Source of the DNA: Marinitoga litoralis | GTDB taxonomy: Bacteria > Thermotogota > Thermotogae > Petrotogales > Petrotogaceae | Length of the DNA: 64,000 bases | NCBI RefSeq assembly: GCF_016908145.1 | Contig: NZ_JAFBDI010000005.1 | Coordinates: 1-64,000, forward strand | Direction of reading: 5' to 3' | In this document: one piece after another, positions 1-64,000 of the stretch | Numbering within the stretch: position 1 is the first letter of the stretch | How the letters are laid out: each line of letters opens with the position of its first letter | Position numbers and translations under genes: made by a program | The notes under the pieces: generated by a model | What the model saw: the letters and a program-made list of their open reading frames with translations, nothing else | Databases searched by the model: none | Told to the model about the DNA's origin: nothing

Positions 1-64
1 ACTTGCATGTGTTAAGCACGCCGCCAGCGTTCGCCCTGAGCCAGGATCAAACCCTCCATCCAAG
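1..64 (-). rRNA. rrs: 16S ribosomal RNA, 5' end (partial)
   Basis: Read on the minus strand, this contains the universal start of bacterial 16S rRNA (GAGGGTTTGATCCTGGCTC, followed by GAACGCTGGCGGCG and ACACATGCAAGT). The gene runs off the left edge of the window, so only about the first 60 nucleotides are present. The exact mature 5' end cannot be fixed from sequence and could differ by several bases. It lies downstream of a promoter and boxA on the same strand. Confidence 0.97.
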
Positions 65-120
65 ATTTTGAGTTTGATCTTAACTCTCACTTCTTACTTC
101 CGCTGGGTGTCTCTGTTCAC

Positions 121-132
121 TTGTCAAGGAGC
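121..132 (-). promoter_or_regulatory. boxA-like antitermination element of the rRNA leader
   Basis: On the minus strand the leader reads GCTCCTTGACAA, close to the bacterial rRNA boxA core (GCTCTTTAACA). It sits between the promoter and the 16S start. The family role is to load NusB/NusE and prevent premature termination. The match is by eye. Confidence 0.6.
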
Positions 133-170
133 TTCTTCATTCCGACGCTTTCTCCCGCGTCCGAGTATAT

Positions 171-199
171 ATATTACCACCATTTTTTACTTTTGTCAA
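171..199 (-). promoter_or_regulatory. rRNA operon promoter (sigma-70 type)
   Basis: The minus strand shows a perfect -35 box TTGACA (194-199), a 17-bp spacer and a -10 box TAATAT (171-176), about 105-110 bases upstream of the 16S 5' end. The DNA just upstream (about 200-225) is A/T-rich, as in an UP element. This is one of the two best sigma-70 promoters in the window. Confidence 0.85.
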
Positions 200-281
200 C
201 TTACATCTTTGTAAAATATGTTAATCTATCGTGAATTGATTCAGTTATATCCCTTCAAACCCTTTTAACATGATTATTTTA

Positions 282-1211
282 TCATTTTTTGTCAAAGTCT
301 ACTAATTCATCAGCTTCTAAAGATATTGATGTTGCTTCATGAAAGTATATTTGCGTAGTTGCTATATTTTTATGACCTGCAATTTGTTTTGCGGCTTCTA
401 TTCCATGATTTAAGGCTATTTTTGTTATAACAGTATGTCTAAATGAATGCGCTGATAATTTTTTATCTCCTCTAAAATCTTTTAATCCTAATTCATTGAA
501 GTATTTATCTATAATCATTTGCACTGCTCTTTCTGTTAATGCTTTACCATATGAATTAGGGGATAATGAAATAAATAATGGATCGTTAAGTTTATACTTT
601 TTTCTTTCTTTTAAATAATCATTTATTGCATCATATACCTCTTTATGTAATGCAATTACCGAATCTTTTTCAACATGTCCCTTAGACTTATAATGAAGTA
701 ATACCTTATTATTTCTTTTTATTATATCCTTCACCTTTATATTTATCAAAGAATAAATTCTTATTCCAGTATATGCTAAAGTTTTTATCATAGCTAAATC
801 TCTTTTTCCTGATAATGTTGATGTATCAATTATTTTAAAAATTTCTAATACTTCCTCATCAGTTAAAATATCTTTTCTGTGACCAAAGGGTCTTTTTGCT
901 CCTTTTACATTTTGAGCAATATTCTTATACATACCCTTATCTTCTAAAAATGCAAAAAAACGTCTAATTCCAGATAAATATAAATTTACTGTATATGGAC
1001 TTTTATCTTTTAAAAGATAAGTTTTCCACACCTTAACTGTTTTTGGTGTGGGTTTTGATACGTTATTTTGTCTAAGATAATTTAGAAAATACTTAATAGC
1101 TTTTGTATACTGTTTTTTTGTTACATCTTTTACATCATCTAACTCTTCAAGAAATTCTAATAGAATTTCGTCAAATTTATTTATTTCTTTTCTTTCTATT
1201 TCCATTGCCAA
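282..1211 (-). CDS. xer: Tyrosine recombinase, XerC/XerD/XerA type
   Basis: This is a site-specific DNA recombinase of 309 residues, the usual Xer length. The N-terminal half is the SAM-like DNA-binding domain. The C-terminal catalytic domain shows the arginine in TGIRIYSL, a lysine near HYKSKGH, the HxxR box HSFRH, the second histidine in AGHKNIA and the tyrosine nucleophile in TQIYFH. The most likely role is chromosome dimer resolution. No excisionase or phage gene is nearby, which argues against a mobile-element integrase. The start lies inside the end of the lon-like gene (16-base overlap), and ATG at 1205 is an alternative start. No terminator hairpin is visible before the rRNA promoter. 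Confidence 0.85.
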   Translation of the reverse strand: MAMEIERKEINKFDEILLEFLEELDDVKDVTKKQYTKAIKYFLNYLRQNNVSKPTPKTVKVWKTYLLKDKSPYTVNLYLSGIRRFFAFLEDKGMYKNIAQNVKGAKRPFGHRKDILTDEEVLEIFKIIDTSTLSGKRDLAMIKTLAYTGIRIYSLINIKVKDIIKRNNKVLLHYKSKGHVEKDSVIALHKEVYDAINDYLKERKKYKLNDPLFISLSPNSYGKALTERAVQMIIDKYFNELGLKDFRGDKKLSAHSFRHTVITKIALNHGIEAAKQIAGHKNIATTQIYFHEATSISLEADELVDFDKK

Positions 1212-3550
1212 AACCTCTTTTTAGTTGGATGTAATTTCTTTAGCTTATTTATTCCTTCAATAACTAAATAATTTACTGTATCTTTTTCAAAATTGCCATC
1301 CATATATTCTCCAGCCTTTTTATTCATCATTATTTCTATAGCTTCATCAACATTTTTAACTGCGTATATATGGAATTTTTCATTTTTAATTGCTTCCTCA
1401 ACTTCATTATTCAAAACTAAGTTAGAAATATTTTGATATGGAATTATAACTCCTTGATCCCCAGTAAATCCTTGTATTTTACATACATTATAGAAACCCT
1501 CTACCTTTTCTATAATACCACCTACAGGTTGTATATTTCCATGCTGGTCAATTGATCCCGTAACAGCAATATTTTGTCTTAATGGAATTTTTGAAATAGC
1601 TGAAATTAATGCCAAGACTTCAGCTAATGAAGCACTATCTCCTTCTAGCATAGAATAAACCTGTTCAAAACTAATAGAAGCAGAAAAAGTCATATGATCA
1701 TCTAAATGATATTTAGAATAAAAATAATTTTCTATAATCATTGTAGACTTTCTATGTATTTTACCACTTAAATCAGCATCGCGATGAATATCTATTAATC
1801 CAGCCTGTTTAGCAGAAAATACTTTTGCAGTAATTTTTACCGGAATACCAAATGAGTAAGAATCTATTTCCATTACTGTCAAACCATTTATCTGTCCAAT
1901 TTTTTCTCCTTTAGTTTCTAAAATTAACTGTCCATCTTTAATTGATTCTAATATTTTATCTCTATACAACGAAAACATATTTTCATGTCGTGAGATTGCT
2001 TCTTTAACAGAATTTGCATCAACGTATGGTATTGTATTGCTATATTTTTTTGATATATAATTTGCCTCAATAATAATATTTTTTAACCATCCAAATTTAG
2101 CTGATAATTTATTATTCTTCCCACTCAATCTACAAGAATATTTAATTAACTCTTCAATAGCACTTTTAGTAAAGTCTTTTAAATTATTTTCTTTTATAAT
2201 ATTTTTTACAAACATTGCAAAATACTCTGCTTTATCTATACTTATTTCTGTATCAAAAGGTACTTTTATGTTAAATAATTTTTTGAAATCTGGATCATAT
2301 TCATATAATAATTCATACATCCATTCTTCACCGACCAATAGAACTTTAATATCTAATGGTATTGGATCTGGTTCTAATGTATGAACTACGCTTAATCCTA
2401 ATTTACTTTCCATATTTTCTATTTTTATTTCTTGATTCATTAATGCATTTTTTAATGCGTCCCAAACATATGGATTTTTCATAACTTTTTCTGCATCTAA
2501 TATTAAATAACCACCATTAGCTTTGTGCAATAATCCCGGTTTTATCATTGTAAAATCTGTTTTTAATATTCCCATATGAGAAATATATTCTATCTTACCA
2601 ATTAAATTTGAATATGTAGGATCAGTTGCTTCAATAACCGGAGATCCCGTTATTGAAGAATTATCAACAACAATATTTACAGAATATATCTTTTTATAAT
2701 ATTTCATTGCATTTTCATCAGAAAGTATTTCTGGAAAATTTTCTGATATATCGTTTTTTATTTCATTTAAATAATCAACTATATCTGAATTTGTATAATA
2801 TCTTTTTATAATTCCCTCAAATATACTAGAAATTGTAAATAATGCCCAATATTTTTCCAAATTTCTCAATTGTTCACGATAATTCTTATCTAATTCTGTA
2901 ATTTTTATCATTGTTTTTTCCATCAATTGTCTCAAAATCGGTGTTTTTTCTTCATATTGATTTCTTACTTCTTCTGGTAATTTATCATATTCTTCATCTG
3001 TTAATTCTTTTCCTTCATATACTGGAATAGTAACTGCACCATTAGAAGTAAATTGTAATTTAAACCCTAATTCTTCTACTTTATTTTTCAATTCTTCCCA
3101 CACTTTTTTTCTTTCATTCATATACTCTTGTTCTAACTGAGTTCTTTTTTGAGAAAAATCTTCTCCCTCAATTCCCTTTTTTAATGCATTAAATGACATT
3201 TCAACCGTTTCTTCTAAATCCTTTTTAAATTTTAAAGCTTCTCCTGATTTTAACGAAATTGCTTTAGGTTTCATTGGGTTTTTGAAATTATATACATATA
3301 TATAATCTTTTGGTGTCTTATTATTAATAGAATATTTGGTTAAAATATTTTTAGCAAATGTTCTTCTTCCTGTATTCACAGGACCGGTTATAAATATATT
3401 ATGCGTTTTTTGAGGTATATCTAATCCCATTATTATTGCATCATATGCTCTTTCTTGTCCTATATATTCTTCTATAGTATTTAAATTCTCTGTATTATCA
3501 AATTTTAAATTGGGAATATTTACTTTGAAATCTTCTAATTTTAATTTCAT
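1196..3550 (-). CDS. Lon-like (S16) ATP-dependent protease, COG1067 type
   Basis: This is a 784-residue cytoplasmic protease. An AAA-like module near the N-terminus carries an unusual P-loop (GPVNTGRRT, about residues 56-64, arginine where Walker A has lysine) and a Walker-B-like GGYLILDAE. The C-terminal Lon protease domain has the catalytic serine in EGDSAS (about 639) and the lysine in GGIIEKVEG (about 682). The Ser-Lys spacing of 43 equals that of E. coli Lon. It belongs to the LonB/COG1067 branch rather than classical LonA, as it has no LonA N-domain. The start at 3550 is preferred because GGTGGTGAT precedes it at good spacing. An upstream in-frame start at 3565 lacks a ribosome binding site. 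Confidence 0.88.
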   Translation of the reverse strand: MKLKLEDFKVNIPNLKFDNTENLNTIEEYIGQERAYDAIIMGLDIPQKTHNIFITGPVNTGRRTFAKNILTKYSINNKTPKDYIYVYNFKNPMKPKAISLKSGEALKFKKDLEETVEMSFNALKKGIEGEDFSQKRTQLEQEYMNERKKVWEELKNKVEELGFKLQFTSNGAVTIPVYEGKELTDEEYDKLPEEVRNQYEEKTPILRQLMEKTMIKITELDKNYREQLRNLEKYWALFTISSIFEGIIKRYYTNSDIVDYLNEIKNDISENFPEILSDENAMKYYKKIYSVNIVVDNSSITGSPVIEATDPTYSNLIGKIEYISHMGILKTDFTMIKPGLLHKANGGYLILDAEKVMKNPYVWDALKNALMNQEIKIENMESKLGLSVVHTLEPDPIPLDIKVLLVGEEWMYELLYEYDPDFKKLFNIKVPFDTEISIDKAEYFAMFVKNIIKENNLKDFTKSAIEELIKYSCRLSGKNNKLSAKFGWLKNIIIEANYISKKYSNTIPYVDANSVKEAISRHENMFSLYRDKILESIKDGQLILETKGEKIGQINGLTVMEIDSYSFGIPVKITAKVFSAKQAGLIDIHRDADLSGKIHRKSTMIIENYFYSKYHLDDHMTFSASISFEQVYSMLEGDSASLAEVLALISAISKIPLRQNIAVTGSIDQHGNIQPVGGIIEKVEGFYNVCKIQGFTGDQGVIIPYQNISNLVLNNEVEEAIKNEKFHIYAVKNVDEAIEIMMNKKAGEYMDGNFEKDTVNYLVIEGINKLKKLHPTKKRFWQWK

Positions 3551-3609
3551 ATAATCACCACCCAATTTAAATATATAATCAAATATATAACCAATTCCTT
3601 ATCAATTTA

Positions 3610-3618
3610 ATTATATCA
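3610..3618 (-). promoter_or_regulatory. Extended -10 promoter of the lon-like gene
   Basis: The minus strand reads TGATATAAT, a perfect extended -10 element, about 60 bases before the lon start. The position expected for the -35 box falls inside a 24-bp palindrome and does not resemble TTGACA. Confidence 0.55.
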
Positions 3619-3631
3619 AATTTAATTAAGA

Positions 3632-3655
3632 ATTATATGTTATATAACATATAAT
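3632..3655. repeat. 24-bp perfect palindrome, probable operator
   Basis: Two 12-base arms (ATTATATGTTAT and ATAACATATAAT) are exact reverse complements with no spacer. The palindrome lies between the era terminator and the lon -10 element and covers the place where the lon -35 box would be. An operator for a dimeric regulator is the natural reading. No protein is identified. Confidence 0.6.
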
Positions 3656-3687
3656 ATAAAAAAATAAACCGGAAAATTCCGGTTTAT
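3656..3687 (-). terminator. Intrinsic terminator after era
   Basis: On the minus strand AATAAACCGGAA folds back on TTCCGGTTTATT and is followed by a run of T. The stem starts inside the era stop codon, so the terminator begins where translation ends. Confidence 0.85.
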
Positions 3688-4583
3688 TATTCAAGGTCAT
3701 CTCTTAGACCAATGGTATTCATAATTATAGAATCTTTTTGTCTCCATTTATCCTTAACTTTTACATATAAATCTAAATATACCTTATCATCAAGTATTGC
3801 CTCTAATTCTTTTCTAGCTAGCATCCCTATTTTCTTAATCATTCTTCCTTTTTGTCCAATAATTATTCCTTTTTGTGATTGTCTCTCTACATATATTTCT
3901 GCTCTGATATATACTAAATCTTCCTTATCTGTTATTTCTTCTACAACAACAGCTGTAGAATGAGGAATTTCTTCAGAAGTTAAATGAAAAATCTTTTCAC
4001 GAATAATTTCGGAAATCATAAAAGCTAAAGGTCTATCTGTTGTCATATCTTCTGGATAATATTGTGGCCCTTCAGGTAATACTTCAATTATTTTTTCTAA
4101 TAATTCTGATAAATTCTCACCTGTTAATGCAGAAATTTTATATTCTGCAATTATACTATCTTCAAGTACAGGTTTTATTCTGTTTTCAGCTTCTTGTATT
4201 TGTTGTGGTGTTGCTGCATCTATTTTATTAATAACTAAAATAGTTGGTATATTAGATTCTTTAATGATCTTTGCAATATTTAAATCCGATTCTCTCACCA
4301 TATCAATCGGATCTATTAAAAATAATATTAAATCTTGTCCTTTTAAAGCATTTACTGCTATTTTTACCATATATTCTCCAAACTTATGAAGAGGTTTGTG
4401 AATACCCGGAGTATCAACTAAAACAATTTGAGCTTCAGGAGTTGTTAATACACAATTAATCCTATTTCTTGTTGTTTGTGGTTTATCAGATACAATTACT
4501 ACTTTCCTTTTCATTAATGCATTAATTAATGTGGATTTACCAACGTTTGGCTTTCCTGCAACAGCTACAAAACCACTTTTCAT
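3687..4583 (-). CDS. era: GTPase Era
   Basis: Era is an essential GTPase that binds the 3' end of 16S rRNA and helps 30S subunit maturation. Visible motifs are G1 GKPNVGKS (residues 10-17), G3 DTPGIHKP, G4 NKID and a C-terminal KH RNA-binding domain with [14 protein letters not shown]. The length of 298 residues is typical. The start overlaps the stop of the upstream nuclease gene by four bases, so the two are probably translated together. The gene ends in its own terminator. Confidence 0.97.
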
Positions 4584-5695
4584 TTCATCAACTCCCTTAA
4601 ATTCTCTAATATTGTAGATGTTGCTCTACAATCATCTTCATTATACATTAATATTTTATCTAAACTTTCCTTATTCCCTCTTAAATAATTCTTATACTCA
4701 ATAAATATAGCATAACCATTTAAATCTGTTCTCCAGTCATAACCAAAATATTTACTAATATCTTTTAAGGAATATGATGTAACTGGTAATGCAACATTTT
4801 TTTGTATTTTTTCATATAAATCGTATGATCTATCTTCAATTTTGTATAAATATTTATACAAATGTGATATATTCTTTGTTATCATTTGTAATCTTTTTAT
4901 ATCATATACATCATAATGTACAATGGTTTCTTTTCTTGAGTCAATAAACTTCAAGAATATTTCAAGAGCATCATCTGTATTATGTAAATTCAAAAAAGGT
5001 TTATATTTATTATTTATCAAAATACCATGTAAAAAATCTATATCTCTATATGTTTCTACATCGTATACTATATAGTTTTTAGGTATATCGAATTTATTAA
5101 TTATAATTACTTCATTATTTAATAATGCTTTTAGATTATACAAAGGTTTTCTAAATTGCGGCGGAACCTGCTCTATCTTATTTATTGCATTAAATGGATT
5201 TATATTTAAATCTTTTAATAAATTCAAATAACTCTTTGAAATACCAGGAACTATAGAAATATCACCTTTTTTCAATAACTCACTATGACATTCATTCTTA
5301 ATTTTACAGAATTTGCAATAATTTCCTGGAACTTTTTGATTTTGAGTTTTAAATAATTCAACTTCTTTCTTAAACAATGGCATTTTTCTCATTATCCATC
5401 TTTCTGAGAAGTATTGTATCTTATTATCTAAATTTACCTCTACTCCTCTAACCTCTTTGCCATTTTCTTTAAAGTATAAATATGCAGTGAGTATATGATA
5501 GATATGACTTAAATTTAATTTTCTAGATTCTCTATTTATTTTTATTGATTTTCTTTTTGAATCATATCCATCATAGCTAGCTATAACATCAACATCATTA
5601 TATTTATATGTAATATATTTTGTTGGCCTTTTATATATTGGTTCAAAATAATGACATTTTTTTACATTTCTATAATTTAATAAATCCATTTTCAT
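4580..5695 (-). CDS. TM0106-type RecB-like nuclease with RNase H-like exonuclease domain
   Basis: This 371-residue protein appears to join two nuclease-like parts. The N-terminal part has four cysteines, C14 and then C127-x2-C130-x5-C136, the spacing of the iron-sulfur staple in RecB/AddB/Cas4-like nucleases. The usual GxxD...ExK active-site motif is not clear there. The C-terminal part shows a DEDD exonuclease pattern: DVET near residue 212, a middle YDVYD and a final NEDDCRAT. The best match is the TM0106 family (RecB-like plus RNase_H_2). Substrate and pathway are unknown. It overlaps era by four bases. Confidence 0.65.
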
Positions 5696-5762
5696 TTTTC
5701 CAGCTCCGCTTCTAATACAAGTTAAAAAAAAATAAATAAAAAATAATAGTAACTATAAATAA

Positions 5763-7796
5763 TTAACTATATAATTTTGTTATATCTCCAAATTCTAAGA
5801 ATAAATTTGCTATATTTTTTAGGAAACTCAATCTATTAATTCTTATACTTTCATCTTCATCCATTACAAATACATTATCAAAATAATTATCTATGTCATC
5901 TTTTAATTTTAATAATTCTACTATAGCACCATCATAATCTAAATGTTCAATTTTTTCTTCCATTTTATTTTTTACTGTTAAATATGCATCAAATAATGTT
6001 TTTTCTGCTTCTACTTTAAACAATCTTCCATCATATTCTAATGTATTATGGTTTTTAGATATATTTTGTACCCTTTGGAATGTTTTTATAAACACCTTAA
6101 AGTCTTCAGAATTAACAACTTTGTTTAAAGATTGTGCTGATAATAATGCTCTTAATGGTCTATTCCAATTTAATGTAACGGTATTAATTACATCAGACAC
6201 AATATCTTTCTTTGATAAATAAGTTTCAAATCTATTTTTGAAAAAATCTGCGATATCATTATCGCGATAGTCGACGTTAATAATTTCTGATACTTTTTTC
6301 ATTATTTCATTTAAATCAATATCCCAGTTATTTTCAATAATAATTCTTAAAACACCATATGCTTTTCTTCTTAATGCAAATGGATCTTTTGATCCTGTTG
6401 GAATTTTATTAATTCCAAAGAATCCTACTATATCAAACAATTTATCTGCCAAAGAAACAATTAAAGCATTTAATTCATTTGGCAAATCATCATTTTCTTC
6501 TGTAGGCTTGTAATGTTCTTCTGGCACAATGTATATATCTTCTGAATAATTATGATGTTTTAAGTATATTCTTCCCATAATTCCTTGTAATTCTGGAAAT
6601 TCATATACTATATGTGATGGAATATCTATTTTAGAAAATTCTGCAGCTTTTTCTAAATTCTCATTATTATAGTTTAATGAATTAGATAATACTTTAGAAA
6701 TTTCTTTTAATGCATTGACTTTATCTAAATATGTTCCTAATCCTGCTTGGTATGTAATTTCACTTAATTTATTTAAATATACATCTTCTTTAGTATTTAA
6801 ATCTTCGTCATAGTAAAATTTAGCATCGTCAAGTCTAGCATTAATTACTCTAGAGTATCCGTTAGTAACATTTTTTGCTTCACTTAATCCATCCTGAAAA
6901 GCCACATAACTATTAGATATTTTTCCTTCTTTTTTTGCTACAAAACTTCTTTGATGATGTTTAACAGTTATTTTAATTACCTCTTCTGGTAAAGTTAAAT
7001 ACTTTTCATCAAAATTACCTACTACAGCGGTAGGATATTCAGTTAATTGTGTAATTTCGTTGATTAAATCATTATCTTTTTCTATTTCTAAACCATTATT
7101 TACAGCAACATTTTCTAATTCTTTAATAACCCTTTCTTTTCTTTCATTATAATCTGCAATAACAAAGTTTTCTCTTAATAAATCAAAGTATTGATCTGGA
7201 TGAGGAATTGATACTTCACCGTTTGATAAAAATCTATGTCCGAAAGTTTTTCTAGATGAATTTATTCCAAATAATTCAAAATCTATAATATCATAATCTA
7301 ATAACGCAACAACCCAATGAACTGGTCTAATGAATTCATAGTCTCCATTACCCCATCTCATTGGTTTTTTAAATTTGATTTTTTTAATAATTTCTGGATA
7401 TATTTCTGCTAAAGTTTCAGAAATCTTTTTTCCTTCTTTTTTTATTTTTGCAAAAATATAATTGTTACCTTTTATTTCTTTTTCAAATATTTCATACACT
7501 TCATTTTTTAAAGAGTTTAAAAATCCTTGATAAGGCTTTGTTGGATTCCCATCACTATCAAAACAGACATTTTTTGCTGGACCTTTTCTTTCTAATTCTC
7601 TATCTGGTTCTTTTTCTGGCAAACCTTCTAATAATATTCCAAATCTTCTAGGGGCAATAAATACTTGTAATCTAGAATAAGAAATATTTCTATTCTTTAA
7701 TTCGTCTTCTATATATGTGTGTAATTGGGTAATTATATTTTCATATTCACTTGATGGTAATTCTTCTACACCTATTTCCAATAATGATTTAATCAT
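5763..7796 (-). CDS. glyS: Glycyl-tRNA synthetase beta subunit
   Basis: This is the tRNA-binding subunit of the bacterial two-subunit (alpha2beta2) glycyl-tRNA synthetase. Its 677 residues are near the family norm. It opens with [15 protein letters not shown], has the family's RRFG and GPAKNV segments, and contains an internal HD-like domain. It overlaps glyQ by eight bases. There is no T-box or other leader before glyQ, so expression probably depends on the long upstream run of genes. Confidence 0.97.
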
Positions 7797-8646
7797 TTAC
7801 TTCGCCCCCAATCTCTTCTAAATATGTGTGGGCAGTTTTTCTTGCCATATCTCTAATTAACAATATGTATTTTTGCCTTTCATTAACACTTATTGCATTT
7901 CTGGCATCTAATAAGTTAAAAGCATGTGCTGCTTTAACTAAATAATCATATGCTGGTAAATATAATTTTTCTTCTATTAAAGCTTCAAATTCATTCTTAT
8001 ATGTTTCAAATAATCCATATAATGTTTTTATATTAGCCTTTTCAAAGTTGAATATAGAGAATTGTCTTTCATTTTCTTTAAATATTTTTCCATATGGAAC
8101 ATATTTATTCCACATTGTTTCATATACATTATCTTTTCCTTGTAAATACATTGCCAATCTTTCTATTCCGTATGTTATTTCCAAAGATATAGGTTTTAAT
8201 GATACTCCACCCATTTGTTGGAAATATGTAAATTGTGTTATTTCCATTCCATCTAACCATACTTCCCAACCAATACCCCATGCACCTAATGTTGGGGATT
8301 CCCAATTGTCTTCAACAAATCTTATATCATGTTCTAATGGATCAATACCAATTGCTTTTAATGATTCTATATATAATTCTTGAGAATTTTTAGGTGATGG
8401 TTTTAAAATAACTTGGTATTGATGGAATCTTTGCATTCTGTTAGGATTTTCTCCATATCTTCCATCTGTTGGTCTTCTACTAGGTTGAACAAAAGCTACA
8501 TTATATGGATCTTCACCTAATGTTCTAAAAAAAGTTGATGGGTGATATGTACCTGCACCCATTTCCATATCATATGGTTGATCTATTACACAACCATAAT
8601 CAGCCCAAAAAGCATCTAATTTTAGTATTAAATCTTGTATATACAA
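7789..8646 (-). CDS. glyQ: Glycyl-tRNA synthetase alpha subunit
   Basis: This is the catalytic subunit that makes glycyl-adenylate. The 285-residue sequence has the diagnostic [28 protein letters not shown] and [18 protein letters not shown] segments of the class II core. It is translationally coupled to glyS (eight-base overlap) and follows fakA by 12 bases. Confidence 0.98.
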
Positions 8647-8658
8647 GTCTATTCCTCC

Positions 8659-10305
8659 CTATTCCAATGAAATTAATAATGGATAATGTGGTTGTCCACC
8701 ATCATGAATTTCAACTTCAAGATCAGGATACTTCTCCATTAATTCATTAGCAATCAATTCTGCTGTTTTTGCTTCTATTTCTTGACCATAGAACATTGTC
8801 ATTATTTCAAAACCCCTATCTATTTGTTCTTCTAATACTTTTGTTACAACTTCATTTAAATCAAATCCATGTGCTTTTAATTCTTTACCTACAAATACTA
8901 AATATTCATCTTTCTTTATCTCTTCACCAGCTATTTCAGAATCTCGTATTGCATATGTAACTTGTATAGGAACAATGCCAGAAATTTCTGATTCAATAGC
9001 CTCTTTTAATTCATCAAATTCCATAGTATCATCAAAAGCTAATAATGCCGCTATTCCTTCTTGTACATATTTTGTTTTAATTACTAATATTTCTTTATCT
9101 TCAACCATATCTGCAACCTTTTCTGCAGTTAATATGATATTTGGATTATTTGGTAAAATCAATATTTTCTTCTGTGGCAATGTTTCAATGGCATCCATGA
9201 AATCTTTAACACTAGGATTCATTGTTTGACCACCAAAAATTACTTTATCTACACCTAAACTCTTAAATATTTTCGTTAAACCTTCACCAGGAGATACTGT
9301 AACAATACCCCAGTTTTCATTATTTGATTCGTATTCTTCAACTTCTTCTTTAGCACTTTCAACAACGTGTTCATGTTGAACTTTCATATTATCAACCTTT
9401 ATTTTGTATAATTCACCGTAGTTTATAAACTCTTCAAAAACCTTACCTGGTCTATTTGTATGTACATGTGTTTTTAAATATTCACCTTGATGAACTAATA
9501 CTATAGAATCTCCTAATTCTTCTAAAAATGCTCTTATTTTATCTAAATCTTCTTTTGAAATTTGTGGATTGTTAAGCTTTAAAACACATTCTGTACAATA
9601 TTGAAACTTTATTTCTTCATAGGCTATTTCTCTTATTTCTTCTGGTGATGCTGATTCTATTTGTTTAAGATTTACTTCTGTATCTCCTCTTATTGCATCT
9701 CTAAAACCTTTAATAATATAGCTTAATCCTTTTGCCCCAGCATCAACAACATTTGCATCTCTTAATTTCTTTAAATATTTTGGGGTTTCTTCTACAATTT
9801 CTTCTGAAATTTCATATAATCTATCTAAAAACTCTTCGAAATCTTCTATTTCTGATAATTCTTTTTCTGCTCTATCTGCTAATTTTCTTATTAATGTAAG
9901 CATTGTACCTTCAACTGGTTTTATAACTGCATGATATGCAATTTCCTTTGCTCTTTTTAATGCTTCAATAAAATCTTTTGTTGTAACAGTTTTTTTATTT
10001 TCTAAGACTTCAGTAAAACCTCTGAATATTTGAGATAAAATAACACCAGAGTTACCTCTAGCTCCCATCAATATTCCATCTCTCATGTTTTTCATTACTT
10101 CTTTAATACTATACTTATCATGAACTCTATCTAACCATTCACAGGCTTCTAACATACCAGAACTCATGTTTGATCCTGTATCACCATCTGGAACAGGAAA
10201 AACATTTAACGCATTTATTTCATCTTTATTTACTAATAATGTTTCTGCAGCCTTTTTGAATGCGATATAAAAGTCTTTTCCTTTTAATTCTGTCATTTCA
10301 TTCAC
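8659..10305 (-). CDS. fakA: DhaL-domain fatty acid kinase, FakA/YloV family
   Basis: This cytoplasmic kinase has 548 residues. The N-terminal DhaL (DAK2) nucleotide-binding domain shows NVFPVPDGDTGSNM at about residues 38-51 and MGARGNSGVILSQIFRG. In characterised FakA proteins this domain phosphorylates fatty acids presented by a FakB carrier. The rest matches the FakA middle and C-terminal domains. It follows an Asp23/Gls24 gene by four bases, the same yloU-yloV pairing seen in many Firmicutes. No fakB is seen in this window. Fatty-acid substrate is inferred from the family. Confidence 0.85.
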   Translation of the reverse strand: MNEMTELKGKDFYIAFKKAAETLLVNKDEINALNVFPVPDGDTGSNMSSGMLEACEWLDRVHDKYSIKEVMKNMRDGILMGARGNSGVILSQIFRGFTEVLENKKTVTTKDFIEALKRAKEIAYHAVIKPVEGTMLTLIRKLADRAEKELSEIEDFEEFLDRLYEISEEIVEETPKYLKKLRDANVVDAGAKGLSYIIKGFRDAIRGDTEVNLKQIESASPEEIREIAYEEIKFQYCTECVLKLNNPQISKEDLDKIRAFLEELGDSIVLVHQGEYLKTHVHTNRPGKVFEEFINYGELYKIKVDNMKVQHEHVVESAKEEVEEYESNNENWGIVTVSPGEGLTKIFKSLGVDKVIFGGQTMNPSVKDFMDAIETLPQKKILILPNNPNIILTAEKVADMVEDKEILVIKTKYVQEGIAALLAFDDTMEFDELKEAIESEISGIVPIQVTYAIRDSEIAGEEIKKDEYLVFVGKELKAHGFDLNEVVTKVLEEQIDRGFEIMTMFYGQEIEAKTAELIANELMEKYPDLEVEIHDGGQPHYPLLISLE

Positions 10306-10309
10306 CTCT

Positions 10310-10651
10310 TTATGATTTTATTCCTACGACTTTTACGTTAACAACTACATCGACATCCCCCAAGGCTTCTTTTATCCTATGATATACATTTTCTTGTGCA
10401 TTAGCTGCAACTCTTTTTAATGGCAAACCATATTCCATATAAATATATAGGTTTACTATAACTTTATTATTTTCTTCAATAACTTCAACACCTTTTTCTT
10501 GTGGCTTTTGAAGCATAGCTGTTAGCTTATTAAAAAATCCACCTTTTCCAATATCTACTGTACCATATGATTCTAAAGCTGCCCTATATACTATTTCATT
10601 GAATACTTCAGGTTTAATTGTAACTACTCCAAGTTCAGTTTCTATTATCAT
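10310..10651 (-). CDS. Asp23/Gls24 family protein (YloU-like)
   Basis: This is a small cytoplasmic protein of 113 residues with the Asp23/Gls24 fold, linked in Gram-positive bacteria to envelope stress and membrane homeostasis. Recognisable segments are the early VVTIKPEVFNEIVYRAA and the late VNLYIYMEYGLPL with VVVNVKVVGI. ATG at 10651 is chosen because GGAGG lies seven bases upstream. The GTG two codons earlier is too close to that site. It sits directly before fakA. Confidence 0.85.
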   Translation of the reverse strand: MIIETELGVVTIKPEVFNEIVYRAALESYGTVDIGKGGFFNKLTAMLQKPQEKGVEVIEENNKVIVNLYIYMEYGLPLKRVAANAQENVYHRIKEALGDVDVVVNVKVVGIKS

Positions 10652-10666
10652 AATCACACCTCCAAT

Positions 10667-11473
10667 TTATTTTTCTAGTACTACAGACAAATAACCAACA
10701 GTTCTATCATAATCTCCAAAAGTTTCAGCGCTAGTTGTATGATACAATACATTCACTTCTAAAAAATCCATATATAATAATGTGTTTATACACCCATATC
10801 CACATGCAGAAATGTTATATTTAAAAACAGAATCATATAACTTTTCTGGATCTTTATCTTTAATTGCTTCTATAATTAGCTCACCTTTTTCAATTGTGAT
10901 TTCATGATTTTCATAATGATTTAAATCACTAGATGCTATAACAACAGTTCCTTTGTCTACTATTTCTTTTAAAATGTTTGCTAATTTTTTTGATGTTCTT
11001 AAACTTTGATCCCCTAAAACAATTGGTATAATTTTAAATGTATTTCCATATAAATACTGTAAAAAAGGTAATTGCACTTCTATTGAATGTTCGTATCTAT
11101 GTGCAGAAATATCTCCTTCTATACCCAATCTATCCAATATGTACTTTGCTTTTTCGTCTATTTCTAATTCTCCTAATGGTGTAAACCACGACCCTTCTGG
11201 ATAAACAGAAATATTTGGACCTATACCCGTATGATTAGGTCCAATGATTATCACCCGTTTTATATTACCTTTCTTATACAATTCAGCATATCCATATGAT
11301 GCGGTTTTTCCAGAAAATATATATCCAGCATGAGGTGATATTATACCTGTTGGATTAATATAATCTTTTTTACCTTCTTTTTCCAAATTTCTAAAAAATT
11401 CATCTAAAATTTTAATCAATTCCTCTTTCTCTTCGGGATAAAACGAACCTGCTACTACAGGATATCGAATCAT
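10667..11473 (-). CDS. amrB: Memo family protein (AmmeMemoRadiSam system protein B)
   Basis: The 268-residue protein begins with the family signature RYPVVAGSFYPE and has GIISPHAGYIFSG, IGPNHTG, SIEVQLPFLQYL and a late TTSAETFGDYDRTVGYLSV. Memo proteins have a metal-dioxygenase-like fold; the bacterial reaction is not known to me. The start at 11473 has GGGGGCGAT upstream and lies one base after the secretin stop codon. Its usual partners, the AMMECR1 and radical SAM proteins, are about 21 kb away on the same strand (31,729-33,242). Confidence 0.9.
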   Translation of the reverse strand: MIRYPVVAGSFYPEEKEELIKILDEFFRNLEKEGKKDYINPTGIISPHAGYIFSGKTASYGYAELYKKGNIKRVIIIGPNHTGIGPNISVYPEGSWFTPLGELEIDEKAKYILDRLGIEGDISAHRYEHSIEVQLPFLQYLYGNTFKIIPIVLGDQSLRTSKKLANILKEIVDKGTVVIASSDLNHYENHEITIEKGELIIEAIKDKDPEKLYDSVFKYNISACGYGCINTLLYMDFLEVNVLYHTTSAETFGDYDRTVGYLSVVLEK

Positions 11474-11474
11474 T

Positions 11475-13940
11475 TTAATCGCCCCCATAATTTACTATTT
11501 TGGGCCATATAAAAACATTCAAATCATATTCTCTGTTTCTTTGTTCATTAGTTCTAAATAGAAATCCAATTATTGGCAGGTCTTTTAAAAATGGTATTCC
11601 GGAATTCAATTTTTCTTCTTTAATTATTTTCAATCCACCTAATATACTTACATAATTATTTTTTAAAAGCAAATTAGTATTTATTTCTCTAGAATTTTCT
11701 GCATTATAATTTGAAATTGCTGATTTTTCCGGTTCACCTACTTTTAAATTTATTTTTAAATCTATTAAATCATTATAATCTAAATAATTTGCTTCAATCT
11801 CTAAAGTTAATCCACTTTCTATATATTGAATAGAACTTTCGTTAATTACTGGAACCCTATACACAGATTTAAAAACAGAATTTGTGCCAGATTTTAATAT
11901 AATTTTCGGTTTTGATAATAATTTTGAATTAGATTTAGAATTTATATTGGTTGATTCAAATACACTATCCAATATTTCCTTATATATACTCGGATTTATA
12001 ATCCCTTGGTTTATTGATTCAATAATACTTTTAGAGGATATCTTTGATTCAATCTTTTCTATGGTTTCTTCTAAAATAGATGAATCAACTATAGCTATTT
12101 CAATAGAAATTATATTAGGATTTTTTTCTTTTACACTTATTATATTGTTTCTTTTCTCTAAATAATATCCGTTTATATCTAAAATATTTTCAATATCCGA
12201 TGGATTATATATAATAATATCTTTTAATTTTTCATTATTTAGCAATGTCAAATTATTCTCTTTTGCATAATCTTCCAATAATTCATATGCACTAAATTTA
12301 GATTCTTTTTCAAATAAATCTTTTAATTTCAAATAATTTTCCTCTGATGTTTTTAATCCTAATACTATATTACTATCCTCTTTATATAATTCATTATACT
12401 CTATATCTAATTCAGAAGATATTTTTTTAAATTTTTCATACTCATTATTATGTATTGTCAAATAAAATTCTTCTGTATTATGTTTATTATATTTATCATT
12501 AAAATCTTTTATTAATCTTATTGTATCTTCCGTGCCCTTTATTATATAATTTTTTTCTATCTTTTGAATTATAACATCTTTAAATATTTCATTAAAAACT
12601 AATAAATTTAAATTTGAATTAATTGTTTCAATTTTTTCATTATTTTCTTTGTTATTAATGTTATCTTTTTTATTAATTTTTATTTCATTTATCTTCGTTA
12701 ATATGTTATTTACTGTTTCTAAATCTTTCCCTTTAATAATGTATATATCTTTATCAATTTTTATGACTTCAATATTCATCAAATCGTTTAAATTTTCTAA
12801 AGGAATTTCTGTATTAATTATTTGAATATCGTCATGCGTATTTTCTGTTATTTTCTTCAATTTATCAATATCTTTTCCTTTGACTAAATAAATATTCTTT
12901 TCTATATTTAAAACATCTATATCAAAAAATTTAGATAAATTCTTTAAATCATAGTTTGATTCTATTATTGTAGCTTCAACAGTTGTTTTATTATCAACAC
13001 TAATATTTGAATTATTATCATATACTTCTTTGGCTGTATTATAATACTCTTTAAATAATTCTAGATTTTTTTGAGTGCCCATTAATAACAACACATTATC
13101 TGATATATCAACATAATCTAAATCAAATATTTTTATTATATCTTTTTGAGGTAAGTCATACAAGAAAACTTCATATTTTTTGTTTTCTTTATCATTAACT
13201 TTTGATTCTTCTGTTTTATCAATAACTGTGTTATCATTATTTGTTTTATCAATATTTGAATTATTTATATTTGATTTATCAATGGTTGATTTATCAATGG
13301 TTGATTTATCAAGGTTTGAACTTTTATTTTCTATATTAATATTATTTGGAACTTTTGACAGTATATTTCTTATTAATTCTATTTTATCTTTTTTACCCTT
13401 TAAAATATATAATGAATCATTTATTTTCACATAATCTAATCCTATTAAAGATATTAAATTAGAAAAATTAGGAATATTAGCATTGACAAACTCATAATTC
13501 TCATCTATATCATCACTATTTATTATTGGATAATTAACATCATATAATGGACTGTTTGATATATAAATATCCTTTGTACTTACATAATAATAATTAATTC
13601 CAAATGAATCAAATATTATTCTAAAAAGATCTTCTGGATAAAATTCTTTTAAATTTAAGGAAATGTCTTTATCTGGTATATCTGATATATAATAAATATT
13701 ATAATTTAATTCTTGAGCTAAAAGGTTTATTAGATCTTTTATCTTAATATTTTTAAACTGAAATAATTCGTTATCTAACGCTTCTTTACCTTTTACAATT
13801 ATTTTTAAATCTTTCTCTATTTTTAATTCTGTTGGAAATATAGTATGAATTTCTATAATATTTTCATATAATTTTATTTTTTTCACTGGCCCTTTTGGTA
13901 ATACATACTCTTTATTATCAAATACTAAATCCTTAAACAT
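11475..13940 (-). CDS. Secretin (PilQ/GspD family) with six repeat modules; N-terminus separated by a frameshift
   Basis: This is the outer-membrane pore subunit of a type IV pilus or type II secretion machine. The C-terminal secretin core is clear: YRVPVINESSIQYIESG, a long amphipathic strand region, then GGLKI, SGIPFLKDLPIIGFLFR and a short end. Before it come six modules of about 45-50 residues, each ending in a strand plus KG-type turn (LYILKGKK, IYLVKGKD, IYIIKGKD and others), like serial secretin N-domains, joined by Asn/Ser/Lys-rich linkers. This frame has no signal peptide. The missing signal sequence and start of an AMIN-like domain lie upstream in another frame (13925-14101). One extra A at 13954-13958 would fuse them into about 875 residues. 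Confidence 0.85.
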   Translation of the reverse strand: MFKDLVFDNKEYVLPKGPVKKIKLYENIIEIHTIFPTELKIEKDLKIIVKGKEALDNELFQFKNIKIKDLINLLAQELNYNIYYISDIPDKDISLNLKEFYPEDLFRIIFDSFGINYYYVSTKDIYISNSPLYDVNYPIINSDDIDENYEFVNANIPNFSNLISLIGLDYVKINDSLYILKGKKDKIELIRNILSKVPNNINIENKSSNLDKSTIDKSTIDKSNINNSNIDKTNNDNTVIDKTEESKVNDKENKKYEVFLYDLPQKDIIKIFDLDYVDISDNVLLLMGTQKNLELFKEYYNTAKEVYDNNSNISVDNKTTVEATIIESNYDLKNLSKFFDIDVLNIEKNIYLVKGKDIDKLKKITENTHDDIQIINTEIPLENLNDLMNIEVIKIDKDIYIIKGKDLETVNNILTKINEIKINKKDNINNKENNEKIETINSNLNLLVFNEIFKDVIIQKIEKNYIIKGTEDTIRLIKDFNDKYNKHNTEEFYLTIHNNEYEKFKKISSELDIEYNELYKEDSNIVLGLKTSEENYLKLKDLFEKESKFSAYELLEDYAKENNLTLLNNEKLKDIIIYNPSDIENILDINGYYLEKRNNIISVKEKNPNIISIEIAIVDSSILEETIEKIESKISSKSIIESINQGIINPSIYKEILDSVFESTNINSKSNSKLLSKPKIILKSGTNSVFKSVYRVPVINESSIQYIESGLTLEIEANYLDYNDLIDLKINLKVGEPEKSAISNYNAENSREINTNLLLKNNYVSILGGLKIIKEEKLNSGIPFLKDLPIIGFLFRTNEQRNREYDLNVFIWPKIVNYGGD
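13205..13330. repeat. Short tandem repeats coding for IDKS/IDKT units in the secretin linker
   Basis: Imperfect 15-base units (GATTTATCAATGGTT and relatives) are repeated along this stretch and encode a low-complexity hydrophilic linker with recurring IDKS, IDKT and NID motifs between two of the repeat modules. Copy number could change by slippage without breaking the frame. Confidence 0.7.
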
Positions 13941-14101
13941 AATCTTATAATCATTTTTATACTATTACTAAATAATTCTATATTTGTTGATGTTTCTGTT
14001 ATTTCTATGATATTATCATTATTTACATAATCGATTTTTAATTGATATGGAAAGATAGTAATACCGAAAATTATTAGAATAATAGAAAACAGTTTTTTCA
14101 T
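13925..14101 (-). pseudogene. Signal-peptide and AMIN-domain start of the secretin, frameshifted from the main ORF
   Basis: This 58-codon frame begins at an ATG overlapping the previous stop (ATGA). It encodes Met-Lys-Lys, a hydrophobic stretch, then IDYVNNDNIIEITE, as expected for an exported protein starting with an AMIN-type domain. It stops just inside the secretin ORF. At the A5 run (13954-13958 on the complement) a single added A gives ...NSIK-NDYKI-MFKDLVFD..., which continues smoothly into the secretin. The piece is therefore probably the true secretin N-terminus. Sequencing error, real mutation and frameshifting cannot be told apart here. Confidence 0.7.
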
Positions 14102-14679
14102 CTAAGCACCTCAAACCTATTCATATATTCATTATATAATAATACACCATTACTATATATTCTTAAAACCCTATAATTTCCAAGTTTCATTTTCTCATTT
14201 AGTTCAATTAATTCATTTTTAAAATACACATATGCTTTTTTATTATTATTTTTCATAATAATTCCTGAAAATTTAAACAAATCTGTTTGAATTGCATATT
14301 CAGAATTTTTCCATACTTTATCTAAATCCACTTCTAAAAAATCAAAAACATTATAATTTAATTTTTCATAGTTTTCCATTCTGACAATATTTTGAGGAAT
14401 ATGTCTTTTAATATATATAGAATATGTCTTATTATCATCAAAATTAAAATTGGATACTAGTTTAAATTCTTCAATTAATATACCTTTTTCACTTTTTATT
14501 TTTGATAATATATCATTTAACTCATCCATTTCTATATTATCTCTAATAATTATTTCTGGTAAATCAGATACAACATAATTAGGAATATCTAAATCATAAT
14601 CACTATAATCAAAATTATTAAAAATTAAGGTTATAGATATAATTAGGAGTATAATGCTAATAAAATATCTATATATCAT
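14098..14679 (-). CDS. Membrane-anchored pilus/secretion assembly protein in PilO/PilP position
   Basis: The 193-residue protein has one N-terminal transmembrane helix (about residues 4-23) and an otherwise soluble, presumably periplasmic, body rich in Asn, Ile and Tyr. The last third (YVYFKNELIELNEKMKLGNYRVLRIYSNGVLL) resembles the small beta-domain of PilP/GspC-type proteins that touch the secretin. This is only a structural impression. It overlaps its neighbours by four bases on each side, so it belongs to the secretin operon. No family is assigned with certainty. Confidence 0.6.
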   Translation of the reverse strand: MIYRYFISIILLIISITLIFNNFDYSDYDLDIPNYVVSDLPEIIIRDNIEMDELNDILSKIKSEKGILIEEFKLVSNFNFDDNKTYSIYIKRHIPQNIVRMENYEKLNYNVFDFLEVDLDKVWKNSEYAIQTDLFKFSGIIMKNNNKKAYVYFKNELIELNEKMKLGNYRVLRIYSNGVLLYNEYMNRFEVLR

Positions 14680-15089
14680 TTTTTCATTCCTAACATCTTA
14701 TATTGCTTATATAATAGATCTATAGTATTTAATTCTTTTATTTCATATGGAGATACTATTTTCAAACCATCTATAACCTCAATAATCACTGTTGCATTTA
14801 ATGATTCTGGTGTAAAATCTATATATTTAATATATGTTTTTGCATCTAATTTATCTAAAAAATTAAGAAAATCATATAATTTTTCATTTGAGTTCTTTGT
14901 GCTTTTTAATTTCAAATTATATTCATTTATTATCTCTTCATTTCTTTTAATTTTTTCTATTTTATACAAATATTGATTATTTCGAAATCTATTATATGAA
15001 AATAATAATGATATTATAGCTGAAAATAATAATATCCAAGATAATATATCAATTATATATCTAACCTTTGATTTAAACATAAATAGCAT
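14676..15089 (-). CDS. PilN-like inner membrane assembly protein
   Basis: This 137-residue protein has a short cytoplasmic N-terminus, a transmembrane helix at about residues 11-29, a coiled-coil segment (residues 33-70) and a small C-terminal alpha/beta part. That plan is the one of PilN/GspL-type proteins of the inner-membrane platform. It overlaps the upstream gene by 17 bases and the downstream gene by four. The assignment rests on topology and position, not on a sequence signature. Confidence 0.55.
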   Translation of the reverse strand: MLFMFKSKVRYIIDILSWILLFSAIISLLFSYNRFRNNQYLYKIEKIKRNEEIINEYNLKLKSTKNSNEKLYDFLNFLDKLDAKTYIKYIDFTPESLNATVIIEVIDGLKIVSPYEIKELNTIDLLYKQYKMLGMKK

Positions 15090-15570
15090 TTTTTATTTCC
15101 CCTTTAATAGCTTTTATTGCAGTTAAAAGATCTAAATTAATATTATTTCCAATAATCTCTTCATAATATAATCCATATATATAACCATTATTTGTTTTTT
15201 GATAAACTATATTGTTATTTTCTATACTAATAGTTATATACTCATATTCATAATTTGATTTTTCTAAATAAAACCATAATAATAAGTTTAATGGAATAGT
15301 AAAATCAAAATAAAAGGAGTTTTTGAATTTAGATATATTGTTTTTTATGTACATATAATATATATAATCCTTTAATTTTATATATTTCACATTTTTTATT
15401 GACATGTCATAATTTCTAGCATTTCTTATAATATATTTATTTAAATCATTATCATTATTAAATTCATTAATTATACCTAAATAATCAACAATATTAATCC
15501 TTTTGCTTCCAAAACCTTTTTCTTTAAATCTATATATTAACTTATTTCTATAATAAAATTTAATCACCAT
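15073..15570 (-). CDS. Small soluble protein in PilM position of the pilus/secretion operon
   Basis: I do not recognise a family. The 165-residue protein is rich in Tyr, Asn and Ile and has no convincing signal peptide or membrane helix. In most type IV pilus operons this place is taken by PilM, an actin-like cytoplasmic protein of about 350 residues; this is half that length and shows no actin-like nucleotide motifs. ATG at 15570 overlaps the upstream stop (ATGGTGA) and has GGAG nine bases before it, so it is preferred to the ATG at 15585. Confidence 0.55.
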   Translation of the reverse strand: MVIKFYYRNKLIYRFKEKGFGSKRINIVDYLGIINEFNNDNDLNKYIIRNARNYDMSIKNVKYIKLKDYIYYMYIKNNISKFKNSFYFDFTIPLNLLLWFYLEKSNYEYEYITISIENNNIVYQKTNNGYIYGLYYEEIIGNNINLDLLTAIKAIKGEIKNAIYV

Positions 15571-15971
15571 TCTATCAAACTCCATCTAAAAGATGATGTA
15601 ATTGGCAAAATAATCAAATTAGCATCATTTATTTTTAATGTGTTTCCTGGGCTTTTAAGAATTAAATTATAATAATTAAATATTTTTGCATAATCTTGAG
15701 TTTTATATGGAATTTCTTTTAATATAATTCCATCGAAGTAACTTTTTGATGATATAACTATTTTAGTATTTTGATCATTAAAATCTATAGAATGATATTT
15801 GACTTGGAGAAAATAGTCCATCATTTCAATAAAATCTATTCTATTTTTTATTTCATCAAAAAATGTAAGTTTTATTGTAAAGGAAAAACCTATAAACAAT
15901 ATACTTTCTACTAAAAGCAAAATTAGTAATTCATATATAATAAACCCTTTTTTGTTCGTATTTTTATTCAT
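15564..15971 (-). CDS. Pseudopilin-like protein with type IV prepilin leader
   Basis: The N-terminus has a short basic leader ending in KKG, then FIIYE and a hydrophobic helix (about residues 10-32). This is the prepilin peptidase pattern, with cleavage after glycine and glutamate at mature position 5. The remaining 100 residues form a small globular domain. At 135 residues it is the size of a minor pilin or pseudopilin. It starts two bases after the PilC/GspF stop. No prepilin peptidase gene is visible in the window. Confidence 0.75.
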   Translation of the reverse strand: MNKNTNKKGFIIYELLILLLVESILFIGFSFTIKLTFFDEIKNRIDFIEMMDYFLQVKYHSIDFNDQNTKIVISSKSYFDGIILKEIPYKTQDYAKIFNYYNLILKSPGNTLKINDANLIILPITSSFRWSLIEW

Positions 15972-15973
15972 AA

Positions 15974-17095
15974 TTATAACCCCAAAGAATTTATTGTTGA
16001 GAATATGCCATTATAGAAAGAAAATGCAACTTCTAAAATAATTATGGATATTATCATTATTAAAATTGGTTCTAATATCTTTTTTATCTTTTGAATTGAA
16101 CTATTTAATTCGAAATTTAATTCTGTTTCTAATATATATAATGGTTGTTTTATATCGCTTAAATTTTTTGATATTGTTATACTAAACAATAATTCTTTTA
16201 AATCTGTATTCTTTGTTGCTTCAACAATATTATTTCCTTCTTCTAAATAACTTAAAATTGATATTATTTCATTTTTTAATTTGTTTGAAGATATAATTTC
16301 TAATGATTTTTCAAAAGCATTATATGTATTATCTCCACTTTCAACAAAAATTGTTGTTATTTGCACAAATTCTAATAATGCATATTTTCTATATATTTTT
16401 CCGACTAATGGTATTTTATATATTATATTATCGTATTTATGTCTATTTTTTAATAATATTATAGTAGTTGTTATAAGAAAGAATATAATTAGTATTATTA
16501 TCCATGATGCTACAAAATTAAATTCTGTATTAAAACTCGATTTAAATATTGGAACAATAATAAATTGTAAGAAGGATAATAGACCAATTAATGCAGAAAA
16601 TAATAATATGGGATATAACATAATATTTTTTATATCTTCTGAATTCTTTAATCTATCAGAATAAACCTTTTCTAATCTATTTAATATTTTTATCGTTTCT
16701 TCATCATTTGTCGCTTTAGAAAAAGCTTTTCTAAATTCAGAATCAAAATACGCATTCATTTTTAACGCTTTTTCATATGAATTTCCAGCTTTGATATTAT
16801 TTATTAGTAGATCTAAAACTATTTTTATTCTTTGCGATATTTCCTCACTATTTCTTATATACACTATTGCATCAAAAAAGTTAAGTTTGGTAGATATAAA
16901 AGATTTTAATAATTTAATTAATTTCAAATGTTCTTTTACACTTAATTTTTTAAAATTTATACGTTTTATATATTCAAATTTTTCTATTTCTATATTTTCA
17001 TCAATATTTTTTAACGCTTCTTTCTCATTTTTTCCTAATACATAACCATTAACGAATATTTCTAATTCTTTTCCTTCAAAATAATAAAGTCTCAT
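15974..17095 (-). CDS. Type IV pilus/type II secretion inner membrane protein, PilC/GspF family
   Basis: This polytopic platform protein couples the assembly ATPase to pilus growth. The 373-residue sequence contains two copies of the T2SSF domain (about residues 55-185 and 240-365), with LVESGDNTYNAFEKSLE as the second copy's conserved start. Three hydrophobic helices fit the family: about 155-180, 195-215 and the extreme C-terminus. It is the first gene of the module. No PilB/GspE or PilT ATPase lies nearby, so the motor must be encoded elsewhere. Confidence 0.85.
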   Translation of the reverse strand: MRLYYFEGKELEIFVNGYVLGKNEKEALKNIDENIEIEKFEYIKRINFKKLSVKEHLKLIKLLKSFISTKLNFFDAIVYIRNSEEISQRIKIVLDLLINNIKAGNSYEKALKMNAYFDSEFRKAFSKATNDEETIKILNRLEKVYSDRLKNSEDIKNIMLYPILLFSALIGLLSFLQFIIVPIFKSSFNTEFNFVASWIIILIIFFLITTTIILLKNRHKYDNIIYKIPLVGKIYRKYALLEFVQITTIFVESGDNTYNAFEKSLEIISSNKLKNEIISILSYLEEGNNIVEATKNTDLKELLFSITISKNLSDIKQPLYILETELNFELNSSIQKIKKILEPILIMIISIIILEVAFSFYNGIFSTINSLGL

Positions 17096-17124
17096 TGTAT
17101 CACCTTTAATTTATATTTAAATAT

Positions 17125-17133
17125 ATTTTATCA
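17125..17133 (-). promoter_or_regulatory. Extended -10 element before the pilus/secretion operon
   Basis: The minus strand reads TGATAAAAT about 30 bases before the PilC/GspF start, and AAAGGTGAT serves as its ribosome binding site. No clear -35 box is visible. Confidence 0.4.
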
Positions 17134-17188
17134 TAAAAATTATATAATTATTACATGATTAAGATATTTAAATTTTCATATCTAAATA

Positions 17189-17197
17189 TGATATAAT
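17189..17197 (+). promoter_or_regulatory. Extended -10 promoter of the 69-residue orphan
   Basis: The sequence TGATATAAT lies 46 bases upstream of the ATG at 17243. No good -35 hexamer is visible at 16-18 bases. Confidence 0.5.
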
Positions 17198-17242
17198 AAT
17201 AGTCGATATCATAATAGAGAATATCCCAAAGAAGGTGATATT

Positions 17243-17452
17243 ATGATAAATCCAGTAAAAGGGGTTAATTATCAATATACTCCAATTTCAAGACCTGCAA
17301 ATACACAAGCCGCTCAAACAATTCAAAAAACTTCTCAAGATTTTGAAAACTTGCTAAATGCTATAGTTTATCAACAAAATGGTCTAACTACAAAATTAGT
17401 AAGAATTGTTGGTGAAATGTATCAAGGACAAAAATTAGATATTCTCGCATAA
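17243..17452 (+). CDS. Small conserved-looking protein of unknown function
   Basis: I do not recognise this 69-residue protein. It has a flexible, Pro/Gln/Thr-rich N-terminal third and an amphipathic helical C-terminal part (FENLLNAIVYQQNGLTTKL, then GEMYQGQKLDILA). It carries no cysteine, signal peptide or membrane helix. It looks real because it has its own extended -10 promoter, a strong ribosome binding site (AAGGTGAT) and a stem-loop immediately after the stop. The helical, Gln-rich tail resembles small flagellar or motility proteins, but this is only an impression. Confidence 0.65.
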   Translation: MINPVKGVNYQYTPISRPANTQAAQTIQKTSQDFENLLNAIVYQQNGLTTKLVRIVGEMYQGQKLDILA

Positions 17453-17474
17453 TGCGGGCTTTTATGCCCGCATT
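17451..17474 (+). terminator. Stem-loop after the 69-residue orphan
   Basis: AATGCGGGC pairs with GCCCGCATT around a six-base loop, starting inside the stop codon. The following tract (AATATATTT) is a poor U-run, so it may be a weak terminator or an mRNA 3'-end stabiliser upstream of the PHP gene. Confidence 0.55.
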
Positions 17475-17495
17475 AATATATTTAGGAGGAATAAT

Positions 17496-18323
17496 ATGCT
17501 ATTAGATTTACACTCACATTCTATATATTCAGATGGAACACTATCTCCAGAAGAATTGATTTTAAAAGCTAAGGAAAAAAATCTTACTATTTATTCTATC
17601 ACTGATCATGATAATATTGATGCACAAAAAGAAGCTATGTATTATGCTAATAAATATAATGTAAATTATATAACAGGATTAGAAATAAGTACTAAATTTA
17701 AAAATATGTTTGATATATTAGGATATAATATATCTTTAGATAATCATGAACTCAATGCTGCTTTAAAAAAAGTACAAGACTTCAGAAAAAATAGGAATAA
17801 ACTTATGATAGAAAAACTAAATTCTTTAGGATTTGATATTTCTTTAGATGAAGTAATAAATGAAGCGGACGGAGATGTAGTTGGAAGACCACATTTTGCT
17901 AGAGTATTATTAAAAAAAGGTTATGTAAAAGATAGGGATGAAGCTTTTAATAAATATTTAGGAGATGGAAAAATCGCTCATATACCTAAAGAAAAAATAT
18001 TACCAGAAGAGGCTGTAAAATTAATTAAAAATGCTGGTGGATATCCAGTTATTGCACATCCAAAATATTTAAAATTAACATACAAAGAATTAAAAGAATT
18101 AGTTTTGAAATTAAAGGAATATGGCCTTTGGGGAATTGAAGTATATTATCCAAAACATTCTAATTCAGAAATAAAAATGTTTAGGGATTTAGCAATAGAA
18201 ACTGGATTATATATAACAGCAGGTAGTGATTTTCACGGAGCTAATAAACCAGATATTGATTTAGGAATGAATATAGCTGATGAATTATTACAAAAATCAA
18301 TTGAAATATTAAATAAGAGGTGA
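17496..18323 (+). CDS. PHP-domain phosphoesterase (YciV/RNase AM-like)
   Basis: This is a metal-dependent phosphoesterase of the polymerase-and-histidinol-phosphatase superfamily. Metal ligands are visible in DLHSHSIYSDG (residues 4-14), ITDHDN, GRPHFAR, IAHPK and GSDFHG. The 275-residue length and motif spacing match the YciV group, whose studied members hydrolyse 3',5'-nucleoside bisphosphates or trim short RNA 5' ends. It has a perfect AGGAGG-type site and begins a three-gene plus-strand operon with a metal transporter and a racemase. Confidence 0.85.
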   Translation: MLLDLHSHSIYSDGTLSPEELILKAKEKNLTIYSITDHDNIDAQKEAMYYANKYNVNYITGLEISTKFKNMFDILGYNISLDNHELNAALKKVQDFRKNRNKLMIEKLNSLGFDISLDEVINEADGDVVGRPHFARVLLKKGYVKDRDEAFNKYLGDGKIAHIPKEKILPEEAVKLIKNAGGYPVIAHPKYLKLTYKELKELVLKLKEYGLWGIEVYYPKHSNSEIKMFRDLAIETGLYITAGSDFHGANKPDIDLGMNIADELLQKSIEILNKR

Positions 18324-18327
18324 AATT

Positions 18328-19269
18328 GTGGATTATATAGAAAGAGAAAAAATATCTACTAGATCATCTATTATTTCTATTTTTGGTAATGCTTTCTTGG
18401 CATTATTAAAGATAATTATTGGATTCTTAACAAATAGTATGGCTATATTAGCTGATGGGTTAGATACTGCTACTGATATTCTCACATCATTTATGACTTT
18501 AATTGCTGGAAAAATATCTAATAAGCCACCAGATATTGAACATCCATATGGGCATGAAAGAGCAGAAACCATAGCGACTAAGGTTGTTTCACTAATAATT
18601 ATGTATGCTGGTTTAGAAGTTCTTATCAGTTCTATACAAAGATTAATAAATGGAAATATTGAAATTGAATATGCTAAATATATTTTAATAACAGCTTTAA
18701 TATCTGTCATTGGTAAATTTATATTGTATAAATATAGATTATCTGTTGGAAAGAAAATTAAAAGTAATGCTATAGTAGCTGATGCTTTAAATATGAGAAA
18801 TGATATTTTAACTTCTTCATCTGTTTTAATAGGTATTTCAGTATTATATTTTACAGGCATTTGGTGGTTAGATTCTGTTATCGCTATTTTTGTTTCGTTT
18901 ATGATTTTAAAAACTGGGTTTGAACAATTTTTAGAATCTTCAAATGAATTCATGGAAAGTTCTCCTGAATTAAAAGATATATATAATTGTATTATAGAAG
19001 AAGCTAATAATATTGAAAAAATAAAAAACCCTCATAAGATAAGAGCTAGAAAGTTTGGGTATAAGATATTAATTGATATGCATTTAGAATTACCTCCTGA
19101 TATGACAGTAGAAGAAGCTAATAATATTTGTGGTGTGTTTGAAAGAAGAATAATAGAAAAAAATAATCAAATAAAAGATATAGTTATTCATGTAGAACCA
19201 TATGGTAACGCTGAAAAAGAAGAATTTGGAATTAATTCTATAAATATTAATGATTTAAAGGGGGAATAG
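18328..19269 (+). CDS. Cation diffusion facilitator (CDF) transporter
   Basis: This inner-membrane antiporter exports divalent metal ions such as zinc, iron or manganese in exchange for protons. The 313 residues give about six transmembrane helices, then a C-terminal cytoplasmic ferredoxin-like domain (about 205-300). Metal-site residues are in ADGLDTATD (helix 2) and ADALNMRND (helix 5), and HPYGHERAE follows helix 2. The second site has NxxxD rather than the HxxxD typical of zinc exporters, so iron or manganese is possible. The start codon is GTG with AGAGGTGA upstream, four bases after the PHP gene. Confidence 0.9.
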   Translation: MDYIEREKISTRSSIISIFGNAFLALLKIIIGFLTNSMAILADGLDTATDILTSFMTLIAGKISNKPPDIEHPYGHERAETIATKVVSLIIMYAGLEVLISSIQRLINGNIEIEYAKYILITALISVIGKFILYKYRLSVGKKIKSNAIVADALNMRNDILTSSSVLIGISVLYFTGIWWLDSVIAIFVSFMILKTGFEQFLESSNEFMESSPELKDIYNCIIEEANNIEKIKNPHKIRARKFGYKILIDMHLELPPDMTVEEANNICGVFERRIIEKNNQIKDIVIHVEPYGNAEKEEFGINSININDLKGE

Positions 19270-19271
19270 CT

Positions 19272-20339
19272 TTGTATCCGCAACTTCATATTTATCCTGA
19301 TAGAATAAGACAAAATGCAGAAAATATTAAAAAAATATGTGATGAAAAAAACATTAAAGTCACTGGAGTAACAAAAGTGGTTTCCGCAAATATTGATGTT
19401 GTAAAAGCTATCATCAATGCCGGTATAACATCTTTAGGTGATTCTAGAATACAAAATATTATTCACATGAAAAATAATGGAATTGACGCTGAATTTATGT
19501 TACTAAGGATACCTATGAAAGATGAATTAGAATTAGTAGTAGATTATGTTGACATTGTTTTAGTATCCGAATTAGAAACGGTTAAATGGTTAAATGCTGT
19601 TGCAAAAGAGAAAAATAAAATACAAAATATTGTATATATGGTTGATGTGGGAGATTTAAGAGAAGGTGTATGGTATGAAAATGCTGTTGATGAAATCATT
19701 TTAGTAGAAAAATATAAAAATATAAATTTAAAAGGTATTGGTACTAATCTTGGTTGTTTTGGAGGTGTTTTACCTTCAAAAGATAATATGGAAATATTAT
19801 TGGGCATAAAAAATGAAATTGAAGAAATATTAAATAGAAGTTTAGATATAATATCTGGTGGTAATACTGCTGCTTTAACTTTAATTGAAAATAATTTATT
19901 ACCAAAAGGGATTAATCATTTTAGATTAGGTGAATCTATTATATGTGGTACAGATGCTACTAATAATAGAGTTGTTCCAGGTAATAGACAAGATACTATT
20001 ATTATAGAAGGGCAAATTGTTGAATTAAAAGAAAAACCTTCTGTTCCAATTGGAGAAACCGGATTTGATGCTTTTGGTAGAAAACCTGTTTTTGAAGATA
20101 AAGGGATAAGAAAAAAAGCTATTTTAGCTATGGGAGAACAAGATATTTCACCTGATGGATTGATTCCATTAGATGAAAAAATTGAAGTTCTTCATTCTAG
20201 CAGCGATCATACCATAGTCGATGTAACTGATTCTGATAGGGAGTATAAGTTAGGAGATACTATTCAATTTAGAATGAGTTATGGATGCTTATTAAAAGCT
20301 ATTACAAGTCCATATGTGGAAAAAATAATTGAAAAATAA
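19272..20339 (+). CDS. PLP-dependent amino acid racemase, Orr (ornithine racemase)/YhfX-like family
   Basis: This is an alanine-racemase-fold enzyme of 355 residues. The N-terminal TIM barrel carries the PLP lysine in GVTKVV (about Lys35), followed by LGDSRIQNI and the phosphate-binding ISGGNTAALT. A C-terminal beta-domain follows. The family includes ornithine and lysine racemases. D-lysine occurs in Thermotoga peptidoglycan, so a basic amino acid substrate is plausible but inferred. The start is TTG at 19272 with AAAGGGGGAA upstream, since no ATG is nearby. It is the last gene of the operon and converges on a cold-shock gene. Confidence 0.82.
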   Translation: MYPQLHIYPDRIRQNAENIKKICDEKNIKVTGVTKVVSANIDVVKAIINAGITSLGDSRIQNIIHMKNNGIDAEFMLLRIPMKDELELVVDYVDIVLVSELETVKWLNAVAKEKNKIQNIVYMVDVGDLREGVWYENAVDEIILVEKYKNINLKGIGTNLGCFGGVLPSKDNMEILLGIKNEIEEILNRSLDIISGGNTAALTLIENNLLPKGINHFRLGESIICGTDATNNRVVPGNRQDTIIIEGQIVELKEKPSVPIGETGFDAFGRKPVFEDKGIRKKAILAMGEQDISPDGLIPLDEKIEVLHSSSDHTIVDVTDSDREYKLGDTIQFRMSYGCLLKAITSPYVEKIIEK

Positions 20340-20341
20340 AA

Positions 20342-20360
20342 AAGCCCCTAATCGGGGCTT
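20342..20360. terminator. Bidirectional terminator between racemase and cold-shock gene 1
   Basis: AAGCCCC-TAATC-GGGGCTT forms a 7-bp stem. On the minus strand a T-rich tract follows directly, giving a strong terminator for cold-shock gene 1. On the plus strand the tract (ATAATTATT) is weaker but may serve the racemase operon. Confidence 0.85.
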
Positions 20361-20364
20361 ATAA

Positions 20365-20565
20365 TTATTCTACAACTCTTACATTAACTGCTTGTAAACC
20401 TTTATCGTTTTCTTGAACTTCGTATTCTACTTCTTGACCTTCTTCTAATGTTTTGAATCCGTCCATTTTTAATGCTGTGAAGTGTACGAATACATCGTTT
20501 CCGTCTTCACCAGAAATGAATCCATAACCTTTTTTTGCGTCAAACCATTTAACTTTTCCTCTCAT
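20365..20565 (-). CDS. csp: Cold-shock protein, copy 1
   Basis: This is a 66-residue OB-fold nucleic-acid chaperone that melts RNA structure. RNP1 is KGYGFISG and RNP2 is VFVHFTAL. It differs from copy 2 mainly in the C-terminal tail (NVRVVE instead of NVTTL) and two other residues. The ribosome binding site GGAGG lies in the conserved block ATGGAGGAAAAGT just before the start. Unlike copies 2 and 3 it has a full consensus promoter. It is monocistronic, with its own leader hairpins and terminator. Confidence 0.97.
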
Positions 20566-20585
20566 ACTTTTCCTCCATGTTTCTA

Positions 20586-20609
20586 CCGTGTTACCCAGTG
20601 CAACTACGG
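20586..20609 (-). promoter_or_regulatory. Leader hairpin of cold-shock gene 1
   Basis: In the 5' leader CCGT-A-GTTGC pairs with GTAAC-ACGG around the loop ACTGG, with one bulged A. The same structure occurs before copies 2 and 3 with compensating changes (a G-U pair here where the others have A-U, and one more outer pair). It ends about ten bases before the ribosome binding site, a good position for control of translation. Confidence 0.65.
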
Positions 20610-20620
20610 ATTGATTCTTC

Positions 20621-20632
20621 TCCCTTTCGGGA
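20621..20632 (-). promoter_or_regulatory. GAAA-tetraloop hairpin at the 5' end of cold-shock leader 1
   Basis: TCCC-GAAA-GGGA forms a short stem with a GNRA loop a few bases after the predicted transcription start. It is absent from copies 2 and 3. A 5'-end hairpin of this kind usually protects mRNA from decay. That role is inferred here. Confidence 0.5.
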
Positions 20633-20640
20633 CAATAATA

Positions 20641-20669
20641 ATTATATACCTTTTTTAAATAAATGTCAA
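20641..20669 (-). promoter_or_regulatory. Consensus sigma-70 promoter of cold-shock gene 1
   Basis: The minus strand has TTGACA (20664-20669), a 17-bp spacer and TATAAT (20641-20646), a perfect match to the housekeeping consensus. The predicted start gives a leader of about 68 bases. This implies strong constitutive transcription. Confidence 0.9.
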
Positions 20670-20684
20670 TATAGAATATAAAAA

Positions 20685-20703
20685 AAGCCCCTAATCGGGG
20701 CTT
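20685..20703 (-). terminator. Terminator of cold-shock gene 2
   Basis: AAGCCCC-GATTA-GGGGCTT followed by a run of T on the minus strand. The hairpin sequence is the same as that after copy 1. Confidence 0.85.
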
Positions 20704-20715
20704 GAATTGGTTTTA

Positions 20716-20913
20716 TTAGAGTGTAGTTACGTTAACTGCTTGTAAACCTTTATCGTTTTCTTGAATTTCGTATTCTACTTCTTGACCTTCTTCTAATGTT
20801 TTGAATCCGTCCATTTTTAATGCTGTGAAGTGTACGAATACATCGTTTCCATCATCACCAGAAATAAATCCATAACCTTTTTTTGCGTCAAACCATTTAA
20901 CTTTTCCTCTCAT
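20716..20913 (-). CDS. csp: Cold-shock protein, copy 2
   Basis: This 65-residue OB-fold RNA chaperone has RNP1 KGYGFISG and RNP2 VFVHFTAL. It is almost identical to copy 1 at the DNA level through most of the gene, which points to recent duplication or gene conversion. The leader and ribosome binding region (ATGGAGGAAAAGT) are conserved. It has a different upstream promoter block from copy 1, shared with copy 3. Confidence 0.97.
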
Positions 20914-20933
20914 ACTTTTCCTCCATGTTTCTC

Positions 20934-20954
20934 CGTGTTACCCTTGTAACTACG
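20934..20954 (-). promoter_or_regulatory. Leader hairpin of cold-shock gene 2
   Basis: CGT-A-GTTAC pairs with GTAAC-ACG around the loop AAGG with a bulged A, in the same place as in the other two copies. All pairs are Watson-Crick. Confidence 0.65.
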
Positions 20955-20966
20955 TGTGATTTCTTT

Positions 20967-20992
20967 TATAGTATATACTTTTATTATTACGA
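20967..20992 (-). promoter_or_regulatory. Promoter block of cold-shock gene 2, shared with gene 3
   Basis: A 26-base block is identical here and at 21311-21336. It contains the palindrome AGTATATACT, within which TATACT (20970-20975 on the complement) can serve as a -10 box. No good -35 box is present at normal spacing. Its strict conservation beside diverged flanks suggests a functional promoter/operator. Confidence 0.55.
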
Positions 20993-21029
20993 ACTAACTC
21001 TTTTTATATTACATTTTAACATAAATAAA

Positions 21030-21049
21030 AAGACCCTTTTTAGGGTCTT
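21030..21049 (-). terminator. Terminator of cold-shock gene 3
   Basis: AAGACCCT-AAAA-AGGGTCTT followed by a T-rich tract on the minus strand. Confidence 0.85.
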
Positions 21050-21060
21050 GAATTGGTTTA

Positions 21061-21258
21061 TTATATAGTAGTTACATTAACTGCTTGTAAACCTTTGCTA
21101 TTTTCTTGAATTTCGTATTCTACATCTTGACCTTCTTCTAATGTTCTGAATCCATCCATTGTTAAAGCTGTGAAATGTACAAATACGTCATTTCCGTCGT
21201 CACCAGAAATAAATCCAAATCCTTTTTTTGCATCAAACCATTTAACTTTTCCTCTCAT
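21061..21258 (-). CDS. csp: Cold-shock protein, copy 3
   Basis: This 65-residue OB-fold RNA chaperone has RNP1 KGFGFISG and RNP2 VFVHFTAL. It is the most diverged of the three (for example KGFGF for KGYGF, TMDGFRT for KMDGFKT, ENSKG for ENDKG). The leader hairpin and promoter block match copy 2. It is monocistronic. Confidence 0.97.
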
Positions 21259-21277
21259 GTGTTTCCTCCATGTTTAT

Positions 21278-21298
21278 CGCGTTACCCTTGTAACTACG
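21278..21298 (-). promoter_or_regulatory. Leader hairpin of cold-shock gene 3
   Basis: CGT-A-GTTAC pairs with GTAAC-GCG around AAGG, with a bulged A. The outer pair is U-G here but U-A in copy 2, a change that preserves pairing. Confidence 0.65.
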
Positions 21299-21310
21299 CT
21301 TGATTTCTCT

Positions 21311-21336
21311 TATAGTATATACTTTTATTATTACGA
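21311..21336 (-). promoter_or_regulatory. Promoter block of cold-shock gene 3
   Basis: Identical over 26 bases to the block upstream of copy 2, including the AGTATATACT palindrome and a TATACT -10 candidate (21314-21319). Confidence 0.55.
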
Positions 21337-21363
21337 TAGACTACATTTATTATTGCAATATGA

Positions 21364-21390
21364 AAATGCTCCTTCCGAAGAAGGAGCATT
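21364..21390 (-). terminator. Terminator of the 5'-nucleotidase gene
   Basis: On the minus strand AATGCTCCTTC pairs with GAAGGAGCATT around a C(TTCG)G tetraloop, followed by TTTCAT. The stem of 11 pairs is one of the strongest in the window, although the U-tract is short. Confidence 0.8.
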
Positions 21391-21402
21391 CAAAATTTAA
21401 TA

Positions 21403-22953
21403 TTATTTTTCAACAACTACTCTTAAAGAATTATCGTAATTTTCAATTGTACCTAAGTGTTGTATGTATTCTTTAACAACATCTGCTACAACAAATCCTG
21501 AATCATAACCTTTTGCACCTTTTAACATTGAATAACCGTCTCCACCACCAGCCATGTAATTATTTGTAACCACTTTATATGTTTTATTAAGTACAATAGG
21601 TTCTCCATTTACCATTACATCGTATGCTTTTCCATCTTTAATCTTATATGTTAATCCTGCAGTATGTAACCATGCACCTTTACCAGCTGGAATTTGTGCT
21701 GCATATTCTACAACTTTCATTAACTCTTCTCCTGTAAGTTCTAATACATATGCAGTGTTTCCAAATGGTAATACTGTTAAAATATCTCTATATGTAATTG
21801 GTCCTTCTTGAATAGAAGCTCTAATTCCTCCACCATTTTGTAATGCAACTTCTGCACCTGTTTTCCATAATAATGCATCTGTAATTAAATGACCTAAATT
21901 TGTATCTCCACTTCTAACATGAGCTCTTTCACCATCTAATAATATTTTTGTTTCTCCTACAACTTTATTTAATTCTTCTGAACCCATTGCATAATAATGG
22001 TCAGCTATCATTTTAATGAATGGATCTTCTGGGATTGGTTCTGTTACATATTCATACATTGGATTTCCATTTTCATCTTTACCTAAGTATTTTTTCATAT
22101 TTACTGGAATAGCTGCCCATTCGTAATCTACAACTTTTCCATTTTCAACCCATAAGTCCAATCTTCCAACATATTTACCCCATTCTCCAGCTTGAACAAC
22201 TACTGTTTTGTTAATATATGCAGGTTTTTCCATTAATGTATGAGAATGTCCATCAATTATAACATCTATTCCTTTAACTTCTTTTGCTAATTGATCTGAT
22301 GTTGTATATTCAACACCTAATGGTTGATATTCTCCACCAAAACCTAAGTGACCTAATACTACAACTATATCAGCTTTTTCTTTTAATTCTGGTAAATACT
22401 TTTCTACTGTTTCTTTTACATTTAAGAATTTTCCGCCATTTAAGTGAATTGGTTCTAATACTTGTGTTTGTTCTGTTGTTACACCTAAAATAGCAACTTT
22501 AACTCCACCAACATTTTTTATAATATATGGTGTAAATAATCTTTTTCCATCTTTTGTAACAAAGTTTGCAGATAAGAATGGGAATCCTGCATATCTTTGT
22601 TGCATCAATGTAGTTTCAATAGGATTATCAAATTCGTGGTTACCTAATGCCATTGCATCTACACCCATATAGTGTAAAGTAACAAAATCAGGTATAGCGT
22701 CTAATTGATCTGATTCTGGAACACCTGTGTTTACATCTCCAGCGTGTAAGAATAATACATTTGGGTTAACTTCTCTTTCTTGATTAACTAATGTTGCTAT
22801 TCTAGCAAAACCACCAATATCAGGATTATGATACTCGCTATATGGCCATACATGACCATGTGTATCATTCACATGAAAAATTACTAAATGTGTAGGAGCT
22901 GCAAATAATGCAACTGTCAAAACTACTAATGCCATTACCAAAAACTTTTTCAT
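21403..22953 (-). CDS. Secreted 5'-nucleotidase/2',3'-cyclic phosphodiesterase (UshA family)
   Basis: This is a periplasmic or extracellular metallophosphatase that frees nucleosides from nucleotides. A signal peptide covers about residues 1-20 (cleavage near LFAAP). The N-terminal metallophosphoesterase domain shows [20 protein letters not shown] and DGHSHT. The C-terminal 5'-nucleotidase domain shows the substrate loop [16 protein letters not shown] and [12 protein letters not shown] at 22953 is preferred because AGGGGGG lies seven bases before it. The upstream ATG at 22959 is too close. It lies 24 bases after a DUF89 phosphatase gene; both act on phosphorylated metabolites. Confidence 0.92.
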
Positions 22954-22977
22954 CTTCATACCCCCCTTAATAAGATT

Positions 22978-23865
22978 TTATTTTAAAGTTACTACATTTT
23001 CTTGAAAAATCAAATCTCCTACATTTACTCCTAACTCTCTAGAAACAACTGGACATTTTGCCATCATAACAAAGAATATTTTTTCATCTTCATTGCTTAA
23101 TCCTTCATAATTTCCTTGACCTTTTGATATAATAATATCTGCCTGTTTATATGCAATCATAAACTCTTGATTTACATCACTTAATAATGTGCCTGGTATT
23201 TTGCTTCCAGAAGATATAACTTCATCAGAAACTTCTTCTAATCCAATTTCTTTAGCATCTTCTAACGTCACATCATTTATTATAGGTATATCTCTTACAG
23301 CTGAAACTACATGTAAACTTGGATATTTTTCTTTAATAAGTTTAATAAATAATTTATCTAAAACTATTTCTCCTGCATTATCATGTATATATAATAATAT
23401 TTTAGCATCTTCTAGATAATTAATAAATGAATCAAAACTGTCTATGGTAAATTTTTTCATTTTTAATATATTTTCTAATTCCCATTCTAATTCACCAAAA
23501 GAATTTTTTACTCCATAATCAATAACATTACCTAAAGCAGATAATTTCGCTGCATCTTTTAATGGATTATTGGAATTTTTTAAAAACTTGTACATTTCAT
23601 CAAAAACTTCTAAAAATGTTTCATTAGATTGTTTTTTTTCTTCTTTAAAATAATCAGTATGGCCTGTATATTCCCCTAATTTATCGTATATTATTCGAGC
23701 CATTTCTATAGGTTTTTTTCCATATGATGAATATTTTAGCATTTCAGAAGATACTTCTCTCATTATTTCAAATTTTTGCTTTTCATCATATTCCTTAAAA
23801 TTCTTATTAATTATGTTTTTTATCTGGTCAATGATGCATCCTATACATTCATATTTTGCTATCAT
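22978..23865 (-). CDS. DUF89 (ARMT1-like) metal-dependent phosphatase
   Basis: The 295-residue protein matches the bacterial/archaeal DUF89 family. It has the N-terminal YECIGCIIDQI with its CxxC-like pair, the metal-binding DNAGEIVLD (about residues 157-165), AVRDIPIINDVT and ISKGQGNYE. Family members are damage-control phosphatases acting on sugar or cofactor phosphates, and the substrate here is unknown. The ribosome binding site is GGGGGTAAT. It is probably co-transcribed with the 5'-nucleotidase. Confidence 0.85.
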   Translation of the reverse strand: MIAKYECIGCIIDQIKNIINKNFKEYDEKQKFEIMREVSSEMLKYSSYGKKPIEMARIIYDKLGEYTGHTDYFKEEKKQSNETFLEVFDEMYKFLKNSNNPLKDAAKLSALGNVIDYGVKNSFGELEWELENILKMKKFTIDSFDSFINYLEDAKILLYIHDNAGEIVLDKLFIKLIKEKYPSLHVVSAVRDIPIINDVTLEDAKEIGLEEVSDEVISSGSKIPGTLLSDVNQEFMIAYKQADIIISKGQGNYEGLSNEDEKIFFVMMAKCPVVSRELGVNVGDLIFQENVVTLK

Positions 23866-23899
23866 GTTATTACCCCCAATAGAGTTTTCGCATATTTAA

Positions 23900-23905
23900 A
23901 TTATA
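23900..23905 (-). promoter_or_regulatory. Possible -10 box of the DUF89/5'-nucleotidase operon
   Basis: TATAAT on the minus strand lies about 35 bases before the DUF89 start. The spacer upstream contains a short imperfect palindrome (GTAAA-AG-TTTAC at 23909-23920). There is no convincing -35 box. Confidence 0.4.
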
Positions 23906-23960
23906 GGGGTAAAAGTTTACAGTTTTAAATATTTAACTTGAATATACTTTTTAATTTTCA

Positions 23961-25319
23961 TTAACCCTTTACAACTCCAATTGGGAGGAATTTTGCCACT
24001 TTTTTAGAAATTCCTGTTTTTTCAACTATATCTATGACATTATCTATACTCTTATAAACTTCAGGTGCTTCCTCTACAATTGTACCTTTTGATTTTGCTA
24101 AAATCAAAATATTTTTTTCTTTTAATTCATTTAATACTTCATTTGATCTTAATACTTTTTTAGCTTGTCTTCTTCCTAATACTCTACCAGCACCGTGCGC
24201 TGAAGAACTAAATGCAACTTTTGAGGTTCCTAATAATACATATGATGCTGTTCCCATATCTCCTGGAATTATTACCGGATACCCTTCAAATGCTCTTGTA
24301 GCTCCTTTCCTATGAACAATTAATTCTCTTTCTTTTCCATCAATTATATGTTTTTCTAATTTAGCAATATTATGGGTAATATCATATAATAATTTCACTT
24401 CAACATTAAACATTTCTTTAAATATTTTTCTTATTCTATGACCTATTAATTGCCTGTTTGCAAATGCATAGTTTGCAGCTCCATTCATTGCAAAAAAATA
24501 ATCCTGTCCATACTGACTATTAAATGGTGCATTTATCAATTGTTTATCTGGTATATCTTTATTCCATTCTTTTAAATTATCTCTAAATATCTTAATATAA
24601 TCTGTTGCAATTTGATGACCTAATCCTCTTGAACCCGAATGTATTGAAAAAACTACTTGATCTTTAAATAATCCTAAATTATTATTGTATACTTCATCAA
24701 CTCTTTGAATTTCAATAAAATGATTTCCAGAGCCTAAAGTACCTAATTCATCTGAACCTCTCTTTATTGCTTCAGAACTAATGCATTTATAGTCTGCGTG
24801 TAATATTTTACCGCTATCTTCTATATTATTCAAATCATCTGATGTTCCATAATTATTATTTATAGCCCAATATGAACCATTTTCTATAATATTCTTCATT
24901 TCTTTTACAGATAGTTTAACATTATTTCTTGATCCTACTCCTACTGGTATTTCATTATATATTCTTTTAAGCAATTTATCTAAATATTTTTCTACTTCTG
25001 AGTATTTCAAAGGTGTTGTCATAACTCTAACACCACAATTAATATCAAAACCAACTCCACCAGGAGATATTATCCCATTTTCCTTATCAAATGCTGCAAC
25101 TCCTCCTATTGGAAAACCATAACCCCAATGTATATCTGGCATACCATATGCAGCATCTACAATACCAGGTAGAGAAGCTACATTAATAAGCTGTTCTATA
25201 GCTTCTTTATACTCATTGCTATATATTGTTTTAGAATCAGTAAAAACTACTACATCTACATTCATTCTACCAAACTTTTTTATTCTCCATTTATACAAAG
25301 ATTCTTTAATTATATTCAT
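23961..25319 (-). CDS. rtcB: RtcB family RNA ligase
   Basis: RtcB joins RNA 2',3'-cyclic phosphate or 3'-phosphate ends to 5'-OH ends using GTP and manganese. At 452 residues it is of normal length. Visible landmarks are GGVGFDINCGVR (metal-binding cysteine and aspartate), LGTLGSGNHFIEIQ, SIHSGSRGLGHQ, the metal histidine in YDITHNIAK and SSAHGAGRVLGR near the guanylated histidine. No rtcA, rtcR or archease gene is adjacent, so its role in tRNA or mRNA repair is not set by context. It has its own extended -10 promoter. Confidence 0.96.
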   Translation of the reverse strand: MNIIKESLYKWRIKKFGRMNVDVVVFTDSKTIYSNEYKEAIEQLINVASLPGIVDAAYGMPDIHWGYGFPIGGVAAFDKENGIISPGGVGFDINCGVRVMTTPLKYSEVEKYLDKLLKRIYNEIPVGVGSRNNVKLSVKEMKNIIENGSYWAINNNYGTSDDLNNIEDSGKILHADYKCISSEAIKRGSDELGTLGSGNHFIEIQRVDEVYNNNLGLFKDQVVFSIHSGSRGLGHQIATDYIKIFRDNLKEWNKDIPDKQLINAPFNSQYGQDYFFAMNGAANYAFANRQLIGHRIRKIFKEMFNVEVKLLYDITHNIAKLEKHIIDGKERELIVHRKGATRAFEGYPVIIPGDMGTASYVLLGTSKVAFSSSAHGAGRVLGRRQAKKVLRSNEVLNELKEKNILILAKSKGTIVEEAPEVYKSIDNVIDIVEKTGISKKVAKFLPIGVVKG

Positions 25320-25346
25320 ATTTTCACCTTCAAATTTATCATATAA

Positions 25347-25355
25347 ATTATATCA
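25347..25355 (-). promoter_or_regulatory. Extended -10 promoter of rtcB
   Basis: TGATATAAT on the minus strand lies about 30 bases before the rtcB start and just downstream of a terminator. There is no clear -35 box. Confidence 0.55.
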
Positions 25356-25369
25356 TATTGTTATAAAAA

Positions 25370-25394
25370 ATAAAAAGACCCGAAGGCCTTTTTA
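25370..25394. terminator. Terminator after the acetate transporter gene
   Basis: AAAAAGGCC-TTCG-GGTCTTTTT on the minus strand forms a stem with a UUCG loop, followed by a T-rich tract. T-runs flank both sides, so it could work in both directions. Confidence 0.85.
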
Positions 25395-25423
25395 TTTTTT
25401 ACTATATTATTTTTACTATATTA

Positions 25424-25993
25424 TTATAATGGTAATACTTTTCTACCTAATTTTTCATTTAAAACTTCTGCCATTGCTGTATAAATTGCAGATGAACCAC
25501 ATAAAATTCCTTCCCAACCAGCAAATACTTTTATTGCAGCATTTCCTGTAAAATCACCAATTGCTAATAAGAAGAATAATAATGTTAATGTGCCAAAAAC
25601 TACTTTAGTTGCATTGTTTCCATTTAATGTACCTATAAACATAAATAATGTGAATATTCCCCACATTAAAAGATAAAATCCTACAGCAACTGATGATGCT
25701 GCTGGTAATCCCATATTAGGCATTACCCAAATACCAACTAATGTTAACCAGAATAATCCATATGATGTAAATGCTGTAGCTCCAAATGTATTATTCTTTT
25801 TGAATTCAAAAATTCCAGCGATTATTTGAGCTAAACCACCGTAGAATATACCCATAGCCATAATCATAACATTTAATTCAAAAATTCCAGCGTTATGAAG
25901 ATTTAATAATACTGTTGTCATACCAAAACCCATTAAACCCAATGGTGCAGGATTAGCTAATTTTTCTGAAACATTTACATTTTTAATTTCCAT
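25424..25993 (-). CDS. satP: Acetate uptake transporter, GPR1/FUN34/SatP (YaaH) family
   Basis: This inner-membrane channel-like transporter for acetate/succinate has 189 residues and six hydrophobic helices. The family signature NPAPLGLMGFGMTT lies near the N-terminus and GLFWLTLVGIWVMP in the middle. ATG at 25993 is chosen because GGAGGGATATT precedes it; the in-frame codon at 26020 has no such site. It is monocistronic, with its own promoter and terminator. Acetate is a main fermentation end product in this phylum, so export or re-uptake are both possible. Confidence 0.9.
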   Translation of the reverse strand: MEIKNVNVSEKLANPAPLGLMGFGMTTVLLNLHNAGIFELNVMIMAMGIFYGGLAQIIAGIFEFKKNNTFGATAFTSYGLFWLTLVGIWVMPNMGLPAASSVAVGFYLLMWGIFTLFMFIGTLNGNNATKVVFGTLTLLFFLLAIGDFTGNAAIKVFAGWEGILCGSSAIYTAMAEVLNEKLGRKVLPL

Positions 25994-26037
25994 AATATCC
26001 CTCCATTTATATATTTTCAAAGTATTTTAATTTATTT

Positions 26038-26067
26038 ATATTACCTTATTTTGAAAGAGTATTACAA
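26038..26067 (-). promoter_or_regulatory. Promoter of the acetate transporter gene
   Basis: TTGTAA (26062-26067), an 18-bp spacer and TAATAT (26038-26043) on the minus strand. The -10 hexamer equals that of the rRNA promoter. Confidence 0.55.
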
Positions 26068-26088
26068 GTTTTATATTTATAAATTAAA

Positions 26089-26112
26089 AAAAAGGCCAAA
26101 AGGCCTTTTTTT
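26089..26112. terminator. Terminator after deoC, end of the 17-gene run
   Basis: AAAAAAGGCC-AAAA-GGCCTTTTTT is a perfect stem with A- and T-tracts on both sides. It lies directly after the deoC stop on the minus strand. Confidence 0.9.
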
Positions 26113-26862
26113 TTAATAATCAGAAATTGATTTTTTACCATTTACTATTTGCACTCCAGAGCTAGCTCCAATCCTTTCTGCTCCTACTTTTATCATATTT
26201 AATGCATCTTCAAAACTTCTAACACCACCAGATGCTTTTACTTTTAACGCGTCACCTACTACAAATTTCATTAACGCTACATCTTCTACTGTTGCTCCAC
26301 CAGTTCCAAAACCTGTTGATGTTTTTACAAAATGAGCTCCAGCTTCTTTTGAAATTACACATGCAGCTATTTTTTCTTCTGTATTTAAATAACATGTTTC
26401 TATAATTACTTTAACTGTTTTTCCTTGAGCTGCTTCGACTACTGCTTTTATTTCATCATATATATAATCATATTCGCCAGCTTTTAACATACCAACGTTA
26501 ATAACCATATCAAATTCATCAGCGCCATCATTTAATGCTATATCAGTTTCATATGCTTTTACATCTATAGAATTTGCGCCTAAAGGAAATCCTATAACTG
26601 TAGCAACTTTTACATCTGAACCTTTCAACTCTTCTTTTGCTAAAGGAACATATACAGGATTTACACAAACTGAAAAGAATTTGTTTTCTTTTGCTTCATT
26701 ACAAATTCTCTTTATATCTTCTGGAGTTGTTGTTGCCTTTAAAATAGTATGATCGATATATATTGCAACATCTTTAGGTTCTAGTTTTAAATCTTTTTCT
26801 ACTAATTTAAATTCCTTTTTATATCTTTCTATCTCTTTTTTGATTAAATCTTTTAATTCCAC
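26113..26862 (-). CDS. deoC: Deoxyribose-phosphate aldolase
   Basis: DeoC splits 2-deoxyribose 5-phosphate into glyceraldehyde 3-phosphate and acetaldehyde in deoxynucleoside salvage. The TIM-barrel sequence shows IDHTILKATTT, CVNPVYV, ATVIGFPLGA, the Schiff-base lysine in VKTSTGF and VKASGGVR. GTG at 26862 is the likely start because GAGGTGA lies five bases upstream. In-frame TTG and GTG codons slightly upstream overlap that site. The protein then has 249 residues. It is the last gene before the terminator. Confidence 0.95.
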   Translation of the reverse strand: MELKDLIKKEIERYKKEFKLVEKDLKLEPKDVAIYIDHTILKATTTPEDIKRICNEAKENKFFSVCVNPVYVPLAKEELKGSDVKVATVIGFPLGANSIDVKAYETDIALNDGADEFDMVINVGMLKAGEYDYIYDEIKAVVEAAQGKTVKVIIETCYLNTEEKIAACVISKEAGAHFVKTSTGFGTGGATVEDVALMKFVVGDALKVKASGGVRSFEDALNMIKVGAERIGASSGVQIVNGKKSISDY

Positions 26863-26877
26863 CAAAATCACCTCTTT

Positions 26878-27420
26878 CTAAAGTCCTAATTCATCTGCTA
26901 TTTCTTTCATTGATTCTATAGATATTTCAAAAAATCTACTTAATTCTATCCCTATATCTTCTATTTTTTTCATATTTTCCCTATTAGCTCCAGCTGCAAA
27001 TGACTTATCCTTAAACTTTTTCTTTAATGATTTTGATTTTAATCCTTCTATTTTCTTATCTGGTCTCACATATACAGCTGCTGTTATGAGCCCAGACATT
27101 GGATCTGCAGCATATAATGAAAAATCTAATTTTGTTTTTAATGGTGCATGTTCATTGTGTGCTAGAATTGCATTTTTTTCTTCTTCGCTTAATTTATCTC
27201 CTAATATTTCTACTGTTTTTTTTGCATGAATTTCAGGATTATCTTTTGTATATTCATAATCTAAATCATGTAAAATGCCTATTATTTCCCATCTTTCTTC
27301 ATCTTCTCCAAATTCTTTTGCTAGACCTTTCATTATTGCACCAACCGCTAGACAATGATTTACTAAATTATCTGTTTTTACATGTTCTTTTAATATTTTT
27401 ATTGCTTCATCCCTATTCAT
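26878..27420 (-). CDS. HD-domain phosphohydrolase (small, HDIG type)
   Basis: This is a 180-residue single-domain HD protein. The metal-binding residues are in LVNHCLAVG (first histidine), GILHDLDYEY (HD pair) and the later AHNEHAP and AADPMSG. Such proteins hydrolyse nucleotides or other phosphate esters, and the substrate is unknown. ATG at 27420 has GGGGGAT upstream and is preferred to the codon at 27435. It is followed by deoC at 15 bases, which may suggest a nucleotide-salvage role. Confidence 0.8.
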   Translation of the reverse strand: MNRDEAIKILKEHVKTDNLVNHCLAVGAIMKGLAKEFGEDEERWEIIGILHDLDYEYTKDNPEIHAKKTVEILGDKLSEEEKNAILAHNEHAPLKTKLDFSLYAADPMSGLITAAVYVRPDKKIEGLKSKSLKKKFKDKSFAAGANRENMKKIEDIGIELSRFFEISIESMKEIADELGL

Positions 27421-27443
27421 TTTTATCCCCCTCATGAAAATTA

Positions 27444-28655
27444 TTAATCTTTTTTATGGTATAATTGGCAAGTTCTCCATCCAAATAACATTTTTATACC
27501 TTCATAAAATGGTAAATCTATAGCAAAATCATACCTTTCCCCTTCTTTACTTTCTAATCTTTGAATAATATTTTTAATTTTATTATATACTCCAGAACCA
27601 GATAATTTAGCAATTTTCCCATTTTTTATTGGTTCCATTGTAAATGTTTTTAGCCCTTTTACATGTGAATCATTTGGAAAGAAAATTATTCTTACCTCTC
27701 CAAACATATCTGTTAATTTCTCAAAATTTTTATTTGCCATTTCTTCATTATTATAATTATAAAACCCAAGAAAACTAATAATAGCTTGTTCTGGTAATTT
27801 TGTTTCAGTTTCAAATCTACCAGATGTCTCAAATTCAAAAGCTTCAAGCATTTTCCAAAAATTACAATATTCTGGTGGAACATTTGTTGCTTTTAATTTC
27901 GAATATCTTAATAGACAATTAGAACATGGTATATTATTTTCAAAATTTTTTCTCATTTGATATAATTTATCTCCTTCTAAAGATAAAAAATGTAAAAAAC
28001 CTTGATATATTGATGCAACATATTTTACCTTACCCTGTAAAAACACTTTACTTAAATATTCTTTTGCTTTTACATAATCCTTATTATATAATGAAATAAC
28101 AAATTGCAATAATGGATCATTGGAACTCTTTGCAGCTTCTTCAACTGCTTTGTACGCTTTAAAATAATGACCATTATATACTGCATTCATTGCTAACAAT
28201 AAATTGGTATATTTGTTATTTGGAAATCTTTTAACAGCATTTTCAGCAAATTCATATGCATCTTTGTGCCTTAGCAAAAACTTTGCCATTCCAACATTAA
28301 AATAATCTTCTGGAAATGATGGATTATCAATTAAAGATAATACTTCTTCATAATCTTCTTTTAGAATATGAATTAAAGCTTGCTGATTAATATATGAACT
28401 TTTAGGTTTATTTAATAACAGTTTTTCCATGTGACGAGCTATTTCTAAATTATTATTTTTATAATCGTAATAGTTTAAATCTAAAATAGTTTGAACATCA
28501 TCAATTGGAATAGATATATATTTTATTTCGATTTTAGCTCTTTCTACTGTCTTTTGCTTTTTTTGTTCAATATTAATTCCCTTTTTCTTTAAATCCTTTT
28601 CAAATTTTTTCTTTAATTTCAATATAGCTTCTAAATCTTTTGGCCTATTATCCAT
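27444..28655 (-). CDS. Tetratricopeptide-like helical repeat protein, unknown function
   Basis: I do not recognise a named family. The 403 residues begin with a charged coiled-coil-like stretch (1-40), then a series of paired helices of about 30-35 residues each (roughly 70-240) with TPR-like spacing, for example KYTNLLLAMNAVYNGHYFKAY. Cysteines follow in CSNCLL and PEYCNF, and the C-terminal half looks alpha/beta. There is no signal peptide. It overlaps the radC-like gene by eight bases. A scaffold role is likely from the repeats only. Confidence 0.6.
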   Translation of the reverse strand: MDNRPKDLEAILKLKKKFEKDLKKKGINIEQKKQKTVERAKIEIKYISIPIDDVQTILDLNYYDYKNNNLEIARHMEKLLLNKPKSSYINQQALIHILKEDYEEVLSLIDNPSFPEDYFNVGMAKFLLRHKDAYEFAENAVKRFPNNKYTNLLLAMNAVYNGHYFKAYKAVEEAAKSSNDPLLQFVISLYNKDYVKAKEYLSKVFLQGKVKYVASIYQGFLHFLSLEGDKLYQMRKNFENNIPCSNCLLRYSKLKATNVPPEYCNFWKMLEAFEFETSGRFETETKLPEQAIISFLGFYNYNNEEMANKNFEKLTDMFGEVRIIFFPNDSHVKGLKTFTMEPIKNGKIAKLSGSGVYNKIKNIIQRLESKEGERYDFAIDLPFYEGIKMLFGWRTCQLYHKKD

Positions 28656-29307
28656 TTTTTATCACCTTTCTTCCAATTTTAAAACTATAATACTCAGATT
28701 TACCAAATATAATATGATCAGACAAATTTATTCCCAATATCTTACCACTATCCTCAATTTTTCTTGTTATATCTATATCTATCATACTTGGCGAACTATC
28801 TCCTGAAGGATGATTATGAACTAAGATAATAGATACTGCATTATTTTTTATAGCCGCTTTAAACACATCTCTTGGATGTAGTATAGAACTATTTGCTGTT
28901 CCTATACTAATAGTATCAATTGATATTGGATTTAGCTTACTATTTAAAGATATACATTTTACTATTTCTTGATCTGAAAATACTAACTCATCGTATAATG
29001 TATTATATACTTTTTCAGGTGAATCAAATTTCAAATCTTCCTTTTTTAACGCTTCCTTATGAAATCTTATTCCCAATTCAAATACTGCTTTTAATGTTAT
29101 TGCTGTTACTTCTCCTATGCCTTGTATACTACACAATTCATTTATATCCATATAAAATAAATCTTTTAAGGAAAAATTGTTTGATATTTCTTTAGAAATA
29201 TCAAACACATTTTTCTCCGATGTCCCTTTTCTTATTATAATAGCTAGTAATTCATCTATAGTTAATTCTTTTGGTCCGTATTTTAAAAGTTTTTCCCTAG
29301 GTAACAT
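28648..29307 (-). CDS. radC: RadC family JAB/MPN-domain protein
   Basis: The 219-residue protein has the N-terminal helix-hairpin-helix UPF0758 part (PREKLLKYGP, ELCSIQGIGEVTA) and a C-terminal JAMM metal domain with HNHPSGDSSPS and a downstream LSDHIIFG. The biochemical role of RadC is unsettled despite its name. The N-terminus is a few residues shorter than usual, starting almost at PREKL. It overlaps maf by 11 bases. Confidence 0.88.
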   Translation of the reverse strand: MLPREKLLKYGPKELTIDELLAIIIRKGTSEKNVFDISKEISNNFSLKDLFYMDINELCSIQGIGEVTAITLKAVFELGIRFHKEALKKEDLKFDSPEKVYNTLYDELVFSDQEIVKCISLNSKLNPISIDTISIGTANSSILHPRDVFKAAIKNNAVSIILVHNHPSGDSSPSMIDIDITRKIEDSGKILGINLSDHIIFGKSEYYSFKIGRKVIKNG

Positions 29308-29860
29308 TTAAAACCCCTTTATTATACAAATAACTAAATACTTTATTTAATGGTAATCCCATTACATTATAATAATCACCATTTATTTTTTCAATAAAAG
29401 CTCCTGCAAAATCTTGAATACCATAACTTCCCGCTTTATCCAATGGATCATATTTATCAATATAATATTTAATTATATTATCATCTAATTCTAAAAAATA
29501 AACTTCTGTAATATCATGTGTAGTGTATATTTCATCTTTTGTTCTAAATGTAATTCCTGTTATTACTCTATGCATATTTCCAGATAGTTTTTTTAACATA
29601 TTAAATGCATCATTTTTATCCTTTGGTTTTCCTAAAATCTCATTATTAAAAGCAACTATTGTATCTGCTGTTATTAATAGTTCATCATTAAATATGTTAA
29701 TATCCTTAGATTTTAAATAACTTAATTCTTTTGCATATTCTATAGGATCCTTTTTGAAACTAATTTCTTCTACATTTGATACTCTTATTTCAAATTCAAT
29801 GCCTAACTTTGATAATAATTCTTTTCTTCTAGGAGATCCAGATCCTAATATAATTTTCAC
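29297..29860 (-). CDS. maf: Maf family nucleoside triphosphate pyrophosphatase
   Basis: Maf proteins hydrolyse dTTP, UTP or modified nucleotides to monophosphates. The 187-residue sequence has ILGSGSPRRKELL at the N-terminus, ITADTIVAFNNEILGKPKD in the middle and DKAGSYGIQDFAGAF toward the end, all family hallmarks. It overlaps the Gx transporter gene by four bases and radC by 11. A maf-radC arrangement next to cell-shape genes is common in bacteria; here the mre genes are about 10 kb away. Confidence 0.95.
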   Translation of the reverse strand: MKIILGSGSPRRKELLSKLGIEFEIRVSNVEEISFKKDPIEYAKELSYLKSKDINIFNDELLITADTIVAFNNEILGKPKDKNDAFNMLKKLSGNMHRVITGITFRTKDEIYTTHDITEVYFLELDDNIIKYYIDKYDPLDKAGSYGIQDFAGAFIEKINGDYYNVMGLPLNKVFSYLYNKGVLNVT

Positions 29861-30354
29861 CTTTCAACACTCCTAAAAACAGATTTTACAATTACCGCAT
29901 TAGCAATTGCAGAAAATGTACCAAATAATAACATTTGAGGAAAATACCAAAATATGCCTACAGATTTAACAATAACAAGCCAACCAAAAATTAGCTGTGC
30001 AAAATTATTAAATATAGCACCAAATTCACTTATCCCTATTATACCAAATTTTTTTGTTTTTACAATTAAGTACATAACAAATGTTGCTACTATACTGCCA
30101 ATTAATCCCATAAAAAATGTTGGGCTTAAAAATTTCCCAGATAATAATGATCCTAATATACTTTTAAAAATAGCTATATATAATCCATTTATTAAAATAC
30201 CATCATAATTTAAAGAATATAATATTGCAAAATTAGAAAAACCCCATCTAGCTCCTGGTAAGGGTATAGGAAACGGTACTAATGTTTCTAAATAATATAC
30301 TGCGGAAGATAATGAAGTTAATATTGCTAATTTGGGAATATTATTTTTTACCAT
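29857..30354 (-). CDS. Gx transporter family membrane protein
   Basis: This 165-residue protein is mostly hydrophobic with about five helices. The N-terminal pattern LAILTSLSSAVYYLETLVPFPIPLPGARWG matches the Gx transporter/heptaprenyl diphosphate synthase component I-like family, whose members resemble ECF-type S components. It overlaps the NusG-II gene by seven bases and maf by four. The substrate is not known. The constant pairing with a NusG-II protein suggests they act together in redox or quinone-related membrane processes. Confidence 0.75.
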   Translation of the reverse strand: MVKNNIPKLAILTSLSSAVYYLETLVPFPIPLPGARWGFSNFAILYSLNYDGILINGLYIAIFKSILGSLLSGKFLSPTFFMGLIGSIVATFVMYLIVKTKKFGIIGISEFGAIFNNFAQLIFGWLVIVKSVGIFWYFPQMLLFGTFSAIANAVIVKSVFRSVER

Positions 30355-30713
30355 GAAATTATGTCAACTCCTGTATTTTTATCTTTTCCGATAGGTTTTA
30401 CAACAACTTTATTTGGTAAACATATTATTTCTTGTGTTGAATTATCTACCCAACCTGTATATTCACATGTTTTTAATGGACAATCTGCATCAATAACCCT
30501 TACTTTTTCTCCATTAAATACCACTTTAAGCTTATAATCTCCATCATCACCATATACTGTATATGTTCCAGGTTTAGTTATTTTCATAAGTTCTTTTCCA
30601 CCTAAATAAACATATGCACCTTTTAATTCTGTTTTTAAACTACTTTGAATAATTATAGTAATAACTGAAATAACTATAATAATTATAACGAATAATATAT
30701 CATTTTTTTTCAT
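30348..30713 (-). CDS. NusG domain II-containing membrane-anchored protein
   Basis: The 121-residue protein has a single N-terminal transmembrane helix or signal anchor (about residues 6-25). An exported NusG domain II follows, with TVYGDDGDYKLKVVFNGEKVRVIDADCPLKTCEYTG; the CPLKTC pair and IICLPNKVVV are characteristic. It is not a transcription factor. It lies between apbE and the Gx transporter gene with a seven-base overlap to the latter, a layout linked to flavin-based extracellular electron transfer in Gram-positives. Confidence 0.8.
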   Translation of the reverse strand: MKKNDILFVIIIIVISVITIIIQSSLKTELKGAYVYLGGKELMKITKPGTYTVYGDDGDYKLKVVFNGEKVRVIDADCPLKTCEYTGWVDNSTQEIICLPNKVVVKPIGKDKNTGVDIISW

Positions 30714-30721
30714 ATTTTCAC

Positions 30722-31759
30722 CTAATGTTCTTTTAAATAATATTCAAATCCCGTTGTTTTTATAACTTCATCTTCAGAATTTATTCCATATATTTGTATT
30801 CCATATCTTGTCATTGAATCTAATCCAATTAATTTATCTCCTAAAATAAAAATAGCTGTAGACATAGCATCCGCTTTCATTGCGCTATCTGCAATAATAG
30901 TTACGCTTTTAAAATAATTAGCAGGATATCCTGTTTTTGGATCCAATAAATGATGATATTTAACACCATCTTTTACAAAAAATCTTTCATAATTTCCAGA
31001 AGTTACTATTGCTCCTTCTTTCAAATATATTTGATCTTTTATGTCATAAGGGCCCTTATCAGGATCTCTTATTCCAATAACCCAAGCAAATCTTCCAAAT
31101 TTAGGTCCAATTATACCAATATCTCCACCTGCATCTACAAATCCTGTTGCATTTGGATCTAATTCTTTTATTTTTTGTACAGCCATATCCACTGCATACC
31201 CTTTGGCAATTCCTCCTAAATCTATTTTTGTCTTATCATTTAATAATGTTATTTTATCTCCTTCAATTTTAATAAACTTATAACTAACTCCTTCTAAAGC
31301 AGACTCTATCTCTTCTTTAGAAGGTACTCTTTTTTCGCTATTCATATCATCAAAACCCCATATTTCTATTAATTCACCTACCGTGGGATCAAAAGCACTT
31401 CCTGTTAAATCTGCATAATTAATTGCTGCTTTAATTAAAAATAATGTCTCTTTGTCAGCGATTATTGTCCTCTCTTTATTTAATTTCGAAATAACACTTG
31501 TTTCTATTGTTTTACTGAATTTTTTTTCAATTCGTTTCATTTCATCAAAAGCTATATCTGCTAACTTTTCAGAATCAATTTTTTCGCTCGCTACAACAAC
31601 ATTTACCCATGTACCTAATGCAAAGTCTTTTTTACTATAGTATTTTGGTAAAGGTTTATGAAATACAAAAAATAATGTTAAAGATAATGCTAAAATTAAT
31701 ATTATTAAATATAATATACCTTTATTCTTTAAAAAACTATTGGTATCTCTTTTAAGCAA
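30722..31759 (-). CDS. apbE: FAD:protein FMN transferase (ApbE)
   Basis: ApbE attaches FMN to Thr/Ser of exported or membrane flavoproteins such as Rnf and Nqr subunits. The 345-residue protein has an N-terminal membrane anchor (about residues 15-33), then ALGTWVNVV, the FAD site with DLGGIAKGYAVD, DAGGDIGIIG and the metal-binding DAMSTAIFILG. The start is TTG at 31759, supported by AAGGTG six bases upstream, and lies 31 bases inside the end of the radical SAM gene. No flavoprotein target gene is seen in the window. Confidence 0.92.
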   Translation of the reverse strand: MLKRDTNSFLKNKGILYLIILILALSLTLFFVFHKPLPKYYSKKDFALGTWVNVVVASEKIDSEKLADIAFDEMKRIEKKFSKTIETSVISKLNKERTIIADKETLFLIKAAINYADLTGSAFDPTVGELIEIWGFDDMNSEKRVPSKEEIESALEGVSYKFIKIEGDKITLLNDKTKIDLGGIAKGYAVDMAVQKIKELDPNATGFVDAGGDIGIIGPKFGRFAWVIGIRDPDKGPYDIKDQIYLKEGAIVTSGNYERFFVKDGVKYHHLLDPKTGYPANYFKSVTIIADSAMKADAMSTAIFILGDKLIGLDSMTRYGIQIYGINSEDEVIKTTGFEYYLKEH

Positions 31760-32715
31760 TTTTTACACCTTCCCTTTTCATCTATATTGTTAATTCTTAT
31801 ATTATATCCTTCTCTTTCAATTAATAATGTATTGCAATTAGGACAATATGTTGATTCAAATTCTTTATTCCAAACATTTCCTAAATATACATAATTTAAA
31901 TATTTTTTAGCTAAATAATATAGATTTTCTAATTTCTCTATGCTTGTTGGAGGATTATGAAATTTATATATTGGATAATACCTACTTAAATGAATGGGAA
32001 TATCTATAGACCCTATCCATTTAAACATATTTTCTAACTCATTATAATCATCATTACCTTGAGTAACTACTAAAACAGTTATTTCTATATGAATATTATT
32101 TTCATATGATAATTTAATCACATCCATAACAGGATCTTTTTTACCACCAACTATGTTATTATAGAAATTATCATTAAATCCTTTTAAATCTATATTCATT
32201 GCATCAATATACGGCAATAAATTTAATAATGGTTTTTTATTTATATATCCATTTGTAACTAACACAGTTTTTATATTATTTTCTTTCAATAATTTTGCAC
32301 TATCATATACATATTCATACCACACAATAGGTTCTGAATATGTAAATGCTACAATCTTTGATTTTTTTTGAATAACTAAATCTAATAAATCCTCTGGATA
32401 AAGTTTATAAATATTATATGGTTTTTCCTGTGAAATTTCGAAATTTTGACAGAATTTACATTTAAAATTGCATCCCCAAGTTCCTATTGAAAAAACATTA
32501 TTTCCTGGATAAAAATGGAAAAGAGGTTTTTTCTCTATAGGGTCAATATTAATTGCGGTAACTTCTCCATAGTTCAATGAATATAATTCTCCATTAATAT
32601 TTTTCCTGGTTTTACATATACCAGTTTTTTCTTCGGAAATTATACAATTATGTGGGCACAAATTACATTCTACTTTATTATTTTCCAATTTAGTAAAAAA
32701 AAGGGATTTTTTCAT
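31729..32715 (-). CDS. amrS: AmmeMemoRadiSam system radical SAM enzyme
   Basis: This 328-residue enzyme belongs to the PflA-like group of the AmmeMemoRadiSam set. The N-terminus has a cysteine cluster (CNLCPHNC ... GICKTR). The radical SAM motif is GCNFKCKFCQNFE (CxxxCxxC, about residues 79-86), followed by AFTYSEPIVW. The C-terminus has a zinc-ribbon-like CPNC ... CKNC. The reaction is unknown. It follows the AMMECR1 gene by eight bases and overlaps apbE by 31 bases. Confidence 0.93.
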   Translation of the reverse strand: MKKSLFFTKLENNKVECNLCPHNCIISEEKTGICKTRKNINGELYSLNYGEVTAINIDPIEKKPLFHFYPGNNVFSIGTWGCNFKCKFCQNFEISQEKPYNIYKLYPEDLLDLVIQKKSKIVAFTYSEPIVWYEYVYDSAKLLKENNIKTVLVTNGYINKKPLLNLLPYIDAMNIDLKGFNDNFYNNIVGGKKDPVMDVIKLSYENNIHIEITVLVVTQGNDDYNELENMFKWIGSIDIPIHLSRYYPIYKFHNPPTSIEKLENLYYLAKKYLNYVYLGNVWNKEFESTYCPNCNTLLIEREGYNIRINNIDEKGRCKNCLKEIPIVF

Positions 32716-32723
32716 AACCCCTC

Positions 32724-33242
32724 CTAAAAATATCTTTCAACTGTAAATCTATATATTTCATATGGTTCAGAATAGATCCCCGCTTTTAATTTTGCTATTC
32801 TTAATTGTTCTTCTACTGTATTAACACCATCTAGCGCTGGTAATAATACTCCTTTTTTAAATCCACTTACAACAATAATTCCATATATATTGGGATCTAA
32901 TTCCTCAATTGATTCAACGTATTCAGGCTCACTTAAAACATCAACACTAACCTCAATGTCGTTTAATTCATCAGCACTAACTGGTTCAAATCTATAATCT
33001 CTTGTCGCAGCAGCAATTGCATTTTCTCTAATTTCTGTTGCTAGGTTTTCATATATTGGCTCTATGGTTCCTATACATCCTCTTAAATCACCATATATGG
33101 TATGTAAAGAAACAAAACATGCTGCTTTTCTTGTATACAATTCTTCAGGTAAATCTTCCTTTATTTCTATCTTTCTTCCGTATTTTACATAATTCTCAAT
33201 ACATTCTATAGCCCATTTTACATAAGGATGATTACCTACCAT
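32724..33242 (-). CDS. amrA: AMMECR1-domain protein (AmmeMemoRadiSam system protein A)
   Basis: The 172-residue protein has the AMMECR1 core, including ACFVSLHTIYGDLRGCIGTIEP, AIAAATRDYRFEPV and a late IVVSGFKKGVLLPA. The LRGCIG segment is the family's most conserved motif. Function is unknown. Proteins A, B (Memo) and the radical SAM enzyme often occur together. Here A and the radical SAM enzyme are adjacent while B is in a distant operon. Confidence 0.93.
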   Translation of the reverse strand: MVGNHPYVKWAIECIENYVKYGRKIEIKEDLPEELYTRKAACFVSLHTIYGDLRGCIGTIEPIYENLATEIRENAIAAATRDYRFEPVSADELNDIEVSVDVLSEPEYVESIEELDPNIYGIIVVSGFKKGVLLPALDGVNTVEEQLRIAKLKAGIYSEPYEIYRFTVERYF

Positions 33243-33254
33243 TTTCTCACCCTC

Positions 33255-34169
33255 TTATTTAAATACCTTTTTTATCTTAAAAATTCTTTCATTTCTATCA
33301 TGTTTTTCTAATGTATTTAAAAATGACGAATTTCTTTCAGCAATTGAAACGGCTATTAAATTATTCTTATTGTCAATTAATGATACAATATCATCTTTTT
33401 TGAAATCCTCATATTTTTCAATATGCTCTAAAAAAATATGATTACCATTTAATGCCCTTTGAATACCAGTTTCATTTAAAACAACTCTAGGAAAAGACAA
33501 AACATCTAACATCGGTATTAAATTTTTTTCACTAACTTCATCTAAATTAACTGCATTTTTTAAATTAAAATTGCCAACTTCTAATCTTCTTAATTCTGTA
33601 GTAACTGCCCCAGGTCCAAGTTTATAACCTATATCCATTATTAATGATCTAATATAAGTTCCCGAGGATACTTTACATTCAAATTCAAACTCCCCATTTT
33701 CATATACTTTAATATTTTCTATACTATATATATTTACTTCTTTGGGAGGCATTTTTATGATTTTTCCTTCTCTTGCTAATTCATATAATTTCTTTCCATT
33801 ATATTTTCTTGCCGAATACATTGGTGGAACTTGTAAATAAGTACCTTTAAAAGACAATATAACATTTTTTAAATTATCAATATGTTCTTTTAATACTTCA
33901 TTTTTTTCTTTTACTTCGCCCGTAATATCATATGTATCTGTTATAATTCCCAACTTAGCTTTAACATAATATTTTTTATCTTGATGTTGTAAGTATTCTA
34001 ATAGTCTAGTTCCCTGATTAACACCTACAATTAATAATCCTGTTGCAAATGGGTCTAAAGTACCTGAATGACCAACTTTTTTTGTAGTAAATTTTTTTCT
34101 TATTATATCAACAACATCATGAGATGTCATATTCGCAGGTTTATCAACTAAAAGAAAACCATTATTCAT
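33255..34169 (-). CDS. truB: tRNA pseudouridine-55 synthase TruB
   Basis: TruB makes pseudouridine 55 in the T-loop of tRNA. The 304-residue protein has GFLLVDKPANMTSHDVV, the catalytic aspartate in GHSGTLDPFATGLL, YYVKAKLG, VPPMYSARKYNGKKLYELAREG and SSGTYIRSL. ATG at 34169 overlaps the end of rbfA and has AAGGTGA five bases before it. A PUA-like region follows. RbfA-TruB order is common among bacteria. Confidence 0.97.
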   Translation of the reverse strand: MNNGFLLVDKPANMTSHDVVDIIRKKFTTKKVGHSGTLDPFATGLLIVGVNQGTRLLEYLQHQDKKYYVKAKLGIITDTYDITGEVKEKNEVLKEHIDNLKNVILSFKGTYLQVPPMYSARKYNGKKLYELAREGKIIKMPPKEVNIYSIENIKVYENGEFEFECKVSSGTYIRSLIMDIGYKLGPGAVTTELRRLEVGNFNLKNAVNLDEVSEKNLIPMLDVLSFPRVVLNETGIQRALNGNHIFLEHIEKYEDFKKDDIVSLIDNKNNLIAVSIAERNSSFLNTLEKHDRNERIFKIKKVFK

Positions 34170-34530
34170 CAGTTTCACCTTTTGAAGATATTTCATTTAA
34201 TAATTTGTGTATTCTAATGCTTTCTTCAATACCTTTATCTTTATGAAATCTAATTTCTGGTATTTTATACATTCTAATATTTCTAGAAATTAAACTCTTG
34301 AAAAAACCTTTAGCTTTAGTTAATACTTCTATTACTTCATCTAAATCACCATTTAATACTGAAACGTATATATCTGCAAATGATTTATCTTTTGACAATT
34401 CCACTCTCGTTGCAGAAATTAATTTATCTTGAATTCTTGGGTCTCTTAAATTTGAAATATTAGAATTTACCAATCTCAATATTTCAGATTCTATCATTTC
34501 TTTTCTATATTCTTTAGGCATTTTCTTCAT
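34162..34530 (-). CDS. rbfA: Ribosome-binding factor A
   Basis: RbfA is a KH-type factor for 16S rRNA 5'-end processing and 30S maturation. The 122-residue sequence shows IESEILRLVNSNISNLRDPRI, VELSKDKSFADIYVSVL and a late KIPEIRFHKDKGIEESIRIHKLL. It overlaps truB (eight bases) and the HDOD gene (17 bases). Confidence 0.95.
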   Translation of the reverse strand: MKKMPKEYRKEMIESEILRLVNSNISNLRDPRIQDKLISATRVELSKDKSFADIYVSVLNGDLDEVIEVLTKAKGFFKSLISRNIRMYKIPEIRFHKDKGIEESIRIHKLLNEISSKGETDE

Positions 34531-35401
34531 CCTCCTGCTCTTCTAAATATGTATCTAATTTTATAAAATCATTTGATTCTTCTAATTTTCTTTCTAATTC
34601 ATTTAAATAATTTAAATATTTTTTTACATTCATATCAAATTTATTCCAAACAACATCTGAGGGAACTGGTATATCATAACAACCAGAATAACCATAATAT
34701 ATGGTATTAACAGATATATTAGCTAGATGCACTATATATATATTCATAGTATAGTTATCTATTTTTACTTTTTCTGGATCATCGTGATTTTCTGCAGTAT
34801 ATATAACATTTTCTGGTAATTTCCACTCTTGAAATAATTGTTTTCCTAATTTTTGATGATCGACAACATTCAACATTTGTTCAGCTCTATAGAATGAAAC
34901 TTTTTTATGTTCTGCAACATTTAGAACCATTTCTAAAGTCTCAGGTGTTATTATACCCATTACAATTTTTCCTAAATCGTGTAACATTCCATTCAAAAAT
35001 ATTTCTTCTTTATCTGGATAATTAACAAGTTGTGCTAATAATTCAGAAGCTATTGCTACAGATAAACTATGTTGCCAAAATTTTTTTGAATCTAAATATT
35101 CATAATCTCTTTTAAAAAATGATTCTGCAACAAATATTCCCATTGCTAAATTTCTTACAGTTTTAAATCCCAATATATTAATTGCCTGAGATACTTTTGT
35201 TATTTTTTTGGGCAATGCATAATATGCAGAATTACTTATTTTTAAAATTTTTGCTACTAATGGTGGTGATTGTAAAACAGCACTTTCTAGTTCTTTTGTA
35301 TTAGAAGAAGGATTTGAAGCTATATCCATAATTCTTTTTAATATAAAATTTGGTGTTGGTAATTCAGATACCTTTTTTATTATCTCTTTAATAGTTGCCA
35401 T
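34514..35401 (-). CDS. HDOD-domain signalling protein
   Basis: The 295-residue cytoplasmic protein consists of one HDOD domain (about residues 10-215) with ELPTPNFILKRIMDIASNPSS, AINILGFKTVRNLAMGI and NGMLHDLGKIVMGII. HDOD proteins are HD-related regulators, and many have lost catalytic residues; here HDLGK retains the HD pair. It follows a sensor histidine kinase gene by four bases, so a signalling pair is plausible. The acidic C-terminal tail is unusual. Confidence 0.85.
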   Translation of the reverse strand: MATIKEIIKKVSELPTPNFILKRIMDIASNPSSNTKELESAVLQSPPLVAKILKISNSAYYALPKKITKVSQAINILGFKTVRNLAMGIFVAESFFKRDYEYLDSKKFWQHSLSVAIASELLAQLVNYPDKEEIFLNGMLHDLGKIVMGIITPETLEMVLNVAEHKKVSFYRAEQMLNVVDHQKLGKQLFQEWKLPENVIYTAENHDDPEKVKIDNYTMNIYIVHLANISVNTIYYGYSGCYDIPVPSDVVWNKFDMNVKKYLNYLNELERKLEESNDFIKLDTYLEEQEDEENA

Positions 35402-35405
35402 ACTT

Positions 35406-36878
35406 TCACGTTCCTTTTTTAAATTCTATATAGAATCTAGTTCCTTTATTTTCAACACTTTTTAACCAGATCCTTCCACCTTGAATTTCAACTAATTCTT
35501 TTACAACAGACAATCCTATTCCTGTTCCGGAAATTTCATATGTTAAAGATGAATCAACTCTGTAAAATTTATCAAAAACCTTACTTTGATGTTCTTTAGG
35601 AATACCAATACCATTATCTTCTACTAATATTAATATTTTTTCCTCTTCATCTTTAAGAGTTATTTTTATAAACCGCATATCTTTTCTTTTATCAGAATAT
35701 TTTATTGCATTATCTAATAAATTAGACAATATTTGTTTTACTCTTGTTCTATCTAAATTAACAATTATATTTTCTTTTGGTAAAACCTTATAAATTTTAA
35801 CTCCAAATGACTCTGCTTTATTTTTATTTGCAAAATATACTTCTTCAATTAATTCATTAATTGAAAACTCTTCTTTTTTAATATTAACACTTTTCATTTC
35901 TAACTTTGAAAAATCTAAAATTTCATCTAATATATTTTGTAAATGCTCTGCTTCATTTAATATAGTTTGCATAAAATCTTTTAATGTGTCAGTATCTAAT
36001 ATTTCTAAACTTTCAACAATTGATTCTGAATATGCTTTTATAGCCGCTAAAGGTGTTCTCAATTCATGAGAAACAGTTGATAAAAATTCTGTTTTCATTT
36101 GATCTATTTTTTTTAATCTTTCTAATTCTTTTGTTCCTGTGATATCAGAAATTATTACTAAATAATTATTATCTGTGTTTTTTAAAAAATCTATAGATAA
36201 AAAATTATCTCCAATCTCATACTCTTTAGTTAATTTTTCTCCCGTAATTTCTAAATTTATCAGTTCGTTTTTTATAAAATCTATTAAATTCTTTCCATAT
36301 TTATTTTCAAATTTTTCAAAATTAGAATTAGAAAATAATTTGTTATAACTCTTATCATATACTACTAATCCACTTATCATAGAATTTAGTATTTGATTTA
36401 AAAAACCCCTATTCTTTTCTATTATCTCATTAGTTTTTAATATTTCTTCATATAATTCTAAATTCTCTATTATTGCAGCTGTTAAAAAACTCATAATATT
36501 AAAAAATAACATTATTTCATTAGAAATTTCTTCCTCTTGAGTTATTCCTATGTACAACAATAATAATTTTTGTGATTTAGAAAAAGGTATTATTAAAGCA
36601 TGTTCTCCACTATCTAAAGAAAACACAGAAATTTTTAAAGATTTAGCCGCCCAAGCAGCTAAATCTTTGATTTCATCTGTTATATTTTCATTTTCATTTA
36701 AAAGTATGTAATCTTCTCCTTTTGGTTTTAAAAAAAACTCTTGCGTTATTGGTATTAATTTACCAACTATTGAATTAATAGAGTTTTCTATTTGATTTAA
36801 ACTGTTTAAAGAACTTAATTCCATTACTAAATCTGATATTTTAGAATAAGTTTCTATAATAGAATTTTTAGGGTCCAT
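35406..36878 (-). CDS. Sensor histidine kinase (GAF/PAS-HisKA-HATPase)
   Basis: This 490-residue kinase has no transmembrane helix, so it probably senses a cytoplasmic signal. Residues 1-150 look GAF-like and residues 155-260 PAS-like. The H-box is FLSTVSHELRTPLAAIKAY (about 270), followed by the N box NLLDNAIKYSD and the ATP-lid motifs DNGIGIP and GTGIGLSVVKELV. No response regulator is adjacent. The next gene encodes an HDOD protein, and the rest of the operon holds ribosome and tRNA maturation genes. Confidence 0.93.
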   Translation of the reverse strand: MDPKNSIIETYSKISDLVMELSSLNSLNQIENSINSIVGKLIPITQEFFLKPKGEDYILLNENENITDEIKDLAAWAAKSLKISVFSLDSGEHALIIPFSKSQKLLLLYIGITQEEEISNEIMLFFNIMSFLTAAIIENLELYEEILKTNEIIEKNRGFLNQILNSMISGLVVYDKSYNKLFSNSNFEKFENKYGKNLIDFIKNELINLEITGEKLTKEYEIGDNFLSIDFLKNTDNNYLVIISDITGTKELERLKKIDQMKTEFLSTVSHELRTPLAAIKAYSESIVESLEILDTDTLKDFMQTILNEAEHLQNILDEILDFSKLEMKSVNIKKEEFSINELIEEVYFANKNKAESFGVKIYKVLPKENIIVNLDRTRVKQILSNLLDNAIKYSDKRKDMRFIKITLKDEEEKILILVEDNGIGIPKEHQSKVFDKFYRVDSSLTYEISGTGIGLSVVKELVEIQGGRIWLKSVENKGTRFYIEFKKGT

Positions 36879-36881
36879 ATT

Positions 36882-37265
36882 TCACAACCTTTCGATACTC
36901 CTAGTTACAATTAAATTAGCACCAGTATCTAAAAAGTTTTCTATTATTATATCGCCCATTTTTACAGGAGCTTCTATTTCTAATTTTTCAATAATTCTCA
37001 TGGCTTCATCAAATAATCTTAACGGAATAGCTTCTGTTGTTTTAATAGAGGCTAATGGATATTTCCCATTTTTAACCTTTACACTTGTAACTAAAATTCT
37101 ATGTGGATCACTTATTTCTTGTATAGCATATTCTCTACCACGAGGACATTTATTTCCAGCAACGTCTATAACTTCTAACTCTTCTGTATATTCAATTCTT
37201 ACTTTACATCCTAATGGACATCTTACACAAGTTAATTCCTTAACCAAGTTTTGAGATGAGCTCAT
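36882..37265 (-). CDS. DUF1667 domain protein (cysteine-rich partner of GlpA-like oxidoreductases)
   Basis: The 127-residue protein begins with LTCVRCPLGCKV, a CxxCxxxC motif, and has another cysteine in GNKCPRGREYAIQEI, matching the DUF1667/COG3862 family. The cysteines may bind iron-sulfur or zinc. It is the third member of a trio with two FAD oxidoreductases and overlaps the upstream one by 26 bases. The trio is generally linked to anaerobic glycerol 3-phosphate oxidation. No biochemical role is proven to my knowledge. Confidence 0.85.
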   Translation of the reverse strand: MSSSQNLVKELTCVRCPLGCKVRIEYTEELEVIDVAGNKCPRGREYAIQEISDPHRILVTSVKVKNGKYPLASIKTTEAIPLRLFDEAMRIIEKLEIEAPVKMGDIIIENFLDTGANLIVTRSIERL

Positions 37266-38460
37266 CTGCTATCACCTCTATTTCATCTATATTTTCATCA
37301 AATGGTTTTAATTTAATTACAACCATTTCTGGTGGTCTTGCATCATTTTCTATAACCTCAACACCTAATGGTTCTACTTTAATACTTGCTCTATCAAAAA
37401 CCTTTGAAACTCTAATATATAATGTACTTTCTTGAGTTGGATCTATATACACTGGGTGTAATATACCTATATTTTCACCTTTTCTTACTTTAACTTTTTT
37501 GCTTTGTGTATATTCTCCCTTTGCATATAATGCAGCATATTTACCTGCTTTTTCTCCTTCTTTAGCAACATAGTCTACCAAATCAAATATTACGGTACAA
37601 TTCCCAGCTGCAAAAATCCAATCTTCACTAGTTTGATTTGTATTAGATACAATAAACCCTGGATCAGCTTCTAAAAAGTCTGCTGGTTTAATTTGAGGAA
37701 TTAAACCTACTGAAGTTATTAAAGTATCAACTTCAAATTCTTTTTCGGTGCCAGGAATTGGATCCCATTTATAATCAACTTCTGCAGCAATAACCTTTTG
37801 AAGTCTTCTATCGCCTTCAACAGCTATAACTGTATGTGATAAGTATAACGGAATACCGAAATCTTTCAAACATTGTTGTACATTTCTTTCAAGTCCTCCA
37901 GGATATGGCATTATTTCCAAAACAGCTTCAACTTTTATACCTTCTAAAGTTAATCTCCTTGCCATTATTAGACCTATATCTCCTGATCCTAAAATAACAG
38001 CCTTACTTCCTGGTTTTAAATTTTCTAAATTAATAAACCTTTGAGCAAGTCCAGCTGTGAAAATACCAGTAATTCTTTTTCCAGGTACTGGTAATGAATT
38101 TAAATGTCTTTCTCTAGCTCCAGTTGCCATCACTAAAGCCTTTGTTTGTATTTCATGAATTCCTCTTTTATCAACAAATATTATTGTTTTGTCTTTTCTA
38201 ATTTCCAAAACATATGTTCCAAATAATATATCTATATCTTTGAGTCTTTCTTTAGCAAATTCTTTAAACTCTGGTCCTGTTAAATCCTTTTTAAAATATT
38301 GCAATCCAAACCCATTGTGAATACATTGATTTAATACTCCTCCAGTATCTTCATCCCTTTCTAATAATATAACATTTGCACCATTTTCTCTTGCACTATA
38401 TGCAGCAGCCATTCCAGCCGCTCCCCCGCCTATTACAACAACATCTGTATTATATTTCAT
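37240..38460 (-). CDS. FAD/NAD(P)-dependent oxidoreductase of the GlpA-like trio
   Basis: This 406-residue pyridine-nucleotide-disulfide type oxidoreductase has an N-terminal FAD fold (VVVIGGGAAGMAAA), a conserved GGVLNQCIHNGFG, an ATGARE segment, an NAD-binding fold (AVILGSGDIGLIMARR) and IFAAGNCTVI before the C-terminus. ATG at 38460 overlaps the previous gene's stop and is preferred to the codon at 38487. It probably passes electrons between NAD(P)H and the neighbouring dehydrogenase. Confidence 0.87.
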   Translation of the reverse strand: MKYNTDVVVIGGGAAGMAAAYSARENGANVILLERDEDTGGVLNQCIHNGFGLQYFKKDLTGPEFKEFAKERLKDIDILFGTYVLEIRKDKTIIFVDKRGIHEIQTKALVMATGARERHLNSLPVPGKRITGIFTAGLAQRFINLENLKPGSKAVILGSGDIGLIMARRLTLEGIKVEAVLEIMPYPGGLERNVQQCLKDFGIPLYLSHTVIAVEGDRRLQKVIAAEVDYKWDPIPGTEKEFEVDTLITSVGLIPQIKPADFLEADPGFIVSNTNQTSEDWIFAAGNCTVIFDLVDYVAKEGEKAGKYAALYAKGEYTQSKKVKVRKGENIGILHPVYIDPTQESTLYIRVSKVFDRASIKVEPLGVEVIENDARPPEMVVIKLKPFDENIDEIEVIADELISKLG

Positions 38461-39890
38461 ACTCTCACCTTCGCATTCACAATCCAACTTCCATCTTCGT
38501 TTTGATTTATTTCTCTAGGATCTCTTCCTGTGTATTCTGCTAATATTTTTAAAATTTTTGCTGTACAAAATCCACCTTGACATTCTCCAAATGACGCTCT
38601 AGTCATAAACTTAATATCGTCTAAAGTTCTAGCGCCATTATTTATAGCATCTATTATTTCTTTTTTAGTTACCTTATTACAATGACAAACCATTTCACCC
38701 GCATTTGGATCTTTTTGAATTATATTATTCCATTCATTTCTATCTATATGAACTAAATGTGGTGTTCTTTCTATATTTGATATATACTTCTCTCTTAAAT
38801 ATAGATTCATACCAACTTTTTCTTGAATCAAATATTCAACTACATATTTTGCTATCGCTGGAGCGGCTGTTAATCCTGGTGATCTAATGCCCGATACATG
38901 TATTGCTCCACTTTTACCTACATCGATGTAAAAGTCCTTCTTTTCTGTTTCAGGTCTTAATCCAGCAAATGTTTTTACTAAATGTCTTCTGAAATTGAGA
39001 TTTGGAACTAATTTCATTCCTTTTTCTCTAATTTCATTTAAACCTTCTTTAGTAGTTGCTGTATCGTATTTTGATAATACCCTGTTAGCATTTGGACCAA
39101 CTAAAAAACCTCCATCCACTGTTGGTAAAACTAAACAACCTTTTGAAATTCCTGTTGGAACTGGGAATATTGTTGAATTTACATAATTATAATCCTTTGA
39201 AAGTAAAAAATATTCTCCTTTTACAGGAAATATTTCAGGCACTTCATCTCCAAATAGTTTTGCAACTTCATCTGCAAATAATCCAGCAGCATTAATTACT
39301 AAATCTGCAAAATATTCGGATTTATCTTGAAATTTTAATAGAAATTTGCCATTTTTCTTTTCAACTTCTACTAGTTTCTTTTTGATTAAAGTTCTACCAC
39401 CATTAACTCTAACGGATTTTGCTGCTTGAATAGCTACAATCCATGGATCAAATATTCCAGCAATTTCACAAAATAATGATCGTTTAGCTTTTGGATTAAT
39501 GTTTTTTTCCATTTCTAATAATTCTAATTTTTCTACTATTCTAACTTCTTTAACACCATTTTTTTCAGCCTTTTTTAACAAATTATATATATAATTTGTT
39601 TCTTCATCTTCAATAGCAACAACATGTGAACCTACTCTCTTTAAATCGAAATGCAATTCTTTTTGTAACTGTGTATATAATTGATTCCCTTTATAACACA
39701 ATTGAGCTCTTAAACTTCCAGGTGGATCATCATATCCGCCATGTAAAATAGCCGAATTAGATTTTGTGACTCCCATTCCAAAATTAGTTTTTGCTTCAAA
39801 AAGCCAAACATCTTCGACATATTTATTCAGTTCTCTTGCAATTAAGGTACCAACGATACCCCCTCCTATTACTGCAATCAAAACTCTCAC
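38457..39890 (-). CDS. FAD-dependent glycerol-3-phosphate dehydrogenase-like oxidoreductase with BFD domain
   Basis: The FAD-binding N-terminus (IAVIGGGIVGTLIARELN) and a DAO-type middle (NSAILHGGYDDPPGSL, GLRPET, GIRSPGLTAAPAIA) match the GlpA/YgaF-like family. The C-terminus has a BFD [2Fe-2S] domain with CHC and CQGGFC cysteines. The substrate is probably glycerol 3-phosphate or a related hydroxy acid (inference). The start is uncertain. GTG at 39890 adjoins the GGGGGGA ribosome binding site, while TTG at 39884 has better spacing. It is the first gene of the 17-gene minus-strand run. Confidence 0.85.
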   Translation of the reverse strand: MRVLIAVIGGGIVGTLIARELNKYVEDVWLFEAKTNFGMGVTKSNSAILHGGYDDPPGSLRAQLCYKGNQLYTQLQKELHFDLKRVGSHVVAIEDEETNYIYNLLKKAEKNGVKEVRIVEKLELLEMEKNINPKAKRSLFCEIAGIFDPWIVAIQAAKSVRVNGGRTLIKKKLVEVEKKNGKFLLKFQDKSEYFADLVINAAGLFADEVAKLFGDEVPEIFPVKGEYFLLSKDYNYVNSTIFPVPTGISKGCLVLPTVDGGFLVGPNANRVLSKYDTATTKEGLNEIREKGMKLVPNLNFRRHLVKTFAGLRPETEKKDFYIDVGKSGAIHVSGIRSPGLTAAPAIAKYVVEYLIQEKVGMNLYLREKYISNIERTPHLVHIDRNEWNNIIQKDPNAGEMVCHCNKVTKKEIIDAINNGARTLDDIKFMTRASFGECQGGFCTAKILKILAEYTGRDPREINQNEDGSWIVNAKVRV

Positions 39891-39984
39891 TCCCCCCAAA
39901 AATAGATTTCGGTTTAACATATTTTAATTATAACACAAAAGATATATGATATAATTATTTAAATTATTTAATGAGGTGTATATT
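39891..39984. promoter_or_regulatory. Divergent promoter region
   Basis: This AT-rich gap separates the start of the 17-gene minus-strand run from ruvC on the plus strand. The plus strand carries an extended -10 (TGATATAAT, 39947-39955) for ruvC. The minus strand carries TATAAT (39927-39932) for the oxidoreductase operon. The two elements are about 20 bases apart, so the two polymerases could compete. Confidence 0.5.
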
Positions 39985-40461
39985 ATGAGAATTTTAGGAA
40001 TTGATCCAGGATATGGTAGAATAGGTTATGGAGTAATTGATAAGATTGGCAATAACTTTAAATTAATAGATTTTGGTGTTATTGAAACAGATAAAAAAGC
40101 AGATTTAAATTCTAGATTAGTTGAAATTTATGATAAAATGAATAATTTAATTTCTAATTATAATCCTGATGAATCAGCTGTTGAAAGTTTATTCTTTTTT
40201 AAAAACGTTAAAACTGCTATTGAAGTTGGAGAAGCACGTGGTGTTATATTATTATCATTACAAAAAGCAAAAGTACCTATATTTGAATATACTCCATACC
40301 AAGTAAAACAATCAATTACCGGGTATGGTCGAGCAGAAAAAGGACAAATACAAAGAATGTTAAAAGTAGTTTTTAATTTAAAAAAGAATCCCACTCCAGA
40401 TGATGCTGCTGACGCTTTAGCTATAGCTTTTTGTCATGGGAATTATAGGAAAATTGTATGA
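39985..40461 (+). CDS. ruvC: Holliday junction resolvase RuvC
   Basis: RuvC cuts Holliday junctions during recombination. The 158-residue protein starts with RILGIDPGYGRIGYG (first catalytic Asp) and has AVESLFFFKNVKTAIEVGEARG and, near the end, the acidic pair in PDDAADALAIAFCH. ATG at 39985 has GAGGTG upstream; the in-frame codon at 39976 overlaps that site. No ruvA or ruvB is adjacent. Confidence 0.96.
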   Translation: MRILGIDPGYGRIGYGVIDKIGNNFKLIDFGVIETDKKADLNSRLVEIYDKMNNLISNYNPDESAVESLFFFKNVKTAIEVGEARGVILLSLQKAKVPIFEYTPYQVKQSITGYGRAEKGQIQRMLKVVFNLKKNPTPDDAADALAIAFCHGNYRKIV

Positions 40462-40477
40462 AATATTAACTATTTTA

Positions 40478-40486
40478 TGATATAAT
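40478..40486 (+). promoter_or_regulatory. Extended -10 promoter of the mre operon
   Basis: TGATATAAT lies 32 bases before the mreB start, in the gap after ruvC, without a clear -35 box. Confidence 0.5.
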
Positions 40487-40517
40487 TTCTTAAAATTATT
40501 TTTCAGGAGGATTTGAA

Positions 40518-41543
40518 ATGAGAGCAAGTTTTGGTAAAACTAATATTGGTATTGATTTAGGAACTGCTAATACTTTGGTATATGTAAAAGGAAAAGGTAT
40601 TGTTGTAAATGAACCTTCTGTTATAGCTATTGAAAAAGATTCAAAGGAAATATTAAATGTTGGTAAAGAAGCCAAAAAAATGATTGGGAAAACTCCTGCT
40701 AATATTATTGCTATTAGACCTTTAAAGGATGGAGTTATTGCCGATTACAATACAGCTTTAGCTATGTTAAAATATTTTATTAACGCTTCCGTTGGATCTT
40801 TTACATTTTTTAAACCTACAGTTGTTGTTGGTGTCCCAACTGATGCAACTGAAGTTGAAAGACATGCTTTGTATAAGGCTGCATTAGATGCGGGTGCAGG
40901 TAAAGCATTTTTAATTGAAGAATCAATGGCTACTGCAATTGGTATTGGTTTAAATGTAGAAGAAGCTTCAGGTAATATGGTAGTTGACATCGGTGGAGGT
41001 ACTACAGAAATTTCTGTAATTTCATTAGGAAGTTTAGTAGTATCTAAATCTATACGTATTGCCGGAGATGAATTAGACGAATCTATAATTAATTATGTTA
41101 AAGATAAAACTGGATTGTTAATTGGCGAAAGAACTGCAGAAAAAATAAAACAAAAAATAGGTAATGCTTGGCCAAATGAAGAATATGATAATGAAGAAAT
41201 AGAAATAATTGGAAGAGATATTTTATCTGGACTTCCCAAAAACATTATTTTAAAAGGATATGAAATTAGAGAAGCTATTAGCAATCCCGTATCAAAAATC
41301 GTTGAACAAATAAAATTAACAGTAGAAGAAACTCCACCTGAATTATTAACTGATATTGTTATGAAAGGTATTTATTTAGCTGGTGGAGGTGCATTATTAA
41401 AAGGACTAAAAGAATTAATTGAACACGAAACAAAAATAAAGGTTATTGTAGCTGAAGATCCATTGACTGCTGTTGCAAGGGGTGCTGGTATGGTTTTAGA
41501 TAAGGTTAAAATATTAGAAAATTTAGCGAAATTACAAAAATAA
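40518..41543 (+). CDS. mreB: Rod shape-determining protein MreB
   Basis: MreB is the bacterial actin that guides lateral wall synthesis on the inner face of the membrane. The 341-residue sequence has [17 protein letters not shown] (phosphate 1), [51 protein letters not shown] and [14 protein letters not shown]. It heads a cell-shape operon with mreC-like, mreD-like and PBP2 genes. The ribosome binding site is AGGAGG. Confidence 0.98.
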
Positions 41544-41544
41544 C

Positions 41545-42225
41545 ATGTTTAAAAAAGCTCTTTTTTATCTAATAATATTATTGCTTATATCTATAATTTC
41601 TACATTATATCCGAATATTAATAATATAATATCCAGAGTAAACTATCCTCTGGATATTGTTTTTTCAGATATTCGAAATAATTATCTCCTATTAACAAAA
41701 AATGCAAATTATCTAAAAGATATTGAAAATCAAATATCAAACAACATTTTAAACTTTAAAATTAAAAACGAGGAAAATGAATTAAATATATCGTTAATAC
41801 CTGGTATTATAATTAATGAGGATAGCAAATATATTTATGTTAAATCTCATAATGATGTAAAATCCGGAGAAATCGTATTTACAAATGATGGAATATTATT
41901 GGGATTTGTAGAAGATAGTTTTAGAAATAACTTGGTTGTAAGAAAATTTGGTTGGGGTAATATTGAATTATATGGGAATTACATGGGTTATGATTTTTTA
42001 ATTAAAGAAAGTGGAAATGGTAATATTTTAATTGAAATTCCTGAAGGATTTTCTATATTTAAAGACAATGAAGAAGTAAATATTACCATATCAAATAATA
42101 ATTGGATTAAAAAAAATATTATTTTAAAGGGTAAAGTGTATAATAAGGGGAATAATATATATTATTTTGAAATGAATGATAATAATAGCATAATTGTCTT
42201 TTTTAGTGAATTTGGGGTGAAATAA
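41545..42225 (+). CDS. mreC: MreC-like rod shape protein
   Basis: The 226-residue protein has an N-terminal transmembrane helix (about residues 5-24), a helical segment, then a beta-rich periplasmic domain (IIINEDSKYIYVKSHNDVKSGEIVFTNDGILLGFVED) typical of the MreC core. It lacks the long flexible C-terminus of some MreC proteins. Position directly after mreB (one base) and before an mreD-like gene supports the call. Family residues are weak, so it is mainly a topology and context call. Confidence 0.75.
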   Translation: MFKKALFYLIILLLISIISTLYPNINNIISRVNYPLDIVFSDIRNNYLLLTKNANYLKDIENQISNNILNFKIKNEENELNISLIPGIIINEDSKYIYVKSHNDVKSGEIVFTNDGILLGFVEDSFRNNLVVRKFGWGNIELYGNYMGYDFLIKESGNGNILIEIPEGFSIFKDNEEVNITISNNNWIKKNIILKGKVYNKGNNIYYFEMNDNNSIIVFFSEFGVK

Positions 42226-42641
42226 TGGAATATATTTATATTGTTATTTTAACTTTAATTTCAACTTCATGGGATAGATGGATGGGAGATATTTTATTTT
42301 TTTCGTTTCCTATAGCTTTTCTTATAGTTCAATATATTTTTAAAGATAAAATGTATTTATTTGCATTTTTATATTCTTTAATATATTTTGCTTCAAAATT
42401 TGATATAGGACTTATGTCTTTAATACTTTTTATTTTAATAGTACTTTCGTTTCATATTTTTGAATTTTTAGAGAAAAGCTATTATAGAAGCTTATTTAGT
42501 TCTATTATTCCGTTATCATTTTTATGTATTTTAAATAAAGTATTTTTTCAATACGTTTTTATTATTTCTGTGATAATATTATCCATATCTCATTTTGTAA
42601 TTACTGGAAGGATTGACAAAAATGAAAGAATCAAGGTTTAA
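42225..42641 (+). CDS. mreD: MreD-like membrane protein
   Basis: The 138-residue protein is almost all hydrophobic with about five transmembrane helices. MreD proteins have little sequence conservation; size, topology and place between mreC-like and PBP2 genes are the basis. It overlaps mreC by one base (TAATG) and PBP2 by 20 bases. It would be the membrane scaffold linking MreC, PBP2 and RodA. Confidence 0.65.
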   Translation: MEYIYIVILTLISTSWDRWMGDILFFSFPIAFLIVQYIFKDKMYLFAFLYSLIYFASKFDIGLMSLILFILIVLSFHIFEFLEKSYYRSLFSSIIPLSFLCILNKVFFQYVFIISVIILSISHFVITGRIDKNERIKV

Positions 42642-44328
42642 ATTCCTGGTATTTTTATTTATTTCTGCTTTTTTTATTTTGCTTTCACGAGCTTTTTATT
42701 TGCAAATAATTAATCACTCTAAATATGTTAAAGAAGTTGAAGAATTGAGTACACGGATAATAACTTTAAATCCTATACGCGGAAATATATATGATAAAAA
42801 CGGAATATTATTAGCCTGGAGTGAAAAAGTTTATATTATTGAAAATTATAATGATACTTTTTCTGAAAAAGATGTTGAAATATTAGTAGATATTTTTTCA
42901 AATATATCAGATACCCCAGAAACTTATATAGATAAATTACTTTTTCAAAAAAGATTAGTTATAAAATTAACACCCGCAAGTATAAAACAATTATCAGAAA
43001 TTAAAGGTATTAAAATTTCCGAAAAGTATATTAGGAAGTATATTGATAATACTATATATCCAATAGTAGGTTATGTAAATTCTGAAGGTGTTCCACAATA
43101 TGGTATAGAAAAGTATTATAATGATATATTAGAAGGAAAACCTGGATATCAAATAGTTAAAATAACTCCCGGTGGTCGTATTGATAAAATATTAGAAACA
43201 GTTGAGCCGATTAAAGGAAAAGATATATATTTAACTATAGACTATAGGCTACAAAAATATATATATAATGAAATGGAAAAATATAAAAAATCTGGTGCTG
43301 TAATAATGTCTAATCCAAATAATGGCGAAATTTTGGCATTGGTAAGTTACCCTGCTGTTGAACCTAATTTGTTTTCATCAGGACTTTCAATACAAGATTG
43401 GAAAAAAATAATTTATGACACAAAACAGCCATTAATAAATAAAGCAATATCGGCTACATATGCTCCGGGATCTGTTATTAAACCTTTCTTCGCTTTAGTG
43501 GGTTTAGAAGAAGGATATTCTCCTGAAGCTACTATTGATTGTGATGGGAAATTCGAATTAGAAAATTCTAAAGGAAATGTTATTGCAGAGTATTATGACT
43601 GGAATATTTTTGGACATGGAGTTACTGATTTAGTAAAGTCATTAAGAGTATCCTGTAATTTATATTATTACAATCTTGGTTTGACTCTAGGAATAGATGC
43701 ATTAAGTGCATATGCGAAAGCTTTTAAAGTAGATGAAAAAACTGATATAGATTTAACAGGAGAGGTAAGTTCTGTATTTCCAAGTAGAGACTGGAAAAAA
43801 GAAAGGTTTGGTGTTGATTGGTATATTGGTGAAACCGTTTTAACATCTATTGGGCAAGGATATATGGAATTTACGCCTATTAGCATTTTGAAATTATATA
43901 ATGTTCTTTCAACGAAAGGGATGTATTATAAATTCCATGTGTTGAAAAGTTATATTAATAATATTTCAGAAGAGAAGATTTCATATGAAAAGAAATTAGT
44001 ATATAATTTTAATATAAATCCCGTATATTATTTCAACATTTTAAAAGGATTAATAGAAGTTACAACTTATCCAGGAAATAGCACGGATGGCGGTACAGCT
44101 TATCATGTATTTCAAAACTTTCCACAATTAGTTGCTGGAAAAACTGGTACCGCTGAAGTAACAGGTGGAAAACTTCCTCATTCTTGGTTTGCTGGATTTA
44201 TGCCAGCAAATAATCCAGAAGTTTCAATTGTATCTTTTATTGAAAACGGTGGTTATGGTTCTGAAGTTGCAGCTCCAATAGCCAAAAAAGCATTGGAGAA
44301 ATATTTAGAATTAAAAAAGGGGGATTAA
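42622..44328 (+). CDS. mrdA: Penicillin-binding protein 2 (peptidoglycan transpeptidase)
   Basis: This class B PBP crosslinks peptidoglycan of the cylinder wall. It has an N-terminal anchor helix (about residues 9-27), a PBP dimerisation domain, then a transpeptidase domain with the SxxK motif (PGSVIKPF), SxN (SCNLYY) and KTG (AGKTGTAEVTG). The length of 568 residues is normal. ATG at 42622 is preferred to the codon at 42613 because GGAAGG lies about nine bases upstream. Its partner glycosyltransferase RodA is encoded about 4 kb away on the other strand. Confidence 0.95.
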   Translation: MKESRFKFLVFLFISAFFILLSRAFYLQIINHSKYVKEVEELSTRIITLNPIRGNIYDKNGILLAWSEKVYIIENYNDTFSEKDVEILVDIFSNISDTPETYIDKLLFQKRLVIKLTPASIKQLSEIKGIKISEKYIRKYIDNTIYPIVGYVNSEGVPQYGIEKYYNDILEGKPGYQIVKITPGGRIDKILETVEPIKGKDIYLTIDYRLQKYIYNEMEKYKKSGAVIMSNPNNGEILALVSYPAVEPNLFSSGLSIQDWKKIIYDTKQPLINKAISATYAPGSVIKPFFALVGLEEGYSPEATIDCDGKFELENSKGNVIAEYYDWNIFGHGVTDLVKSLRVSCNLYYYNLGLTLGIDALSAYAKAFKVDEKTDIDLTGEVSSVFPSRDWKKERFGVDWYIGETVLTSIGQGYMEFTPISILKLYNVLSTKGMYYKFHVLKSYINNISEEKISYEKKLVYNFNINPVYYFNILKGLIEVTTYPGNSTDGGTAYHVFQNFPQLVAGKTGTAEVTGGKLPHSWFAGFMPANNPEVSIVSFIENGGYGSEVAAPIAKKALEKYLELKKGD

Positions 44329-44330
44329 TT

Positions 44331-45542
44331 ATGAAAATAAAAATAATTATATTTGCATTATTTGTATTTACTGTTTTTTCTTTTGCAAATGATTTATTTG
44401 TTTTTAAAAATGTGGGCATATTAAACATGGATTATACATGGACAGACGAATTAACAATAAATCTGAAATCTGATGAAAATGTTATTTTTGTTGAAAATGC
44501 AGAATATTATACTGTTAAAAATGGTAACTTAGAAAATATCAAATTTAAAATTATAGGTTCATCACAAGATTTAAAAGACACTCTCAATAATTTTGTAGTC
44601 GCAATTAACTCAAACCCAATAGTTTTAAAAGACTCTTTAAATCCTACATATATATATTACTATAATAACCTTTTAGGATTATGGTGTAGAACTGAAGCTG
44701 AACATTTAAATGATATATTAAATAATAAAGTTTTCTATGCAAAAAATATTAAAGGTTTAGTTCAAATATCTAAACCAATAACATGGGATATATTCTATAA
44801 TTTAAAAGAAAATGGAGATTTGTTTGTTACATATAATATTAGTGGTAATTTAGATGAAAGTTATAATGTATATTTAATTGATGAAAATTTTCCTATATAT
44901 CAACCCCAAACTCAAGAAAGAGCATTATATACAAAAGCTATGGCTGTAAGTGCTGATGTATATGTTCCTGAAATAGTGGGTGAATCTGCTATTGTAAATT
45001 TTGGAGAAATCACACCATTTAATGGATCATTTTCTAAAGTTAGAAAATTAGGTACTATAAAAAATTATGAAGACATTAATTATTTAAATATTAATTTTTA
45101 TTCATCATCTTTTGAAAATAATTACTTAACAATAATTAGAGAATTTGATAATACAAAAGATAATGGTTTAGGTGTACCTTTAATAGATGGAAAAGTCTAT
45201 ATATTTTCTAAAAAAGATAATAAAGAGTTTATAAATAAAGTGTCAAATTTACCAAAAACAAATATTGACTCAAAAGTAGAAATTAATCTTGGACAATCAT
45301 GGAATTCAACTGCAGATTTATATATTTTAAAAGATAATAGATCAAAAGATTATATTGATAGAACTTTTAATGTTAATATCAATTCTCCAGATAAAACTAA
45401 AATTGTTATTACTGGTCAAGCTATGAGATTATTATCCATAAAAGGTGATTATTTAAGTAAAACAGAAAATTCAGATAAAATTATTATATATGTTCAAGGC
45501 AATCAAAATTTAGAATTAACTATTAGAAGTGATATAAAATAA
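44331..45542 (+). CDS. Exported DUF4139-like protein of unknown function
   Basis: The 403-residue protein has a signal peptide (about residues 1-19, cleavage near FSFAN) and no other membrane helix. It is beta-rich. The middle (RALYTKAMAVSADVYVPE) and a later GVPLIDGKVYIFSKKDNKEFI and VEINLGQSWNST resemble the arrangement in DUF4139 proteins, which share the pattern GKV-x-VY and a late LG. The N-terminal partner domain DUF4140 is not recognisable. It lies two bases after PBP2 within the cell-shape operon, so an envelope role is likely. The family call is tentative. Confidence 0.55.
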   Translation: MKIKIIIFALFVFTVFSFANDLFVFKNVGILNMDYTWTDELTINLKSDENVIFVENAEYYTVKNGNLENIKFKIIGSSQDLKDTLNNFVVAINSNPIVLKDSLNPTYIYYYNNLLGLWCRTEAEHLNDILNNKVFYAKNIKGLVQISKPITWDIFYNLKENGDLFVTYNISGNLDESYNVYLIDENFPIYQPQTQERALYTKAMAVSADVYVPEIVGESAIVNFGEITPFNGSFSKVRKLGTIKNYEDINYLNINFYSSSFENNYLTIIREFDNTKDNGLGVPLIDGKVYIFSKKDNKEFINKVSNLPKTNIDSKVEINLGQSWNSTADLYILKDNRSKDYIDRTFNVNINSPDKTKIVITGQAMRLLSIKGDYLSKTENSDKIIIYVQGNQNLELTIRSDIK

Positions 45543-45560
45543 AAACGAGGAGAGAAAAAA

Positions 45561-46196
45561 ATGAATATTGTATTTGATCTAGATGGCACTTTAATTAATA
45601 CAGAAAATATAGCATTACCAGCAATTAGAAATGTTTTAAAAGATTTAAATTATGATCCAAATGTTCCAAAATCTGAAATATTAAAGTATATTGGTTATAC
45701 AATTGATGATATCTTTGAAGGTCTTTTGAAAACTAATGACGAGATAATTATAGGAAAGGCTATTGAATTACTTGATAAATATGAAATAGAAATAATTAAA
45801 AAAGCAGATATAAAAGATATTTTTTTCAATAATGTGTTTGAAGTATTAGAAGAATTAAAAAAAGAACATAAGTTATATATTCTTTCAAATTGTAATATTA
45901 AATATATGAATGCTTTGCTAGAAAAAGGATTAAATAAGTATATTGATTCACCTCATTGTTCTGAAATGTATAATTGGAAAGAAAAAGATTATGTTTTAAA
46001 TTTAATTTCAAATGGAAATAAAGATTTCATAATGATTGGTGATAGACATAAGGATATTGAAGCAGCTAAAGCTAATGGTTTTATATCTATTGGTTGTGCG
46101 TATGGTTTTGGAGATGAAGAAGTAAAAGATGCTGACTATATTGTTCATGATATTAAAGAAATAATACTTATTATAAATCAAATAGGCCAGAATTAA
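45561..46196 (+). CDS. HAD superfamily phosphatase (PGP-like)
   Basis: The 211-residue protein has motif I DLDGTLINTE (residues 6-15), motif II ILSNCN, motif III with a lysine near YNWKEKD, and motif IV MIGDRHKDIEAAKANG. The helical cap after motif I is the C1 type found in phosphoglycolate phosphatases and beta-phosphoglucomutases. Substrate is unknown. It ends the mre operon; the terminator stem includes its stop codon. Confidence 0.88.
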   Translation: MNIVFDLDGTLINTENIALPAIRNVLKDLNYDPNVPKSEILKYIGYTIDDIFEGLLKTNDEIIIGKAIELLDKYEIEIIKKADIKDIFFNNVFEVLEELKKEHKLYILSNCNIKYMNALLEKGLNKYIDSPHCSEMYNWKEKDYVLNLISNGNKDFIMIGDRHKDIEAAKANGFISIGCAYGFGDEEVKDADYIVHDIKEIILIINQIGQN

Positions 46197-46211
46197 ATCT
46201 GGCCTATTTTT
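46182..46211. terminator. Bidirectional terminator between the mre and rodA operons
   Basis: ATAGGCCAGA pairs with TCTGGCCTAT around a six-base loop. A run of T follows on the plus strand. On the minus strand the stem lies just after the stop of the orphan gene at 46204, followed by TTTGATTTAT. Confidence 0.85.
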
Positions 46212-46521
46212 CTCTAACTTCAAATATTATTTCTAAACTTAATGATTTATCTCTAAAATCTGGGGCTTTTTGTTTCCATGATTCTAACTTTTCTTTTGTA
46301 TCATCTATATATTCTTCGTAACATAATTCACAACTTCCTGATCGGTAAAATTTAATAAATCTAATTCTATCTTTTTCTTCAAATAATCCATATGAAGAAT
46401 CTTCATCTTCTAATATAACCTTATTTACAACATCAATAGCTTTATTATCTTTTATTTCTTCTTTAAAAAATCTATTTACTTCATCATAATTTTTAAATTT
46501 TTTAAATAATCGTTTATGCAT
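46204..46521 (-). CDS. Small protein of unknown function
   Basis: I do not recognise this 105-residue protein. It is highly charged, with many Lys, Glu and Asp. It is likely alpha/beta and has two nearby cysteines (SGSCELCYEE), suggesting metal binding or a disulfide. There is no signal peptide or membrane helix. It is the last gene of the operon with rlmH and rodA (nine bases after rlmH) and ends at a shared terminator. Confidence 0.6.
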   Translation of the reverse strand: MHKRLFKKFKNYDEVNRFFKEEIKDNKAIDVVNKVILEDEDSSYGLFEEKDRIRFIKFYRSGSCELCYEEYIDDTKEKLESWKQKAPDFRDKSLSLEIIFEVREK

Positions 46522-46530
46522 AATTACCTC

Positions 46531-46995
46531 CTAATAATGATATTTTTCATTGTTATTTATTTTAAATGCTCTATATATTTGTTCTAACAATAATAAGACT
46601 GCCATTTCATGAGTAAATGTCATTTTTGATATAGATAATAAAAAATCTGCATTATTTCTAATGTATTCATGATGACCTAATGGCCCACCTATAAAAAATG
46701 AAATATTCTTTTTACCAATCCTCCATCTTTCTATTTTATTAGCAAATTCTATAGATGGTAATTGTTCGCCTCTTTCATCTAAAACTACTTTAAAAACATC
46801 TGGTAAAAAATATTTCTCAAACTTCACTTTATCTTGATTTTTATATTCTTCAGGTGTTATTTTATTTAAATCATTTGATAGTGGCAATTCTATTAATTCC
46901 ACTTTGTCATACTTTCTGTTCCATTTTAAATATTGTTCAATACCTAATTTTATAAATTTTGTTTTAGGTTTACCAATTACAAAAATTTTAACCAT
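46531..46995 (-). CDS. rlmH: 23S rRNA (pseudouridine-1915-N3)-methyltransferase RlmH
   Basis: RlmH is a small SPOUT (trefoil-knot) methyltransferase acting on helix 69 of 70S ribosomes. The 154-residue protein has VIGKPKTKFIKLGIEQYLKW near the N-terminus, VVLDERGEQLPSIEFA, the SAM-binding FFIGGPLGH and a late THEMAVLLLLEQIYRAFKI with the conserved C-terminal tyrosine. It lies 11 bases after rodA. Confidence 0.96.
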   Translation of the reverse strand: MVKIFVIGKPKTKFIKLGIEQYLKWNRKYDKVELIELPLSNDLNKITPEEYKNQDKVKFEKYFLPDVFKVVLDERGEQLPSIEFANKIERWRIGKKNISFFIGGPLGHHEYIRNNADFLLSISKMTFTHEMAVLLLLEQIYRAFKINNNEKYHY

Positions 46996-47006
46996 ATAAT
47001 CATCCT

Positions 47007-48119
47007 TTACTCATTATCTAAATAATTTTCATCTGTATATGTTTCTGTAGTCGCTATCCCTTTAGTTACTAAACCCAATAATATAGAAAACGTAATTATT
47101 TGACTTCCACCATATGAAATTAATGGTAAAGGTACTCCTGTTATTGGCATAATCCCCAAATTCATACCAATATTTTCATATACATGGAAAAAGATTATTA
47201 CTATTGTGCCAAAATATATATATTTCCAAAATTTTCTCTGTGTTTTATTTGCGTATATATAAATCCTATATATTAATATAGCATATAATAATACGATAAA
47301 TAATATTCCAAAAAATCCTAATTCTTCTCCTATTACAGATATAATGAAATCATTATGATCCTCTGGAACAAAATTAGATAAATTCATAAATCCATTTAAA
47401 TAACCTTTTCCAAATAATCCACCAGAACCTATAGCTCTTGTTGCTTGTAACATATTGTAAGCCACACCTGCTGCATTTTTTTCTGGAAATAAAAATCCTA
47501 TAATTCTAGCTCTTTGATAGTCTTTCATAAAATAAAAAGCAAAAGGTGATGAAAATAACATTAAAAATAATGATGTTTTCCATGTTCTTTCATGTTGTCC
47601 AGATACATAGGTTAATAAGAACCATAACCCAAATGTAAATAACGTCATGCCCAAATCTGGTTGTTTGAATATAAGTCCTAATCCAAGTAATGTTGTTAAA
47701 GATAATATATAATATGCTTTTTTATTTTTTTCTGACAGATATTTTGCAAAAATCACTAGAGTAAAAATTAAAAATAAGTGTGAAGGTTGAATACCTATTG
47801 GTCCTAATCTTATCCATCTTCTTGCACCATATCTAGCTCTTTCAAATAATAAAACATATATAAGTAAAAAAAACGTTATTCCATACAAGTATGGAATAAT
47901 ATTTTTTATTATTCTTTCTTTTAAGAAAAAAACAAAAAAGAATGCAATAATACCTAGTATTGAAAATACTATTTGTTTATAATAATTTTCTTCTATTGAT
48001 TCATTATACGTTGCAGTTCTTACCATTAAAATACCTATAATTAATAATAAAAAATATATGAGAGGAACAATTATTTCAAATTTTCTCATTCTTTCAAATG
48101 GTTCTACTTTTAAATTCAC
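47007..48119 (-). CDS. rodA: Peptidoglycan glycosyltransferase RodA (FtsW/RodA/SpoVE family)
   Basis: This polytopic SEDS glycosyltransferase polymerises lipid II for side-wall growth. The 370 residues give about ten helices and contain GARRWIRLGPIGIQPSH, KQPDLGMTL, QATRAIGSGGLFGKGY, VPEDHNDFIISVIGEELGF and ITGVPLPLISYGGS. It overlaps the HD-GYP gene by four bases, so its translation is coupled to a signalling protein rather than to PBP2. Confidence 0.96.
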   Translation of the reverse strand: MNLKVEPFERMRKFEIIVPLIYFLLLIIGILMVRTATYNESIEENYYKQIVFSILGIIAFFFVFFLKERIIKNIIPYLYGITFFLLIYVLLFERARYGARRWIRLGPIGIQPSHLFLIFTLVIFAKYLSEKNKKAYYILSLTTLLGLGLIFKQPDLGMTLFTFGLWFLLTYVSGQHERTWKTSLFLMLFSSPFAFYFMKDYQRARIIGFLFPEKNAAGVAYNMLQATRAIGSGGLFGKGYLNGFMNLSNFVPEDHNDFIISVIGEELGFFGILFIVLLYAILIYRIYIYANKTQRKFWKYIYFGTIVIIFFHVYENIGMNLGIMPITGVPLPLISYGGSQIITFSILLGLVTKGIATTETYTDENYLDNE

Positions 48120-50173
48120 AAATACTTCCTCCTAAGAAATTCTGTAAATTGTTTTGCTAAATCTGGATCAAATTGTTTTCCCGCATTCCTTTCTATATCT
48201 TCAATAACATCTTGTATAGACTTTGCTTTTTTATATGGTCTTATAGTTATCATTGCATCAAAACTATCGGCTAAAGTAATTATACGTGATATATAAGGGA
48301 TTTCCTCACCAGAAAGCTTATCAGGATAACCATTTCCATCGAATCTTTCATGATGATGTTTTGCAATTATTGAAAATTCCGAAAGATATGGGTTACTTGC
48401 TAATAATTCATAACTTTTCACTGGATGTTCTTTTACTATTTCATATTCTTCATCATTTAATCTGCCTGGTTTATTTAATATAGATTGCGGTACAAAAAAT
48501 TTCCCTATATCATGTGTAATCCCAGCCCAGTAAACCTTTTTTATTTCTTCATTATCTAAGTTTATATATTCTGCAAATTCAGATGCAATATCTGCAACTC
48601 TTTCAGAATGCCCGTGAGTATATTTATCATAATATTCTAACGCTTTTATTAAAATTAATATAATATTTTTATGTAGCTGTCCTTCTGTTTTTGATATTCT
48701 TTTCAAGCGAATGAATATGGAGGATATTATAGAAAATGTCTCTAATATTTTTATAGATTCTTCACTAAAAGGAATGTTTTCTTTAGAATCTAAAGAAATC
48801 TGACCAATAACATAATCATTTATTTTCAATGGAGATAATATACTTCTTTTAAAAGGTTTGCTAGCTTTTAATATCTTGTTATAATTATCTTCTGAAAGAA
48901 TTATCTTATCCTCTTCAAGAATATTTTCATATTCTGTTGTTTTATTAACAAAAACAAATGTTTTTTCATCAAATTCAATTGTTTTTAATATATTATAATC
49001 ATGACCATATGAAGAAACATATTTCCATTTTCCATCTTCTCTAAGAACTATACTTCCATAATCTGCATTTGGAATTAATTCAATTATTGTTTTTAATAGT
49101 TCATCAAAAAATGATTTTTCATCATAATTTTTTAATACTATATTTGATATTACTTTTAAAAAAGTATCAAATTTTTTAATATTATTTTCTAATTCTTTTT
49201 TGGTTTTAATTAACTGCTCATTAGAAGTTTGTAATTTATTATATGCAGATTCTTTTTCAACTATTACTTTTTTCAAACTATTTACTATATCATTATATGA
49301 ATTTTTTAAACTATTTATCTCATCAATTTTAAATTCTTTTTGATATACATCACCAAATTCATTTAAAGACTTATGAGTTGTTAAATTTTTTGAAAACTCT
49401 TCTACATCATCAATAATATCTTCTTTTAATTCTTTATATATTTTTATTTTAAGTAGATTATATATTACTCCGATTAAAAAACTAATTATAGCTAATAAAC
49501 TTAGATATAATTTTACTTCAATACTATAATTTAAATTGTAATAATACTCTTCACCATAATAATCAAATGTTGTTGTTATTGAAAAAATATTGTTTTTAAT
49601 ATTATTTTTTGTAATAATTTCTTTTTTAGATAGTATAGACTTAAGTTCATTTAATAACAATTCTTTTTGGAAATACATCAATAATAATCCACCAAATATT
49701 TGTTTATCAATTATTTCATAATAATATGGTACCATGTATATTATATAATCATTAAAATTATAATATTTTATTCCACTTTTTAAAGATTCTATATTATCAT
49801 TAATATACTCTATGATTTTATCATCTAAAACATCATTTGGATATGATACATTTATAATATCCATTGATGGCTTATAATCAATTATTTTACTAACCAAAGG
49901 ATTATCCTCTACAATATTTTTTATTATTTCAACATTATTTACTGAATAAGGATATATTTCTGCAATAAGTTTGCTATTTGAAAAAATTCTAATCCTCTGG
50001 TTTTTTATCATATTATTAATTTTGACACATTGAATATTTGTAATATCTCTTAATTTTCTATATTCATAAAACCCAACTAAGATTGTAGTAGTTAATAAAA
50101 CTACTACAATAGTATAAATTAGTGATTTTTTTATAAACGTTTTAACATAATCATTCAAATTCATATTATTCAC
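48116..50173 (-). CDS. Membrane-anchored sensor with GAF and HD-GYP (c-di-GMP phosphodiesterase) domains
   Basis: The 685-residue protein has a first transmembrane helix (about residues 14-36), an extracytoplasmic domain (about 37-222), a second helix (about 223-245), a coiled coil (about 285-345), a GAF domain (about 345-490) and a C-terminal HD-GYP domain. In the last, HDIGKF, HPVKSYELL, HHERFDGNGYP and RIITLADSFDAM are intact, so c-di-GMP hydrolysis is likely. It overlaps a solute-binding protein gene (eight bases) and rodA (four bases), suggesting that a periplasmic signal controls c-di-GMP. Confidence 0.92.
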   Translation of the reverse strand: MNNMNLNDYVKTFIKKSLIYTIVVVLLTTTILVGFYEYRKLRDITNIQCVKINNMIKNQRIRIFSNSKLIAEIYPYSVNNVEIIKNIVEDNPLVSKIIDYKPSMDIINVSYPNDVLDDKIIEYINDNIESLKSGIKYYNFNDYIIYMVPYYYEIIDKQIFGGLLLMYFQKELLLNELKSILSKKEIITKNNIKNNIFSITTTFDYYGEEYYYNLNYSIEVKLYLSLLAIISFLIGVIYNLLKIKIYKELKEDIIDDVEEFSKNLTTHKSLNEFGDVYQKEFKIDEINSLKNSYNDIVNSLKKVIVEKESAYNKLQTSNEQLIKTKKELENNIKKFDTFLKVISNIVLKNYDEKSFFDELLKTIIELIPNADYGSIVLREDGKWKYVSSYGHDYNILKTIEFDEKTFVFVNKTTEYENILEEDKIILSEDNYNKILKASKPFKRSILSPLKINDYVIGQISLDSKENIPFSEESIKILETFSIISSIFIRLKRISKTEGQLHKNIILILIKALEYYDKYTHGHSERVADIASEFAEYINLDNEEIKKVYWAGITHDIGKFFVPQSILNKPGRLNDEEYEIVKEHPVKSYELLASNPYLSEFSIIAKHHHERFDGNGYPDKLSGEEIPYISRIITLADSFDAMITIRPYKKAKSIQDVIEDIERNAGKQFDPDLAKQFTEFLRRKYL

Positions 50174-50837
50174 CTATCAAGTTATCATTTCTATATTTTA
50201 TAATTAACATATTTATTTTTTCTAATAAATTTCTATCTTTTACTCCAATTCCAATATCATTTTTAGTTAATGGTTCTCCATATATTTCAACAGGATATTT
50301 TTTTGATATCCAAATTGCATTAAAAAGATCAAAAAATGCTCCATCAACTTTTTTATTCAATAATGAATTTAAACATTCTTCATTTGTTTCATATACTATA
50401 TAATCAATATTTTTACCTTCCTCCGTCCATTTTTTCACAGTAATATGTCCTGTTGAATTTCTTTTAACTGCAAATTTATTTATATTTTCACTTCCTTTTA
50501 ATTTTAATATTACTAATCCTGTTGTTAAATATGGAATTGAAAAATTAATAAATTTTTTCCTTTCTTCCGTTATATGTATACCACCTATTATAATATCCAT
50601 ATTATTTAATCCTTTTTCTAATAAATCTGGAAATGAATAAATATAGATGTTTATTTTTTCATCTAAATCTTTTGATAATAATTTTATAATATTAATATCA
50701 ATTCCTTTTAATAAGTATCCGTCATTTGTTTCTTCGAAATATGCAAATGGCTCTGTCAAAGCTATTCCTATATTTAATATAGCAAAAATATTTAATTGGA
50801 TAATTATGATAATTATGAAAACTATGATATTTTTCAT
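50166..50837 (-). CDS. Periplasmic solute-binding protein (SBP_bac_3 type) without ABC transporter
   Basis: The 223-residue exported protein has a signal peptide (about residues 1-18, ending near NIFA; no lipobox cysteine) and a single SBP family 3 domain, with NIGIALTEPFAYFEE, LKGIDINIIKLLSKDL, IIIGGIHITEERKKFINFSIPY and GVKDRNLLEKINMLI. This group usually binds amino acids or serves as a sensor domain. There are no permease or ATPase genes nearby. It overlaps the start of the HD-GYP gene, whose extracytoplasmic domain may be its partner. Confidence 0.87.
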   Translation of the reverse strand: MKNIIVFIIIIIIQLNIFAILNIGIALTEPFAYFEETNDGYLLKGIDINIIKLLSKDLDEKINIYIYSFPDLLEKGLNNMDIIIGGIHITEERKKFINFSIPYLTTGLVILKLKGSENINKFAVKRNSTGHITVKKWTEEGKNIDYIVYETNEECLNSLLNKKVDGAFFDLFNAIWISKKYPVEIYGEPLTKNDIGIGVKDRNLLEKINMLIIKYRNDNLIGE

Positions 50838-50864
50838 CTTTTCACCACCAAAAATTTGGTTTTT

Positions 50865-50879
50865 ATAGTATAATACTAT
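50865..50879. repeat. Inverted repeat near the promoter of the binding-protein operon
   Basis: ATAGTAT-A-ATACTAT is a perfect 7+1+7 inverted repeat, located 4-18 bases downstream of the expected transcription start of the binding-protein gene. It may be an operator, but such repeats arise easily in AT-rich DNA. Confidence 0.4.
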
Positions 50880-50889
50880 TATATAGATA

Positions 50890-50898
50890 ATTATATCA
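50890..50898 (-). promoter_or_regulatory. Extended -10 promoter of the SBP/HD-GYP/rodA operon
   Basis: TGATATAAT on the minus strand, about 55 bases before the binding-protein start. No -35 box is clear. Confidence 0.5.
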
Positions 50899-50956
50899 TA
50901 TATTTTTAAACTATTTTCATTTTATTATTTATAAAATTTTAAAATTGAGGGGTATT

Positions 50957-51676
50957 ATGAAAATCAATATTATTGGACCTGGGAAGGTTGGTAAAAGTTT
51001 ATATAATTGTTTTTTAGAAAAAAATTTTGAGGTTTGTTTAATTGATAAAAATTTTGATTATAACAATACTATTAGTGGTATTATACTAATAACTTCTCAA
51101 GATGAAAATATTATTTCCATTTGGAATAATATAAATGATATTTCTAATATTACTGCTGTAGGACATTGCAGTGGATATTTAGATTCATCTTTCTTTGGTA
51201 ATATTCCACATTTTTCAATGCATCCTAATTTTCCTTTTTCTTCTGTTCTTAAGTGTAATATGATAAAGGGTATTACATGGGGTATAGAAGGTAATGAAAA
51301 AGGTTTAGAGATTGCTAAGAAATTAGTTGATAGTTTAGAAGGTAAATATGTTATAATACCACAAAATAAAAAGAAATTATATCACTTAGCTGCAGTAATA
51401 GCATCTAATTTTTCGTATGCTTTAATAAAAATGAGTAAAGATATATATGACGATTTAGGTATAGACAATATTGATCATTTAATAGAATTAAGTATTAAAT
51501 CATTGAATAACATAAAAGAAAAAGGTTTAAGAAATGCTTTAACAGGTCCTGTTGCAAGGAATGATATAAAAACAATTGAAGAGGAAAAATTAGAATTTAA
51601 TAATTTCTTTGGAAATCCATATGTATATGATTTTTTTATTGATATCCTCTACAAAATCAAGGAGGGAGAAAAATGA
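50957..51676 (+). CDS. Rossmann-fold DUF2520 oxidoreductase-like protein
   Basis: The 239-residue protein has an N-terminal NAD(P)-binding fold (INIIGPGKVGKSLYNCFLE), then ILITSQDENI, a conserved GHCSGYL followed by HPNFPFSS, and a C-terminal DUF2520 helical domain with AAVIASNFSYALI and ALTGPVARND. The family resembles ketopantoate and 6-phosphogluconate type reductases. ATG at 50957 has GAGGGGT upstream and replaces the in-frame TTG at 50945. It overlaps panB by four bases. Confidence 0.85.
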   Translation: MKINIIGPGKVGKSLYNCFLEKNFEVCLIDKNFDYNNTISGIILITSQDENIISIWNNINDISNITAVGHCSGYLDSSFFGNIPHFSMHPNFPFSSVLKCNMIKGITWGIEGNEKGLEIAKKLVDSLEGKYVIIPQNKKKLYHLAAVIASNFSYALIKMSKDIYDDLGIDNIDHLIELSIKSLNNIKEKGLRNALTGPVARNDIKTIEEEKLEFNNFFGNPYVYDFFIDILYKIKEGEK

Positions 51677-52479
51677 GTATAAAAAAAATATTGAAAATGA
51701 AGAATAAAGAGAAAATTGCTATGATTACAGCATATGATTATATAAGTGCAAAAATTGCAGAAGCTGCTGGAATAGATTTAATTTTAGTAGGTGATTCAGC
51801 TTCAAATGTTATGTTAGGTAATGAAGACACTGTAAAAATCGGAATGGAAGAGATGTTAATATTTATAAAAGCTGTGAAAAAAGGTGCTCCAAATACTTTC
51901 GTTATTGGAGATATGCCCTTTTTAAGCTATCAAGTATCAGAATCTGAAGCTATTAAAAATGCTGGTCTTATTTTAAAAGCTGGGGCCGATGCTGTTAAAC
52001 TTGAAGGTGGAAAACATGTTGCGCCTTTAGTAAATAAAATGGTGAATTATGGCATTCCGGTAATGGGGCATATTGGATTTACTCCTCAATCATATAAGCA
52101 AATTGGAATTTCATCAAAAGGTAAATCTAAAACTGAGGAAGAATTATTAATTGAAAGCGCTATTTCATTAGAAGAAGCTGGAGTATTTTCTATTGTTTTA
52201 GAAATGGTAACTGAACCAGTAGCAAAAAAAATTACTGAATCTTTATCAATACCTACTATAGGCATTGGTGCTGGAAGATTTTGTGATGGTCAAGTATTAG
52301 TATGGCATGATTTTCTTGGTTTAAATAAAGATTTTGAACCAAAGTTTTTAAAAAGATATTTAAATGGTTTTGAATTATTTAAAGAAGCTATTGAAAATTA
52401 CTCCAAAGATGTAAAAAATGGTATTTTCCCTTCTGTAGAAAATGTTTTTAATCCTGTAGAAGGTAGTGATCAAAAATAA
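51673..52479 (+). CDS. panB: 3-methyl-2-oxobutanoate hydroxymethyltransferase
   Basis: PanB makes ketopantoate from alpha-ketoisovalerate, the first step toward pantothenate and coenzyme A. The TIM-barrel sequence of 268 residues has MITAYDYISAKIAEAAGIDLILVGDSA, AGADAVKLEGG, PVMGHIGFTPQ and TIGIGAGRFCDGQVLVWHDFLG. It follows a DUF2520 gene with a four-base overlap. panC and panD are not in the window. Confidence 0.97.
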   Translation: MSIKKILKMKNKEKIAMITAYDYISAKIAEAAGIDLILVGDSASNVMLGNEDTVKIGMEEMLIFIKAVKKGAPNTFVIGDMPFLSYQVSESEAIKNAGLILKAGADAVKLEGGKHVAPLVNKMVNYGIPVMGHIGFTPQSYKQIGISSKGKSKTEEELLIESAISLEEAGVFSIVLEMVTEPVAKKITESLSIPTIGIGAGRFCDGQVLVWHDFLGLNKDFEPKFLKRYLNGFELFKEAIENYSKDVKNGIFPSVENVFNPVEGSDQK

Positions 52480-53216
52480 TTGGTGATAAAACAATATATT
52501 TTGATGCTATAGATTCAACAAATAAATATTTAAAAGAACATTGGAAAGAATTACCTTCAGAAACTGTTGTTTGGGCTGCAAAACAATATGGTGGATATGG
52601 TAGAATGAAAAGAGAATGGGTATCTCCTAGAGGTGGTCTTTGGTTTTCAGTATTGTTTAAGCCAAAAAATAGACCCATGAACCCTTGGCATTATGTTAGA
52701 CTTTATACAATGGCTGTTAAAGACGTACTTAAAAAATATAAACTTAATACAATAATAAAATGGCCAAATGATTTATTAGTAGATAATAAGAAAATTTGTG
52801 GAATATTGGGTGAAGGAATATATACCGGTAAAACTTTTGCTGCTATCATTGTAGGTATTGGTTTAAATGTAAATAATCATATACCTGATGAACTAAAAGA
52901 TATAGCTACTAGTTATATTGATGAAAAAAATAAAGAATTAAATTTAGAAAGATTATTAAAACAAATAAATAACACTGCTTACTATGATTATTATATTAAA
53001 TATTTTAAAAATAATACAATTTCCATTTTCACAAAAAAATGGATAAGTAATCTTAACATAAGAAACGGAGATTTTATAAAAATCATCTCTCAAAATGGAG
53101 AAAAACGTGGTAAAATTGTTTCAATACATGGGGACTATTTAGAAGTAATGTTCGAAGATGGAATTATAGAAAATGTTTATGCTGGAGAGGTTTCTTTAAG
53201 AAAGGAGAGTGTGTAA
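52479..53216 (+). CDS. birA: Biotin--[acetyl-CoA-carboxylase] ligase, non-standard start codon
   Basis: BirA activates biotin with ATP and attaches it to biotin carboxyl carrier proteins. The catalytic domain shows IYFDAIDSTNKYL, the biotinyl-AMP loop YGGYGRMKREWVSPRGGLWFS, KWPNDLLVDNKKICGILGE and GIGLNVNNH; a small C-terminal domain follows. There is no N-terminal HTH, so it is the non-repressor type. The conserved residues before the first in-frame ATG (52605) prove that translation starts earlier. No ATG, GTG or TTG exists in frame after the upstream stop. The candidates are ATT at 52479 (overlapping the panB stop as TAATT, preceded by GTGATC) or ATA at 52494 (preceded by GGTGAT). Confidence 0.85.
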   Translation: MGDKTIYFDAIDSTNKYLKEHWKELPSETVVWAAKQYGGYGRMKREWVSPRGGLWFSVLFKPKNRPMNPWHYVRLYTMAVKDVLKKYKLNTIIKWPNDLLVDNKKICGILGEGIYTGKTFAAIIVGIGLNVNNHIPDELKDIATSYIDEKNKELNLERLLKQINNTAYYDYYIKYFKNNTISIFTKKWISNLNIRNGDFIKIISQNGEKRGKIVSIHGDYLEVMFEDGIIENVYAGEVSLRKESV

Positions 53217-53217
53217 G

Positions 53218-53748
53218 GTGGATATTGATCCAAAAAAATTAAAGGTTTTAATATCAGAAGAAGAAATATTAGAAAAAGCAAAAGAATTAGGAAAACAAAT
53301 TACTGAATATTATAAAGATGTTGATGATGAAATTATTGCTGTTTGTGCATTAAAAGGATCTGTTCATTTCTTTTCTGATTTAGTAAAAAATATTGATCAT
53401 GACATGAAATATTATTTTGTTAGAGTTTCTAGTTATCATGGTGGAACAGCATCAACAGGTTCTATTACTGTCAACAGCTGGACAAATGAACCAATAGAAG
53501 GAAAACATGTTCTCCTAATAGAAGATATTGTTGATACTGGAAATACAATTAAATTTTTGATTAATGAATTAAAAAAACAAAATCCCGCCTCAATTAAATT
53601 AACTTCATTACTTATTAAAAACGCTCACGACCACGGTATTCATGTTGACTTCCCAGGTTTTGTTATAGATAATTATTTTGTTATTGGATATGGTTTAGAT
53701 TATGATGAAAAATACAGAAATTTGCCTTTCATTGGGTATGTTGAATAA
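53218..53748 (+). CDS. hpt: Hypoxanthine phosphoribosyltransferase
   Basis: Hpt salvages hypoxanthine or guanine with PRPP. The 176-residue protein has AVCALKGSVHFFSDL, the PRPP-binding loop VLLIEDIVDTGNTI and a late PGFVIDNYFVIGYGLDYDEKYRNLP. GTG at 53218 is the likely start with AAGGAG about ten bases before it. The GTG at 53209 lies inside the end of birA, too close to that site. A promoter for punA follows. Confidence 0.95.
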   Translation: MDIDPKKLKVLISEEEILEKAKELGKQITEYYKDVDDEIIAVCALKGSVHFFSDLVKNIDHDMKYYFVRVSSYHGGTASTGSITVNSWTNEPIEGKHVLLIEDIVDTGNTIKFLINELKKQNPASIKLTSLLIKNAHDHGIHVDFPGFVIDNYFVIGYGLDYDEKYRNLPFIGYVE

Positions 53749-53755
53749 ATTTTTG

Positions 53756-53764
53756 TGGTATAAT
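53756..53764 (+). promoter_or_regulatory. Extended -10 promoter before punA and the flagellar genes
   Basis: TGGTATAAT, an extended -10 element, lies 34 bases before the punA start, between hpt and punA. The -35 region is poor. It could drive punA through fliI. Confidence 0.5.
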
Positions 53765-53797
53765 TAAATTGTTGTTAATAAGTAAGGAGGGGTATTA

Positions 53798-54631
53798 ATG
53801 AAATTTGATATTAAGCAATATGTTAATAATGTTAGAGAAGCTGCTGAATATATTAAAGGAAAAATTGATAAAAAACCTGAAATTGCAATTGTTTTAGGAT
53901 CAGGTCTTCATGGAATTGCTGATAAATTGGAAAATGCATTAAGCATTTCTTATACAGAAATTCCTAATTTTCCTGTATCAACTGCACCTGGTCATAAAGG
54001 AGAATTAATGTTTGGTGAAATTTCTGGTAAGAATGTTATGTTAATGAATGGTAGATTCCATTATTACGAAGGTTATACAATGAAAGAAGTTACTTTCCCT
54101 ATAAGAGTTATGCAAGAATTAGGTGTAAAAATTTTAATTGTTACAAATGCTGCTGGTGGAATGAATCCTAATTTTGAAGTTGGAAATCCTTGTATTATTA
54201 CTGACCAAATTAATTTTATGGGTGATAATCCTCTAATAGGTCCAAACTGTGAGGAATGGGGTCCAAGATTCCCAGATATGAGCGAGCCATATGACAAAAA
54301 GTTAACAGAAAAAGCTATTTCTGTTGCTAAAAAGATAGGTATTCCTGTATATACTGGAGTATATTTAGGAATTACTGGTCCAACTTTTGAAACACCAGCT
54401 GAATTGAAAATGATGAGAAACTTTGGTGCTGATTTAGTTGGTATGTCAACAGTTCCAGAAGTTATTGTTGCAAATCATGCTGGTATTAAAGTATTAGGAT
54501 TTTCTGCTGTTACCGATAAAGCTGTACCAGAAGAATTAAAACCTGTAACAGCTGAAGAAGTAATTGAAATTGCTAATAGAACTGGTGAAAAAATTGCAGA
54601 CATTATTTTAGCGTTATTGGGTGAAATTTAG
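53798..54631 (+). CDS. punA: Purine nucleoside phosphorylase (trimeric PNP-I)
   Basis: PNP splits inosine and guanosine with phosphate into free base and ribose 1-phosphate, feeding Hpt just upstream. The 277-residue sequence has IVLGSGLHGIADKL, the phosphate site VSTAPGHKGEL, NGRFHYYEGY, TNAAGGMNPNFE and MSTVPEVIVANHAGI with the purine site FSAVTDKA. The gene overlaps the next by one base (TAGTG). Confidence 0.96.
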   Translation: MKFDIKQYVNNVREAAEYIKGKIDKKPEIAIVLGSGLHGIADKLENALSISYTEIPNFPVSTAPGHKGELMFGEISGKNVMLMNGRFHYYEGYTMKEVTFPIRVMQELGVKILIVTNAAGGMNPNFEVGNPCIITDQINFMGDNPLIGPNCEEWGPRFPDMSEPYDKKLTEKAISVAKKIGIPVYTGVYLGITGPTFETPAELKMMRNFGADLVGMSTVPEVIVANHAGIKVLGFSAVTDKAVPEELKPVTAEEVIEIANRTGEKIADIILALLGEI

Positions 54632-55611
54632 TGAAAAAGTTTTTTTTTCTAATTTTTCTGTTTATTTCATTTAATCTATTTGCTCAAAAAATTGATATAT
54701 ATAATAAGATATTCTATAAACCAGGATTACACATGGAGTTGTACACAGACTCCATGTTTTTGAATTTTGAGTATATATTATTATTAAAGTATTCATATAT
54801 GAATTCTTCTGACTTATTAAAATATGTTTGGGCACAAGATAGAACATTAATTGGCGGTCAAATGTATGTAGAATCAAGTTATTATACTCATGCTATATCT
54901 TCTAGTAATGCTATTGGATTATTGCAATTAAAACCTATTGTCGCTAATGATTTAGGAATTGACAATTTATTTGATCCTATAGATAATATTACTGGAGCAA
55001 CAATATACCATTCATATTTATATAAAATTTTGCAATCTGAAAAATCTCAAATTGCTGCATATTACCAAGGTCCCACTTCGGTATTAAAAAATGGAATTAA
55101 TTCTGCTGGATTAAGCTATTATAATAAGGTTAAAAAAGCGCAAAAAAATTATAAAAATACTAAAGTTTATTCTCCTATATTATTTGGAATTCAAGGAAAT
55201 GTATCGCAAAATTATTTGAATTTAGATACATTTCAAGGTTTAGCATATAAAACATTCGAATTTTATTCCACTCAAAATGTTGAATTTATAAAAAACAATA
55301 TTAATAATTTTGATATTAATTTTGGATTTCTGTATTTTCCAAAATCTAACTTTGCATTAGGATCTTCATTTGGAACAAATAATAGTTTTTATCTTAGAAC
55401 TGGTTATCCATGGAATCAAAATATTATTTCATTAAATACTTCAAAAATATTGGATTCATATTATTTAACTTTAGAGAATAAGAAAGGCATATGGTTAAAA
55501 CTATATATATCTGATAATCTAAACATAATTACAGGATTTTCAGTTTTTGATATTAAATTCGGTGTATTATTTAATTCAAAATATAGAATTGGTGTATATA
55601 TGAGTCTTTAG
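54631..55611 (+). CDS. Exported lytic transglycosylase (SLT fold) with beta-rich C-terminal domain
   Basis: The protein has a signal peptide (about residues 1-18, FNLFAQ) and an SLT/goose-lysozyme-like domain (about 60-165) with QMYVESSYYTHAISSSNAIGLLQLKP; the glutamate in VESSY fits the catalytic position. The final 130 residues are alternating short strands rich in aromatic residues, resembling part of an outer-membrane beta barrel. It would cleave peptidoglycan glycan strands. It starts at GTG and is followed by fliF after ten bases, so a role in opening the wall for the flagellum is likely. Confidence 0.8.
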   Translation: MKKFFFLIFLFISFNLFAQKIDIYNKIFYKPGLHMELYTDSMFLNFEYILLLKYSYMNSSDLLKYVWAQDRTLIGGQMYVESSYYTHAISSSNAIGLLQLKPIVANDLGIDNLFDPIDNITGATIYHSYLYKILQSEKSQIAAYYQGPTSVLKNGINSAGLSYYNKVKKAQKNYKNTKVYSPILFGIQGNVSQNYLNLDTFQGLAYKTFEFYSTQNVEFIKNNINNFDINFGFLYFPKSNFALGSSFGTNNSFYLRTGYPWNQNIISLNTSKILDSYYLTLENKKGIWLKLYISDNLNIITGFSVFDIKFGVLFNSKYRIGVYMSL

Positions 55612-55620
55612 GGGGTTAAT

Positions 55621-57171
55621 ATGAATATTTTTCAAGTTATTAAAGATTATTGGAATAATTTTTCCACAAACCAAAAAATAATGTATTCTATATTATTAGG
55701 TACATTTATATTATTACTAATATTCTTATTAGTTTTAAACTTAAGACCAAATTATCAGGTCTTAATAAGTGGTGTTGACGAACAACAAGGTGGAAAAATT
55801 ATTTCAAAATTAGAAGAATTAAATATTCCATATAAGGTTGGTGCTGGTGGCTCTATACAAATTCCAGAAAAATATAACAAATATGAATTATGGATGAAAC
55901 TAGCATTAAATGGGGTGTTAGGAAATCAGGTTCAAGGATATGAGTTGCTTCAAAATCAAGGGTTTGGAGCAACTAGTTATGATAAACAGGTTAATTATCA
56001 AATTGCTCTTGAAGGTGAATTATCAAAAACAATTTCTACTATGAAAGGTATTCAATATGCTAGAGTACATATTGTGATGCCTTCAAGAACATTCTATACA
56101 CCTGCAGATCAGTCTAAACCAACTGCTTCTGTATTATTATTTTTAGAGCCAGGTGCAACAATTGATACATCACAAGTAAAAGCAATTATGGATTTTGTAG
56201 CTGGAGCAGTTCAAAATTTAGATCCTAATGATGTTAAGGTTGTAGATAATAATTCTAGAAACCTTAGTGCACAAGTTATTTCAGAAGGAAATATCGCTGA
56301 TGCTGCTACAAAATTTGATTTAAAAAGAAGAATAGAAGAATATTATACAGAAAAAATTGAAAATAATTTACAAAGAGTTTTTGGCGTTGGTGCAATCGTT
56401 GTTATTCCTGAAGTTGATTTAAATTGGCAAAAAATTGAAGAGGAATCTAAAAAGGTTCAACCTGTTAATAAAACGAGTGGAATAATTGTAAGTCAACAAA
56501 GTGAAAGTGAAGAAAGAACTTCTTCTTCTGGAACCTCAAGTGTCCCTGGTACAGATTCAAATATTCCACCATTTACAACACAAACACCAGATAATCAAGG
56601 AAATGATATATATAAAACATCTAAAAGTATTGTAAATTATGATTTTAATGAAATCTATCAAAAAGTTACCGAAGACAAAAATGGTGAAATTGCAAATAAA
56701 TCTATTACTGTTTTTATTGATTTAGATAAATCTCCAATTCCTGAAAACGAAACAACTAAAGAACAAATTAGAAGTGCTATATCTACCGCCACTGGTGCAA
56801 CTCCAAATAATATTAATATATTATTTACTAGATTTAATAAGGAATTAGAATCCGAATATCAAAATATTATTCAACAAAGTCAAAGAGCTAAAACTATTAC
56901 AGTTATGATAATAATTTCTATATTAATAGTTATTATATTAATTTTATTGATTATGGGAATTATTACTATTAATAAGAAAAGAAAAACTCAAAAAATATTA
57001 TCTGAAAGAAAGAAAAAACTTGAAGAAGCTGCTAATAGAACTATAGAAGAGTTAGAACCAGAACATGTTGAAGTATCAGAAGAACAAAAAGTTTTTGAAA
57101 AGCTTGCTAATATAGCTGACAATAATACCGATGATGTTGTTGAAATATTAAAATATTGGATTAATCAATAA
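55621..57171 (+). CDS. fliF: Flagellar MS-ring protein FliF
   Basis: FliF forms the inner-membrane MS ring and rod-anchoring collar. The 516-residue protein has an N-terminal transmembrane helix (about 21-41), a ring-building YscJ-type domain with YQVLISGVDEQQGGKI, the FliF core VNYQIALEGELSKTI and RVHIVMPSRTFYTP, a Ser/Thr-rich loop and a second helix (about 427-450) before the FliG-binding C-terminal tail, which ends in ILKYWINQ. It is 26 bases before fliG. Confidence 0.97.
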   Translation: MNIFQVIKDYWNNFSTNQKIMYSILLGTFILLLIFLLVLNLRPNYQVLISGVDEQQGGKIISKLEELNIPYKVGAGGSIQIPEKYNKYELWMKLALNGVLGNQVQGYELLQNQGFGATSYDKQVNYQIALEGELSKTISTMKGIQYARVHIVMPSRTFYTPADQSKPTASVLLFLEPGATIDTSQVKAIMDFVAGAVQNLDPNDVKVVDNNSRNLSAQVISEGNIADAATKFDLKRRIEEYYTEKIENNLQRVFGVGAIVVIPEVDLNWQKIEEESKKVQPVNKTSGIIVSQQSESEERTSSSGTSSVPGTDSNIPPFTTQTPDNQGNDIYKTSKSIVNYDFNEIYQKVTEDKNGEIANKSITVFIDLDKSPIPENETTKEQIRSAISTATGATPNNINILFTRFNKELESEYQNIIQQSQRAKTITVMIIISILIVIILILLIMGIITINKKRKTQKILSERKKKLEEAANRTIEELEPEHVEVSEEQKVFEKLANIADNNTDDVVEILKYWINQ

Positions 57172-57197
57172 CTTGTTAAATTAATAGAGGTGATAAT

Positions 57198-58211
57198 ATG
57201 GCTGATAACAGTACAACACTTACTGGATTAAGAAAAGCAGCTATTTTGATTGTTTTAGTTGGACCAGAAAGAGCTTCAAAAATATTAAAAGAATTAAATG
57301 AAGAAGAAGTTGAAATGCTTACTTTAGAAGTTGCTAATTTAGGTAAAATTTCTGATCAAGAAAAAAATTCTGTTTTAAATGAATTTTTTGAATTAATGAA
57401 AGTTAAAGAGTTTATTAAAGAAGGTGGCGTTGACTACGCTAAAAAATTACTTGAAGAAGCATTTGGTCCTGAACAAGCAATTAAAATTATTGAGAATCTT
57501 GTTACTAATTTACAAGTTAAACCATTTGACTTCTTAAAGAGAATAGATATTACTCAAATAACAAACGTACTACAAAACGAACACCCTCAAACTGTAGCTT
57601 TAGTATTATGTTATTTACCTCCGGCTGCTGCTGCACAGGTTATTGCAGGATTGCCAGAAGATTTACAAGTAGATGTTGTTAAAAGAATATCTATTATGGA
57701 TAGAGCTACTCCTGATGTTGTTAAAGAGGTTGAAGGGCGTATGAAAGACAGATTATCATCATTTGCTGCTCAACCATTTAGTCAAGTTGGTGGTATTGAA
57801 ACAACAGCTGAAATTATGAATAATATTGATAGAAATGTATCTAAAAACATTTTTGATAGATTATCTGAATCTGATCCTAAATTATCTGAAGAAATCAGAA
57901 AGAAAATGTTCGTATTTGAAGATATTCTTAAACTCGATGATAGGACAATTCAAAGAATCCTCAGGGAAGTTGATACTAGAGATTTAACATTATCATTAAA
58001 AGGTGCTTCAGAAGAATTAAAATCCAAGATTTTATCCAATATGTCCCAAAGAGCTAGTCAAATGATCCAAGAAGAATTAGAGTTTATGGGTCCTGTTAGA
58101 TTAAAAGATGTAGATGAAGCACAACAAAGAATAGTTGCAATTATTAGAAAACTTGAAGAAACTGGTGAAATCATTATTGCTGGTGGAGGAGGAGAAGAAT
58201 TAATTGTTTAA
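57198..58211 (+). CDS. fliG: Flagellar motor switch protein FliG
   Basis: FliG couples the stators to the rotor. The 337-residue sequence has the N-terminal part that binds FliF, the middle EHPQTVALVLCYLPP-AAAAQV segment and the C-terminal torque domain with DDRTIQRILREVDTRDLTLSLKGA and EELEFMGPVRLKDVDEAQQRIV. The Gly-rich tail overlaps the fliH start. The length is typical. Confidence 0.98.
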   Translation: MADNSTTLTGLRKAAILIVLVGPERASKILKELNEEEVEMLTLEVANLGKISDQEKNSVLNEFFELMKVKEFIKEGGVDYAKKLLEEAFGPEQAIKIIENLVTNLQVKPFDFLKRIDITQITNVLQNEHPQTVALVLCYLPPAAAAQVIAGLPEDLQVDVVKRISIMDRATPDVVKEVEGRMKDRLSSFAAQPFSQVGGIETTAEIMNNIDRNVSKNIFDRLSESDPKLSEEIRKKMFVFEDILKLDDRTIQRILREVDTRDLTLSLKGASEELKSKILSNMSQRASQMIQEELEFMGPVRLKDVDEAQQRIVAIIRKLEETGEIIIAGGGGEELIV

Positions 58212-58884
58212 TAAACGTATAATTAAAGGACAGTATGTCATTTTTGAATCTCCTGAGGAAGTTCAGAAATTAGAAAAAGATGTTTCTGAAGATTTAGCAA
58301 AGAAAATTATTGAAGATGCTGAGTTAAAAGCTAAAGATATAATTGAAAAAGCTCATGAAGAAGCTGAAAATATAATAAATCAAGCACATTTAGCTTATGC
58401 TGATGAAATAGAAAAAGCTAGAAAAGAAGCTCAAGAATTAGCAGAAAAAGATATTAATACTTTAATTGAACAATATTCTGTTCAATTAAATAAGTTATTG
58501 GAAAATTTTAATAATTCTATTAATTCAGAACTGTATAATGCACGTATATTATTATTTAATATATTGAAATTGTTAATTCAAAAATTTCTAAATGTGGAAA
58601 TTTTTTCTTCTCCTAAATGGGTTGAAAATTCATTAAACAAAATTTTAGAAAAATTTGCTAATTTTGATTATATTAAAATTCATGTAAGTTCTAATATTTT
58701 AAGAGATTTTACAGAAATCGTTGAAAAATTTAAAGCTGTTGATAATATAGAAATTGTTGAAGATATTACATTACCTGATTTTTCTATTACTGTTAAAACT
58801 AATTTAGGAAATATAAGTATTAATAAAAACGATATTGTAAATCAAATAAATCAAATAATAGAGGAAGAATTGAATAATGAATGA
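58204..58884 (+). CDS. fliH: Flagellar assembly protein FliH
   Basis: FliH regulates the export ATPase FliI and links it to the C-ring. The 226-residue protein has a long coiled-coil N-terminal half with heptad-like AEEIEKARKEAQ segments and a small C-terminal domain typical of FliH/V-ATPase-E relatives. The start is TTG at 58204, with GGAGGAGGAG in the end of fliG as ribosome binding site. It overlaps fliI by eight bases. The call rests on fold and context. Confidence 0.88.
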   Translation: MFNKRIIKGQYVIFESPEEVQKLEKDVSEDLAKKIIEDAELKAKDIIEKAHEEAENIINQAHLAYADEIEKARKEAQELAEKDINTLIEQYSVQLNKLLENFNNSINSELYNARILLFNILKLLIQKFLNVEIFSSPKWVENSLNKILEKFANFDYIKIHVSSNILRDFTEIVEKFKAVDNIEIVEDITLPDFSITVKTNLGNISINKNDIVNQINQIIEEELNNE

Positions 58885-60202
58885 TTATAATACTATATTA
58901 GAAAATATTAGTAAAAAACTAGATTCTTTAGATTTATTTACTTTAGAAGGTACTGTTGATAGAATAACAGGGGTTGTTATAGAATCCAAGGGACCAGATG
59001 TGTCCCTTGGTGATTTGTGTGCCATATATTTAAAAGATGGTAATGTTGCATTATGTGAAGTTGTTGGTTTTGTTGAAAATAAAGTATTATTAATGCCATT
59101 TGAAGATGTACATGGACTATATGTTGGGGCTAAAGTTAAAAAATTAAATAGAAAGGTTTCTATTGGAATTTCTCAAAATTTATTAGGTAGAGTTTTAGAT
59201 GGTATAGGAAGACCAATAGATGGAAAACCTTTATATACTGATAAATTTAAATCAATATATTCTCCACCACCCAATCCTTTAATTAGAAATAAAATTGAAG
59301 AACCTTTACCTGTTGGAGTTAAAGCTATTGATGGTTTAATAACTCTTGGAAAAGGTCAAAGAATTGGAATTTTTGCTGGTAGTGGTGTTGGAAAAAGTAC
59401 ATTATTAGGTATGATTGCTAGAAACACATCAGCAGACATTAATGTTATTTCACTAATTGGTGAGCGTGGTAGAGAAGTTAGGGAGTTTATAGAAAGAGAT
59501 TTAGGAGAAGAAGGTCTTAAACGTTCTGTTGTTATAGTTTCTACATCAGATCAGCCTGCTTTAATGAGGACAAAAGCTTTACTTAGCGCGACTACAATAG
59601 CCGAGTTTTTTAGAGATATGGGATATAATGTTATGTTAATGGTTGATTCATTAACTCGTTGGGCTATGGCACAAAGAGAAATTGGTTTATCTATAGGAGA
59701 ACCTCCTGCAACAAGAGGTTATACTCCAAGTGTTTTTGCTGAATTACCAAAAATATTAGAAAGAGCTGGTAATTCTGACAAAGGGAGTATTACTGCTATA
59801 TATACTGTTCTTGTTGAAGGTGATGATTTTAATGAACCGATATCAGATACTGTTAGAGGTATTGTTGATGGACATATCATATTATCCAGAAGATTAGCAG
59901 AATCTTCTCATTATCCAGCTATTGATGTATTAGCTAGTATTAGTAGGTTAATGTCATCTGTAGTTTCTTCAGAACATTTAGAAGCTGCATATAATGTTAG
60001 AGACATTATGGCTACATATAATGACGCAAAGGATTTAATTGAAGTTGGTGCATACAAAGAGGGAACAAATAAGAAAATTGATATAGCTAAAAGAGAGATT
60101 TATAATATAAATGCTTTCTTAAAACAATCAGTATTTGAAAATCCTTCATTTAATGAAGTAGTTAATCAATTAATTGAACTATCAAAAAAATTGAGTAATT
60201 GA
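58877..60202 (+). CDS. fliI: Flagellum-specific ATPase FliI
   Basis: FliI is the export ATPase of the flagellar type III secretion apparatus. The 441-residue protein has ILGRVLDGIGRPIDG (here LLGRVLDGIGRPIDG), the P-loop GIFAGSGVGKST (about residues 167-178), LIGERGREVREFIE, VMLMVDSLTRWAMAQREIGL and SLTRW-type Walker B. No fliJ follows. The next genes encode sugar transport, so the flagellar run ends here. Confidence 0.97.
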   Translation: MNDYNTILENISKKLDSLDLFTLEGTVDRITGVVIESKGPDVSLGDLCAIYLKDGNVALCEVVGFVENKVLLMPFEDVHGLYVGAKVKKLNRKVSIGISQNLLGRVLDGIGRPIDGKPLYTDKFKSIYSPPPNPLIRNKIEEPLPVGVKAIDGLITLGKGQRIGIFAGSGVGKSTLLGMIARNTSADINVISLIGERGREVREFIERDLGEEGLKRSVVIVSTSDQPALMRTKALLSATTIAEFFRDMGYNVMLMVDSLTRWAMAQREIGLSIGEPPATRGYTPSVFAELPKILERAGNSDKGSITAIYTVLVEGDDFNEPISDTVRGIVDGHIILSRRLAESSHYPAIDVLASISRLMSSVVSSEHLEAAYNVRDIMATYNDAKDLIEVGAYKEGTNKKIDIAKREIYNINAFLKQSVFENPSFNEVVNQLIELSKKLSN

Positions 60203-60228
60203 TTTTTGATGGGAAAATATGGTAAAAT
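60199..60228 (+). promoter_or_regulatory. Promoter before the maltose-type permease genes
   Basis: TTGATT (60199-60204), an 18-bp spacer and TAAAAT (60223-60228), the latter preceded by TGG to make an extended -10. It overlaps the fliI stop codon and lies about 40 bases before malF. A good AGGAGG ribosome binding site follows. Confidence 0.6.
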
Positions 60229-60269
60229 TAGTGTTAAAAATTTTTTATTTTTAGATAGGAGGAGTTCAT

Positions 60270-61633
60270 ATGCCAGCTGAGATTCTTATTCCTATAATAG
60301 GAATAGGTATTGCCTTAATCTTAACCCTTTTCATGAAAATTAGTAAGTATTTTCTTTCTCCTCATGCTTGGAGAAGAACACGTGAAAGTATTACAGGATA
60401 TTTGTATATTTTACCTTCTATGATGGTTTTATCTATTTTTGTTTTTTGGCCAATTATTTATTCTTTTGTTCTAAGTTTTTTTAAATGGGATTTTAAAAAC
60501 CAAGCTAATCCTCAATTTATTGGTCTTGAAAATTATATTAATTTATTTAAATTAAAACATCCTGTAGATATCAACTTTAACGTTGCATTTTTAGGAACAT
60601 TTTTTATTATATTCTTTGTGACATTTTTAATGAATACACTCTTGGATTTAAAAAGAGTTAAAGATAAAAGGTTTAAGAATATTATAATTTTAAATACAAT
60701 AATCGGCCTAATTTCTTTTATATTTTGGAATAACATTTCATACACATTTCAATGGGTAATTTTCTTGTGGTTGGCATTTTCATATGCTGTTATAGCGGCT
60801 ATGAAAAAAGTTGAAGGTACTCCAGATAAATTATTATTAAGATTAATTATTTTTGTTAGTGTATACTTAATTGGATTTAATTTAATTAAAATACCAGAGA
60901 TTATAACATTCTTAAGCTTGGCTAAAGAAGAAGCTGATTTCTTAAAAGCTATATGGAACACTAGTTATTACGTATTATTATCTAGCCTATAACTATATTT
61001 TTATCTTTAATTATAGCGTTATTATTTTATCAAGATATAAGAGGTAAAGTTGTATTTAGAACAATATACTTCATACCATTTGTTACTAGTGTTGTGGCAG
61101 TTTCTTTGGTATGGCAATGGATTTTTAATGATAATGGATTATTAAATTATATTTTATCATTTTTTGGTGTAGATAAGATATTATGGTTAAAAGACGAAAA
61201 ATGGACTATTCCAACTATTGCTATTATTTCTATTTGGAAATTAGTTGGATATTATTCTATTATTTTCTTAGCTGGCCTTCAAAACATTGATAAGAGTTAT
61301 TATGAAGCTGCTGAAGTTGATGGTGCAACAAGATGGCAAAAATTTGCATATATAACTTGGCCATTATTATCTCCTACAACATTTTTCATATTAATTGTAT
61401 CTATGATTGGAGCATTTAAAGTATTCTCAGAAATTTTCGTTCTTTATTCTGGACTCCCTGGACCATATAATAATAGTGGTTTAACTGTTGTGTATTATGT
61501 ATTTGAAAAGTTCTATGGTGAACAAAGAATGGGACAAGCTAGTGCTGCAGCATATGTTCTATTTGGTATTATATTAATCTTCACGTTTATACAATTTATC
61601 GCTGGTAAAAACCGCGTACACTATGATTCTTAA
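60270..61633 (+). pseudogene. malF: Sugar ABC transporter permease, MalF family, disrupted by a frameshift
   Basis: Two adjoining frames together encode a MalF-type inner-membrane permease. The first (60270-60992, 240 codons) holds about six hydrophobic helices and stops after NTSYYVLLSSL. The coding sequence continues in another frame as TIFLSLIIALLFYQDIRG, then RTIYFIPFVTSVVAVSLVWQW, and the EAA loop with YEAAEVDGATRWQKFAYITWPLLSPT. One added base near 60985-60988 (for example CTTATAAC for CTATAAC) would join them into about 454 residues. It may be a true frameshift mutation, a sequencing error or, less likely, recoding. The N-terminal half has more helices than a minimal MalF. Confidence 0.8.
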
Positions 61634-61647
61634 GGGGGTCTATGATT

Positions 61648-63861
61648 ATGTCTTGGAATAAGTTTACTAATACTATGGCTACTTTAATTGTATATTTATT
61701 AGTTATTGGTGGAGCAATTATAATGGTTATGCCATTTGCTTGGATGGTTGTTACATCATTAAAAACTGGTAGTGAAATATCTCAATGGCCACCAAAGTGG
61801 TCAACAAAAAATTTTAAATCTGAAATATCTGTTTCACTAAAAAATGCTCCTTCAAATTCTATTGGAGGACAAGGCAGTTTAAGTTTAGTTGAATTTAGGG
61901 CATCTAATAGTAGCGCTGAATATAATGAATTTAAAAAAGTTTTAAACATAGAAGATGATAAAATAAGACGCGGAGAAGTTTCTTTAAATTTTTCAAAACT
62001 TAATTACGCAAATAATGAAGATTTAGAAAATATGGTTAAAACTATAAAGGAATTTAGTGTTAATTATGCTCTAATTCCAGAAATTTCTAATGAAATAATT
62101 TCTTTGGATAATACTCCAGAAAGTTTTGAAAATTTTTATTTTAAATTATATTCTACTTCTAATGGATTATTTAAAAAATCACAAATATTAAAAAATTTAA
62201 ATAAAGAATTACAAGATGCTGTTAAATATATTGATACTTTTATATCTAAAACATTAGATAGATTACCATATTTAAGAATTAACGATAATGATAATTCTGT
62301 TGTAAAACAAGAAAAAGAAAGAAAAAAAGAAGAATTAAAAATATATTTAGAAAATTTGAAAAATAATTTAGATAATTTAATAGTATTAGTTGATAATTAT
62401 TCACGAGGTACTGGTATAATCTCTAATGGTGAAATTAATGATATTTTAGCAAATATTGATTCTATTAATTTCATGTATTTTACTGATATGTATTTAAGGA
62501 ATGTAAATAGACTTTTAGAAAAAAACATATACAATCCTATAATATATAACAAAAACACTTTGATTTTCAAATCTTTCTTTGATGAAAATTATGAAAAAAT
62601 GCAAAATTATAAAGCTGATAGTTTAGTTATAAGATTTAATATACCAAATAAAGATGAAATGAAAGAAAACTTTTTAAATGCTTTATCTCAATCAAATATT
62701 CCTCAAGAATTTAAAGAATTTATAGATACAAATGCTGATATATTGGATATTAAAGATAATTTTATATTAGGTATAGAACATCATTATAATGATATAGTTT
62801 TAGAAAAATTAAATATAACTTCTGCTGATTTATCAAGAACTTTAATTATTATACGTACATTGACTAAATATGATGATTTAAATGATGTATTAAAGTATTT
62901 AAATATTTTTGATAGAGAATTTGTTATTGAAAAAGATTTAGATTTAAACGAATTAATTGAATTAACAAAATTAAGAAAAGAGTATAATAAAATTATTGAT
63001 CAATTTAATAATCTATACTCAGATTCTATTTCTTTAGTAAATTTAATTGAAGCTCCTGAAATTGTTGATAAGGTTTATTATAGGAATTATTCAAATATCG
63101 AAATTTATTTTAAAGATATATATGCTATATGGTTTGTTGATGAAGTTCCTAAAATGTCTGTTAAATTTACACCAAAACAAGTATTTGCTAATATTTTCCA
63201 AAATTATGTTGACGCTTGGCATGCAGCTCCATTTTCAAAATATTATGTAAATACAGTATTCATGGCAACATCAACAACTATTCTAGAAATTATTTTTGCA
63301 GCAATGGCAGCATTTGCTTTTGCTAAATTAGAATTTTGGGGTAAAAACTTTATTTTCACATTATTCTTAGCAACAATGATGGTCCCTGGTGAAGTTATGC
63401 TAGTTCCTAATTTTATTACTATTAGTAAATTTAGATGGCTTGATACATATTATGCTTTAATTATTCCTTGGGTTGTTAGTGTATTTGCTATATTCCTTTT
63501 AAGACAGCAATTTATGACTATACCTAATGACTTATGGGATGCCGCTAAAATAGATGGTAGTAGTAGTTGGAGATTCCTATGGACTGTTATGGTTCCATTA
63601 AGTAAACCTGCTTTAATTACAGGTGCATTATTAAAATTTGTTGGTAGTTGGAATGCCTTCTTATGGGTATTAATTGTTACAAAATCCCCAGAAATGAGAA
63701 CATTAGCTGTTGGATTACAAACATTTACAACAGAATCTGGTACTATGTATAATCTATTAATGGCTGCATCGACATTCTCAATAATACCAATTATTATATT
63801 ATTCATTTTGATGCAAAAATATTTCGTTGCAGGTATAGCAAGATCAGGTTTGAAAGGATAA
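61648..63861 (+). CDS. malG: Sugar ABC transporter permease, MalG family, with a very large insertion
   Basis: The 737-residue inner-membrane permease is over twice the usual size (about 280). A first helix (about residues 10-35, with FAWMVVTSLKTGSEI) is followed by an inserted region of about 450 residues (about 55-505) that is hydrophilic, mostly helical and lacks membrane segments, so it should form an extracytoplasmic domain. The core then resumes (NTVFMATSTTILEIIFAAM) with five helices and the EAA loop DLWDAAKIDGSSSWRFLWTVMVPLSKPAL. ATG at 61648 has GGGGG nine bases upstream; ATG at 61642 is closer. Maltose-type substrate is inferred. Confidence 0.9.
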   Translation: MSWNKFTNTMATLIVYLLVIGGAIIMVMPFAWMVVTSLKTGSEISQWPPKWSTKNFKSEISVSLKNAPSNSIGGQGSLSLVEFRASNSSAEYNEFKKVLNIEDDKIRRGEVSLNFSKLNYANNEDLENMVKTIKEFSVNYALIPEISNEIISLDNTPESFENFYFKLYSTSNGLFKKSQILKNLNKELQDAVKYIDTFISKTLDRLPYLRINDNDNSVVKQEKERKKEELKIYLENLKNNLDNLIVLVDNYSRGTGIISNGEINDILANIDSINFMYFTDMYLRNVNRLLEKNIYNPIIYNKNTLIFKSFFDENYEKMQNYKADSLVIRFNIPNKDEMKENFLNALSQSNIPQEFKEFIDTNADILDIKDNFILGIEHHYNDIVLEKLNITSADLSRTLIIIRTLTKYDDLNDVLKYLNIFDREFVIEKDLDLNELIELTKLRKEYNKIIDQFNNLYSDSISLVNLIEAPEIVDKVYYRNYSNIEIYFKDIYAIWFVDEVPKMSVKFTPKQVFANIFQNYVDAWHAAPFSKYYVNTVFMATSTTILEIIFAAMAAFAFAKLEFWGKNFIFTLFLATMMVPGEVMLVPNFITISKFRWLDTYYALIIPWVVSVFAIFLLRQQFMTIPNDLWDAAKIDGSSSWRFLWTVMVPLSKPALITGALLKFVGSWNAFLWVLIVTKSPEMRTLAVGLQTFTTESGTMYNLLMAASTFSIIPIIILFILMQKYFVAGIARSGLKG

Positions 63862-63862
63862 T

Positions 63863-64000
63863 ATGGAAAGAAAAAAAATTGTTGTTGGTAAGAAAAAGAA
63901 GAAAAAAAGAATTAATTTTGGAAGGATTTTTATATACTTTGCAATAATATTTGTTATTATATATTTTAGCATTCAAATGATAAGAATGCTGTATATATAT
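63863..64000 (+). CDS. Small membrane protein, FtsB/DivIC-like (partial, runs off the window)
   Basis: The first 46 codons are present. They encode a strongly basic N-terminus (VVGKKKKKKRINFG) and a hydrophobic helix (about residues 18-36). This is the layout of FtsB/DivIC divisome proteins and of many small membrane proteins, so the family is open. ATG at 63863 follows AAAGGA and the malG stop by one base. Confidence 0.5.
   Translation, partial: MERKKIVVGKKKKKKRINFGRIFIYFAIIFVIIYFSIQMIRMLYIY

What the first reader, a model, noticed from the sequence alone, without database searches (positions are those of the whole stretch)
47007..50837. Solute-binding protein, membrane HD-GYP and RodA translated as one unit
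A free periplasmic amino-acid-type binding protein with no ABC partners overlaps (eight bases) a two-helix sensor with an extracytoplasmic domain, GAF and an intact HD-GYP domain, which overlaps rodA by four bases. The simplest model is that the liganded binding protein docks on the HD-GYP sensor and lowers c-di-GMP, with cell-wall elongation in the same operon. PBP2 lies in another operon, so RodA is set apart.
Basis: partly seen in the sequence, partly recalled or inferred. Interest (0 to 1): 0.6.

Follow-up and report, generated by a model that had tools for sequence, protein, structure and literature searches.

The report
Marinitoga binding-protein/HD-GYP pair before rodA
In every Marinitoga genome examined, a membrane enzyme predicted to destroy the signal molecule c-di-GMP, with a small periplasmic amino-acid-binding protein gene (decayed in one species) in front of it, precedes the cell-elongation gene rodA; it is a real, genus-wide variant of a known receptor type, but nothing yet shows that the two proteins touch or that they control RodA.

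Summary
The gene run is real. A family-3 solute-binding protein (SBP, 223 aa, no lipobox), a two-TM coil-GAF-HD-GYP protein and rodA follow each other, then rlmH, a 105-aa ORF and a terminator. The eight-base overlap comes from a GTG start; the supported ATG (50164, SD AGGTGA) leaves one base after the SBP stop. The four-base overlap with rodA is sound.

The order is kept in all six other Marinitoga genomes (SBP a pseudogene in one) and absent at rodA in six other genera of the family, so the pair is a genus-level insertion. RodA is apart from the PBP2 operon in those genera too.

For a functional link: the closest GAF-HD-GYP modules elsewhere in the phylum are mostly SBP_bac_3-TM-GAF-HD-GYP fusions; two exist in this genome. 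Against tight docking: the sister species keeps HD-GYP but lost the SBP; the ectodomain (no Pfam match, only in Marinitoga) is 30-57% identical where RodA is 83-92%; the HD-GYP gene's history conflicts with those of SBP and RodA.

Best reading: an unfused variant of a known receptor, the SBP an optional co-receptor of a c-di-GMP phosphodiesterase, rodA a co-transcribed neighbour. Docking, ligand, activity and any effect on RodA are inferred.

The parts
50166..50837 (-). free family-3 solute-binding protein, 223 aa, N-terminal signal sequence without lipobox Cys, amino-acid anchors R93 and D170
   Evidence: SBP_bac_3 1.1e-15; aligned to solved amino-acid SBPs, R and D match; R93 and D170 invariant in 6 intact orthologues
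48116..50164 (-). membrane coil-GAF-HD-GYP protein, 682 aa from the supported ATG (GTG alternative at 50173)
   Evidence: HD_5 4.8e-39; PmGH 4mcw 4.1e-39 over residues 345-674; start compared in 7 genomes
50170..50175 (-). Shine-Dalgarno AGGTGA for the ATG start at 50164
   Evidence: read from sequence
49505..50062 (-). extracytoplasmic domain between the two TM helices, about 185 aa, hypervariable, core DYKP..YP..PYxY..FxG
   Evidence: no repeated Pfam match; one chance-like PDB match; found only in Marinitoga; AF2 model unusable
48704..49141 (-). GAF domain
   Evidence: weak in Pfam (0.0029), supported by alignment to PmGH
48119..48676 (-). HD-GYP domain: Y515 in place of PmGH E185; H519, H551, D552, K555, H580, H604, H605, D633 present
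47007..48119 (-). rodA, 370 aa, GTG start, 4-base overlap with the HD-GYP stop
   Evidence: FTSW_RODA_SPOVE 1.7e-80; rodA_shape best NCBIfam hit, below its cut-off
48128..48133 (-). Shine-Dalgarno AGGAGG for rodA, inside the HD-GYP coding region
   Evidence: read from sequence
46531..46995 (-). rlmH, next gene of the same run
   Evidence: SPOUT_MTase 8.6e-45
46204..46521 (-). 105-aa ORF of unknown function, kept in all 7 Marinitoga loci
46180..46209 (-). terminator-like hairpin, 12 pairs, ending the run
   Evidence: 1 found in the region scanned; 0.7 expected from shuffles

Best explanation
A genus-wide operon SBP - HD-GYP - rodA - rlmH - 105-aa ORF. In an ancestor of Marinitoga two genes were placed in the divergent intergenic region in front of rodA-rlmH and became closely spaced with rodA. 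They are an unfused variant of the SBP_bac_3-TM-GAF-HD-GYP receptors common in the phylum: the binding protein is soluble and the enzyme carries its own membrane ectodomain. Most likely the ligand-loaded SBP acts as an optional co-receptor that changes the activity of the c-di-GMP phosphodiesterase, comparable in logic to NspS-MbaA; rodA is a co-transcribed neighbour rather than a dedicated target. Shown: the genes, their order, conservation, HD-GYP ligand residues, and fusions elsewhere. Inferred: co-transcription, co-receptor role, ligand class, enzyme activity, sign of the effect, absence of a specific RodA function.
For: Same order in 7 Marinitoga genomes with minimal spacing; absent at rodA in six other genera of the family. 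Of the non-Marinitoga loci fetched from the best GAF-HD-GYP matches in 60 relatives, the first is an SBP_bac_3-TM-GAF-HD-GYP fusion, and SBP_bac_3 is Pfam-confirmed in seven such fusions and in the SBP halves of two adjacent split pairs. Own genome: a 678-aa fusion (Pfam-confirmed) and an 804-aa one. SBP under purifying selection, dN/dS 0.12-0.27, amino-acid anchors kept. HD-GYP ligands kept. 19 HD_5 and 16 GGDEF matches in the genome. Precedents: NspS-MbaA (PMC8967002); ArtI with the dCACHE enzyme STM1987, and SBP_bac_3 in RmcA (PMC8846402).
Against: G006 lacks an intact SBP but keeps an intact HD-GYP gene. Its ectodomain is no faster than that of G000 against outgroups, though dN/dS for the G000/G006 pair (ectodomain 0.49, HD-GYP 0.23) is higher than for G004/G005, which keep the SBP (0.26, 0.11). 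Ectodomain 30-57% identical where SBP is 55-73% and RodA 83-92%. HD-GYP tree conflicts with SBP and RodA trees. The SBP's nearest relative outside the genus (G050, 37%) has no HD-GYP gene beside it. In a P. aeruginosa study, SBPs encoded near sensor kinases did not activate them (PMC11113362).
Confidence: 0.42

Rival explanations
1. Two independent sensors share an operon. The HD-GYP protein senses its own ligand through its ectodomain and GAF; the SBP serves an ABC importer or a chemoreceptor in trans.
For: SBP lost and HD-GYP kept in G006; discordant gene trees; ectodomain evolves much faster than the SBP; an amino-acid-type ABC cassette exists at C1; chemoreceptor partners of SBPs are often encoded elsewhere (PMC11113362).
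Against: That ABC cassette has its own SBP; fusions of SBP_bac_3 to this GAF-HD-GYP type are common in the phylum; order kept in the genus.
Confidence: 0.35
2. The operon couples c-di-GMP to cell elongation: the HD-GYP protein regulates RodA locally.
For: Four-base overlap with rodA in 6 of 7 genomes.
Against: RodA evolves conservatively while its neighbour is hypervariable and apparently exchanged; rodA does without the pair in six other genera; rlmH is in the same run; no c-di-GMP binding site on RodA was sought; one literature search for RodA with c-di-GMP gave nothing direct.
Confidence: 0.08
3. Insertion only: a sensor pair landed in front of rodA and is kept there because it now carries rodA's promoter and translational coupling.
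For: Genus-limited insertion; in G006 the last SBP codons and the Shine-Dalgarno of the HD-GYP gene survive while the rest of SBP decays.
Against: HD-GYP ligands are invariant and SBP shows dN/dS of 0.12-0.27 where present, so both genes are selected as proteins.
Confidence: 0.15

Closest known systems
SBP_bac_3-TM-GAF-HD-GYP fusion receptors of Thermotogota (L140, L141, L143, L147, L151; own genome L095)
   Same: SBP_bac_3 plus GAF-HD-GYP; in L140, L141, L143, L147 and L151 the YTxGHSE[RN]V-type HD-GYP
   Different: here the SBP is soluble and separate, and the HD-GYP protein has its own two-TM ectodomain absent from the fusions
NspS-MbaA of Vibrio cholerae
   Same: free periplasmic SBP and a membrane c-di-GMP enzyme (PMC8967002)
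   Different: NspS binds polyamines; MbaA is GGDEF-EAL, not HD-GYP; the SBP-enzyme interaction has experimental support there, none here
ArtI and STM1987 of Salmonella
   Same: putative amino-acid SBP required for sensing by a membrane c-di-GMP enzyme with its own periplasmic domain (PMC8846402)
   Different: diguanylate cyclase with dCACHE; here a phosphodiesterase-type domain and an unclassified ectodomain
PmGH (4mcw), Persephonella marina GAF-HD-GYP
   Same: GAF-HD-GYP architecture and seven of the eight metal ligands
   Different: E185 is Y here (two-metal subgroup predicted); membrane-bound with an ectodomain

Membership tests
SBP family 3 (PF00497) | profile match above cut-off | tested here: met
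   57.9 bits, cut-off 26.4
SBP family 3 (PF00497) | alpha-amino-acid anchors (Arg, Asp) in the pocket | tested here: met
   R93 and D170 align with solved amino-acid SBPs and are invariant in 6 orthologues; H88 stands where Ser/Thr is usual (roles of the positions from general knowledge of LAO/HisJ-type SBPs)
SBP family 3 (PF00497) | ABC partner genes adjacent (for an importer) | tested here: not met
   none adjacent
HD-GYP phosphodiesterase | HD motif, HHExxDGxGYP motif and metal ligands | tested here: met
   seven of eight PmGH ligands plus K555
HD-GYP phosphodiesterase | E/D-T-G signature of the three-metal subgroup | tested here: not met
   Y515-T-H in the window, Y-T-[KRH] in the genus: Y/F subgroup
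HD-GYP phosphodiesterase | c-di-GMP hydrolysis | not testable with these tools
   3'3'-cGAMP is not excluded: 5z7c, a cGAMP phosphodiesterase, is the second PDB match
SBP-activated c-di-GMP receptor (NspS-MbaA-like) | SBP and membrane c-di-GMP enzyme encoded together | tested here: met
SBP-activated c-di-GMP receptor (NspS-MbaA-like) | liganded SBP binds the ectodomain | not testable with these tools
   complex not predicted; indirect evidence is mixed
RodA (SEDS glycosyltransferase) | RodA model match | tested here: met
   Pfam 1.7e-80; NCBIfam RodA_shape subfamily cut-off passed; equivalog cut-off missed by 28 bits
Cache / known ectodomain families | Pfam or PDB match of the ectodomain | tested here: inconclusive
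   no repeated Pfam match; one chance-like PDB match; AF2 model pLDDT 48

The most novel reading that the evidence does not exclude
A c-di-GMP receptor whose new, Marinitoga-only ectodomain is exchanged between species while its amino-acid-binding partner and the RodA gene on either side stay in place, so that a variable receptor reads envelope or nutrient signals through a constant SBP and tunes c-di-GMP together with cell elongation.
Probability: 0.1. Interest if true: 0.6.

Novelty: new variant of a known kind. Interest (0 to 1): 0.4.

Why it matters
HD-GYP enzymes are common in these thermophiles (19 matches in this genome) but their inputs are largely unknown. A free binding protein next to one, in a phylum where the same two domains are often fused, gives a testable receptor with a screenable ligand. 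The natural SBP loss in one species and the gene-tree conflict provide comparisons that can decide whether the SBP is needed. If no partnership is found, it is a warning against reading operons as complexes.

Tried and rejected
AF2 of the ectodomain with the window and M. lauensis only (pLDDT 48) was too poor for a fold search, so none was run. Orthologues from genome-search loci were not put into the structure job because the tool's list of allowed sources does not name them. Pfam and PDB profile searches of the ectodomain gave only isolated or chance-like matches, for example an isopropylmalate dehydratase chain. Mirror-tree correlation of six taxa (SBP/HD-GYP 0.74, SBP/RodA 0.61, SBP/ectodomain 0.50) is too small a set to decide anything. 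'RodA set apart from PBP2 by this operon' rejected: they are apart in the other genera of the family too. A sequencing fault as the cause of the broken G006 SBP rejected: stops in all frames plus loss of much of the gene. A weak sensor match in G020 (8e-4) lay in an ordinary gene and was dropped. The promoter scan found 63 sites against 52.6 expected and was not used.

Full report
What is there. On the minus strand lie an SBP (50837-50166), an HD-GYP protein (50164-48116), rodA (48119-47007), rlmH (46995-46531) and a 105-aa ORF (46521-46204), followed by a terminator-like hairpin at 46209-46180. The eight-base overlap of the first two genes is an effect of the mechanical GTG start. The ATG at 50164 has AGGTGA five bases upstream and matches the starts in relatives, leaving one base between stop and start. 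rodA starts at GTG 48119 inside the HD-GYP stop, with AGGAGG eight bases before; this four-base overlap is kept in six of seven Marinitoga genomes. Co-transcription is inferred from spacing, not measured.

Where it comes from. A named match for one relative is Marinitoga lauensis LG1 (its contig length and position agree with G002), so the genus is taken as Marinitoga. All six same-genus genomes have the order, with the SBP a pseudogene in G006. In the loci read from six other genera of the family (L057-L062), rodA lies beside the same birA-hpt-punA neighbours, with no SBP or HD-GYP gene between them and with rlmH next or one gene further on. The pair is therefore most simply an insertion in the Marinitoga ancestor. 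The mreB-mreC-mreD-PBP2 run is on the opposite strand and converges on the rodA run; in the other genera PBP2 is also away from rodA.

The proteins. The SBP belongs to family 3, has no lipobox cysteine, and keeps the arginine and aspartate that hold an amino acid in solved relatives (the roles of these residues are from general knowledge). Position 88 is histidine in all six where Ser or Thr is usual. It ends shortly after the last stretch aligned to the solved proteins. The HD-GYP protein has two TM helices, a 185-aa ectodomain, a coil, GAF and HD-GYP. GAF-HD-GYP aligns with PmGH, whose ligands were defined in PMC4159591: H519, H551, D552, H580, H604, H605 and D633 are present and invariant in the genus; the eighth, E185, is Y515. 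That paper predicts a two-metal centre for the Y/F subgroup. Activity was not tested, and 3'3'-cGAMP is a possible substrate, since the second PDB match is a cGAMP phosphodiesterase.

Evidence for a link. The GAF-HD-GYP part was searched in 60 relatives and 20 loci among the best outside the genus were read. By architecture, 11 encode SBP-TM-GAF-HD-GYP fusions and one is an SBP-TM gene overlapping a GAF-HD-GYP gene; the rest carry other sensors, none, or are cut off. Pfam confirms SBP_bac_3 in seven of these fusions (L140, L141, L143, L144, L147, L151, L153), in the split pair L142, in a second split pair L106 and in the own-genome fusion L095; the remaining assignments rest on reading the sequence. 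A tree of these modules puts the seven Marinitoga proteins in one clade (100/100), but the branches around it are unresolved, so it does not show that they descend from a fusion. The fusions make SBP-to-HD-GYP signalling plausible; they do not show docking of a free SBP on this ectodomain.

Evidence against a tight pair. In G006, the nearest relative by RodA (92%), the SBP is a remnant with stops in all frames and a large deletion, while the HD-GYP gene is intact. Among Marinitoga the ectodomain is 30-57% identical to the window's, GAF 45-76%, HD-GYP 66-84%, SBP 55-73%, RodA 83-92%. SBP and RodA trees join G002 with G003 (97/95, 98/95), and holding G002 with the G000 side is rejected (AU p 0.004 and 0.0006). 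The HD-GYP gene joins G002 with G000 and G006 (100/99) and rejects G002 with G003 (p 0.0013 whole gene, 0.0003 coil plus GAF; N-terminal TM-ectodomain part alone 0.068, HD-GYP domain alone 0.050). These groups were chosen after seeing the distances, with six or seven sequences, so the p-values are guides. The simplest cause is exchange of the HD-GYP gene between species; rate differences are not excluded.

Ectodomain. Its profile finds only the seven Marinitoga proteins at convincing scores among 61 genomes; it has no repeated Pfam match and one implausible PDB match. The AF2 model is unusable. It is an unclassified domain, possibly a divergent member of a known fold.

Network. The genome has 19 HD_5, 16 GGDEF (15 over cut-off) and one PilZ match, so this enzyme is one of many and a specific effect on RodA would need local action.

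Known relatives. NspS-MbaA (PMC8967002), ArtI-STM1987 and RmcA (PMC8846402) show that SBPs or SBP domains can feed c-di-GMP enzymes. PMC11113362 notes gene adjacency for 10 of 11 characterised SBP-kinase pairs, and also reports neighbouring genes without a functional tie.

Verdict. An unfused, genus-specific variant of a known receptor kind. Co-receptor model 0.42, independent sensors 0.35, insertion with coupling only 0.15, dedicated RodA control 0.08.

Noticed in passing
window 52476-53216 (+): The BirA-type biotin ligase frame is open back to the panB stop with no ATG, GTG or TTG in the N-terminal part that relatives have; ATA (52476) or ATT (52479) would be the start. ORFs of 203-204 aa in G002, G003 and G004 look alike.
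   Followed up: partly
L052:8561-9784 (+): In M. lauensis (G002) a 407-aa gene lies between rodA and rlmH, absent from this place in the other Marinitoga loci.
   Followed up: no
L099:1503-3768 (-); also L082, L083: SBP-GGDEF fusions lie next to genes of small secreted proteins, in L082 and L083 two of them, an operon type seen in several Marinitoga.
   Followed up: no
window 46204-46521 (-): 105-aa protein conserved in the genus (46-82% identity) with no convincing family match.
   Followed up: no
L106:1143-3169 and L142:405-2440: Two split receptors: an SBP-TM gene overlapping a GAF-HD-GYP gene by four bases.
   Followed up: partly
L107:1100-5290: In G001 a 475-aa protein with two SBP_bac_3 domains precedes a kinase-like gene and an HD-GYP protein with a receiver-like N-terminus.
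   Followed up: no
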